In this document: positions 1 through 47,677 of the stretch, in pieces
Layout of the letters: every line of letters starts with the position of its first letter
Position numbering within the stretch: the first letter of the stretch is position 1
Assembly: GCA_010032545.1 (NCBI GenBank)
Contig: RGPT01000004.1
Span: forward strand, 1-47,677
Length of the DNA stretch: 47,677 nt
Source: Alphaproteobacteria bacterium
GTDB lineage: Bacteria > Pseudomonadota > Alphaproteobacteria > Reyranellales > Reyranellaceae
Direction of reading: 5' to 3'
The notes under the pieces: generated by a model
The model's database searches: none
Seen by the model: the letters and a program-made list of their open reading frames with translations, nothing else
What the model was told of the DNA's origin: nothing
Position numbers and translations under genes: made by a program

Positions 1-864
1 ATCATGATGCGCTACCGCAATGTGAAGGAATTCGAGGCGGGAAGGGGTGCTGATGGCATGCGACAGAGTATGTCTGGACCTGAGGGTGAAGACCTTGTTA
101 TCGACCTTCCAATAGGCGCTGTGGTCACTGATATGCGCACAGGACGCAAGTTTAGCCTCCTCAAGGATGGCGAGAAGGTCTGTATCCTGAAGGGTGGCCG
201 TGGAGGTCTCGGCAACGAGCATTTCAAAGCTTCGACGAACGTCACTCCACAGCAGTCGACTCCGGGTAAGCCTGCGGAAGAGGCGGATTTCCATGTCGAG
301 CTCGAGCTCGTCGCTGATGCGGGATTCATCGGTTTGCCAAATGCCGGCAAGTCGAGCCTTTTGAACGCTTTGACAAATGCCGACGCACGTGTGGGCAGTT
401 ATGCCTTCACCACTCTCGAGCCGAACCTCGGTGCGTTGCCCGATGGCTTTATCATAGCGGATATTCCGGGACTCATCGAGGGTGCCTCGGAGGGGAAGGG
501 TCTCGGACATAAATTCCTGCGACATGTGAAGCGCACCCGTGTGCTTTTCCACCTCATCTCTCTCGAGAATACTGCCATCGTCGGCGTGTACAAGACGATT
601 CGTGAAGAGCTCAAGCGATACACAGCAGAACATACTGACATGAGCGGAGGTGATGATGGGACAGGTCTGGATAAAAAGCCGGAGACGATTATTTTAACAA
701 AAACTGACGTACTCAGTGGCGATGAGAAGGAGATCAAAGCGGCGATCGCAGCAGCGAAGAAGAAGCTTGCTCCGTACAACAAGGACATCCTCGTCGTCTC
801 TATCCTCGATGATGCTTCGGTGAAGGCGCTCAAGGATGAAATCGTGAAGCGTCTGCGAGATTAG
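1..864 (+). CDS. obg: Obg/CgtA family GTPase, 5'-truncated by the window edge
   Basis: GFIGLPNAGKSSLLNALT P-loop, DIPGLIEGASEGKGLGHKFLRH switch region, TKTD motif; the Gly-rich Obg N-terminus is incomplete, so the start lies upstream of base 1. Confidence 0.93.
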   Translation: MMMRYRNVKEFEAGRGADGMRQSMSGPEGEDLVIDLPIGAVVTDMRTGRKFSLLKDGEKVCILKGGRGGLGNEHFKASTNVTPQQSTPGKPAEEADFHVELELVADAGFIGLPNAGKSSLLNALTNADARVGSYAFTTLEPNLGALPDGFIIADIPGLIEGASEGKGLGHKFLRHVKRTRVLFHLISLENTAIVGVYKTIREELKRYTAEHTDMSGGDDGTGLDKKPETIILTKTDVLSGDEKEIKAAIAAAKKKLAPYNKDILVVSILDDASVKALKDEIVKRLRD

Positions 865-903
865 TGCCTCATGAGGCTTTCGAATCGTGTATAATTAGCA
901 CCT

Positions 904-1418
904 ATGAATACCCCTGCGAAATACATCGCCACCATCGGTCTCGAAGTGCACGCTGAGCTTGCGACGAAGTCGAAGATGTTTTGTTCGTGCAAAAATGATC
1001 CGGATGAGGAGCGTCCGAATGTGAATATTTGTCCGGTGTGTATGGGGCATCCAGGGACGTTGCCTGTTTTGAATAAAGAGGCCATCAAACATGTGCTGAA
1101 AGTCGGCCTGTCTGTCGGAGGGAAGCTCGCGGATTTCACTGAGTGGGATCGCAAGAATTATTTTTATCCAGATATTCCGAAAGGATATCAGATCAGTCAG
1201 TACGCATATCCGCTCGTGACGGGAGGGAAGCTCGCGGGAGTCGATCTCACGCGCATCCATCTCGAGGAGGACACTGCACAGTCGACTCATGATCAGCATG
1301 AGAAGAGTCTCGTGAATTTCAATCGTGCGGGAGTGCCGCTCATGGAGCTCGTCACCGAGCCTGTCATCCATGATGTAGAGACTGCGGTGCGTTTTGCAAA
1401 AGAATTGCAGCTGCTTCT
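904..1418 (+). CDS. gatB: Asp-tRNA(Asn)/Glu-tRNA(Gln) amidotransferase subunit B, N-terminal fragment truncated at a chimeric junction
   Basis: ATIGLEVHAELATKSKMFCSC, NICPVCMGHPGTLPVLN, YFYPDIPKGYQISQY, GVPLMELVTEP; homology stops after KELQLLLQ and the rest of ORF 904..1707 is not GatB-like. Confidence 0.93.
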
Positions 1419-1677
1419 CCAGGAAGGGCTTCTGCGAGTCGCGCTGGGCGATCGTCAGCGCCGACTTTGCCGCCTGGTCCGCTTTTGCGAGTTCGACCTG
1501 CAGCCTGTTCGCTTCGGCTGCGGCATTCTCCCGGTATTGCAGGGTCCAGGTGACGACCGTCCAGAGGCCGGCCATCAGGATCGTCAGGGTGGGAACATAG
1601 CGCACGAAGGCGGGCCACCATTGGAGCAGCGGACTGCCTCGTCCCTCTTTCGCGACGGGCTGCGGGCCTTTGTCCAT
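1404..1677 (-). CDS. Hypothetical protein with N-terminal transmembrane helix, 3' end cut at the chimeric junction
   Basis: MDKGPQPVAKEGRGSPLLQWWPAFVRYVPTLTILMAGLWTVVTWTLQYRENAAAEANRL...QKPFLEKQLQF; the remainder of ORF 895..1677 is antisense to gatB. Confidence 0.55.
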
Positions 1678-1747
1678 CGGGCATCTCCCTTGGCGCGCAC
1701 ATCATAGCGCGATTCACCGCTCGGAGAGACTCGGATCGGCGCTGGCC

Positions 1748-2437
1748 CTATCCCTCCGCGATCAGGCGTGCCAACGCCTCGGGCTCGGTCAGCATCGGGT
1801 AGTGCCCGGTATCCAGCTCGTGCCAGCGGCCCTTCAGCCGATCGGCCGTGCGGCGCTGATGGGCAAGGGGCGGGTTGGTGCTGCGCTTGCACCAGATCAC
1901 CGAGGCATTCCATGTCTGGTTCCAGAAGCTTTTCAGCCTGACCGGCGCCTGCATGGCCGCGATCGGATGCGGCGTGCAGCGCTCCAGCGCCCAGGTCCGC
2001 ATCTCGGGGGTGAGATCGACGAACAGGCGCGTCTCGAAATCCTGACGAGATGGGCCGGTGCCCAGTTCGGTATTCACGGCGGTCGGGCGCTTGACGATGT
2101 CGGGCAGCGCCTCGCCGTCGAGCAATGCCAGCGCATCGGCGAACACCACCCGCGCCACACGCGCACGCGCCAGCTCCGCCACCCGCGCCATCACCATGCC
2201 GCCGGTGCTGGTGCCGGCCAGCACGACATCGGTCAGGTCCTGGTAGAACAGCAGGTCGGCAACCTCGGCCGCGTGGGTCTCGGTGTCGATGCCGGCACGG
2301 AGCTGGCCCTTGCGTTCGGCGCAACCGTCAAGCGTCGGCGTCAGCACGAGATGGCCCTTGGCGCGCAGATGCTCGGCGACCGGCTTCCATATCCAACCGC
2401 CCTGGTAGGCGCCGTGGATCAGCACGAATGTGGTCAT
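1748..2437 (-). CDS. Alpha/beta hydrolase
   Basis: MTTFVLIHGAYQGGWIW start, GTSTGG nucleophile elbow, C-terminal GHYPMLTEP; start overlaps the upstream stop (ATGA). Confidence 0.85.
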   Translation of the reverse strand: MTTFVLIHGAYQGGWIWKPVAEHLRAKGHLVLTPTLDGCAERKGQLRAGIDTETHAAEVADLLFYQDLTDVVLAGTSTGGMVMARVAELARARVARVVFADALALLDGEALPDIVKRPTAVNTELGTGPSRQDFETRLFVDLTPEMRTWALERCTPHPIAAMQAPVRLKSFWNQTWNASVIWCKRSTNPPLAHQRRTADRLKGRWHELDTGHYPMLTEPEALARLIAEG

Positions 2438-2739
2438 TGTCTGGCTTCCTTCTTCCCGGCAACGCCTACCGTCACATTGGCCATCTGCTCGAAGACTTTC
2501 ACGATCGTCGCGCCATCCTGCTTGTTGAGGCCCCGCGCGCGGGCCATCTGGTAGACCTGCTGCGTTACGTTGGCGAGCAGCAGCGGCACGCCCAGGCGCT
2601 TGGCGAAGGCGGTCTCCAGTTCCTGGTCCTTGTAGGAGATATCGATCGTACCGCCCGGTTCGTAGTCGCCGGCGAGGATGCGCGGCACGCGCAGCTCCCA
2701 TGCCGCACCGAGTCCGATGAATCCGATCTTGCCGGGCAT
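2434..2739 (-). pseudogene. NAD(P)-dependent beta-hydroxyacid dehydrogenase (3-hydroxyisobutyrate dehydrogenase-like) with large in-frame internal deletion
   Basis: MPGKIGFIGLG (Rossmann start) is followed directly by AAWELRVPRILAGDYEPGGTIDISYKDQELETAFAKRLGVPLLLANVTQQVYQ (C-terminal domain); 101 aa versus the usual ~290. Confidence 0.8.
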
Positions 2740-2762
2740 GCGCTCTCTCCCCGGTCGCCTGG

Positions 2763-3536
2763 TCAAACGCCGCCCGTCACGTCGATGGTGAGGCCGGTGA
2801 CGAAATCGGCGTCGGACGAGGCAAGGAAACAGATGACGTTGGCCTGGTCGACCGCTTCGGCAACGCGGCGCAGCGGCGTGCGCTCGATCTCCTCGGCCTG
2901 GGCCGCCTGCGAACGCTTCTCCCAATGAGGCCGGATGCGTTCGGTGAGCGTCACGCTGGGCGCAATGGCGTTGACGTTGATGCCCTCGGGGCCAAGCTCG
3001 TACGCGAGCTTGCGGGTGAAGGCGATGATACCGCCCTTCGCCGCGGCATAGGCACTGGAGCTGTTGATGCTGAGTCCGCGCCCGGCGATCGAGGCCAGGT
3101 TCACGATCTTGCCGCTGCGGCGGCGCTTCATCACCGGGATCACCGCGTGGGTGAACAGGAAGGTGCCGTCGAGGTTGAATGCGATCAGCTTCTGCCAGTC
3201 GGTGAAGGCCAGTTGCTCGGTCGTGGCCTGCGGGTTGTCGATAACCGTGCTGCCGCCGACCGCGTTGACCAGAATGTCGATCTGTCCGTGCTCGCGCGCT
3301 GCGTCCGCCACCACCTTGTCGACTTGGGCGGCATCCAGCGCATCGACCAGCCGGCCCTCGACCTTGCCGCCGTGGCCGGCGCCCCGACGCAGGGCCGGCA
3401 CCGCCTCGTCAATGCGCGCCTGATGATTGTCGATGGCGATGACAGTCGCGCCCTCGCGCACCATGATCTGGGCGGTGGCGCGGCCGATGCCATTGGCTGC
3501 CGCGGTGATCAGGGCCACCTTGTTTACGAAGCGCAT
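2763..3536 (-). CDS. Short-chain dehydrogenase/reductase (SDR)
   Basis: MRFVNKVALITAAANGIGRATA, ILVNAVGG, SAYAAAKGG (YxxxK), C-terminal DVTGGV. Confidence 0.92.
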   Translation of the reverse strand: MRFVNKVALITAAANGIGRATAQIMVREGATVIAIDNHQARIDEAVPALRRGAGHGGKVEGRLVDALDAAQVDKVVADAAREHGQIDILVNAVGGSTVIDNPQATTEQLAFTDWQKLIAFNLDGTFLFTHAVIPVMKRRRSGKIVNLASIAGRGLSINSSSAYAAAKGGIIAFTRKLAYELGPEGINVNAIAPSVTLTERIRPHWEKRSQAAQAEEIERTPLRRVAEAVDQANVICFLASSDADFVTGLTIDVTGGV

Positions 3537-3678
3537 GGTTTCCTCGGCTATTCTTCTTGGTTGCGAGGATTGTGCGATCCCGGCCACCCGAGTCAATCAG
3601 GCCACCGCCTGTCGTTTCGCAGACGGCCGTGTCACGATCGCGGGCGAAAACGGCATCGGCAAAGCGAGGAGATCGGGC

Positions 3679-4479
3679 ATGCAACCAGGGAAAAGGCTGA
3701 TCGGCAAGGTCGCGATCGTGACGGGCGGCGCGTCGGGGATTGGTGCTGAAACGGCGAGGCTGTTCGCCCTGCATGGCGCCGCCGTCATGCTAACCGACAG
3801 CAACGCCGCGCTCGGCAAGACGGTGGAAAGGCAGATCGTCGATGGAGGCGGGACGGCGGCTTTCGCGACCCAGGACGTGCGCCACGAAGGGCGGTGGGCC
3901 GAAGTCGTCGCCGACGCCGAGAAGGCCTGGGGCCGTCTCGACATCCTGTGCAATATCGCCGGCATTTCGGGACGTGATCCCAAGCTCAACATCCAGGCGA
4001 GCCTGACCGCGGGACCACGCTTGGCCGACCAGACGCTTGAGCAGTGGAACCAGGTCATGGAAATCAACGCCACCGGCGTCTTCCTCGGCACCAAGGCCGC
4101 GGTGCCGGCGATGCTGCGCGCCGGCGGCGGGTCGATCATCAACATCTCGTCGATCTGCGGCATCGTTGGCTCGCACGCCAATGCCGCCTATCACGCCTCC
4201 AAGGGTGCGGTGCGGATCTTCTCCAAGGCCGCGGCCATCCAGTATGGCGTCGACAAGATTCGCGTCAACTCGGTGCATCCGGGGTTCGTCGACACGCCGA
4301 TGACCGTGCCGGGCCATTCCAATCCCGATGTCGCGCGCAGGCGTCTCGAAGCGACGCCGCTCGGCCGCTTCGGGACGCCCGCCGATATCGCCGCAGGCTG
4401 CCTCTATCTCGCCTCGGACGACGCTGCGTGGGTCACCGGCAGCGAACTCGTAATTGATGGCGGCATGACCGCCAACTAG
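3679..4479 (+). CDS. Short-chain dehydrogenase/reductase (SDR)
   Basis: GKVAIVTGGASGIGAETARLF, ILCNIAG, AAYHASKGAVR, IDGGMTAN. Confidence 0.93.
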   Translation: MQPGKRLIGKVAIVTGGASGIGAETARLFALHGAAVMLTDSNAALGKTVERQIVDGGGTAAFATQDVRHEGRWAEVVADAEKAWGRLDILCNIAGISGRDPKLNIQASLTAGPRLADQTLEQWNQVMEINATGVFLGTKAAVPAMLRAGGGSIINISSICGIVGSHANAAYHASKGAVRIFSKAAAIQYGVDKIRVNSVHPGFVDTPMTVPGHSNPDVARRRLEATPLGRFGTPADIAAGCLYLASDDAAWVTGSELVIDGGMTAN

Positions 4480-4497
4480 GCTCCAAGGAGCGCCTAG
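4476..4497. terminator. Possible bidirectional hairpin between convergent genes
   Basis: CTAGGCTCC-AA-GGAG-(CG)-CCTAG: 9 bp of pairing with a 2-nt bulge; both convergent stop codons lie in the stem. Confidence 0.35.
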
Positions 4498-4958
4498 GTC
4501 ACGGGATCGAGCACGACCACCGGGATCTCTCGATCACCGGCCTTCTTCTGGTAGTCGGCATAGGGCGGCCAGAAGACGACGCCCTGTTCCCACAGCTTTG
4601 CCCGCTCCGCGCCCGTGGCTGTACGCGCCCGCGCGCGCAACTTGGCGGTGCCGACCTGGATCTCGACTTCGGGATTGGCGAGCAAATTGCGGTACCAGCC
4701 GGGATGTTCGGGCGCGCCACCTTTGGAGGCGACGACGAAGTAACCTTGGCCTGCGCGGCCATAGAACAGCGGAAAGAGGAACTTCTGCCCCGACTTGCGG
4801 CCCTTGGTGATCAACAGCAGCGACGGAACGGTCAGTTCCGGCATATTGGGCAGCGTGATCTTGTACATGTGCCCGTCGGTGCCGCCACTCGAGAGGTAGC
4901 GGTCGACATGGTCCTTCATCCACTGGGGCAGATTGGGCGCGATCTGGGTCTCGGTCAT
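4494..4958 (-). CDS. Nitroreductase family deazaflavin (F420)-dependent oxidoreductase (DDN-like)
   Basis: PSLLLITKGRKSGQKFLFPLFYGRAGQGYFVVASKGGAPEHPGWYRNLLANPEVEIQVG, typical of the family. Confidence 0.88.
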   Translation of the reverse strand: MTETQIAPNLPQWMKDHVDRYLSSGGTDGHMYKITLPNMPELTVPSLLLITKGRKSGQKFLFPLFYGRAGQGYFVVASKGGAPEHPGWYRNLLANPEVEIQVGTAKLRARARTATGAERAKLWEQGVVFWPPYADYQKKAGDREIPVVVLDPVT

Positions 4959-4992
4959 CGATGTCTCCTGTGCCGACGGTTGCACGGCATGA

Positions 4993-5817
4993 TCAGATTC
5001 GCTGGTCCATCTCCAGCGCCGGCTCGGGCACGTCGACGCAGCCGATGATGCGGGCCGGCACGCCAGCTGCGGTGCAGCCGGCCGGAACCGGTTCCAGCAC
5101 GACGGAGCCGGCGGCAATCTTGGCGCAGGCACCGATCTCGATGTTGCCCAGCACCTTGGCGCCTGCCCCCAGCAACACCCCGCGGCGCACCTTGGGATGC
5201 CGGTCGCCGCGTTCCTTGCCGGTGCCGCCCAGCGTCACGCCGTGCAGCATGGAAACGCCATCTTCCACGACCGCCGTCTCGCCGATCACCACGCCGGTGC
5301 CGTGGTCGATGAAGATGCCCTTGCCGATTACGGCGCCGGGATGGATGTCGAGGCCAAACAGGGCGCTTGCCCGGCTCTGCAGGAAGTGGGCGAGCGAATG
5401 GCGTCCCTGCAGCCACAGCCAATGGGCAGCACGATAGGTTTGCAGTGCATGGTAGCCCTTGAACCAGAGCAGCGGGTCGAGCTGGCTGGTACAGGCGGGA
5501 TCGCGGTCGGCCACCGCCACGATGTCGGCACGGGCGGCGAGGCATATGGTGGAGTCGGACGCGAAGGCTTCGTCGAAGGTCTGGCGGATCAGGGCAGCCG
5601 GTACCTCGGTCGTGCCGGCCAGCCGCGCCAGATGATAGCTGAGCGCACTCTCGAATCTCGGCTGGCTGAGGATGGTGGCGTGCATCGTCCCCGCCAGCAC
5701 CGGTTCGGATGCGGCTGCGGCCTGGGCGGCCTCGCGAATCTTCGCCCAAACGGGGTCGACCGCTCTCAAATCTGCGGATCTGGGCTCGGCCGGTGTCTTC
5801 TGTAAAACGCTATCCAT
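4993..5817 (-). CDS. cysE: Serine O-acetyltransferase
   Basis: LGLDIHPGA-type hexapeptide region: FGLDIHPGAVIGKGIFIDHGTGVVIGETAVVEDGVSMLHGVTLGGTGKERGDRHPKV. Confidence 0.95.
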   Translation of the reverse strand: MDSVLQKTPAEPRSADLRAVDPVWAKIREAAQAAAASEPVLAGTMHATILSQPRFESALSYHLARLAGTTEVPAALIRQTFDEAFASDSTICLAARADIVAVADRDPACTSQLDPLLWFKGYHALQTYRAAHWLWLQGRHSLAHFLQSRASALFGLDIHPGAVIGKGIFIDHGTGVVIGETAVVEDGVSMLHGVTLGGTGKERGDRHPKVRRGVLLGAGAKVLGNIEIGACAKIAAGSVVLEPVPAGCTAAGVPARIIGCVDVPEPALEMDQRI

Positions 5818-5929
5818 GGCGCTCTCCTCGGGTCCGTCGCCCTGCCCTGCAGGAACAGCCGAACCGATCGATACGCCTCCCGCAAAAAGTCTACGTCGAT
5901 TGCCCTTGCCGGGCAATTCCCCCAAAAAG

Positions 5930-6529
5930 TCAGCGGGCGGCGCGGGCTTCCAGTTCCTTGATCAGCGGCTCCACGGTGCCACCGTTGTTCTGAATGTAGG
6001 AATTGAAATCCGAACGTCTAGTCATGACCATGCTGACGCCCTCGACCTTGACGTCCGTGACGACTGGCCCCTGGGGGCCATTGCGCACTTCCCACTCGAG
6101 CTTGATCGGCTGGCCGGTGCTCTGGTTGAGACGGCTGTCGACGATCGAGACGCCGTTGGGACGCGTGGTGACCTTTCCGACCGTCAGGGTCTGGCCGGCA
6201 TACTGGCCGAAACGCTCGCTGTAGGCTCGCGCTTCGGCAGTCTCCACCGCCGAGAGGAACCGGGTACGCTGGGCTTCCGTGGTCTGGTCCCAGTGTATGC
6301 CCAGCGCCGAGCGCCCCATGGCATTCATATCGAAGTTCGTCTGAAGGACCTTCTTTATGGCGTTCTGCCGATCCGCGCCGGTCTTTGTCTTGATGATATC
6401 GATGACCTCCCCGGCCACCGTCTCGATCAGCTTGGCCGGATCGGCCGCGGATGCAGGCAAGGCACAGAAGGCAACCGCGGCGCTGGCGGCTAGGCCCAAC
6501 ACGACACGACGAAAGGCGAGCAGCGGCAC
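5930..6529 (-). CDS. mlaC: MlaC/Ttg2D-family phospholipid-binding ABC transporter protein
   Basis: Signal peptide; LIETVAGEVIDIIKTKT...FDMNAMGRSALG...FSxRFG-like YSERFGQYAG...VTDVKVEGVSMVMTRRSDFNSYIQNNGG; GTG start assumed. Confidence 0.85.
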   Translation of the reverse strand: MPLLAFRRVVLGLAASAAVAFCALPASAADPAKLIETVAGEVIDIIKTKTGADRQNAIKKVLQTNFDMNAMGRSALGIHWDQTTEAQRTRFLSAVETAEARAYSERFGQYAGQTLTVGKVTTRPNGVSIVDSRLNQSTGQPIKLEWEVRNGPQGPVVTDVKVEGVSMVMTRRSDFNSYIQNNGGTVEPLIKELEARAAR

Positions 6530-6569
6530 TGTTCGTTTCCCGAAAAAAAATGAAACCAGCCGAAGTGTT

Positions 6570-7376
6570 CTAGCGCACCAGCGCGAGGTTGTCGCGGCGC
6601 TCGAGTTCACTCTTGGTATCGGTCTTCTCGCGCTTCTGGCGGATCAGATCGGCACGATTCTGCGTATAGGCACTGCGCAGCGCGGCATAGTAGTCGACGC
6701 TGTTCTTTTCCAGGTCGTCGAGCGCGAAGATCGTGCGAGACCGGTAGTCGATCACGTTCATGCCGTAGCGCGCGGCCTGGTAGGCGGTCCAGTCGACCGC
6801 CAGATTGAAGGTCAGGATGCGGAAAGGATCGACCAGGTAGTCGATCATCAGGCCGGTGGCGTCGCGGGCATTGGACGGTCCTAGGCCCGGCAGCATCAGA
6901 TAGAAGCCGCCGTTCTCGGGCTCGACGCCGGCGTAGAGGCCGATCGTCTTGCCTGCATCTTCCTTCGTCCGCTCCAGGCCCAGCTGCGTGGCGACGTCGA
7001 ACAAGCCGGCTACGCCGATGGTCGAATTCACGAGGAAGCGGGCCATGGTGGTGGCGGCACGGTTGGGATTGCCCTGGAAGACCTCGTTGATGGCCGTTAC
7101 CGGTTCACCGAGATTGTCGAGCAGGTTGCGCACGCTCTTCTGCGCAGGCTCTGGCACCCAGTCGCGATAGATGACCGCGACGGGACGCAACGCGATGATA
7201 TCGACGACGCGGTTGAGCGAAAACACGATGCGGTTGGGGGTCTCGATCGGATCCCATACTTCGTTGGCACCGGTATCGCCCGATGCGCAACCGCTCACAA
7301 GCGCAGCGCCGACAGCCATCGCGACAAGCGCATGGCGGGCTTTACGTATCATCATTCCAGGCAAACTTTCGACCAT
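6570..7376 (-). CDS. mlaA: MlaA/VacJ family lipoprotein
   Basis: Lipobox ALVSGC; DPIETPNRIVFSLNRVVD, RNLLDNLGEPVTAINEVFQGN, ARFLVNSTIGVAGLFDVAT, GGFYLMLPGLGPSNARD. Confidence 0.93.
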   Translation of the reverse strand: MVESLPGMMIRKARHALVAMAVGAALVSGCASGDTGANEVWDPIETPNRIVFSLNRVVDIIALRPVAVIYRDWVPEPAQKSVRNLLDNLGEPVTAINEVFQGNPNRAATTMARFLVNSTIGVAGLFDVATQLGLERTKEDAGKTIGLYAGVEPENGGFYLMLPGLGPSNARDATGLMIDYLVDPFRILTFNLAVDWTAYQAARYGMNVIDYRSRTIFALDDLEKNSVDYYAALRSAYTQNRADLIRQKREKTDTKSELERRDNLALVR

Positions 7377-7555
7377 CTACGCAAACCCCGGGGCCATCCC
7401 GCCAGCCCGGGCGGGCCGGGCCAAAACAGGTGAAGCGGCGTCGGGACGCCGCATTCTCAGTGCAGTGTTGCATACGGACGCGACAGTTTGAAGTGAATAG
7501 GCCGAATCGATTGTTTCCAAAGAAACAAAGGCGCCTCTGAATTTTTCTTGCAAAC

Positions 7556-7575
7556 ATAAGGATATGCTTATATCC
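7556..7575. promoter_or_regulatory. Candidate operator for the ArsR-methyltransferase regulator (SahR/SamR-like site)
   Basis: ATAAGGATATGCTTAT near-palindrome (7556-7571) overlapping GGATAT-GCTT-ATATCC (7560-7575), directly upstream of the start at 7584. Confidence 0.5.
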
Positions 7576-7583
7576 ACTAAGAT

Positions 7584-8558
7584 ATGGATCATCTCCTCAC
7601 TCTTCTTCGGGCGGCAGCCGAAGATACCAGGCTGCGCATCCTGGCCTTGGCGGCGCGCGAAGACCTGACTGTCAGCGACTATGTCCATGTCCTGGGTCAG
7701 AGCCAGCCCAGGGTTTCGCGTCATCTGAAGTTGGTGGTCGAGGCGGGGCTCCTGGAGCGCTTCCGCGAGGGCCAGTTCACGAGATTTCGCCTGGTCACCG
7801 CCGGCGACGATGCAGCCTTGGTGCGCGAATTCGTGCGCCGGCTCGATCCCAAGCATCCGCGGATTGCCGCCGACAGGTCGCGGCTGGATGCCCTACAGCA
7901 GCGCCGGCAGAACGCCGCGGTGCGCTTCTTCCGCGACAACGCCCAGCGCTGGGACGAACTGCGCGCGTTGCATGTCGCCGATCGCGAAATCGAGCGCGCG
8001 CTCGCCCATCACCTGCCGCTGGGTTCACGGCGGCTGCTCGACATCGGCACCGGCACCGGTCGCCTGCTCGAAGTGCTGGCACCCAAGGTCGAACAGGCGG
8101 TAGGCGTCGACCAGTCGCGCGAGATGCTGGCGCTGGCCCGCGCCAACCTCGCGCGCGCCGGCCTCGACAATGTCGAGATTCGCCAAGGCGACATGTATGC
8201 CCTGCCGTTCGAGGCCGATAGCTTCGATGTGGTGACCATCCATCACGTCCTGCATTACGCCGACGACCCGGCGGCAGCGCTCGCCGAGGCCGCGCGCGTT
8301 GTGCGCCCGGGCGGCGCCGTGCTGGTGGTCGACTTCTCGCCGCACGACATGGTCGAACTGAAGCGCGAGCATGCCCACGTCCATCTCGGCTTCGCCGACA
8401 ACCAGGTCCAGGGCTGGTTGAAGAGCGCCGGCCTCCTCTCGCTCGAACCCATTCATTTTCCCGGACGACGACTGATGACCGGCATCTGGCGCGGCGAGCG
8501 AGAGATTGCCCGGCGACCTGGCCAGACGCCCGCCCTTTCGCATGGAGCTTCACGATGA
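7584..8558 (+). CDS. ArsR-family HTH regulator fused to a SAM-dependent methyltransferase domain
   Basis: N-terminal wHTH (EDTRLRILALAAREDLTVSDYVHVLGQSQPRVSRHLKLVVEAGLLERFREGQFTRFRL) plus methyltransferase motif I LLDIGTGTGRLLEVL. Confidence 0.93.
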   Translation: MDHLLTLLRAAAEDTRLRILALAAREDLTVSDYVHVLGQSQPRVSRHLKLVVEAGLLERFREGQFTRFRLVTAGDDAALVREFVRRLDPKHPRIAADRSRLDALQQRRQNAAVRFFRDNAQRWDELRALHVADREIERALAHHLPLGSRRLLDIGTGTGRLLEVLAPKVEQAVGVDQSREMLALARANLARAGLDNVEIRQGDMYALPFEADSFDVVTIHHVLHYADDPAAALAEAARVVRPGGAVLVVDFSPHDMVELKREHAHVHLGFADNQVQGWLKSAGLLSLEPIHFPGRRLMTGIWRGEREIARRPGQTPALSHGASR

Positions 8559-9487
8559 GTCCCGATACCGGCCCCCTCAGCACCGGCGCCGTTACGTCCG
8601 AGTTTCCCGCGCGCGCGCCGCAGCGGCTCAGGGTCTCGTTCGAATTCTCTCCGCCCAGGACCGAAGGCGCCGAGCGTACCTTATGGGAAACGGTGACCCG
8701 CCTGACGCCGCTTCGACCGACGTTCTTTTCCGTGACCTATGGCGCGGGCGGCTCGACGCGCCAGCGCACGCACGAGACCGTTGCAAGGCTCAAGTCCGAG
8801 ACCGGCATAGACGCCGCTGCTCACCTCACCTGTGTGGCCGCGACCCAAGGCGAGATCGACGACGTGGCGCGCGCCTACTGGGACGCCGGGATCCGCCACA
8901 TCGTGGCATTGCGAGGAGATCCGCCGTCCGGCATGGGCAGCAAGTACAGTCCCCACCCCGGAGGCTATGCCAACGCTGCCGCGCTGGTCGCTGGCCTGAA
9001 GAGAATCGGAGATTTCCAGATCAGTGTCGCCGGCTACCCCGAGAAACATCCCGACTCGCCCGACGCCAAGGCCGACCTCGACAACCTGAAGCGCAAGGTC
9101 GAAGCCGGCGCCGATCGCTGCATCACCCAGTTCTTTTTCGACGCCGAGGACTTCCTGCGCTTCCGCGACCGCGCGACCGCGGCCGGAATCCACGTGCCGA
9201 TCGTGCCCGGCGTGATGCCAGTGTCGAACTTCCAGGGCATCGCCAGGATGGCAGGCCTATGCGGCGCCAGGGTGCCGGCCTGGCTTGCCGAGCTCTTCGA
9301 CGGCCTCGACGACGACGCCGAGACGCGCCGCATGATCGCGGCAACGGTGGCGGGCGACCTTTGTCGCCGGCTGCACGCCGAAGGCGTCGACCAGTTCCAT
9401 TTCTACACGCTGAACCGCGCCGACCTCACCTTCGCGATCTGCCATCTGCTGGGCGTTCGCCCGCCGCGCAACGGAGCCCCGAAATGA
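8555..9487 (+). CDS. metF: Methylenetetrahydrofolate reductase
   Basis: SFEFSPPRTEGAERTLW, FFSVTYGAGGSTRQRT, ALRGDPP, FFFDAEDFLRFRDRA, VPGVMPV; ATGA overlap with upstream gene. Confidence 0.96.
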   Translation: MSPDTGPLSTGAVTSEFPARAPQRLRVSFEFSPPRTEGAERTLWETVTRLTPLRPTFFSVTYGAGGSTRQRTHETVARLKSETGIDAAAHLTCVAATQGEIDDVARAYWDAGIRHIVALRGDPPSGMGSKYSPHPGGYANAAALVAGLKRIGDFQISVAGYPEKHPDSPDAKADLDNLKRKVEAGADRCITQFFFDAEDFLRFRDRATAAGIHVPIVPGVMPVSNFQGIARMAGLCGARVPAWLAELFDGLDDDAETRRMIAATVAGDLCRRLHAEGVDQFHFYTLNRADLTFAICHLLGVRPPRNGAPK

Positions 9488-10539
9488 CCCACGCCGAGAA
9501 GGCCGACCTGCTGCGCGAGATCGGCGCCGAACGCATCCTCGTGAAGGACGGGCCCTACGGCTCGATGATCCAGAGCTATCGGCTCGACGAGGAGGGCTTC
9601 CGTGCCGGTCGCACCTTCAATCATGACCAGAAGGGCAACAACGATCTGCTCAACCTCACGCGGCCCGACGTCGTGGGAGAGATCTGCAATGCCTACATCG
9701 ATGCCGGCGCCGACATCCTGGCAACCAATACCTTCAATTCCAATGCGATCAGCCTTGCCGACTACGGCATCGCCGGCATGGCGCGCGAGATCAATATCGC
9801 CGCGGCCAGGTTGACCCGTGCCTGCGCCGATGCCGCTACGGCGCGCGATCCCGCCAAGCCGCGCTTCGTCGTGGGCGCGCTCGGCCCCACCAACAAGACC
9901 TTGTCAGTATCGCCCAACGTCAACGACCCCGGCTTCCGCGCCGTCAGCTTCGACGAGATGAAGGGCATCTACCGCGAGCAGATCGACGGACTTCTCGACG
10001 GCGGCGTCGACTTCATCCTGATCGAGACGGTATTCGACACGCTGAACGCCAAGGCCGCCCTCGTGGCGGCCGACGAGGCGGCCGAAGCAAGAGCCGAGGA
10101 ACTGCCGGTGATGGTGTCGATGACGCTGACCGACCTCGCCGGCCGCAACCTCTCGGGCCAGACGGTCGAGGCCTTCTGGCATTCGGTGCGGCATGCCAAG
10201 CCCCTCACCATGGGGCTCAACTGCAGCTTCGGCGCCACCGAACTGCATCCCTATGTGAATGCGCTCAACCCGCAGGTCGAGGGCATGCTCTGCGTCTATC
10301 CCAACGCCGGCCTGCCAAACGAACTCGGTGCCTACGACGAACCACCGGAAATGACGGCCAAGCTGGTCAAGGGCTGGGCCCAAAACGGCTGGCTGAACGT
10401 GGTCGGCGGCTGCTGCGGCACGACGCCTGGACACATCAAGGCAATCGCCGAGGCGGTGAAGGGCATCAAGCCGCGGCAATGGCATGCCCTGCCGCCGGCG
10501 CTGCGCCTGTCAGGCATGGAAGCGGCGAGTTTCTTCTGA
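9484..10539 (+). CDS. metH: Homocysteine S-methyltransferase domain protein (N-terminal half of a split MetH)
   Basis: [89 protein letters not shown]; ends before the pterin domain. Confidence 0.93.
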
Positions 10540-13190
10540 TGGTTGACGATCAGGCGACAGAGCAGACGACCGGTCCACGCGCGACCTTCATCAACATCGG
10601 CGAACGCACCAACGTCACGGGTTCGGCCCGCTTCAAGAAACTGATCCTCGAGGGCGACTATACCGCTGCCGTCGAAGTCGCGCGCCAGCAGGTCGACAGC
10701 GGCGCGCAGATCATCGACGTCAATATGGACGAGGGCCTGCTCGACGCCGAGCTGGCGATGGACACGTTCCTGAAGCTGATCGCCGTCGAGCCCGACATTG
10801 CCCGCGTGCCGATCATGATCGACAGCTCCAAGTGGAGCGTGATCGAGGCCGGCCTGAAATGCGTCGCCGGCAAGCCGATCGTGAACTCGATATCCATGAA
10901 GGAAGGCGTCGAGCCATTCATCGCCCAGGCCCGCAAAGTCCGCCGCTACGGTGCTGCCGTCGTCGTCATGGCATTCGACGAGAAGGGGCAGGCCGACACC
11001 CAGGCGCGCAAGGTCGAGATCTGCGTACGCGCCTACGATGTCCTCGTGAACCAGGTCGGCTTTCCGGCCGAGGACATCATCTTCGATCCCAACATTTTCG
11101 CAGTCGCCACCGGCATCGAGGAGCACAACAACTACGGCGTCGACTTCATCGAGGCCACGCGCGAGATCAAGAAGCGCTGCCCGCACGTCAAAATCTCGGG
11201 TGGCGTCTCCAACCTGTCCTTCGCCTTCCGCGGCAACGAGCCGGTACGCAAGGCGATGCACTCGGTGTTCCTCTACCACGCCATCCAGGCGGGGATGGAC
11301 ATGGGCATCGTCAACGCCGGACAACTCGAGGTCTACGACCAGATCCCGCAGGAACTGCGCGACGCCTGTGAAGACGTGATCCTGAATCGTCGTGCTGATT
11401 CGACGGACCGGCTGCTCGATCTTGCCCCCAAGTACAAGGGAACCGGCGAGGTGGCCGAGACCCAGGACGCCGAATGGCGAAGCTGGCCGGTCGAGAAGCG
11501 GCTGGAGCATGCGCTGGTGAAAGGCCTCGACCAGTTCGTCGTCGCCGACACCGAGGAGGCGCGCCAGGCGATCGCCCGGCCAATCGAGGTGATCGAGGGC
11601 CCGCTGATGGCGGGCATGAACGTGGTCGGCGATCTCTTCGGCTCGGGCAAGATGTTCCTGCCGCAGGTGGTGAAGAGCGCGCGCGTGATGAAGAAAGCCG
11701 TCGCACACCTGTTGCCCTTCATCGAGGCGCAGAAGACCGCAGGTTCGCGGCCCAAGGGCAAGATCGTGATGGCCACCGTCAAGGGCGACGTGCACGACAT
11801 CGGCAAGAACATTGTCGGCGTGGTCCTGCAGTGCAACAACTTCGAGGTCATCGACCTCGGCGTCATGGTGCCCTTCCAGGAAATTCTGAAGACGGCCAAC
11901 GACAACAAGGCGGATATCATCGGCCTCTCCGGCCTTATCACGCCCTCGCTCGACGAGATGGTGACCGTGGCCGAGGAGATGACCCGCCAGGGCTTCAACC
12001 TGCCGCTGCTGATCGGCGGTGCCACGACCTCGAAGGTCCACACCGCGCTCCGCATCGCGCCGCGCTACAAGGGCACGACCGTCCATGTGCTGGACGCCTC
12101 GCGCGCCGTTGGCGTCTGCTCGGCGCTGGTCTCGGAGTCGGGGTCGCAGGCCGCCGATTTCGCCACCAATGTCGCAGCCGAATACGAAGCGATCCGCATC
12201 GAGCGCGCCGGCGGCGCCAAGGAAAAAGTCGTGCCCCTCGAAGTGGCGCGCGCGAACGATTTCAAGATCGACTGGTCGGCCTACACACCGCCCAAGCCCG
12301 CCGTCACCGACACGCGCGTGTTCGCCGAATATCCATTGCATGAACTCGTCGAGCGCATCGACTGGACGCCGTTCTTTCGTGCCTGGGAGCTGGCCGGCAA
12401 CTATCCTGCCATCCTCGAGGACCCGGTGGTCGGCGACAGTGCGAAGAAGCTCTATGCCGATGCGCGCAAGATGCTGGATCGCATCGTGCGCGAGAAGTGG
12501 CTGACGGCAAAAGGCGTCGTCACTTTCTGGCCATGCCGCCGCGACGGCGACGACGTCGTGCTCTACAGCGACGACACCCGCACCAAGGAGATCTCGCGCC
12601 TCTACTTCCTGCGCCAGCAGATCGAGAAGCGGGCGCCGCGCGCCAACATGTGCCTGGCCGATTTCATCTCGCCCGAAGCAGACTGGATCGGCGGCTTTGC
12701 CGTCACGGCAGGCCACGGCATCGAGGAACACCTCGCCCGCTTCAAGGCGGATCACGACGACTATTCCGACATCCTGTTGAAGGCGCTGGCCGACCGCCTG
12801 GCCGAGGCCTTCGCCGAGCGCCTGCACGAGCGCGTGCGCAAGACCCTGTGGGGCTATGCCTCCGACGAGGCGCTCTCGAACGAGGAGCTGACCCGCGAAA
12901 AGTATCGCGGCATTCGTCCGGCGCCAGGCTACCCCGCCTGCCCCGACCACAGCCAGAAGCCCGAGCTGTTCCGTCTGCTCAACGCCGGCCAGAATGCCGG
13001 CATCACGTTGACCGAGAGCTTCGCCATGATGCCGACGTCGGCGGTGTCGGGCTACTACTTCGCCCATCCCGACGCCCAGTACTTCGGCGTCGCGCGCATA
13101 GGCCGCGATCAACTGGAGGACTATGCCAGGCGCCGCGGCGTCTCGATCGAGCAGGCGGAAAAGTGGCTGCGGCCAAACATTGGGTACTGA
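10539..13190 (+). CDS. metH: Methionine synthase pterin-binding, cobalamin-binding and reactivation domains (C-terminal part of a split MetH)
   Basis: [39 protein letters not shown] (DxHxxG), [14 protein letters not shown]-terminal [14 protein letters not shown]...[33 protein letters not shown]. Confidence 0.97.
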
Positions 13191-13920
13191 TCCGCTCCTG
13201 ATCTACGCCCTCGTCCTCGTCGTCGGCTTCATAGCCGGGACGGTCAGCGGAGTCGTCGGCACTGGCGCCACCATCATCCTGCTGCCGATCCTGGTCCTGG
13301 CATTCGGCCCGCGCGAAGCCGTGCCGATCATGGCTGTCGTCGCCCTGATGTCGAATTTCGCCAAGATCACTTCGTGGTGGAAGGAAATCGACTGGCGCGC
13401 CTGCGCGGCCTATGCGTTGGGCGGCATCCCGGCCGCCGCGGTGGGTGCGCGAACCCTGCTGATCCTGCCGGAGAAGGCCGTCGAAGTCGCGCTCGGCCTT
13501 TTCTTCCTCGCGATGATCCCCGGCCGCCACTGGCTGGTCGCGCGGAACTTCAAGTTCGGCTTCTGGCACCTTGCCATCGCCGGCGCCGTCATCGGCTTCC
13601 TGACCGGCATCGTGGTCTCGACCGGTCCGCTCAGCGTGCCGGCTTTCGCCGCCTATGGCCTGATCAAGGGCGCCTTCATCGCCACCGAGGCGGCGGGATC
13701 GCTCGCCCTCTACATCAGCAAAGCCATGACTTTCCGCGAGTTCGGAGCGCTTCCAACAGACATCGTCCTGAAGGGGCTGATGTCCGGCTCGGCCGTCATG
13801 GCTGGCACCTACACAGCGCGCCTGATTGTCGAACGGCTGAGCATCGCGACTTTTCAGCGCTTGCTGGATATCGTCATGTTGCTGGCTGGCTTTACGATGC
13901 TGTGGGCGGCTATACGTTAG
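13180..13920 (+). CDS. TauE/SafE family membrane protein (sulfite exporter-like)
   Basis: [60 protein letters not shown]; likely TTG start. Confidence 0.85.
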
Positions 13921-13956
13921 CCGACGCGTCAATGTGGCTTTCAAGTGGAGGGCGCT

Positions 13957-14484
13957 ATGAAAAGGTTTGGTTCGATCGCCGCGGCCGCGGTCGCGGCAGC
14001 GACGCTGGGCGCCTGCCAGCAGCAGACCGCCCAGCAGCTCAACACCGCCAATGCCAATTCCCAGGTCTATGTCGGTGCGCTCACCTGCAACGTCAGCGGC
14101 AGCACCGGCTACATCTTCGGATCCACCAAGGACCTTAGCTGCATCTACCTGACCAAGGACGGTGTCGCACAGGCCTACGATGGCAAGATCCGCAAGTTCG
14201 GAATCGACATCGGCTACACCAAGGCCGCGCACCTCGTTTGGCATGTCTACCAACTCGGCGGCCTGATCGGGGACGCTACCAGCCCCAACCCCAGGCTGCT
14301 GGCGGGCAACTACGGTGGCGAACAGGCTTCTGTCGCCGTGAGCTCGAGCGCCGGCGGCAACTGGCTCTATGGCGGCAGCAACAACCAGATCGTCCTGCAG
14401 GCCACCCAACTCCAGGACAGCGGCGATGCCGGCTACAACCTGGCGTACGGCATCGCCGAAATGGGGCTAACCCTCAAGAATTAA
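13957..14484 (+). CDS. DUF992-like small lipoprotein (tandem copy 1)
   Basis: Lipobox LGAC; QQLNTANANSQVYVGALTCNVSGSTGYIFGSTKDLSCIYL...IDIGYTKAAHLVWHVY...AGNYGGEQASVAV. Confidence 0.75.
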   Translation: MKRFGSIAAAAVAAATLGACQQQTAQQLNTANANSQVYVGALTCNVSGSTGYIFGSTKDLSCIYLTKDGVAQAYDGKIRKFGIDIGYTKAAHLVWHVYQLGGLIGDATSPNPRLLAGNYGGEQASVAVSSSAGGNWLYGGSNNQIVLQATQLQDSGDAGYNLAYGIAEMGLTLKN

Positions 14485-14514
14485 CGCAACGTTCTCCGTC
14501 GTAGGGAGTCTTCA

Positions 14515-15024
14515 ATGAACAAGTGTCTTTCAACCGCAACGGCGGTCGCGCTGGCGTTGACTGCCGGCGCCTGCATGCAGCAGTCGACCCCTCAGCAGCT
14601 CAACACCGCCAACGCCAATTCCCGAATCTATATCGGATCCTTAACCTGCAACATCGCCGGTGGGACGGGTTATGTTCTGGGCTCTAGCAAGAGCATGGAC
14701 TGCGTCCTGCTCGGCAAGGACGGCGTGTCGGTCGCCCAATACAGCGGCACGATCAACAAGGTCGGTGTCGACATCGGCTACACCAAGGCCATGCACACGA
14801 TCTGGCGCGTCTACTCGCTGGGCTCCGATCGTGCGCCCAACCAGATCGGCGGCACCTATGTCGGCGAGCAGGGCACCGTCGCGGCCGGCGGCCAGGCGGG
14901 CGGCAACTGGATCTATGGCGGACCCAACGCCGAGATCGGCATGGTCGCCTCGGGTATCGTGAAAGACGCGGGCTACAACCTCGCGATGGGCATCGCGGAA
15001 ATGACGATCAAACTCAAACCGTAG
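14515..15024 (+). CDS. DUF992-like small lipoprotein (tandem copy 2)
   Basis: Lipobox AGAC; QQLNTANANSRIYIGSLTCNIAGGTGYVLGSSKSMDCVLL...VDIGYTKAMHTIWRVY...GTYVGEQGTVAAGG; clear paralog of 13957..14484. Confidence 0.75.
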   Translation: MNKCLSTATAVALALTAGACMQQSTPQQLNTANANSRIYIGSLTCNIAGGTGYVLGSSKSMDCVLLGKDGVSVAQYSGTINKVGVDIGYTKAMHTIWRVYSLGSDRAPNQIGGTYVGEQGTVAAGGQAGGNWIYGGPNAEIGMVASGIVKDAGYNLAMGIAEMTIKLKP

Positions 15025-15889
15025 GTGCCACCCGATCCGTCGCCGCCTGCAACGCGCAGCCGGCGACGGTGATGCGGTGCATCAGGCGGCGCTCGCCGTG
15101 GTAGTCGTTGGCGGCATAGTGCCAGGTGGCGCGGTTGTCCCAGAAGGCGATCGAACCCTCACGCCAACGGAAGCGGCACGTGAACTCGGGTCGCGCGGCG
15201 TGACGGTAGAGGTATTCCAGCAGCGGCCGGCTGTCGTCGGCCGACCAGCCCTCGAAGCGCAGCGTGAAGGCCGGGTTGACGTAGAGAGCCTGGCGGCCGC
15301 TCAACGGATGGCGGATCACCACCGGATGCAGGACGTCGGCGCCGACCTTGTCCTGGTTTTCGTAGCGGGCCGCTCCCTCGGGATTCTGGTCGTTGACGCC
15401 GCCCTTGCCGAAGATGTGCGCCGATCCGTGGACTGCGCGCAGGCCTTCGAGCGTGCGCTGCAGGCCGGGCGACAGCGTCTCGAACGCACGATACATGTTG
15501 GCAAACAATGTATCGCCGCCCTCCTCCGGCAGCTCGCGGGCCAGCAGGATCGAGCCCATGGCCGGCTCCGGGTCGTAGCTGTGGTCGGTGTGCCAGCCGC
15601 CGCCGATGTTGGTCTTCTGCTCGGGCTCCTTGCGGACCTCGGCGATCTCCGGGTAGCCGGGCACGGCCTTGAAGAAGCGGTTGACGTCGATCGGGGCCCA
15701 GCGCCGCGCGAACGCAATGTGCTGCTCGGGCGTGAGCTTCTGGTCTCGGAAGAAGATGACGCCGTGTTCGGTGAAGGCACGCTGGACCTCGTCCCACTGG
15801 CGATTGGTCATCGTAGCGACGTCGATGCCGAGAACCTCGGCGCCACACCCGCCCGTCAGCTTGCGGACCTGAACCGCTTCGTACCCCAT
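15014..15889 (-). CDS. TauD/TfdA family Fe(II)/2-oxoglutarate dioxygenase
   Basis: GVIFFRDQKLTPEQHIAFARRW, GGGWHTDHSY (HxD), GSIAFWDNRATWHYAANDYHGERRLMHRITVAG. Confidence 0.93.
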   Translation of the reverse strand: MGYEAVQVRKLTGGCGAEVLGIDVATMTNRQWDEVQRAFTEHGVIFFRDQKLTPEQHIAFARRWAPIDVNRFFKAVPGYPEIAEVRKEPEQKTNIGGGWHTDHSYDPEPAMGSILLARELPEEGGDTLFANMYRAFETLSPGLQRTLEGLRAVHGSAHIFGKGGVNDQNPEGAARYENQDKVGADVLHPVVIRHPLSGRQALYVNPAFTLRFEGWSADDSRPLLEYLYRHAARPEFTCRFRWREGSIAFWDNRATWHYAANDYHGERRLMHRITVAGCALQAATDRVAPTV

Positions 15890-15911
15890 GTCTTTTCCTC
15901 CTGCCCGAAGT

Positions 15912-16871
15912 CTAGCGCGCCTCGACACCGAGCAACAACAGCGCAGCCGACAACGTGAACACGCTGGCCGCCGTCGAGATGACGACGGCATTGGTCGCCC
16001 GCGCAACGCCGATGCCGTACATCTGCGCCACCAGATAGACGTTGGCGCCGGCCGGCAGGGCCGCATTGAGTGTCGCCACCATGAGCCACAGCGGGTCGAG
16101 CGGGAAGACATAGCGGCCGAAAGTCCATACCAGCACAGGCAGAAGCGCCAGCTTGAACACTGTCGCCAAGGCAGCCGACTGCCAATGTCCCTTGAGGCCG
16201 ACATGGGCCAGCGATGCGCCGACCATGATCAGGCCGCAGGGCGGTGCCGCGGCTGCCAGCGCCTGAAGGATACGGTCGATCACGGCGGGCGTGGCGAGAC
16301 CGGGGATGAGCCTTGTGAGTTCACCCCACGCAAGTCCGGCGAATATGGCCGGGATTACGGGGTGCTTGACCATCGAAAGCGCGGCACCGCCGAGCTTCGC
16401 CGCCAGCCGGTCGCGGCCACCGGCCTTGGCGTCGACCTCCATCAGGAAGGACGAGAAGGTCAGCAAAATCAGGGAATGTACGCTGATAATCATCAGCAGC
16501 GGCACCAATCCCTTCTCGCCGAAGGCGAAGGTAATGAAGGGAATGCCGATGCCCACGCCGTTGGAGAAGACGCCGCTCAGCGCCAGCATGGCGCGGTCGC
16601 CCAGACCCAGACCCTGCAGGCGTCCGAGCCCCATCAGAGCGGCATAAAGCAGGAGTACGGCGCCGAAGAAGGCCAGCAGGATATCGAGGTCGAGCGTGGC
16701 CAGCTCGACCTTGGCCATCGAGCGAAACAGCAACGCCGGGAACAGCGCGTAGAAGGTGACGGCGGTGAAACCACGCAGACCTTCGGCGCTCAGCAGCCGG
16801 GTGCGGCCGATCAACCAGCCAATCAGCACCATGCCGAACACCGGCACGATGATGTGGACGATCGCGCTCAT
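15912..16871 (-). CDS. AEC (auxin efflux carrier) family transporter
   Basis: ~10 hydrophobic segments; HIIVPVFGMVLIGWLIGRTRLLS, FSNGVGIGIPFITFAFGEKG, ALPAGANVYLVAQMYG. Confidence 0.88.
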   Translation of the reverse strand: MSAIVHIIVPVFGMVLIGWLIGRTRLLSAEGLRGFTAVTFYALFPALLFRSMAKVELATLDLDILLAFFGAVLLLYAALMGLGRLQGLGLGDRAMLALSGVFSNGVGIGIPFITFAFGEKGLVPLLMIISVHSLILLTFSSFLMEVDAKAGGRDRLAAKLGGAALSMVKHPVIPAIFAGLAWGELTRLIPGLATPAVIDRILQALAAAAPPCGLIMVGASLAHVGLKGHWQSAALATVFKLALLPVLVWTFGRYVFPLDPLWLMVATLNAALPAGANVYLVAQMYGIGVARATNAVVISTAASVFTLSAALLLLGVEAR

Positions 16872-16894
16872 AGGCGGCTCTCCACCTCGTCGTT

Positions 16895-16921
16895 CCTCTC
16901 CGCCACTAGGTGGCGGAGAGG
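16895..16921. repeat. Perfect 12-bp inverted repeat with 3-nt loop (terminator-like or REP-like hairpin)
   Basis: CCTCTCCGCCAC-TAG-GTGGCGGAGAGG between two minus-strand genes; no U-tract follows on either strand. Confidence 0.5.
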
Positions 16922-16934
16922 GTCGCAGACTGCA

Positions 16935-18077
16935 CTATGCCGCCATCGCGAGGTTGCTGTAGCGCGTCAGGTGGTGCTGCTGGTTGCCGAACATCAGGTC
17001 GATCATGGTCAACCGCTTGAAGTAGTGGCTGACCGAGAGCTCGTCGGTGACGCCCATGCCGCCGTGCATCTGCACCGCGCTCTGGCCGCAGAATTTGCCA
17101 GACTTGCCGATCTGCACCTTGGCGCCGGAGGCCGCCTTGGCACGCACAACGGGGTCCTTGTCGTCGATTTTGAGCGAGGCCATCAGGGTCATCGAACGGG
17201 CTTCCTGGGCGTTGGTGAAGCAGTCGACCATGCGATGCTGCAGCACCTGGAACTTGCCGATCGGCACGCCGAACTGCTTGCGGGTCTTGATGTATTCGAG
17301 CGTCGCGGCGTTGATCGCATCCATGCAGCCGGTGGCCTCGGCACAAAGCGCCACGATGGCGCGGTCGACGCCGTCTTCGACGACACCAAAGCCTTCATCG
17401 ACCTTGCCCAGCACCGCGTCGGCGCCGACCGAGACCTTGTCGAAGGTGAGCTCGGAGGCGCGCAGCGAATCCTGGGTCGGATAGTCGCGGCGTGAAAGGC
17501 CCTTGGCCTTGCCGTCGACAATGAACAAGGTGAGGCCCTTGGACTCGCGCGCGCTGCCGGCGGTGCGCGCAAGCACGATGATCTGGTCGGCGGAAGCGGC
17601 GTTGTAGACCACACCCTTCTGGCCCGACAGCGACCAGCCGGCGCCTTCCTTGGTGGCCTTGAGCGAAACGTCTGCCAGGTTGTAGCGTGACTGGCGCTCC
17701 AGCCAGGCCAGCGCAAACTGCTTCTTGCCTTCGATCATTGGCGCCAGCAGCGCTTCCTTCTGGGCCGCCGTGCCCGCGCGGGCGATCATGCCGCCGCCCA
17801 GCACCACTGTCGGCAGAAACGGCTCCAGCACGAGGCCTTTGCCGAACTGCTCCATCACGATCATGGTCTCGATCGGGCCGCCACCGTAGCCGCCGTCCTC
17901 TTCCGAAAGCGACATGCCGAGCCAACCCAGCTCGGCGAACTGCGCCCAGTTCTCGGGCAGCCATCCACGGTCGGTCGCGGCGATCTTGCGGCGGGCATCG
18001 AACGCATACTTGTCGCGCACGAAACGCTCAGCCTGCTCCTGAAGCTGCTTCTGTTCGTCGGAAAGGGACAGATCCAT
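16935..18077 (-). CDS. Acyl-CoA dehydrogenase
   Basis: MDLSLSDEQKQLQEQAERFVRDKY, GWLGMSLSEEDGGYGGGPIE, VQMHGGMGVTDELSVSHYFKRL. Confidence 0.93.
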   Translation of the reverse strand: MDLSLSDEQKQLQEQAERFVRDKYAFDARRKIAATDRGWLPENWAQFAELGWLGMSLSEEDGGYGGGPIETMIVMEQFGKGLVLEPFLPTVVLGGGMIARAGTAAQKEALLAPMIEGKKQFALAWLERQSRYNLADVSLKATKEGAGWSLSGQKGVVYNAASADQIIVLARTAGSARESKGLTLFIVDGKAKGLSRRDYPTQDSLRASELTFDKVSVGADAVLGKVDEGFGVVEDGVDRAIVALCAEATGCMDAINAATLEYIKTRKQFGVPIGKFQVLQHRMVDCFTNAQEARSMTLMASLKIDDKDPVVRAKAASGAKVQIGKSGKFCGQSAVQMHGGMGVTDELSVSHYFKRLTMIDLMFGNQQHHLTRYSNLAMAA

Positions 18078-18116
18078 GATTCTCCTCCGGAATTCTTTGT
18101 TGCCTTATAGCCCCCG

Positions 18117-19280
18117 TCAGAGGCCAAGCACCATCTTGGACACGATATTCTTCTGAATCTCGGTGCTGCCGCCGTAGATGCTGGTCTTGCGCATGTTGAA
18201 ATAGCGCGGTGCCGCGGGCGGCGCATGGTCGGGACCGACCGGCGTCTCGTTGCTATCGTGGAACAGCATGCCGGGCTGGTAGGGGGCCGCGTATTCGCCC
18301 ACCGCCTCCATGGCAAGTTCGGCGATGCGTTGCTGGATCTCGGAGCCGCGGACCTTCAGCGTCGAGACCTCCGGTCCGGGCGCACCGCCCAGGGCCATGG
18401 CCGACAGCGCGCGCAACTCGCTCATTTCCAGCGCCTGCACCTGCAAATCGACGTCGGCGATCTTCTCGGCCATCGACGGATCGTCGCTGATCGAACGCAG
18501 CATCGAGACACCACGCTTGGACGATGGCACTTCGGCGATCCCGAGCCGTTCGTTTGCGAGCAGGAACTTGGCGCAGGTCCAGCCGTCGTTCTCCTTGCCG
18601 ACCAGGTTGGCAACCGGGACCTTCACGTTGTCGAGGAACACGTCGTTCACGGCATGGGCGCCGTCGAGCATGATGATCGGCCGAACGGTGACACCCGGCG
18701 TCTTCATGTCGATGAGCAGGAAGGAAATGCCTTCCTGCGGCTTGGCCTCGGTATTGGTCCGCACCAGGCAGAAGATCCAATCGCCCCAGTGGGCGTAGGA
18801 GGTCCAGGTCTTCTGGCCGTTCACGACATAGTGGTCGCCGTCACGCTCGGCCTTGGTGCGCAGGTTGGCGAGGTCGGATCCGGCGCCCGGCTCGCTGTAG
18901 CCCTGGCACCACGATACGGTCGATTCGCGGATGCCCGGCAGGAAGCGCGCCTTCTGCTCGTCGTTGCCGAAGGTGTAGATAACCGGCCCGACCATCTTCG
19001 GCCCGAACGGCAGGATGCGCGGCGCGCCCTCCTCCGCCAGCACGTTCTCGAACAGAAAACGCCGGGTCACGTCCCAGCCCGGCCCGCCGAACTTCTTCGG
19101 CCATGTGTAGGTGAGCCAGCCCTTCTTCCCCAACGCCTGCTGCCAGACCATGTGGTCGTCGCGGTCGTAGTGCTTGCCCGACAAGGTCTTCTCCCTGGTC
19201 GCCGGCGACAGGTTCGCTCGCGCAAAGGCGCGGATCTCGTCGGCAAACGCCTTGTGTTCGGGCTTGAGGGCGAGGTCCAT
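18117..19280 (-). CDS. Acyl-CoA dehydrogenase
   Basis: MDLALKPEHKAFADEIRAFARANL, CQGYSEPGAGSDLANLRTKAERDGDHYVVNGQKTWTSYAHWGDWIFCLVRT, YGGSTEIQKNIVSKMVLGL. Confidence 0.95.
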   Translation of the reverse strand: MDLALKPEHKAFADEIRAFARANLSPATREKTLSGKHYDRDDHMVWQQALGKKGWLTYTWPKKFGGPGWDVTRRFLFENVLAEEGAPRILPFGPKMVGPVIYTFGNDEQKARFLPGIRESTVSWCQGYSEPGAGSDLANLRTKAERDGDHYVVNGQKTWTSYAHWGDWIFCLVRTNTEAKPQEGISFLLIDMKTPGVTVRPIIMLDGAHAVNDVFLDNVKVPVANLVGKENDGWTCAKFLLANERLGIAEVPSSKRGVSMLRSISDDPSMAEKIADVDLQVQALEMSELRALSAMALGGAPGPEVSTLKVRGSEIQQRIAELAMEAVGEYAAPYQPGMLFHDSNETPVGPDHAPPAAPRYFNMRKTSIYGGSTEIQKNIVSKMVLGL

Positions 19281-19281
19281 C

Positions 19282-20478
<1,197 letters not shown>

Positions 20479-20626
20479 GCGTCACTCCCGGGCCGGGTTT
20501 TCGATTTGGCCGGAGTTTAGCCGCGAGCCCGTTCCGGACAAGCGCCCCGCAACCGTCACGCGGCTGGAGGCGCCGCGAAGCGGAACGAGTTTACGTAGAA
20601 AATCGGCTTCGTAAACCAACCGCGGT

Positions 20627-21976
20627 TCAGCCGGCCAAGCCGTAGCGCTCCGGCCGCAGGGTGACGGCGAGCCCTTCGCGCATTGGCTCGCAGCGCTCCA
20701 TCCGCCGGCGATTATCGTCGCCGACCTCACGATAGAGCCTCAGTGCCGCGCGATCGTCGAGCGAGGCCGTGTCCTCGCCCACACGCAGCGATACCAGCTG
20801 GCGCAGAAGATCATGCGCGACGGTCCTGTCCCAGATCGAGGCGTTCATCTCGCAGTGGCCGTTGAGCGAGAACGCATGCAGATTGCACGAGCCGATCGTG
20901 GCCCACGCATCGTCGACGATCATCAGCTTGGCGTGGACATAGAGCGGGTCGGGATCGCGGGCGTCCCGGCCGGCGATGCCCGCAAGCAGGAAGTTCGGAT
21001 GCCGGCCGAGCAACTCGACACCCTCGAAGCGCGGACGTTCCGCCGGATCGTTGCGGGCGGCGAAGACATAGGCTTCCGGCTTCGCCGGCACGAGCAGCAC
21101 GACGTCCACCCCGCGCTCAAGGGCGCGCGCAAGAGGCAACGCGATCTCCATGATCGGAATGGCCTGGTTCTCGAGGTAGATGGTGCGGCGCGCGGCATCG
21201 ATTGCCCGCACATACTGCTCGGCGATGGAACGCTCCCCGCGCGCCACATCGAAGGGCTGCCCGTCCGGCGACGGATGGCCGTCGAAGTACCGGGTGGCGT
21301 GCAGCATCCTCTGGACCTGGACCTTGCTCGCGCCCTGGGGCGCCGAGGCCGCGGCCGGAAACGGCAGCCGGTTCATCGCGTCGCAATTCCAGTTGCCGTC
21401 TTCCGCCTCCCGTTCGCTCGCCTCGTTCCAGCGTTGGACGAAATTGTGATGAACGTCGGTCGCCGAAGGGCCCGTCACCTCCAGGTAGATGTCATGATGA
21501 CGATCGTAGGAACGCGCAGTGAGGTTGGCGCCGCCGACGAACGCCGTCTCCGACGGAAAGCCCGCATCGACCACCCAGCTCTTCTGGTGCTGGCAATAGC
21601 GGTCGACCGCCCGATCCCAGCGGATTTTCACGCGCGTGTCGCGCTGGCGAAGCATGTCCCGATGCTCGGCCGTGCCGCCGAACATGATGGGATGGTGGGT
21701 CGCTTCCGCGTTTGGACGCCAAACCAAGAGACGGACATCGACGCCACGTGCGACGGCGCGATCGAGGACGTCGAGCAGGCCGCCGCGGCCTTCGGGAAAA
21801 AGAAACTTCCGGTCCCAGAAGGCGACGGTCACCCAAACGCTGTGGCGCGCGGCATCGACGGCATCGCAAAGGCGCAAAAAGAACATGCCGGCGCCGACCA
21901 TCGGGAGCACCCTGTTGCCGTCGCGGATCGGGTAGGAACCCGCGATCGCGTCCGGAATGTAAGCCTCCGCGCTCAC
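20627..21976 (-). CDS. Phospholipase D-like domain protein
   Basis: Two HKD-type motifs: HQKSWVVDAGFPSETAFVGGANLTARSYD and HAKLMIVDDAWATIGSCNLHAFSLNGHCEMN. Confidence 0.9.
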   Translation of the reverse strand: MSAEAYIPDAIAGSYPIRDGNRVLPMVGAGMFFLRLCDAVDAARHSVWVTVAFWDRKFLFPEGRGGLLDVLDRAVARGVDVRLLVWRPNAEATHHPIMFGGTAEHRDMLRQRDTRVKIRWDRAVDRYCQHQKSWVVDAGFPSETAFVGGANLTARSYDRHHDIYLEVTGPSATDVHHNFVQRWNEASEREAEDGNWNCDAMNRLPFPAAASAPQGASKVQVQRMLHATRYFDGHPSPDGQPFDVARGERSIAEQYVRAIDAARRTIYLENQAIPIMEIALPLARALERGVDVVLLVPAKPEAYVFAARNDPAERPRFEGVELLGRHPNFLLAGIAGRDARDPDPLYVHAKLMIVDDAWATIGSCNLHAFSLNGHCEMNASIWDRTVAHDLLRQLVSLRVGEDTASLDDRAALRLYREVGDDNRRRMERCEPMREGLAVTLRPERYGLAG

Positions 21977-23178
21977 GCCGGCACAATCAGCGCCTTGTCT
22001 GCCTTCAGCCTGTCAATGGCGGCGTCGCTGAGACCCGCCTCGCGCAGCACCTCGACGCCGTCGCCGCCAATCCTGGGCGCATGGCGGCGGAAGTCGGTCT
22101 TGGTCTTCTCGAAGTCGAGCGGGCTGGCAAAGGTCGTGATCGGCCCCTCGGTCGGGTGCTCGCGCTCGGTGAAGAAGCCGGTGGCCTTTAGGTGCGGGTC
22201 GTCCATCAACTCTTCCAGCGTGTGCACCGGCATGGCCGGTATATCGGCCTTGTCGAACATTTCCAGCCAGTCCTCAGTGGTGCGGTCCTTCAGCAGGCTG
22301 TCGAGCACCTGGTAGAGTTCGCTGAAATGCTTCGGCCGCTCGATGCGGTCGACGAACTTCTTTTCCTTGGCGAGGTCGGGTCGGCCGGCCAGCTCGAAAA
22401 AGGCGATCCAGTGCTGGTCGGTATAGGGCAGCGCACAAATGTAGCCGTTCTTCGTCGGGAACGGATGACGGAACTTGTTGATGATGCGGTCGTAGCCCAT
22501 CGTCCCGCGCTCCGGCCGCCAGGTGGCACCGAACAGATGCTCCGTTAGCCAGAACGAGGCCAGCGTCTCCAGCATCGGCACCTCGATCATCTGGCCTTCG
22601 CCGGTGCATTTGCGATGATAGAGTGCCGCCAGCACAGCGATGCAGAGATGGAGCCCCGTCGTCTTGTCCGCGATCAGGCTCGGCATGAAACGCGGCGGCT
22701 CGCCGTCGACGCGGCTCTGCAGCGAGGCAGCCCCGCTCACGCCCTGGACGAGATCGTCGAAGGCAGGCTTGTGGCCGTAGGGGCCCTTTCGCGCATAGCC
22801 CAGAGAATAGGCATAAATGATTGAGGGATTGATCTTCTTCAGGTCCTCGTAGCCCAGCCCGAGCCGTTCGATCGCGGCCGGCCGGCTGTTGTGGATGAAC
22901 AGGTCGGCGGTCTTGATCATGCCCTTCAGCACCGCGACAGCCTCGGGCTTCTTGAGGTCGAGACAGATCGAGCGCTTGTTGCGGTTGGCCGCCATGTAGA
23001 TCGGGCCCATGCTCTTGTCGCGGCCCATCACGCCACCCGACAGGCGCAGGAGATCGCCCTCCGGTGGTTCGACCTTGATCACGTCGGCGCCCATGTCGGC
23101 CAGATGCTGTGTGGCGAACGGCCCCAGCAACACGGCCGTCAGATCGATCACGCGCACGCCCGTCAATGGTCCCGGCAT
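21973..23178 (-). CDS. CaiB/BaiF family CoA-transferase
   Basis: MPGPLTGVRVIDLTAVLLGPFATQHLADMGADVIKVEPPEGD, NRNKRSICLDLKKPE, DLFIHNSRPAAIERLGLGYEDL. Confidence 0.95.
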   Translation of the reverse strand: MPGPLTGVRVIDLTAVLLGPFATQHLADMGADVIKVEPPEGDLLRLSGGVMGRDKSMGPIYMAANRNKRSICLDLKKPEAVAVLKGMIKTADLFIHNSRPAAIERLGLGYEDLKKINPSIIYAYSLGYARKGPYGHKPAFDDLVQGVSGAASLQSRVDGEPPRFMPSLIADKTTGLHLCIAVLAALYHRKCTGEGQMIEVPMLETLASFWLTEHLFGATWRPERGTMGYDRIINKFRHPFPTKNGYICALPYTDQHWIAFFELAGRPDLAKEKKFVDRIERPKHFSELYQVLDSLLKDRTTEDWLEMFDKADIPAMPVHTLEELMDDPHLKATGFFTEREHPTEGPITTFASPLDFEKTKTDFRRHAPRIGGDGVEVLREAGLSDAAIDRLKADKALIVPA

Positions 23179-23272
23179 CTGTACTCCCCATCTTCCTTCG
23201 TTCTGCTCGCACTATGGCATAGCTCGGGAGGCTGAGGCATGTTGCGGGCCCTGAACGGAAAGAAGAGCTGCA

Positions 23273-24394
23273 ATGTCTGGAGCGTTGGACGGCCTGCTGG
23301 TGGTGAGCGTCGAACAGGCGGTCGCCGCCCCCTATTGTGCGGCGCGGCTGGCCGATGCCGGCGCCCGCGTCATCAAGATCGAGCGGCCGGAAGGCGATTT
23401 CGCGCGCGCCTACGACGGCTACGTAAAGGGCGAATCGAGCTACTTCGTCTGGCTGAACCGCGGCAAGCAATCCGTGGCACTCGACTTCAAGCAGGCGGAG
23501 GACCTGGCCCTCCTGCACCGAATGATCTCGAAGGCCGACGTGCTGATCCAGAACCTGGCGCCGGGCGCCGCCGAGCGCGCGGGCTTCGGCTCGGCCGCCA
23601 TGCGGGCCAGGCACAAGCGGCTGATCACCGTCGACGTCTCGGGCTACGGCGACCACGGCCCCTACAAGAACCGCCGCGCCTACGACCTGCTCGTGCAGGC
23701 CGAGAGCGGTCTCGCCTCCATCACCGGCACCGAGCACGCGCCTGGCCGCGTCGGCATTTCGGCCACCGACATCGGCACTGGCATGTACGCCCATGCCGCC
23801 GTCCTGGAGGCGCTGCTGGCGCGGCAGAAGACCGGCGAGGGCCGCGCCATCTCGGTTTCGCTGTTCTCGTCGATGGCCGAATGGATGACGGTGCCGCTGC
23901 TCGCCATGGACTACGCCGCCTACGAATGGCCGCGGCTCGGCCTCACCCACCCGTTCATCGCGCCCTACGGCGTCTATCCAAGCGCCGACAAGGTGCCGCT
24001 CTTGATCTCGATCCAGAACGACCGGGAGTTCGAGCGCCTGTGCCACGGCGTGCTCGACCGGCCGGGCCTGGAAAAGGACCCCGACTACGCCACCAACAAG
24101 GCGCGCAATTCGCGGCGCGACGACACCAACGCCATTGTCGCGAAGAGTTTCGGCGTCCAGAGCTTCGAGACGCTGGCGGCCAAGCTCGATGCCGCGCAGA
24201 TTGCCTGGGCGCGCGTGAGTTCGGTCGGCGATCTCTCGAAACATCCGCAGCTCCGCCGCACCGTCTTCACCTCGAACAAGGGCGAAGTCTCGGTCCCGGC
24301 GCTGGCCGCCTCCTACGAGGGCGAGCCCGCGCGGCTGGGCGACGTGCCCGCGCTCGGCCAGCACACCGACCAGGTCCGGCGCGAGTTCGCTTGA
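23273..24394 (+). CDS. CaiB/BaiF family CoA-transferase
   Basis: LDGLLVVSVEQAVAAPYCAARLADAGARVIKIERPEGDFAR, LNRGKQSVALDFKQAED, DVLIQNLAPGAAERAGFG. Confidence 0.95.
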   Translation: MSGALDGLLVVSVEQAVAAPYCAARLADAGARVIKIERPEGDFARAYDGYVKGESSYFVWLNRGKQSVALDFKQAEDLALLHRMISKADVLIQNLAPGAAERAGFGSAAMRARHKRLITVDVSGYGDHGPYKNRRAYDLLVQAESGLASITGTEHAPGRVGISATDIGTGMYAHAAVLEALLARQKTGEGRAISVSLFSSMAEWMTVPLLAMDYAAYEWPRLGLTHPFIAPYGVYPSADKVPLLISIQNDREFERLCHGVLDRPGLEKDPDYATNKARNSRRDDTNAIVAKSFGVQSFETLAAKLDAAQIAWARVSSVGDLSKHPQLRRTVFTSNKGEVSVPALAASYEGEPARLGDVPALGQHTDQVRREFA

Positions 24395-25575
24395 TGGAAC
24401 GTTGGCTCACCGGCCTCCGGCTGGCGGGCTACGGCGCGGCATATTTCTTCGCCGCCGGCGCCTTCATGAGCTACTGGCCGGTGTGGCTGCGCGATCGCGG
24501 CGTCACCGACACCGAGATCGGCACGCTCTTCATGTCGCGCCAAATCATCTCGGTGATCGCCACCCTGTCCGTCGGCTGGATCGCCCATCGGCTGGGCGGC
24601 CCGCGCGGCGTGATGGTGACCTTGGGTCTCGCGGCGGCCGTGATGATCGTGGCCTACGACTTCTCCACTTCGTTCTTCGCCATCTTCATCGTCACCATGA
24701 TCTGGGGCTTCATGTGGTCGCCGCCCATGCCGCTCTATGACGGCGTTCTGGTGATCGAGACCAAGCGCCACGGCCTCGACTACGCCCGCGTGCGCATGTG
24801 GAGTTCCGTGGCCTTCATCGGCGGCACCTTCGTGGCCGGCATCGCCGTCGAACGCTATGGCCCGCCGTGGGTTCTTTATGTCGGCATGGCGGGCATCGTC
24901 CTGCTGGCGCCCTTGGCGCTTCTGTTGCCGGCCGCCCCGCCCCCTGTGGCGACCGTCGGCAAGGCCCATGCGTCGCTCAAGGTCGGCGACCTGGTGCGCC
25001 AGCCGGCCTTCATCCTGTTCCTCATGGCGACCGGCCTCTGCTCGGCCAGTCACTCCGTGCTCTACAGCTTCGGAACGCTGACCTGGCGCGCTGCAGGCAT
25101 CGACGACGTGACCATCAGCGCCCTGTGGGCCGAGAGCGTCGCCATCGAGATCGTGCTGATGCTGTTCGGCGGCTGGCTGCTTGCCCGGCTGGGCGTGTGC
25201 GGTCTGATCGCGCTCGGCCTCGCCGCCGGCATGGTGCGCTGGACCGCGATGGCCTTCACAACGGAGCTCTGGGTACTGGTGCTGCTGCAGGCGCTGCACT
25301 CCTGCACGTTCGCCGCCTGCCACCTGGGCGCCATGGCCTTTCTGCAGCGCGCCCTGCCGGCGCACGGCGCCGCCATCGGCCAGAGCCTCTACTATGCGCT
25401 CGGCACCGGCGCCACGCAGGCTGTGGTCTACCAGTTCTCGGGTCTGCTCTACGCGCAGTACGGCCAGCACGCCTTTCTCGCCATGGCGCTGGTCAGCACG
25501 ATCGGACTTGGAGCGCTCGTGCTGCTCGCGCGGACCTGGAGCGGCGGGCTGCTCGTCGACACATCTCAGAAGTGA
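24394..25575 (+). CDS. MFS transporter
   Basis: ~12 hydrophobic segments; AYFFAAGAFMSYWPVWLRDRGVTDTEIGTLFMSRQ; TGATG overlap with upstream gene. Confidence 0.88.
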   Translation: MERWLTGLRLAGYGAAYFFAAGAFMSYWPVWLRDRGVTDTEIGTLFMSRQIISVIATLSVGWIAHRLGGPRGVMVTLGLAAAVMIVAYDFSTSFFAIFIVTMIWGFMWSPPMPLYDGVLVIETKRHGLDYARVRMWSSVAFIGGTFVAGIAVERYGPPWVLYVGMAGIVLLAPLALLLPAAPPPVATVGKAHASLKVGDLVRQPAFILFLMATGLCSASHSVLYSFGTLTWRAAGIDDVTISALWAESVAIEIVLMLFGGWLLARLGVCGLIALGLAAGMVRWTAMAFTTELWVLVLLQALHSCTFAACHLGAMAFLQRALPAHGAAIGQSLYYALGTGATQAVVYQFSGLLYAQYGQHAFLAMALVSTIGLGALVLLARTWSGGLLVDTSQK

Positions 25576-25874
25576 TCCGGGCGGGCGACTTCGACGTCGC
25601 TCAGATAGACGATGGCCGCATAGTCGCGCAGGCGCTCGACGCTTTCGATGAGGATGAGGCGTGCCGTCTCCTCAGGGGCAATGGCGATTACCAGCGTGTT
25701 CTCGAACACACGGCTGATCTCCTCGGTCTGGCGCCTGCCCTGGCGGCCGAACCCCGAAACCTTGGGTACGGTCGTGTAGCCCTTGACGCCGTGTGCGACC
25801 AGCCACTCGACGACATCCGGCACCATGCCGCTTTCGACGACGATCTCGATTTTCTTGCGTCGATGAATTTCCAT
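25566..25874 (-). CDS. PII-like protein (SbtB-like)
   Basis: 102 aa; KKIEIVVESGMVPDVVEWLVAHGVKGYTTVPKVSGFGRQGRR...ENTLVIAIAPEETARLILIESVERLRDYAAIVYLSDVEVARPDHF; adjacent to an SbtA-like gene. Confidence 0.75.
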   Translation of the reverse strand: MEIHRRKKIEIVVESGMVPDVVEWLVAHGVKGYTTVPKVSGFGRQGRRQTEEISRVFENTLVIAIAPEETARLILIESVERLRDYAAIVYLSDVEVARPDHF

Positions 25875-25877
25875 GGC

Positions 25878-26861
25878 TCACCCCGCTAGTCGTTCGGCGA
25901 TGGCGAAATAGAGTGGAATGCCGATGGCGACGTTGAACGGAAAGGTCACGCCAAGCGACAACGTCACGTAGATTCCCGGCCGCGCCTGCGGCAGGGCAAG
26001 CCGCATGGCCGCGGGCACCGCAATGTAGGAGGCCGAGGCACAGAGCGTGGCCAGCAGCGCCGTGCCACCGAGCCCGAAGCCCAGCAGCCGGGCAGCGGCG
26101 AAACCGATGGCGGCATTGAGCAGCGGCATGACGAGTGCAAAGACGATCAACCGCACCGTCAGGTCGTGCGACGAGCGCAACTGGCGCATCGCCACCAATC
26201 CCATATCGAGCAGGAACAGGCAGAGCATGCCGTTGTAGATATCGACCATGAAAGGTTCGACCTTTTTCATGCCCGAAGGTCCGACCGCCCAGCCGATGAC
26301 GAAACCGCCGACCAGCACCACGATGCTGCCGTTGGCCAGGACTTCGCGCAGCAGTTTTGCCCGTCGCTGAGGACGCTTCACCGCCGATGCCCCAAGCGAT
26401 CGGCTGGCCAGAAAGAGGCCGGTCACGATGGCGGGTGTTTCCATCGCCGCCATCATGGCAACGAGAATACCGTCATAGGGCGTGCCGCGCGCGGCGAGGA
26501 ACTCCACGGCCGTGACGAAGGTGACGATACTTACCGAGCCGTAGTGCGCCGACACCGCCGCGGCATCGACCGGGCCCAGGGCGCGGACCGCGCGCAGAAC
26601 GGCATAGGCCAGCACCGGCAGCGAGAAGGACAGCACGATCGCCATGGCCAGCGACGCCGCCACGTTGCCGCCACCGGTCTTCGCCAGGGCAAGGCCGCCC
26701 TTCATGCCGATCGCGAGCATGAGATAGATCGCCAGGCCCTTGGCGACCGCTTCCGGAATCTCGAGGTCCGACCGGATCAACGCCGCCACGGCACCGAGCA
26801 CGAAGCACAGCACCATCGGCGACAGCAGGTTGGCGCCGGCCAGCGAGAGGATTTCACCCAT
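25878..26861 (-). CDS. SbtA-like sodium-dependent bicarbonate transporter family protein (DUF897)
   Basis: NLLSPMVLCFVLGAVAALIRSDLEIPEAVAKGLAIYLMLAIGMKGG, AAAVSAHYGSVSIVTFVTAVEFL, CASASYIAVPAAMRLALPQARPGIYVTLSLGVTFPFNVAIGIPLYF. Confidence 0.88.
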   Translation of the reverse strand: MGEILSLAGANLLSPMVLCFVLGAVAALIRSDLEIPEAVAKGLAIYLMLAIGMKGGLALAKTGGGNVAASLAMAIVLSFSLPVLAYAVLRAVRALGPVDAAAVSAHYGSVSIVTFVTAVEFLAARGTPYDGILVAMMAAMETPAIVTGLFLASRSLGASAVKRPQRRAKLLREVLANGSIVVLVGGFVIGWAVGPSGMKKVEPFMVDIYNGMLCLFLLDMGLVAMRQLRSSHDLTVRLIVFALVMPLLNAAIGFAAARLLGFGLGGTALLATLCASASYIAVPAAMRLALPQARPGIYVTLSLGVTFPFNVAIGIPLYFAIAERLAG

Positions 26862-26867
26862 CGGTCG

Positions 26868-28013
26868 CTAACGCGAGCGACCGCGCGCCGTTACCGGCCA
26901 GATCTCGACCAACGTATCGCCTTTCACCACGTGATAACTCTCGTAGAGATTGACCGTCGGGTCGCAGTGCGGCGGAACCAGGATCACCTGCTCGCCCAGG
27001 GCGGGCGCGGCCTGGCCTTCCGGAGCGATGACCGCCAGATGCTCGTCGCCCATGAAACGCGTGGTCGAACCAGCGGCGGCGCCCTTCAGGATCATGGGGG
27101 GCCCCTTCTCGGTGGCCATCGCCTTCAGGCCGGCATCGACCGTCACCATGCCTGGCGTGTTGGCGCTCACCGCCCGGGCATCGATCTGCAGCGCCTGCTC
27201 GAAGGTCGGCTTGTCCGCCCCGCGCAGGTCGCAGACGTTGTAGTCGTGGTCCATGAACACGTAGGAGCCGACCTGCAATTCGGTGAAGACGCCCAGCTTG
27301 GCATCGATGTAGTGCGTGCCGGTGCCCGAGCCGGTGACGATGGCGGGCTTCAGCCCTGCCGCATCGAGCCTCGCGAGAATGCCCCTGAGGTATTCCGTGC
27401 GTTCCTCGATCTCGGCCTTGCGCTGGGCGAAGTCGACGATGTGTTGGTGCCGGCCGCAATAGAACTGGACGCCGCCATAGTTCAGCGACTTGTGCTTCAC
27501 GACCAGCTGCACGAGCTCGAGCGCGGCCTCGGGCGAGGCGACCCCGGTACGGTGGAGGCCGGGATCGATGTCGACGATCACCGTCAGTGTCTGGCCCGCC
27601 TGGGCGGCGGCGGCGGCCAGCGCCGCGACGTTGGCCGGATGGTCGACCACGACCATCAACCCCTTCACCTTGGCGTTGAGCTCGATCAGTCGCGCGATCG
27701 CCTGCGGCGTCACCACCGGCGAGGTGATGTGCAGCCCCTCGATGCCGGCCTCGCCCAGCGCCTCGGCCTCGCCCAGCTTGGCGCAGCACACGCCCAGCGC
27801 GCCGGCCGCGATCTGCCGGCGTGCAACATCCGCCGATTTATGTGTCTTGGAATGCGGGCGGAGCTTCATGCCGTGCGCCTTGGCGAAGGACGCCATCTCC
27901 GCGATGTTGCGGTCGAGCATTTCCAGATCGAGCACCAGCGCCGGCGTGTTCAGCGAGCGCCGGGACCCCTGCTGGCCGATGAGATGGCGGTGAAGACGTT
28001 CGGCTTCGCTCAT
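26868..28013 (-). CDS. DSD1-family PLP-dependent enzyme (D-threonine aldolase / D-serine deaminase-like)
   Basis: NTPALVLDLEMLDRNIAEMASFAKAHGMKLRPHSKTHKSADVARRQ, VDIDPGLHRTGV, GSGTGTHYID, C-terminal VPPHCDPTVNLYESYHVV. Confidence 0.92.
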   Translation of the reverse strand: MSEAERLHRHLIGQQGSRRSLNTPALVLDLEMLDRNIAEMASFAKAHGMKLRPHSKTHKSADVARRQIAAGALGVCCAKLGEAEALGEAGIEGLHITSPVVTPQAIARLIELNAKVKGLMVVVDHPANVAALAAAAAQAGQTLTVIVDIDPGLHRTGVASPEAALELVQLVVKHKSLNYGGVQFYCGRHQHIVDFAQRKAEIEERTEYLRGILARLDAAGLKPAIVTGSGTGTHYIDAKLGVFTELQVGSYVFMDHDYNVCDLRGADKPTFEQALQIDARAVSANTPGMVTVDAGLKAMATEKGPPMILKGAAAGSTTRFMGDEHLAVIAPEGQAAPALGEQVILVPPHCDPTVNLYESYHVVKGDTLVEIWPVTARGRSR

Positions 28014-28784
28014 TGCTTCTGATCCCCGGATTGAAGGTTGCGCACGACCATGGCCTCGCCCGTCGAGCCGCGGTTGACGCCCGCGCTTTTCATGAAGGTG
28101 TTGTCCTTGCCCGTGCCCCACAGCGCAACACCCTGCGCCAGAAGGCCGCCATCGACCTTGACCGTCTCGCCGGTGATGAAGCGGGCATCATCCGAACAGA
28201 GAAAGGCCGCCACGTCCGCGATATGGTCGGGCTCGCCGCGATCGGGCCAGGGCTGGTGGGAGAACTGCTTCTCGTACTTGTCCGGACGGCCGCGATGAAC
28301 CAGCGGCGTCGAGATCACGCCGGGCGCGATGCCGACGACGCGGATGCGGTCAGGCCCGAGTTCGGCCGCGACATTCTCGATCAGGCTGATGCAGGCGGCC
28401 TTGGCCGCCGAATAGGCGTGGCTCCCGCCGCCGCCCACCATGCCCGCAATCGAGGCCGTCACCAGGATCACCCCACCGCCACCATGCTTCTTCATCGCCT
28501 GCGACGCATGCTTCATGCCGAGGAACACCGAGCGGGTGAGCACCGCGAAGGTGTAGTCCCAGTCCTCGACGCTGGTCTCGGCAATCGGCCCGAATGCGCC
28601 GCCGACGCCCGCGTTGAGATAAGCGATGTCGAGGCGGCCGAAGCGCTTCTCCGCCGTGGCCACCGTCGCGGCAACCGGCCACCACCACTTTCGCCCCCTC
28701 GGCGAGAAAGCGCATGACCGTCGCCCGCCCCATGCCGCTTGCACCACCGGTGACGATCGCCACCTTGCCCGCCATCCGCTTCAT
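28010..28784 (-). pseudogene. Short-chain dehydrogenase/reductase disrupted by internal deletion with frameshift
   Basis: MKRMAGKVAIVTGGASGMGRATVMRFLAEGAKVVVA in one frame, then VAATVATAEKRFGRLDIAYLNAGVGG...SAYSAAKAACI...KVDGGL in another; join at ~28,671-28,690. Confidence 0.75.
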
Positions 28785-29068
28785 GCCGATTTTGCCCTCC
28801 GATGCCATGGTGGTGTTGCGCGGGGCCGCGGGCAAGCCTGACGTTTCGCCGCCCCACGTCTACGCCAGAGCCGCGCACGCCTCGCCGATCAACCGCCCCG
28901 CCGCGTGGATATGTACGGTCGGCACCGCGAAGGTCATCCGCACATGATGCGGAAATCCGAAGCCCTCGCACGACGTGTCGCGCCGATGGGCACGGTGGAT
29001 GTCGGCCGCAGACTGGGACTGCCGCCGCTGCCTGCGCGCGACGTGGTACTGAGCGAGGGACCGTTCGC

Positions 29069-30913
29069 TCAGATCTCGATCACGCCCTCGCCACCAGCAT
29101 AGAGCTTGTCGACCAGCGCGCGGCGGCGCTCCAGCGTGGCGCGCTGGTTGATATAACCCTTGTCGGTGATCTCGTGGCCGTCGACCTGCGGCGGCTCGGC
29201 CATCAGCAGCGCGCGCTTGATTCGCATCGACGAACCCGTGGCTGCGGCGTTCATCTTCGCCAGCCCGTCACGCAGCGTGGCGACCACGGCCGGATGGGCC
29301 AGCAACTCGGCCGGCGCAAGGCTTGCCTCCCCGTCGCCGGCCAGCCGGCGGCAGGCCGCGATGTTGGGAAACCCCAGGAGACCGACGTAGTCGCGGTCCT
29401 GGCCGCAGATCACCGCGTCCTGCAGAACCGGTGTGGCGGCCGCGATCGCCGTCGTGCGCAGCGTGCCGACCAACACGAAGGTGCCGCTCGTGAGCTTGAA
29501 GTCCTCGACCACGCGACCGTCGAAGACCAGGCCCCAGCTCGGATCGGTGGGATCGACGAAGCGGCCGGCGTCGCCGATCTTGTAGAAGCCCTCCTCGTCG
29601 AACATCTGCGCCGTGAGGTCGGGCTGTTTGTAATAGCCGGGGGTCACGATCACGCTCTTGAGCCTGAGCTCGTAGCGCCCCGCCTCTCCGGTCGGCACCA
29701 TTTTCAGCTGCACGCCGGGATACGGCAGGCCGATCAGCCCGACCCGCTCCGACGCCCAATGGACCGTGGTCGCCGTCGGGGCCGTCTCGGTCGAGCCCCA
29801 GCCGGTGACGAACGGCAGGCGATAGCCCGTGTACTTGACCGCCAGCGTCTCCATGCGCGTGTAGAGATCGTCCGGCAGGGTGGCGCCGCCATAGGCCAGC
29901 GTGTTGAGGTTCTTGAAGAAGCTCTTCGCCAGGGCGTCGTCTTTTTCCAGTGCGGTCGCCAGCATGGCGTAGCCCGCCGGCACGTTGGCGAAGTAGGTCG
30001 GCGATATGTCGCGCAGGTTGCGCAGCGTCTCGTCGAACAGACCGGGCAGCGGCTTGCCGTCGTCGATCCAGGTCGTGCCGCCGTCGGCCAGGTTGCCCTG
30101 GAAGGTGGCGTTGCCGCCCATCGTGTGGTTCCACGGCAGCCAGTCGAGCATGACCGGCGGCGGATCGTCCGCCTTGCGGGTCCGCGCCATCTGGCCCATG
30201 GCGAGGTTGGCGCACATCATCTCCTGGGTATTGATCACCGCCTTGGGCATGCCGGTACTGCCCGAGGTGAACAGGAACTTGGCCACCGTCTTGGGTTCGA
30301 TGCGCGCGATCGACTGCGCCACGGCGTCGGTCGGTCGGGTCGCCACCAGTTCGCTCCACGGCAACGACTGCATCGCAGGCGGCGGCTTGTCGACATGCAC
30401 CAGCAGCACGCCCGAGAGGTCGAGCGCGGCCAGCGCGCGGGCGTAGATCTCGCCGTTCTGGACGAACACGAGGCCCGGCCTGACGAGATCGAAGACGTAT
30501 TTCAGCTTGGCGTTGTCCTGGCTCATCACCGAATAGGCCGGCGACACCGGAGCAAGCGGCGCGCGCGCCTGCATGGCAGCCATGGACAGCAACGCGAACT
30601 CGATCGAGTTCGACGACAGGATCATCACCGGTCTATCCGGCCCGAAGCCGCGATCGAGCAGTGCCTGCGTGGCCGCATCAACCTGCCGCTTGGCCTCGGC
30701 GTAGGTGAGCTTCGACCATGACCGGTCGGGCCCGCGGCGCTGCGCCAGCCAGACCCGGTCCGGCGCCTCGGCCGCCCACTTGGCGAGAAAGGCCGGCACA
30801 TGTCGCTCGTAGGGTTTCAGCCGGTGGTTCGACTGCAGAACGATCGTGCCGTCGGCCCGCCGCTCGACCGCTACGTCGCGGCTCAGGAATTCGACCGGCT
30901 TGAAAGGCGCCGG
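29069..30913 (-). CDS. AMP-dependent acyl-CoA synthetase (feruloyl-CoA synthase-like)
   Basis: FLFTSGSTGMPKAVINTQEMM (AMP-binding), GWGSTETAPTAT, FDGRVVEDFKLTSGTFVLVGTLR; start assumed at MPAPFKPVEF. Confidence 0.9.
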   Translation of the reverse strand, partial: PAPFKPVEFLSRDVAVERRADGTIVLQSNHRLKPYERHVPAFLAKWAAEAPDRVWLAQRRGPDRSWSKLTYAEAKRQVDAATQALLDRGFGPDRPVMILSSNSIEFALLSMAAMQARAPLAPVSPAYSVMSQDNAKLKYVFDLVRPGLVFVQNGEIYARALAALDLSGVLLVHVDKPPPAMQSLPWSELVATRPTDAVAQSIARIEPKTVAKFLFTSGSTGMPKAVINTQEMMCANLAMGQMARTRKADDPPPVMLDWLPWNHTMGGNATFQGNLADGGTTWIDDGKPLPGLFDETLRNLRDISPTYFANVPAGYAMLATALEKDDALAKSFFKNLNTLAYGGATLPDDLYTRMETLAVKYTGYRLPFVTGWGSTETAPTATTVHWASERVGLIGLPYPGVQLKMVPTGEAGRYELRLKSVIVTPGYYKQPDLTAQMFDEEGFYKIGDAGRFVDPTDPSWGLVFDGRVVEDFKLTSGTFVLVGTLRTTAIAAATPVLQDAVICGQDRDYVGLLGFPNIAACRRLAGDGEASLAPAELLAHPAVVATLRDGLAKMNAAATGSSMRIKRALLMAEPPQVDGHEITDKGYINQRATLERRRALVDKLYAGGEGVIEI

Positions 30914-30968
30914 CATCACGCTGTCCAACGCCCCCTCCCTTCCCCCGATCGATGCACGCGGCCCGAGG

Positions 30969-31481
30969 TCATCGACGCTCGATCAGCGCCAGCACCTGGT
31001 CGAAGGCCTGATCGGCAAGCATGCGCATCTCGTCGTCCGTGCGGTCCTGGATCGGATGGGGCACGTAGACCACGCCGGGCTCGAAGCCCAGCGACGCGGC
31101 CTGGGCTTCGCTTGCTTCCACGAACACCGAGGAGGCGATGTAGCCGCCGGGAATGCCTTTGTCGTCGAGGGTCTTGATGTCGTGCAGACTGCACGATGTG
31201 CAGGATCCTCAATCGGCCAGGCCTTCGATGACCAGGTCGACCTCGCTGGCGATCTTCTGCGCAAGGTCGTTTGGCGCCGGCCGGGTGAAAGTCGGCTTCT
31301 TGTAGCGCTTCACCGCCACGCCCTTCTCGCCCAGCCGCTGCTCGATCCGGTCGAGAAATATGTTGCCGCGCGGTTTGGAGATGTCGAGCAGGCCGACAGT
31401 GAGGCCTGCAATCTTGTCGGGCGGCGCCTTGCGCGTGCGCCGGGCCGGCGAGATTTCGGAGGTCGGATCGAGCAGTTCCAT
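30969..31481 (-). CDS. UGSC-family selenoprotein, 170 aa with selenocysteine at codon 91 (in-frame UGA at 31209-31211)
   Basis: MELLDPTSEISPARRTRKAPPDKIAGLTVGLLDISKPRGNIFLDRIEQRLGEKGVAVKRYKKPTFTRPAPNDLAQKIASEVDLVIEGLAD-U-GSCTSCSLHDIKTLDDKGIPGGYIASSVFVEASEAQAASLGFEPGVVYVPHPIQDRTDDEMRMLADQAFDQVLALIERR*; SECIS-like hairpin just after the UGA; the ORF track ends the ORF at the UGA. Confidence 0.88.
31180..31196 (-). promoter_or_regulatory. Candidate bacterial SECIS hairpin
   Basis: Minus-strand RNA after the UGA: GGAUCCUGCACA-UCGUGCA-GUC-UGCACGA; 7-bp perfect stem at +16..+32 counted from the U of UGA, with G23 and U24 in the apical loop. Confidence 0.75.
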
Positions 31482-31493
31482 GGCGTTCTCCTC

Positions 31494-32858
31494 TCAGTCC
31501 CTGATGGCGTGGGTGACCGGCGTGCTGCCGATCGCACCGGACGCGCCCCAACCGGCGATCATGGCGGAAAACATACCGGCATCGCCGCCGGCACGCACGA
31601 TCAACAGCCCGTCCTTGCGAAATTTCGGGATCGTCTTGCGATCGCCAAGTGCTGCGGCCGGCACGCCTTCGGCGATGCCGCCCGCGCCGCGCACGACCTC
31701 TTCGGCCGGCAGCTGAAGCAGACCGTCGAGTTCCTGGCGCAGACGCGCCTTCGTCCAGCCGGCCGCCTTGAAGGTGCGCTCATGTTCGGGGCAGACCACC
31801 AGGATCGCGTCGGCGCCCTGCGCCAGCTTCCAGTGGTTCACGCCGCGCAGGCTGAGCGCAAAGGTACGGCTGAGCGATTCGGGCGTGCGCGACTGCTGGT
31901 CGACGATGCCGTGGACGGCGTCGCCGGCGAACACCGTCACCGTGCTGACGCCTGCCGCAAAGCCGCGCTCGACGGACAGCGGCTCCCAGAACGAATGTTC
32001 CTCGTCCTCGGCGAAGCAGAAGGTGTACTTACCCGGCGTGCCAAGGGTCGAGCGATCGACACCCTGCGGCCGGCCGCCGCCGACGTTGCGCACGCAGAGC
32101 TGGACCGCGCGGCCGATGGTGGCGTTGGCGCGGTTGCCCTGGCCCAGGGCGTTGCCGCGCGCATTCATGCCGATCGCCCGCGCCACCGGACCGTTCACAA
32201 TCACGATGGGCGTGCAGAACATGGTCGTGGCCAGCACGCCGTGCATCGGCTGGAGGTCGGGCGGCAGCAGGCCCAACACCTCGGACGGCTTGCGGTTGGT
32301 ACCCTTCAACATGCGATGGACACGCAGACGCGTCGGCGGCACCAGCGGCAGGCCGTCCGACCAGCCGCGCGAATACATCGCCTCGATCTCGTCCTCGTGC
32401 GGGTCGATCTCGATCCGCCGCGACTGGAATGCCACGTCGCCATACTTGATCTCGAGTTCATCGATGATGCCGGGCTCGACCGACTTCGAGCCACAGCCCG
32501 GCCGCCACTCCGGCAGACCTTCGCCCAGCGAATTGACCCCCGTGAGCGCCCGCCACTCGTCGCGCTGCCAGCCGACCACGCGCTCGATCTCGCGGCCGCC
32601 TTCCATCCGGATCAGGGTCGGCACCGTTTCTATGGCCAGCCGGAACGACACTTCGAGCGCACGGTCGTCGCGCACGCCGGCCACGCCCTCGGGAAAGGTC
32701 GGGTCGTCCTGGCTGTAGACGGCGATCGTGCGCGGGCCGCCGACCAGCTCGCGCACCACGGGCTGTACCAGTTCGCAGGTCTGGCAATCGCGCTTTGCGA
32801 CCAGGACGAATCCGTCGTTCACCCCTGTCACGGCATTCGCGGCGGTGCTGGCGCTCAC
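31494..32858 (-). CDS. Thioredoxin-like domain (CQTC) fused to a large uncharacterised domain; likely partner of the UGSC selenoprotein
   Basis: GFVLVAKRDCQTCELVQPVVRELVGG...ALEVSFRLAIETVPTLIRMEGGREIERVVGW, then a ~340-aa domain (RGWSDGLPLVPPTRLRVHRML...); GTG start preceded by AAGGAG; 12-nt gap to the selenoprotein gene. Confidence 0.8.
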   Translation of the reverse strand: MSASTAANAVTGVNDGFVLVAKRDCQTCELVQPVVRELVGGPRTIAVYSQDDPTFPEGVAGVRDDRALEVSFRLAIETVPTLIRMEGGREIERVVGWQRDEWRALTGVNSLGEGLPEWRPGCGSKSVEPGIIDELEIKYGDVAFQSRRIEIDPHEDEIEAMYSRGWSDGLPLVPPTRLRVHRMLKGTNRKPSEVLGLLPPDLQPMHGVLATTMFCTPIVIVNGPVARAIGMNARGNALGQGNRANATIGRAVQLCVRNVGGGRPQGVDRSTLGTPGKYTFCFAEDEEHSFWEPLSVERGFAAGVSTVTVFAGDAVHGIVDQQSRTPESLSRTFALSLRGVNHWKLAQGADAILVVCPEHERTFKAAGWTKARLRQELDGLLQLPAEEVVRGAGGIAEGVPAAALGDRKTIPKFRKDGLLIVRAGGDAGMFSAMIAGWGASGAIGSTPVTHAIRD

Positions 32859-32997
32859 TTCCCAGACTCCTTCTCGTTCATGTCGTCCGCACGCCGAAAC
32901 CGGGTGCGGCACCTTGGGCGTTTCGACGCCCTGAATGGCCGTTCACATTGCCACCATTTTCGGCCAGAGTCCGCCCCAGCAAAAAAGGGAGAGAGCG

Positions 32998-34221
<1,224 letters not shown>

Positions 34222-34246
34222 AAAGCCGGCTTCATGCCAGCACCGC

Positions 34247-34273
34247 GGGGCGCGACCTTCCGGGTCGCGCCCC
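34247..34273 (+). terminator. Rho-independent-like terminator
   Basis: GGGGCGCGACC-TTCCG-GGTCGCGCCCC followed by GTTTCGTT, 26 nt after the acyl-CoA dehydrogenase stop. Confidence 0.75.
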
Positions 34274-34310
34274 GTTTCGTTAAGGCCCATTTCGTCAAGG
34301 TCAGAACGAC

Positions 34311-35234
34311 ATGACCATTGCCAGCTATGCGCGACGCAGCGCGGAAGCGCTCGGCCCGACGACGCGCGGCATCCTGTGGATGGTGCTGTGCGGCATGAGC
34401 TTCGCCCTCCTCAATGCGCTCACGCGCATCGCCACCGCGGACCTTCATCCCTGGCAGACCCAGTTCCTGCGCTATTGCTTCGGCGGCGTGGTCATCCTGC
34501 CTTTCCTGCTGCGCGGTGGACTGCACCTGCTGCAGACGAAGAACCTGCGGCTGCAGATCGGCCGCAACCTGGTGCACACCGTCGCCTCGGGCCTCTGGTT
34601 CCTGGCGTTGCCGGTGGTGCCGCTGGCCGAGATCACCGCGATCAGCTTCACCGGCCCGATCTTCATGACCATCGGCGCGATGCTGTTCTTCAGGGAGACC
34701 GTCCCCGCGCGGCGCTGGATCGCGATCGCGCTGGGTTTCTTCGGTATCCTGGTCGTCCTCTATCCCAAGCTGCAACTCGGCATCTCGGCAAGTTCGGCGA
34801 GCCTGCTGCTGCTCGTGGCAGCCCCGGTGTCGGCATGTTCCTACCTGATCGCAAAGGTCCTGATGCGGCAGGACCAGCCCGAAACCATCGTGCTGTGGCA
34901 GGCGCTGCTGGTCTCGCTGTTCACGTTGCCCTTCGCCTTGTGGTTCTGGCGGCCGGTTGCCGACATGCACCTCGCCCTGTTCGTAGTGGCAGGCATCCTG
35001 GGCTCGACCGGACACTACGCCCTCAACAGGTCGCTCAAGGCCGCCGACATTTCCGCCACCCAGCCCACGCGCTTCCTCGAGCTGGTCTGGGCATCGGCGC
35101 TGGGCGCCCTGATCTGGGGCGACGTGCCGCCGGTCTGGACATTCGTGGGCGCCGCCGTGATCTTCGCCTCGGCGACCTCCATTGCCCGCCGCGAGGCCAT
35201 CGTCGAACGAGAGCGCCGCGCCGGGCGCCGCTGA
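34311..35234 (+). CDS. EamA/DMT family transporter
   Basis: GILWMVLCGMSFALLNALTR, ISFTGPIFMTIGAMLFFRETVPARRWIAIALGFFGILVVLYP, YALNRSLKAADISATQPTRFLELVWASALGALIWGD. Confidence 0.92.
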   Translation: MTIASYARRSAEALGPTTRGILWMVLCGMSFALLNALTRIATADLHPWQTQFLRYCFGGVVILPFLLRGGLHLLQTKNLRLQIGRNLVHTVASGLWFLALPVVPLAEITAISFTGPIFMTIGAMLFFRETVPARRWIAIALGFFGILVVLYPKLQLGISASSASLLLLVAAPVSACSYLIAKVLMRQDQPETIVLWQALLVSLFTLPFALWFWRPVADMHLALFVVAGILGSTGHYALNRSLKAADISATQPTRFLELVWASALGALIWGDVPPVWTFVGAAVIFASATSIARREAIVERERRAGRR

Positions 35235-35271
35235 ACGTCGCCAATCCTTCCCGCCATCGCAGGAGGCTGTC

Positions 35272-35640
35272 GTGGATTCGCCGTCACCGAAAAACCGCCA
35301 CGTCGCCGAGCACCTCGCCAACGAGCGGACGCTGCTTGCCTGGATCCGCACGTCGATCGCCGTGATCACCCTGGGCGTCGCCATCAACCGGTTCAGCCTG
35401 TTCCTGATGGAGGTCCACCAGCTCGCACCGGAATCGCGGGTCTCCAACCTTCACGCCGAGAAAGTGGGTATCGGCCTCGTGGCCCTCGGCATTGTGCTGC
35501 TGTGCGGCGGCACCTGGCACTACCTCCACGTTGGCCGGACGATCGAGAACGAAACCTACCGGCCGGCGAACCGCACCCTGGTGCTGACGTCACTCGCCAT
35601 CGTGGTGGTCGGCGGCTCGGCCCTGATCTGGCTGTTCTAG
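35272..35640 (+). CDS. DUF202/YidH family membrane protein
   Basis: VAEHLANERTLLAWIRTSIAVITLGVAINRFSLFL; three hydrophobic segments; GTG start after AGGAGG. Confidence 0.9.
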   Translation: MDSPSPKNRHVAEHLANERTLLAWIRTSIAVITLGVAINRFSLFLMEVHQLAPESRVSNLHAEKVGIGLVALGIVLLCGGTWHYLHVGRTIENETYRPANRTLVLTSLAIVVVGGSALIWLF

Positions 35641-35720
35641 CGCGTGCCCACGCGCTGGCGGGCGGCAGCGCCTTGTGAGGCGCGGGAGACCGCACCTGGC
35701 AGGAACGACATGATTGGCGC

Positions 35721-36332
35721 TCAGCCCTTCGTCGACGGCGCCAACGGCTGCGGCGCCGCGGCCGGCCCGTCGGGCTGGCGCAGGAGATCGGCCTCGGGCA
35801 CGCCCGCCTCGTAGGCGCGCGCCAGCTCGTCGGGATCGAAGGCAACGCCGATCGGATTCTTCCGGAAGGCATCGGTGTGGAAGTAGGCCGCGGTGTCCGC
35901 CTTGGTGGCATAGACGTCGACCTGCAACTCGACCGAGTTGCCGTCGGGATCGCGGTAGTAGAGCGACAAGGTGGGCCCGTGATGGATGGGCCGGTAGGGT
36001 TCGATGCCCATCTTCTTCAGGCGGCGCCAGGTGCCGAGCAGTTCGCCGATGTTGCGGAAGGTATAGGCAACATGTGCCAGGCCCCAGGTATTGGCGTCGG
36101 GCGCGTGCAGGCCTGCGATGTTGACGATGCCGAGCCGGTGGTGCTCCTCGTCGTAGGTCAGGAAGCAGATGTAGTCGTTACGCTCCACGACATGCATGTT
36201 CAGCACGGCCGAATACCAGTCGACCATCGGCTGCATGTTGGACGAGCGCAGCACGAAGTGGGCGAACAGGACCGGTGCGACCGGCCGCGACTCGAGGGTG
36301 CGCGGGGCGCGCGGGCTGGTGACGGTGTCCAT
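35721..36332 (-). CDS. VOC family protein (glyoxalase/extradiol dioxygenase-like)
   Basis: FAHFVLRSSNMQPMVDWYSAVLNMHVVERNDYICFLTYDEEHHRLGIVN...LYYRDPDGNSVELQVDVY. Confidence 0.9.
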   Translation of the reverse strand: MDTVTSPRAPRTLESRPVAPVLFAHFVLRSSNMQPMVDWYSAVLNMHVVERNDYICFLTYDEEHHRLGIVNIAGLHAPDANTWGLAHVAYTFRNIGELLGTWRRLKKMGIEPYRPIHHGPTLSLYYRDPDGNSVELQVDVYATKADTAAYFHTDAFRKNPIGVAFDPDELARAYEAGVPEADLLRQPDGPAAAPQPLAPSTKG

Positions 36333-36355
36333 GGGCAACCTCCGGGGATACGAGT

Positions 36356-38068
36356 CTACGCCGCGCGGCGCTGGCGCAACAGCCTGCCCGACGCAAGGGT
36401 GGGCGCGATGCCCGGTTCGGGCAACACGACGCCGTTCACGATCACGACCTTGATGCCCGTGGCATGGCTGATCAACCGGTCTTCTCCTGCCGGCAGATCG
36501 TGCACGCGCTCCAGCGCGCTCGCCCCCACGGTGCGGGGATCGAACACGACGACGTCGGCCGGCAGTCCAACGGCCAGGCGGCCGCGGTCGGCCAGGCCAA
36601 AGATGTCGGCGGGGCGAGAGGTCAGCTGGTGCACCGCCTGCTCCAGGGTGATCGCCCGCTCTTCGCGCACCCAGTGGCCCAGCAAGTGGGTCGCGTAGCA
36701 GGCATCGCAGAGCTGGCTCATGTGCGCCCCGCCATCGCCCAGGGCGATCAGGACGTTGGGGTCCTGGACGATCTCGCGGACCTCGTCCTCGACGAAGTTG
36801 AGCAGCGAGACGCGAAAGCGAATCTTCAGATCGCTGTGCAGCGCGAGATCGAACATCAGGTCGACCGGATCGACGCCACGTTCGCGCGCCAGATCGCCCA
36901 GCTTGCGCTCGACCAGACCGGCATCAGGTGCTGCCGACACGACAAGGTCGCGGAAAGAATCCCGCCTTGTGTCGGCCTCGCGCTCCTTGCCCATGAAGGA
37001 CTGATCGTCCGGCCCCGGCCCGGCCACCTGCCGCTTCACCCGCGCGCGGAAAGCAGGATCGGCATAGACGGCGCGGCGGGCCACATCGTCGGGCACCTCG
37101 CGCGACCGCTCGAACGAGGCCCAGGTATCGAACACGACAGGCGATCGGAAATCGAACTCGATCTGGATCGGCCGGCAGGCGCCCTGGGCGTAGATCGGCA
37201 GGCCACGCGCGATCTGCGCGCCCGATTTCTGCAGATGCTCGCGATGCGAGCCCGGGCCCAGCGCCCCCGCCAGCAGGGAGGTCCAGACCACCGGGCGGCC
37301 CGATCGGGCGTGCAGCGCCTCGTATTCCTCCCAGCGCGGTTCGCGCCCGACATTGTAATGTATCAGCCCGTGCCCCGACTTGCCGACGGCGTCGGCGAGC
37401 TCGAGCATCTCGCCGAATTCGGCAAGCCGGCTCGGCACCGGCCGACCGGAATAGCCGATATGAATCTTCGACACCGACGTGGCGAAGCCCACGGCGCCCG
37501 CGTCCATGGCCTCGGCGACGATGCCCTTCATCTCGGCGATCTCGGCCGGTGTGGCGGCGCGCAGCGTCGCCGCGTCGCCCATCACCGACAGGCGTACCGG
37601 CGTGTGACCGACCATGACGGCGACGTTGATGCCAAGCGGCTGCCGTTCAAGCGCATCCATGTATTGTGGAAAGGTCTGGAACGGCCAGTCCGGACCGATG
37701 CCGGCCTTCAGCGCCGCTAGGCTCATGCCTTCGACCCGTTCCAGGGTGCGAAGCACAAGATCCCGATGCTCGGGTCGGGTGGGCGCCACGCCGAAGCCGC
37801 AGTTGCCGACCACCACCGTGGTAACGCCGTGCCACGGCGAAATGGTCAGCATCGGATCCCACAACACCTGTGCGTCGTAATGGGTGTGGACATCGACGAA
37901 GCCGGGCGCGACGACCATGCCGGTCGCATCGATGGTGCGCGCGGCTGAATCCGGCGCGGCACCCAGCGCCACGACCTTGCCGTCCCTGATGCCGAGGTCG
38001 CCGCGCCGGCGCGGACCGCCGGTGCCATCGACGATGTCGCCGCCGGCGATCTTCAGGTCATACGCCAT
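36356..38068 (-). CDS. N-acyl-D-amino-acid deacylase-like amidohydrolase
   Basis: YDLKIAGGDIVDGTGGPRRRGDLGIRDGKVVALG, VVAPGFVDVHTHYDAQVLWDP, GVTTVVVGNCGFGVAPTRPEHRDL, GDGGAHMSQLCDACYATHLLGHW. Confidence 0.93.
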   Translation of the reverse strand: MAYDLKIAGGDIVDGTGGPRRRGDLGIRDGKVVALGAAPDSAARTIDATGMVVAPGFVDVHTHYDAQVLWDPMLTISPWHGVTTVVVGNCGFGVAPTRPEHRDLVLRTLERVEGMSLAALKAGIGPDWPFQTFPQYMDALERQPLGINVAVMVGHTPVRLSVMGDAATLRAATPAEIAEMKGIVAEAMDAGAVGFATSVSKIHIGYSGRPVPSRLAEFGEMLELADAVGKSGHGLIHYNVGREPRWEEYEALHARSGRPVVWTSLLAGALGPGSHREHLQKSGAQIARGLPIYAQGACRPIQIEFDFRSPVVFDTWASFERSREVPDDVARRAVYADPAFRARVKRQVAGPGPDDQSFMGKEREADTRRDSFRDLVVSAAPDAGLVERKLGDLARERGVDPVDLMFDLALHSDLKIRFRVSLLNFVEDEVREIVQDPNVLIALGDGGAHMSQLCDACYATHLLGHWVREERAITLEQAVHQLTSRPADIFGLADRGRLAVGLPADVVVFDPRTVGASALERVHDLPAGEDRLISHATGIKVVIVNGVVLPEPGIAPTLASGRLLRQRRAA

Positions 38069-38075
38069 CGTGCGC

Positions 38076-39006
38076 CTACTCCACCTTGACGCCGGTGTAT
38101 TCGATCATCGCTTTCCAGTACGCCAGGTCGTCTTTCTGACGCTTGGCAAACTCCGCCGGCGTGCTGCCGATCGGATCGAATCCCAGCGCCTTCCATTTCT
38201 CGAGCGAGTCGGGATCCTTCAGCGCCTTGTTGATGTCGGCCGACAGCTTGTCGACGATCGCCTTGGGCGTCTAAGTCGGCAAAGCCCGCCTCGACCATCG
38301 TCGGCAGCTCGGGCGCCGAGGGCGAGCGCGTGGCGCAGGTCTGGGCCAGCGCCTTGACCTTGCCGGCGCGCGCCTGCGGCAGCGCCGACGGCAGGTTGTC
38401 GAACATGTAGACGATGCGGCCGGCGATCAGATCAGGCTGCGCCTGCGCACTGCCGCGATACGGCACGAGCGTCGCTTTCAGCCCGGCGCGCTTGGCCAGC
38501 AGCTCGGCCGCGATGTGCTGGCTCGATCCCGTCACCGCGGCGTAGGCAGCCGGCGCTTCCTGCTTCTTGATCCACTCGACCAGCTCCTTGGCATTGTTGA
38601 CGGGGATCGAGGTGGGGATGACCAGCACCATGCAGGCCGTGCCGAGCAGCGTCAGCGGCTCGAAGTCGGTGATCGGGTCGTATGGCAGGTTGGGATAGAA
38701 GATCTTGTTGGAGGCGTTGGTGCTCTGCGTGCCCAGCATGATGGTGTAGCCGTCCGGCGCCGACTTGGCGGCGAAGTCCGTACCGATGGCACCCGCCGCC
38801 CCGCCCTTGTTCTCGATGACGATGCCGGACTTCCACACGTCGCCGAGCTTGGCCGCCAGAATGCGTGACAATGTATCGGTCGGCCCGCCAGCCGGGAACG
38901 GCACGACCCAGCGGATCGGACGGTTGGGATAGGCGTCCTGCGCGGCGGCTGGCGCGGCAACCGCCAGCAACGCCACGATCCACAACAATGCCCCGCGACC
39001 CCGCAT
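38076..39006 (-). pseudogene. TctC/Bug-family tripartite tricarboxylate transporter substrate-binding protein with internal deletion/frameshift
   Basis: QDAYPNRPIRWVVPFPAGGPTDTLSRILA...LPTMVEAGFAD in one frame; TPKAIVDKLSADINKALKDPDSLEKWKALGFDPIGSTPAEFAKRQKDDLAYWKAMIEYTGVKVE* in another; join at ~38,270-38,278. Confidence 0.8.
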
Positions 39007-39138
39007 AGCCTCCTCCTCCGCACGTGACCACACCCATCGACCTTAGGGGATGTCCCACCCGGTCGCCATCGACGCGCGCCAGACCTGCGAAAGCCCCGGG
39101 TTGACCGCCGCGTCGCGCGGGCGCAAGCCCGCACTGCA

Positions 39139-40053
39139 ATGTCCGCGCCAACCGCCGACGCGCCCGACGCGCTCAGTCACCTGATCCCCTCGCGGGTCGC
39201 GCGTGGTTTCTTCCTGGCCGTGGTGTCAGGTCTGTTCTTCACCTTCCTCAACGCCTCGGTGAAGGAGCTGGCGGGCGAGATGCCGCCGCTGTTCGTCGCC
39301 TGGGGCCGCTGGCTGGCTGGCGTCGCATTGATCGCGCCTTACCTGATGTGGCGCGTCGGTTTCGCCGGCATGGCGACGCAGGACATGAAGCTCCACTGCT
39401 TCCGCGGCCTCTTCCACACCAGCGGCTATGGCCTGTGGTACGAGGCGGTGGTGTGGCTGCCGCTCGCCACCATGGCGGCGCTGAGCTTCACCGGCCCGAT
39501 TTTCGTCACCGTGGGCGCCGTGATCTTCCTGCGCGAGACCGTGCACTGGCGTCGCTGGGCCGGCGTCGGCGTCGGATTCGTGGGCATGCTGGTGATCGTG
39601 CGGCCGGGCGTCGTCGAAGTGAATCCGGGCATCCTGATGATGCTGGCGGCCGTCCCGCTGATCGCCGGCTCCAATCTCGTGGCCAAGGTCGTGTCGGGCC
39701 GCGACAAGCCCGCCGTCGTCGTGCTGTGGCAGAGCGTGGTGGGCGCCCTCTGCTTCACGCCGTTCGGCCTGTGGTTCTGGCAGACGCCGACCTTGCCGCA
39801 GCTCGCGCTGTTCCTGTCGGCCGGGTTCTTCGGCACGATGGGATACTTCTTCATCACCTGGGCCTACCGCCTGCTCGACATTTCCGCCCTGCAATCCATT
39901 ACATTCCTGGCCATCGTCTGGGCCGCCTTGATGGACGTGGCGGTCTGGGGCAAGACGGCCGACGTCTGGACCTTCGTGGGCGCTGCGATCATCGTGGCGG
40001 CCACGACCTACATCGCCCATCGCGAAGCCGTTGCCGGAGGAAAAAAGAAATGA
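39139..40053 (+). CDS. EamA/DMT family transporter
   Basis: GFFLAVVSGLFFTFLNASVKELAGEMPPLFVAWGRWLAG, LSFTGPIFVTVGAVIFLRETVHWRRWAGVGVGFVGMLVIV. Confidence 0.92.
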   Translation: MSAPTADAPDALSHLIPSRVARGFFLAVVSGLFFTFLNASVKELAGEMPPLFVAWGRWLAGVALIAPYLMWRVGFAGMATQDMKLHCFRGLFHTSGYGLWYEAVVWLPLATMAALSFTGPIFVTVGAVIFLRETVHWRRWAGVGVGFVGMLVIVRPGVVEVNPGILMMLAAVPLIAGSNLVAKVVSGRDKPAVVVLWQSVVGALCFTPFGLWFWQTPTLPQLALFLSAGFFGTMGYFFITWAYRLLDISALQSITFLAIVWAALMDVAVWGKTADVWTFVGAAIIVAATTYIAHREAVAGGKKK

Positions 40054-40820
40054 CCGATCGTCTGGCCGGAAAAGTGGCCCTCATCACCGGCGGCGCGTCG
40101 GGTCTCGGCGAGTGTGCCGCCATCCTGATGGCCCAGGAGGGCGCCCAGGTGGTGATCGCCGACATTCAGGAAGACAAGGGCCGTGCGCTCGCCGCCAGGA
40201 TCGGCAAGGCCGCGCATTTCGTGACGCTCGATGTAACGAGCGAAGACAACTGGCAGGCCGCCATCGCCGAGGCGGTGAAGACCTTCGGCGCGCTGCACGT
40301 GCTGGTCAATTCGGCCGGCATCGGCCTCACCAAGACGGTCGAGGACATCACGCTGGAGGAATGGCGCCGCGTCCACGCCATCGACCTCGACGGCGTGTTC
40401 CTGGGCTGCAAGCACGGCGTGGCCGAGATCAAGAAGCACACGAAGACGCTGGGCGGCTCGATCATCAACATCTCGTCGATCTCGGGCATCATCGCCGGTG
40501 CCAACATGGCGGCCTACAATTCGGCCAAGGCAGGCGTGCGGCTCTTGAGCAAGTCGGTGGCGCTGCATTGCGCCAAGTCGGGCTACAACATCCGCTCCAA
40601 CTCGGTGCATCCCACCTTCATCGACACGCCGATCCTCGATCGCCACCGCGTCCGTTTCGGCCAGGAAGTCATGCAGCAGAAGCTCGGCAAGCAGGTGCCG
40701 ATCGGTCGCCTCGGCCGCCCCGAGGAAGTGGGCTGGGCCCTGGTCTTCCTCGCCTCCGACGAATCGAGCTTCATGACCGGCTCGGAAGTCGTGATCGACG
40801 GCGGCATTTCGGCAATGTGA
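40050..40820 (+). CDS. Short-chain dehydrogenase/reductase (SDR)
   Basis: LAGKVALITGGASGLGECAAILMAQEGAQVVIADIQ, VLVNSAGIG, AAYNSAKAG, VIDGGISAM; ATGA overlap with upstream gene. Confidence 0.95.
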   Translation: MTDRLAGKVALITGGASGLGECAAILMAQEGAQVVIADIQEDKGRALAARIGKAAHFVTLDVTSEDNWQAAIAEAVKTFGALHVLVNSAGIGLTKTVEDITLEEWRRVHAIDLDGVFLGCKHGVAEIKKHTKTLGGSIINISSISGIIAGANMAAYNSAKAGVRLLSKSVALHCAKSGYNIRSNSVHPTFIDTPILDRHRVRFGQEVMQQKLGKQVPIGRLGRPEEVGWALVFLASDESSFMTGSEVVIDGGISAM

Positions 40821-40833
40821 TTCGGAGGATCAA

Positions 40834-41628
40834 ATGCTTCTCTCCCTCAGCGGACGCCGCGTCTACTTTGACCTTGCCGGACCGGCCAACGCGCCGGTCG
40901 TCTGCTTCACCCATTCGCTGAACTCGGACGGTGGCATGTGGGTCGAGCAGATGGTGCCGCTGCTGGCCGCCGGCTACCGCGTGCTGCGGCTCGACATGCG
41001 CGGTCATGGCGGCAGCGCCCCGGTCGCGGGCGACTATACGATGGACGCCCTGGCGGCCGACGTGAAGGGCGCGCTCGACGTGCTGGAAATCAAGAAGATC
41101 CACTACATCGGCCTCTCGATCGGCGGCATGATCGGCCAGGGTTTTGCGCTGGCGACCCCCGACCGGCTACTGTCGCTCTGCCTGTGCGACACGCAGCCCT
41201 CGACGCCGCCCGGCTCGGCCGGCACCTGGGAAGAGCGCAAGGCCACGGTGCGCAGCAAGGGGCTCGCAGCACTTGCCGATGCCACCATGCAGCGCTGGTT
41301 CACCGACGAGTTCAGGCAGGTGAACCCGGTGCGTTGGCGCGAGATCCGCGACACGATCAGCGGCACCACGCCGGAAGGTTCCGCCGGCTGCATGTCGGCG
41401 ATCCAGCATTTCGACTATCTCGACCGCCTCTCCACCATCAAGGTCCCGACCCTGGTGATCTGCGGCGACCAGGACGAAGGCACGCCGCCCGACCGCAACC
41501 AGTTGATCGCCTCGAAGATTCCCGGCGGCCGCTACGAGGAAATCGCCAAGGCGCGCCACCTGCCCAACGTCGAGCGGCCGGAGCAATTCAACCGCATCAT
41601 GATGAGCTGGCTGGGCTCCAACCGTTAG
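40834..41628 (+). CDS. Alpha/beta hydrolase (3-oxoadipate enol-lactonase-like)
   Basis: VVCFTHSLNSDGGMWVEQMVPLLAAGYRVLRLDMRGHGGSAPVAGDYTMDALAADV, GLSIGGMIGQGFA. Confidence 0.9.
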   Translation: MLLSLSGRRVYFDLAGPANAPVVCFTHSLNSDGGMWVEQMVPLLAAGYRVLRLDMRGHGGSAPVAGDYTMDALAADVKGALDVLEIKKIHYIGLSIGGMIGQGFALATPDRLLSLCLCDTQPSTPPGSAGTWEERKATVRSKGLAALADATMQRWFTDEFRQVNPVRWREIRDTISGTTPEGSAGCMSAIQHFDYLDRLSTIKVPTLVICGDQDEGTPPDRNQLIASKIPGGRYEEIAKARHLPNVERPEQFNRIMMSWLGSNR

Positions 41629-41637
41629 GAAGAAGAC

Positions 41638-42804
41638 ATGGATTTCGCCTTCACCGAGCAGCAGCTCGCGATAAAGGACAGCGTCTCCAAGCTGTGCGCC
41701 GAGTTCGACGGCAAGTACTGGCTGAAGAAGGACAAGGAGGGTGGCTTCCCCGAGGACTTCTACAAGGCCATGGCCGACGCCGGCTGGCTCGGCATCGCCA
41801 TGCCGGAGGAATACGGCGGCGCCGGGCTCGGCATCGCCGAGGCCGCGATCATGATGCAGGCGGTGGCCGAGTCGGGGGCGGCCCTGCAGGGCGCCTCGGC
41901 GATCCATCTCAACGTCTTCGGACCCAATCCGATCGTGGTGTTCGGCACCGAGGAGCAGAAGAAGCGCATCCTGCCCGACATCATCAAGGGCAAGGTGAAG
42001 GGCTGCTTCGCCGTCACCGAGCCCGACGCCGGGCTCAACACCACGGCGCTGGAGACCAAGGCCGAGCGCGACGGCAACGCCTATATCGTGCACGGCAAGA
42101 AGACCTGGACCACCACGGCGCAGGTCGCCGACAAGATGCTGCTGATTGCCCGCACCACGCCCAAGGAGCAGTGCAAGCGCCCCACCGATGGCCTGTCGCT
42201 GTTCTACACCGACTTCGACCGCTCCAAGATCGAGGTCCGCGAGATCGAGAAGATGGGCCGCAAGGCAATCGACACCAACCAGGTGTTCATCGACGGATTG
42301 AAGGTGCCGCTCGAGGATCGCATCGGCGAGGAAGGCAAGGGCTTCCACTATCTGCTGCACGGCCTCAACCCCGAGCGCATCCTGATCGCCGCCGAAGCCA
42401 TCGGCATCGGCAAGTGCGCGCTGGCCAAGGCCACGCAGTATGCCAAGGAGCGCATCGTGTTCGGCCGCCCGATCGGCAAGAACCAGGCGATCCAGCATCC
42501 GCTGGCCGAGAGCTGGATGCAGCTCGAGGCGGCGGACCTGCTGACCTTCAAGGCAGCGTGGCTCTACGACAATGGCAAGGAGTGCGGCGCCGAGGCCAAT
42601 TCGGCCAAGTACCTGGGCGCGCGCTGGGCCTACGAGGCCTGCGAGCGGGCGATCCTGACGCACGGCGGCTACGGCTACGCCAAGGAGTTCCATGTCGAGC
42701 GCTTCCTGCGCGAAGTCATGATCGCGCGCATCGCGCCCGTGAGCGAACAGCTGATCCTGTGCTACGTGGCCGAACGCGTGCTGGGCCTGCCCAAGAGCTA
42801 CTGA
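41638..42804 (+). CDS. Acyl-CoA dehydrogenase
   Basis: MDFAFTEQQLAIKDSVSKLCAEFD, GIAMPEEYGGAGLGIAEAAI, CFAVTEPDAGLNTTALETKAERDGNAYIVHGKKTWTTTAQVADKM. Confidence 0.95.
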   Translation: MDFAFTEQQLAIKDSVSKLCAEFDGKYWLKKDKEGGFPEDFYKAMADAGWLGIAMPEEYGGAGLGIAEAAIMMQAVAESGAALQGASAIHLNVFGPNPIVVFGTEEQKKRILPDIIKGKVKGCFAVTEPDAGLNTTALETKAERDGNAYIVHGKKTWTTTAQVADKMLLIARTTPKEQCKRPTDGLSLFYTDFDRSKIEVREIEKMGRKAIDTNQVFIDGLKVPLEDRIGEEGKGFHYLLHGLNPERILIAAEAIGIGKCALAKATQYAKERIVFGRPIGKNQAIQHPLAESWMQLEAADLLTFKAAWLYDNGKECGAEANSAKYLGARWAYEACERAILTHGGYGYAKEFHVERFLREVMIARIAPVSEQLILCYVAERVLGLPKSY

Positions 42805-42811
42805 CCCCCTG

Positions 42812-43933
42812 ATGGACCCTCTTCCCACCTCCGTGCTGCCCGCTGGCGTCCGCTCGCGCATCCTGCCGGGCATCAACGGCCTCGACGTACATGTTCTCGA
42901 AGCGGGCTTCGAAACTCCGGGCCGTCCGCCGGTGCTGCTGCTGCATGGCTTTCCCGAGCTGGCCTACAGCTGGCGCAAGGTGCTTCCGGCGCTGGCGGCG
43001 GCGGGCTATCACGCCTTCGCGCCCGACCAGCGCGGCTATGGCCGCACCACGGGCTGGGACGCCGACTACGACGGCGACCTTGCCTCGTTCCGTTTCCTCA
43101 ATCTGCTGCGCGATGCCATGGGCGTGGTGACCGCGCTGGGCTACCGCTCGGTCGAGGCCGTGGTCGGCCACGATTTCGGCTCGACGGTTGCAGCCTATGC
43201 GGCACTGGTGCGGCCCGATTTCTTCAAGCGCCTGGTGCTGATGAGCTCACCCTTCGCCGGCCCGCCGCCGCTGGCGCCCGCCTCCAAAGGTGCCGACATC
43301 CACGCCGCACTGGCGGCGCTCGCCCGGCCGCGCAAGCATTACCAATGGTACTACTCGACGCGACCCGCCAACGAGAACATGTGGCGCGCGCCGCAGGGTG
43401 TGCATGATTTCCTGCGCGCCTACTACCACCACAAGAGCGCCGACTGGAAAGCCAACAGGCCGTTCGAACTCGCGGGCTGGACGGCTGACGAGCTGGCAAA
43501 GATGCCGACCTACTACATCATGGACCTCGCCCAGGGCATGGCCGAGACGGTGGCAACGGAAATGCCCTCGCCGGCCGAGATCGCCGCCAACAAATGGCTC
43601 ACCGAGGACGAACTCACGGTCTACAGCGGCGAGTACGCCCGCACCGGCTTCCAGGGCGGGCTCAACTGGTACCGCGTGCGCACCGGCGGCCGCTTCGGCG
43701 GCGAACTCGAAGTCTTCGCCGGCCGCACGGTCGACGTGCCCGCGGCCTTCTTCTCCGGTGCCAGCGACTGGGGCATCCGCCAGTCACCCGGCGCGCTGGA
43801 CAAGATGCAGAAGGTCGCCTGTACCAACATGAAAGACGTCCACCTGATCGAGGGCGCCGGCCACTGGGTCCAGCAGGAGCAACCGGACGAGGTCAACCGG
43901 CGGCTGATCGCGTTTCTGCACCGGTCTTCCTAG
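42812..43933 (+). CDS. Alpha/beta hydrolase (epoxide hydrolase/haloalkane dehalogenase-like, Asp nucleophile)
   Basis: PPVLLLHGFPELAYSWRKVLPALAAAGYHAFAPDQRGYGRT, VVGHDFGSTVAAYAAL, C-terminal IEGAGHWVQQEQPDEVNRRLIAFL. Confidence 0.9.
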   Translation: MDPLPTSVLPAGVRSRILPGINGLDVHVLEAGFETPGRPPVLLLHGFPELAYSWRKVLPALAAAGYHAFAPDQRGYGRTTGWDADYDGDLASFRFLNLLRDAMGVVTALGYRSVEAVVGHDFGSTVAAYAALVRPDFFKRLVLMSSPFAGPPPLAPASKGADIHAALAALARPRKHYQWYYSTRPANENMWRAPQGVHDFLRAYYHHKSADWKANRPFELAGWTADELAKMPTYYIMDLAQGMAETVATEMPSPAEIAANKWLTEDELTVYSGEYARTGFQGGLNWYRVRTGGRFGGELEVFAGRTVDVPAAFFSGASDWGIRQSPGALDKMQKVACTNMKDVHLIEGAGHWVQQEQPDEVNRRLIAFLHRSS

Positions 43934-44652
43934 GCGCCGAGCGCGTCCGCGAGTTCGACAAAACTCGACGCGTAAACATCGAACCACGGTTCGGGCGCTA
44001 CGTCCGGCCGAGCCCCGGCCCCGAATTCCAGCGGACGCGCAACGAACGCCGTGCGCATGCCGAACGCGCGCGCGGCCTCGAGGTCGTACTTGTGGCAGGC
44101 GACCATCATGATCTCCTCGGGCCGGTAGCCGAGATAGTCCACCGCGAGCTGGTAGACGGCGGGTGCGGGCTTGTAGCTCTGCGCGAGTTCTGCCGTCAGC
44201 ACCGCATCGAAGGGCAAAGCCGCATGTTTGACCACCGCGACCATGGCGCTCATGCCGGCATTGGAAAGAGTCGAGACGACGAAGCGCCGGCGCAGCCGCG
44301 CGAGGCCTTCGACGCTGTCGGGCCAGGCGTCGAGGCGGCTCCAGATCCGGTTCAGCTCGTCGCGCTCGGCGGTCGTGAAGGCCGCCGATAGCCCCTGTCG
44401 TTCCAGCAAGGCGTCCAGGGTTTCGCGATAGATGTGGTCCACCCGTAGCCACGGCCGCTCGCCAGCGATGATCTGGTCGAGTACCGCGCGATAAAGACCG
44501 CGCCATTCGGCGGACGAGGAGGCCCAGTCGAGGGCGAGGCCTTTGGCTCTGTTCACGCCATCGCCCATGCGCAGAAGAGGTTGGCAGAAATCCGCGCATG
44601 TGCCTTGCACGTCGAAGGTCAGTGCCCGCACCGCTTTCAATGCCTCTCGCAT
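43930..44652 (-). CDS. Haloacid dehalogenase type II (HAD superfamily)
   Basis: RALTFDVQGTCADF, FVVSTLSNAGMSAM, LTAELAQSYKPAPAVYQLAVDYLG, EIMMVACHKYDLEAARAFGMRTAFVARP. Confidence 0.9.
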   Translation of the reverse strand: MREALKAVRALTFDVQGTCADFCQPLLRMGDGVNRAKGLALDWASSSAEWRGLYRAVLDQIIAGERPWLRVDHIYRETLDALLERQGLSAAFTTAERDELNRIWSRLDAWPDSVEGLARLRRRFVVSTLSNAGMSAMVAVVKHAALPFDAVLTAELAQSYKPAPAVYQLAVDYLGYRPEEIMMVACHKYDLEAARAFGMRTAFVARPLEFGAGARPDVAPEPWFDVYASSFVELADALGA

Positions 44653-44791
44653 GTCCGTCCGATCCCCGATTGATCCACCCCGGCTGGTCCGTATAGCCGA
44701 GGCCCGGAGACGGGAGAAGCTCGCGGGAAATATGCTGCTTTTGGCCTGTTTCATGGTTCATCGAGGCAGTGTCGGATGAAAGGATTCTGGC

Positions 44792-46339
44792 GTGACCGAA
44801 GAACGGACTCCTTCCGCGAGCGCCGCCTCTCCCGGCCCCCTTTCGATCGGGGCGTTTCGCGCGGCCGTGTGCAAGGGAAGCGAGCCGCCGCCGTTGCCGG
44901 CCATTGCCCGTCTCGCCTCGTATCGCTGGCTGGTCGTGGGGACCGTGTGCATCGGCGCCTGCATGGGACAGGTCGATGCCAGCATGACGCAGATGCTCCT
45001 GCCCAGGCTCGAGCGCGAGTTCACGGCGCGGCTCAGCACCGTGAGCTGGGTTGCCATCTCCTACCTGCTGACGCTGGCCGCCTTCGTGCCGATCTTCGGC
45101 CGCCTCGCCGACATTTTCGGCCGCAAGCTGATGTACACCGGCGGCTTCCTGATCTTCCTCATCGGCTCGACGCTGTGCGGCTTCGCGACGGACCTCCCGA
45201 TGCTGATCTTCTTCCGGTTTATCCAGGCCACCGGCGCCGCACTGCTGACATCGAACGGCATCGCCATCATCGTCATGGCGACCGGTCCCGAGGAACGCGG
45301 ACGTGCGCTTGGCCTGCTGTCGGCGGCCCAGGCCGTCGGCCTCGGCGCCGGACCGGCCGTCGGCGGCCTGGTGCTGGATACGCTTGGCTGGCAATGGGCA
45401 TTCTGGATCAACGTGCCGGTCGGCCTGACCGGCGCCGTGCTGGGCTGGCTCGTCCTGCCACGGACCAGCCTGTCGCCTATGACGGGCGGCTTCGACTGGC
45501 GAGGTGCGATGCTGATCGCCCCCGCCATGGTCGCGGTCATGGCGGTGCTGAATCAGCTGCACACCTGGGGGCCGACATCGCCCGCCCTGATCGGCTGCCT
45601 GCTGCTGGCCATCGTTCTTCTGTTCCTCTTCGGCCGCACCGAGCGGCGTGCCGCGGCGCCGCTGCTCGACCTGCATCTCCTCAGCAAGCCTGCGTTCCTG
45701 CTCGGCAACATGGCGAACTTCCTGTCGTATGCCGCCTTGTTCGGGGTGTTCTTCGTCATCCCCTTCGCCCTGGTGCGCGTCTACGACGACTCCGGACTGG
45801 CGGCAGGACTGCGGCTGTCGATCCTCCCGGTCGTGCTGGGCCTTATGGCCCCGGTCGGCGGCGCCCTCGCCGACCGGCTGGGCGCCCGCGTGCCGACCTT
45901 CTGCGGCATGGTGATCTGCGTCGCGGGCCTCGCCCTCCTCTATGCCTTTCTCGACGGCTCGCCCGGCAGCCTGCCGCTGGTCATGCTGGCGCTGGCCATC
46001 TTTGGCGCGGGCTAGGGCCTGTTCATCTCACCCAACAGCAGCGCGATCATGGCGACGGCGCCGGCCGACCAGACAGGCCAGGCCGGCAGCGCGCTGAACG
46101 TGGTGCGCTTTCTCGGCATCAGCACCGGCATCTCCGCCGGTTCGACGGTGCTGGCCCTTGGCATGGGAAGAATTGAGGGCAGCACACTGGATGTCGCGCC
46201 GTCGCTGCTCGTCGCCGCCAGCCGCGACGTCATCCTGATGCTGGGGATCCTGGCTGCCCTCGCCGGCCTGATCTCGCTGATTCGTCCGGCGCGCCAAAAG
46301 ACGACCGAAGCGCACCGCGACAGTCACAAGGCCGCATAG
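44792..46339 (+). pseudogene. MFS transporter (14-TM DHA2-like) interrupted by an in-frame TAG at 46013-46015
   Basis: GACMGQVDASMTQMLLPRLEREFTARLSTVSWVAISYLLTLAAFVPIFGRLADIFGRK...LALAIFGAG*GLFISPNNSAIMATAPADQTGQAGSALNVVRFLGISTGISAGSTVL; ORFs 44792..46015 and 46049..46339 share a frame. Confidence 0.85.
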
Positions 46340-46887
46340 ACCGTCGTGACCACCAGCGCTGCGGCGAAGACGCGGTTGACCCGCCGCGACCAGACCGGAT
46401 CGCGGAAAACCCGCGCGAGGACCGCACCGGCCAGCAGCCAGGCGAGGTGGATGAGCACGATCATCGCACCCAGTACCGCGACTTTCGTCCATGGGTCCAG
46501 CATCGAGGCGGCGAACACCGCTGCAATCGCCACATAGGCCTTGGGATTGGCGATGGCGAGCAGCACGCCGCCGGCACAGGAAGGTGCGGCGACGGTTCCG
46601 TCCGGTGTCGACAGCGGCGGCGCGGTCGCAATCCGGAAGGCGAGATAGAGAATGTAGGCGGCAGAGGCCGCGAGCAGCACCGGGGCAAGCTGCGGCACGG
46701 CCAGAAGGACAGCAACCAGCCCGGTTGCCACGGCGAGCAGGACGGCGATGGTGCCCGCGATCAGCCCCGCCAGATAGGGGATCGACCGATGCAGTCCGAA
46801 CGCCGCGCCGACCGCCGTCACGCTGATCGTCGACGGCCCGGGACTGCCCATGACGAGCAAAGACGCAACGATCAGCGACAGCAACAT
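46324..46887 (-). CDS. LysE/RhtB family exporter
   Basis: VMGSPGPSTISVTAVGAAFGLHRSIPYLAGLIAGTIAV, LLAIANPKAYVAIAAVFAA. Confidence 0.92.
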   Translation of the reverse strand: MLLSLIVASLLVMGSPGPSTISVTAVGAAFGLHRSIPYLAGLIAGTIAVLLAVATGLVAVLLAVPQLAPVLLAASAAYILYLAFRIATAPPLSTPDGTVAAPSCAGGVLLAIANPKAYVAIAAVFAASMLDPWTKVAVLGAMIVLIHLAWLLAGAVLARVFRDPVWSRRVNRVFAAALVVTTVYAAL

Positions 46888-46940
46888 GGCAGGAGGCTAA
46901 CGCAGCACCGCACCCGCCGGCTTGAGCGTTCGTGCGGCGT

Positions 46941-47677
46941 CTATTTCGCCCGCCAGCGCGCGGCTTCGGCAGGATCGGCTGTGCAGGCGGCGGCGACCAG
47001 TGCCGCCGTGAGCAGCGTGGCCTGCCTGAGTTCACTTTGCGCCACCTTGTCCCGCGTGTCGGCGGGTGTCAGCACGACGCGCAGATGCGCGGCCGGATCG
47101 TCGAAACCTGCCACCAGGCGGATGGCGGGGATGCCGCCCAGCGCGAAGTTGGCGTGGTCGGAATTGGTCATCAGCGGCCGCACCGTGCGCAGGCTCTGGC
47201 CATTCGCCTCGGCGACCGCCAGCAGGAAGGGCTCGACTCCGGCATAGCCGCTGGAGAGGGCTGCGAGATGAGGGCTGCCGGCCACGGAGTCGAGATTGAC
47301 GTTGAGCGCGATCTTGGCCCGCTCGGCGTCGCTCAGGGATTTCACATACTGCGCCGAACCGGTGAGCGCCCATTCCTCGACGCTGAAGAACATCACCCGC
47401 ACGCCGCGCCGGAAGCCTGCCACCTTGGGCGCAAGCGCGCGCGTGACGGCCAGCACGGAAGCAAGGCCGGTGCCGTTGTCCATGGCGCTCTCCGCCAGAT
47501 CGTGGCCATCGACATGTGCGGAAAGCACCACCCATTCGTCGGTCTGGCCGGGATAGTCGTAGACCAGGGTCTCGGTCTCGGCCGGTCCTTCCTCGGTCTC
47601 GATCGTCATCGTGGCCGTGGACCAGCCCGCGGCACGGCGCGCAAGACGCGCGGCCGTCTCCGGCGAGATGCCGAGGG
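46941..47677 (-). CDS. M28-family metallopeptidase, partial (5' end beyond the window)
   Basis: VVLSAHVDGHDLAESAMDNGTGLASVLAVTRAL, VRVMFFSVEEWALTGSAQYV, LNVNLDSVAG, NSDHANFALGGIPAIRL; frame stays open to the window edge. Confidence 0.9.
   Translation of the reverse strand, partial: LGISPETAARLARRAAGWSTATMTIETEEGPAETETLVYDYPGQTDEWVVLSAHVDGHDLAESAMDNGTGLASVLAVTRALAPKVAGFRRGVRVMFFSVEEWALTGSAQYVKSLSDAERAKIALNVNLDSVAGSPHLAALSSGYAGVEPFLLAVAEANGQSLRTVRPLMTNSDHANFALGGIPAIRLVAGFDDPAAHLRVVLTPADTRDKVAQSELRQATLLTAALVAAACTADPAEAARWRAK

Follow-up and report, generated by a model that had tools for sequence, protein, structure and literature searches.

The UGSC selenoprotein and its large partner domain PART: an obligate pair with a replaceable thioredoxin module and a candidate two-subunit selenoenzyme

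The UGSC family selenoprotein encoded in the 47,677-nucleotide stretch of DNA analyzed here (the window) is obligately paired with a large protein domain, and the two occur together far beyond chance. We named this domain, which lies C-terminal of a thioredoxin (Trx) domain in the gene directly upstream, PART. Because the two are linked, are found in the same genomes and are fused into single polypeptides, UGSC and PART constitute the core of the system, and the Trx domain is a replaceable module. The original prediction had proposed a two-component redox system consisting of the Trx-like fusion protein and the selenoprotein; the pairing is supported, and the roles are refined in that the core is formed by UGSC and the large domain. 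We consider it reasonably probable that Trx-PART and UGSC are two subunits of one selenoenzyme, in which PART would bind the substrate, the selenocysteine (Sec) of UGSC would cleave it reductively and the Trx domain would re-reduce the enzyme. The features of the locus are as follows.

31494..32858, minus strand: Trx-PART gene, 454 aa plus stop (open reading frame and translation; thioredoxin matches)
32537..32858, limits approximate, minus strand: N-terminal thioredoxin domain (AlphaFold2 model of the relative L018, Foldseek, profile match)
32775-32786 (codons), minus strand: CQTC of the Trx domain, with the cis-Pro motif TVPTLIR (VPT) further on
31497..32396, limits approximate, minus strand: PART domain, about 330 aa (alignments A2 and A3)
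32246..32247, minus strand: point at which 108 nt (36 aa) present in other copies are missing in frame (alignments including L018)
ATG at 31481 to about 30969, minus strand: UGSC family selenoprotein, with Sec in UGSCTSC (PF24696 / NF041046 match)
31209..31211, minus strand: in-frame TGA credibly read as Sec (motif UGSCTSC; SelB and tRNA-Sec in the genome)
31163..31213, minus strand: SECIS-like hairpin that begins at the UGA and runs 3' (fold -19.8 kcal/mol, z -2.43)
ATG at 30913, minus strand: acyl-CoA synthetase

Re-translation confirmed the arrangement initially described, namely the 454-aa open reading frame with its CQTC and cis-Pro region, the UGSC ATG 12 nt past the Trx-PART stop on the same strand, and the acyl-CoA synthetase 55 nt past the end of UGSC. 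The Trx-PART gene starts with GTG at 32858, with an earlier in-frame GTG at 32912, and its stop codon occupies 31494-31496. The UGSC protein scored above the cut-offs of both family models (PF24696, E 7e-40, 137.4 bits against a cut-off of 25; NF041046, E 6e-43, 146.4 bits against a cut-off of 125) and is thus a family member. Nearly all of the surveyed UGSC genes have a TGA at this codon, and the SelB and tRNA-Sec genes lie side by side on contig C244 of the window's genome. Since this decoding machinery is encoded in the genome and a hairpin follows the UGA, Sec decoding of the TGA in the window is credible. Elsewhere in the window (26871-28121, minus strand), a D-serine dehydratase-like / alanine racemase N-terminal domain protein is encoded beside SDR, glyoxalase and amidohydrolase genes.

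We searched genome contigs for the closest relatives of PART and found UGSC directly 3' of PART on the same strand in 79 out of 80 cases, drawn from at least seven phyla (Pseudomonadota, Chloroflexota, Actinomycetota, Myxococcota, Gemmatimonadota, SAR324 and Hydrogenedentota). The two genes overlapped or were at most 60 nt apart in 66 of 78 loci, and a search downstream of the sole exception (L079) found no UGSC. When 289 genomes of the class were surveyed, UGSC was detected in 28 and PART in the identical 28 (hypergeometric P of about 1e-39, uncorrected for kinship). Conserved linkage across genomes, on which the original prediction depended, was therefore observed both at the partner loci and in the class as a whole. 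Up to eight UGSC paralogs were present per genome; the window's genome carries five UGSC genes, four of which adjoin PART, with the fifth at a contig edge.

We further identified natural UGSC-PART fusions (11 genes in 10 genomes), in which a single chain of about 575 aa is encoded, often with another PART gene behind it. One fusion was modeled from an alignment combining fused and unfused rows, yielding a mean pLDDT of 92.8 and a pTM of 0.93, and the latter value indicates a confident relative placement of the UGSC and PART parts. The pairwise distances of UGSC and PART were also strongly correlated (Mantel r 0.95, and 0.81 inside the Trx subfamily), with a contribution from species kinship. 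The FtsZ matches obtained with this model were rejected as meaningless, having an rmsd of about 19 A and TM values mostly <0.3. A UGSC/Unknown_1 fusion is mentioned by Zhang and Gladyshev 2008 (PMC2398784), and Unknown_1 may be PART.

The N-terminal domain of Trx-PART is, according to structure prediction, a thioredoxin fold and not a classical thioredoxin. Single-sequence searches gave weak thioredoxin matches only. The AlphaFold2 model of a relative that is 88% identical (L018; mean pLDDT 94.8, pTM 0.90) matched many thioredoxins over its N-terminus with a Foldseek probability of 1.00, a profile of 72 relatives matched solved thioredoxins (E 5.6e-5), and in a search of a viral library thioredoxins were the sole matches. 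The model, Foldseek and the profile thus agree with the thioredoxin-like assignment made at the outset. Both Cys residues of the CxTC motif, the cis-Pro and a linker Cys (PGCGS) were invariant in all 55 Trx-fused alignment rows. The domain shares the fold, a CxxC motif and the cis-Pro with thioredoxin, whereas CxTC replaces CGPC, the domain is fused to PART, and its score falls far short of the cut-off for the thioredoxin equivalog (TIGR01068; 15.3 versus 96.8 bits).

PART itself, described originally as a domain without an assignable motif, matched no family in Pfam or NCBIfam, and no fold was recognized for it in the PDB (Foldseek with the L018 model) despite the high-confidence prediction. 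In the plasmids checked, PART genes were annotated as "hypothetical protein" where they were annotated at all. The domain carries the motifs G-W-S/T-D-G-L-P-x-V-P-P-T, GNRANATIGRA and GGxAG, in this order; DGLPxVPPT within the first of them and the other two are invariant or near-invariant, and the Cys of a further motif, NAVMAGC, was present in 71 of 72 rows. Candidate assignments were rejected for cyanuric acid hydrolase as the fold (probability 0.25, TM 0.14), for a remote PrdB relative (hhalign probability 1%) and for GrdE/PrdA, as no PART member matched the pyruvoyl subunit model PF09338. At one locus of the class (L122/L143; G246:C330), the UGSC gene encodes CGSC and has no TGA, and its PART has Ala in place of the near-invariant NAVMAGC Cys.

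Comparison among relatives suggests that the Trx domain is probably the electron supply of UGSC and PART. If the Trx domain is the donor, relatives lacking it are expected to possess a substitute, and most of them do. A C-terminal CxDC or CxxxxC tail was found in 16 of 18 Trx-less partners in simple pairs, compared with none of about 91 Trx-fused proteins (Fisher P 3e-17, uncorrected for kinship; nine Trx-fused rows unmatched by the pattern were assigned by eye). Other Trx-less loci have thioredoxin system genes nearby: the gene order is trxB-trxA-PART-UGSC in Arthrobacter and PART-UGSC-trxB in Roseovarius, trxB lies near UGSC-PART in Variovorax, and in the window's own genome one contig (G000:C63, L015:3751-7165) carries a cluster of a second type, with the gene of a TrxB-like flavoprotein directly before UGSC and then PART and a second PART, all on one strand. 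Adjacent trxB is uncommon overall, occurring in 2 of 23 Trx-less stretches of the class survey and, at a distance, in 4 of 80 Trx-fused loci; neither tail nor trxB was seen for two Trx-less partners (C58 and L104). The dithiol tails and the neighboring trxB and trxA genes support the relay from CxTC to Sec that had been proposed, in which the electron flow would follow this direction. In some Burkholderiales-type loci (L060, L063, L067 and L085), a gene for a glutathione-dependent disulfide-bond oxidoreductase of the YghU type is located immediately upstream of Trx-PART.

We compared UGSC with the Sec subunits of glycine and proline reductases. The UGSC profile could be aligned over 71 columns to PrdB-like Sec proteins from the same class, with Sec placed on Sec (hhalign E 3.2e-6, probability 88). 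The model of glycine reductase selenoprotein B (GrdB) was matched by 22 of 38 UGSC members (best E 1.7e-4) and that of PrdB by six. Scores of 16.7 and 14.8 bits were far below the curated cut-offs of 800 and 602 bits (TIGR01917 and TIGR04483), and there was no match to PF07355. The likeness spans the Sec half only, about 70 residues. On sequence grounds, UGSC is best interpreted as a distant relative of the GrdB/PrdB Sec module that stands alone, and because of this remote relationship Sec-dependent reductive cleavage appears to be its likeliest chemistry. Among GrdB relatives, cleavage of C-N bonds and, for FarB, of C-F bonds is known or has been proposed (PMC10838667).

Like PrdA/PrdB and GrdB/GrdE (PF07355, PF09338), the pair has its Sec on a subunit of its own, in a UxxC motif that follows a beta-strand, a larger partner and, probably, reduction by a thiol system. 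Unlike those enzymes, PART has no pyruvoyl-subunit match and UGSC scores far under the GrdB cut-offs, and the PF09338 gene was found in none of the 299 genomes of the phylum sample. As a pyruvoyl subunit was neither found nor resembled, the GrdB/PrdB mechanism cannot carry over unchanged. The proposed fluoroacetate reductase FarB/FarE (PMC10838667) is similar in that a GrdB-type Sec protein was assigned to another bond (C-F) from genomics and transcription, whereas it belongs to an anaerobe, has a GrdE-type partner and is without a fused thioredoxin. Many genomes of the class (L161-L180) and the window's own genome (C557:28560-28772) also encode PrdB-like (PF07355) proteins whose UxxC position carries an in-frame TGA, although PF09338 was not found in the phylum sample.

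In the mechanism that we favor, PART and UGSC would pack together to form the active site, and PART would bind the substrate. The Sec of UGSC would sit at a helix N-terminus behind a beta-strand, as in GrdB/PrdB, and would attack an electrophilic center of the substrate, so that a bond is cleaved reductively. The neighboring Cys of the UGSC motif, or the PART Cys of NAVMAGC, might then displace the product and leave a Se-S bridge, which would be reduced by the CxTC Trx domain fused to PART; cellular thioredoxin reductase would finally recharge the Trx domain. Of this scheme, the Trx fold, the pairing, the fusions, the confident packing in the fusion model, the alternative thiol donors and the remote homology to the GrdB/PrdB Sec region come from the computed results, and the electron flow, the cleavage chemistry and the roles of individual Cys residues are those that we infer. 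Since several paralogous pairs occur per genome and their catabolic neighborhoods vary, different pairs are suggested to act on different small organic substrates.

A second reading, which we regard as rather unlikely, is that UGSC and PART act in detoxification, as a thioredoxin-dependent peroxidase or a sulfoxide/disulfide reductase whose Sec would be oxidized by peroxide or a similar oxidant, form a Se-S bond with a resolving Cys and be reduced by Trx. The dedicated thiol donors and a resolving Cys placed three residues after the Sec would fit this chemistry equally well, and a Trx-like fold was expected for UGSC in the 2008 GOS paper (PMC2398784). However, UGSC resembles GrdB/PrdB and not the peroxiredoxin or GPx families, and a conserved 330-aa partner together with up to eight paralogs amid catabolic genes is better suited to a substrate-specific enzyme.

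The neighborhoods raise the further idea, which we consider highly improbable, that the pair serves selenium metabolism, in Se delivery or recycling. In a sizeable minority of the loci UGSC is followed by SelA/SelB genes, with the SelA cluster in 17 of 80, but the operon's own need for Sec decoding also accounts for this adjacency. Moreover, Cys forms (CGSC) that retain PART as a neighbor or in a fusion were found in plasmid-bearing strains of haloarchaea, Arthrobacter, Roseovarius and Variovorax; these indicate that Sec is replaceable and speak against this idea. Marginally less credible still is that PART merely shares the operon as an enzyme or regulator unrelated to UGSC, with Trx serving PART alone and UGSC acting by itself. 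One genome (G065), in which UGSC and PART are on separate contigs, speaks for this reading; the shared 28 of 289 genomes, the 11 fusions, the packing at a pTM of 0.93 and the co-varying distances speak against it. At several loci (L022, L023, L050, L051, L058 and others), selA and selB lie directly 3' of Trx-PART/UGSC, as if travelling together.

The copy of Trx-PART in the window may be damaged. The 36-aa segment missing from the window protein is the conserved one containing NAVMAGC with its near-invariant Cys, and it is present in L018. On paralogous contigs of the same assembly, one (C240) ends inside this segment and another (C302) collapses just after it, and the two share an identical 24-nt string at the segment. 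The gap is either a deletion or an assembly error; the latter is plausible, and for this reason we draw no inference about the activity of the window copy.

Since 2008, UGSC proteins have ranked with the most common selenoproteins of environmental samples, and the literature examined assigns no function to it. The family entries (NF041046 / PF24696) and reviews name neither function nor partner; the present analysis links it to an obligate partner and to dithiol donors and, remotely, to GrdB/PrdB. With the partner, the probable electron donor and a probable GrdB/PrdB-like chemistry named, the orphan selenoprotein becomes a candidate two-protein enzyme, and PART becomes a newly named, widespread domain without a Pfam or NCBIfam family. 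More tentatively, at slightly less than even confidence, UGSC-PART might represent a large unrecognized class of two-subunit selenoenzymes with a partner of unrecognized fold and a built-in thiol donor (Trx or a CxDC tail), whose many paralogs would act by reductive cleavage on different organic substrates, in bacteria and, in the Cys form, in haloarchaea, as a counterpart of glycine/proline reductase without the pyruvoyl group. UGSC-PART lends itself to expression, to reduction by thioredoxin and to substrate screening, and the haloarchaeal or Variovorax Cys forms would avoid the use of Sec.

The acyl-CoA synthetase, noted initially as following the selenoprotein, did not prove to be a conserved neighbor, as its gene cluster occurs in the window and L018 only, and it was rejected as a component of the system. 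The neighbors are otherwise variable and include transporters, CoA-ligases, CoA-transferases and amidohydrolases. An annotated phosphosulfolactate synthase is encoded near UGSC-PART in Natrinema, a haloarchaeon, and in Arthrobacter (L193 and L195), which is a possible clue to a substrate.
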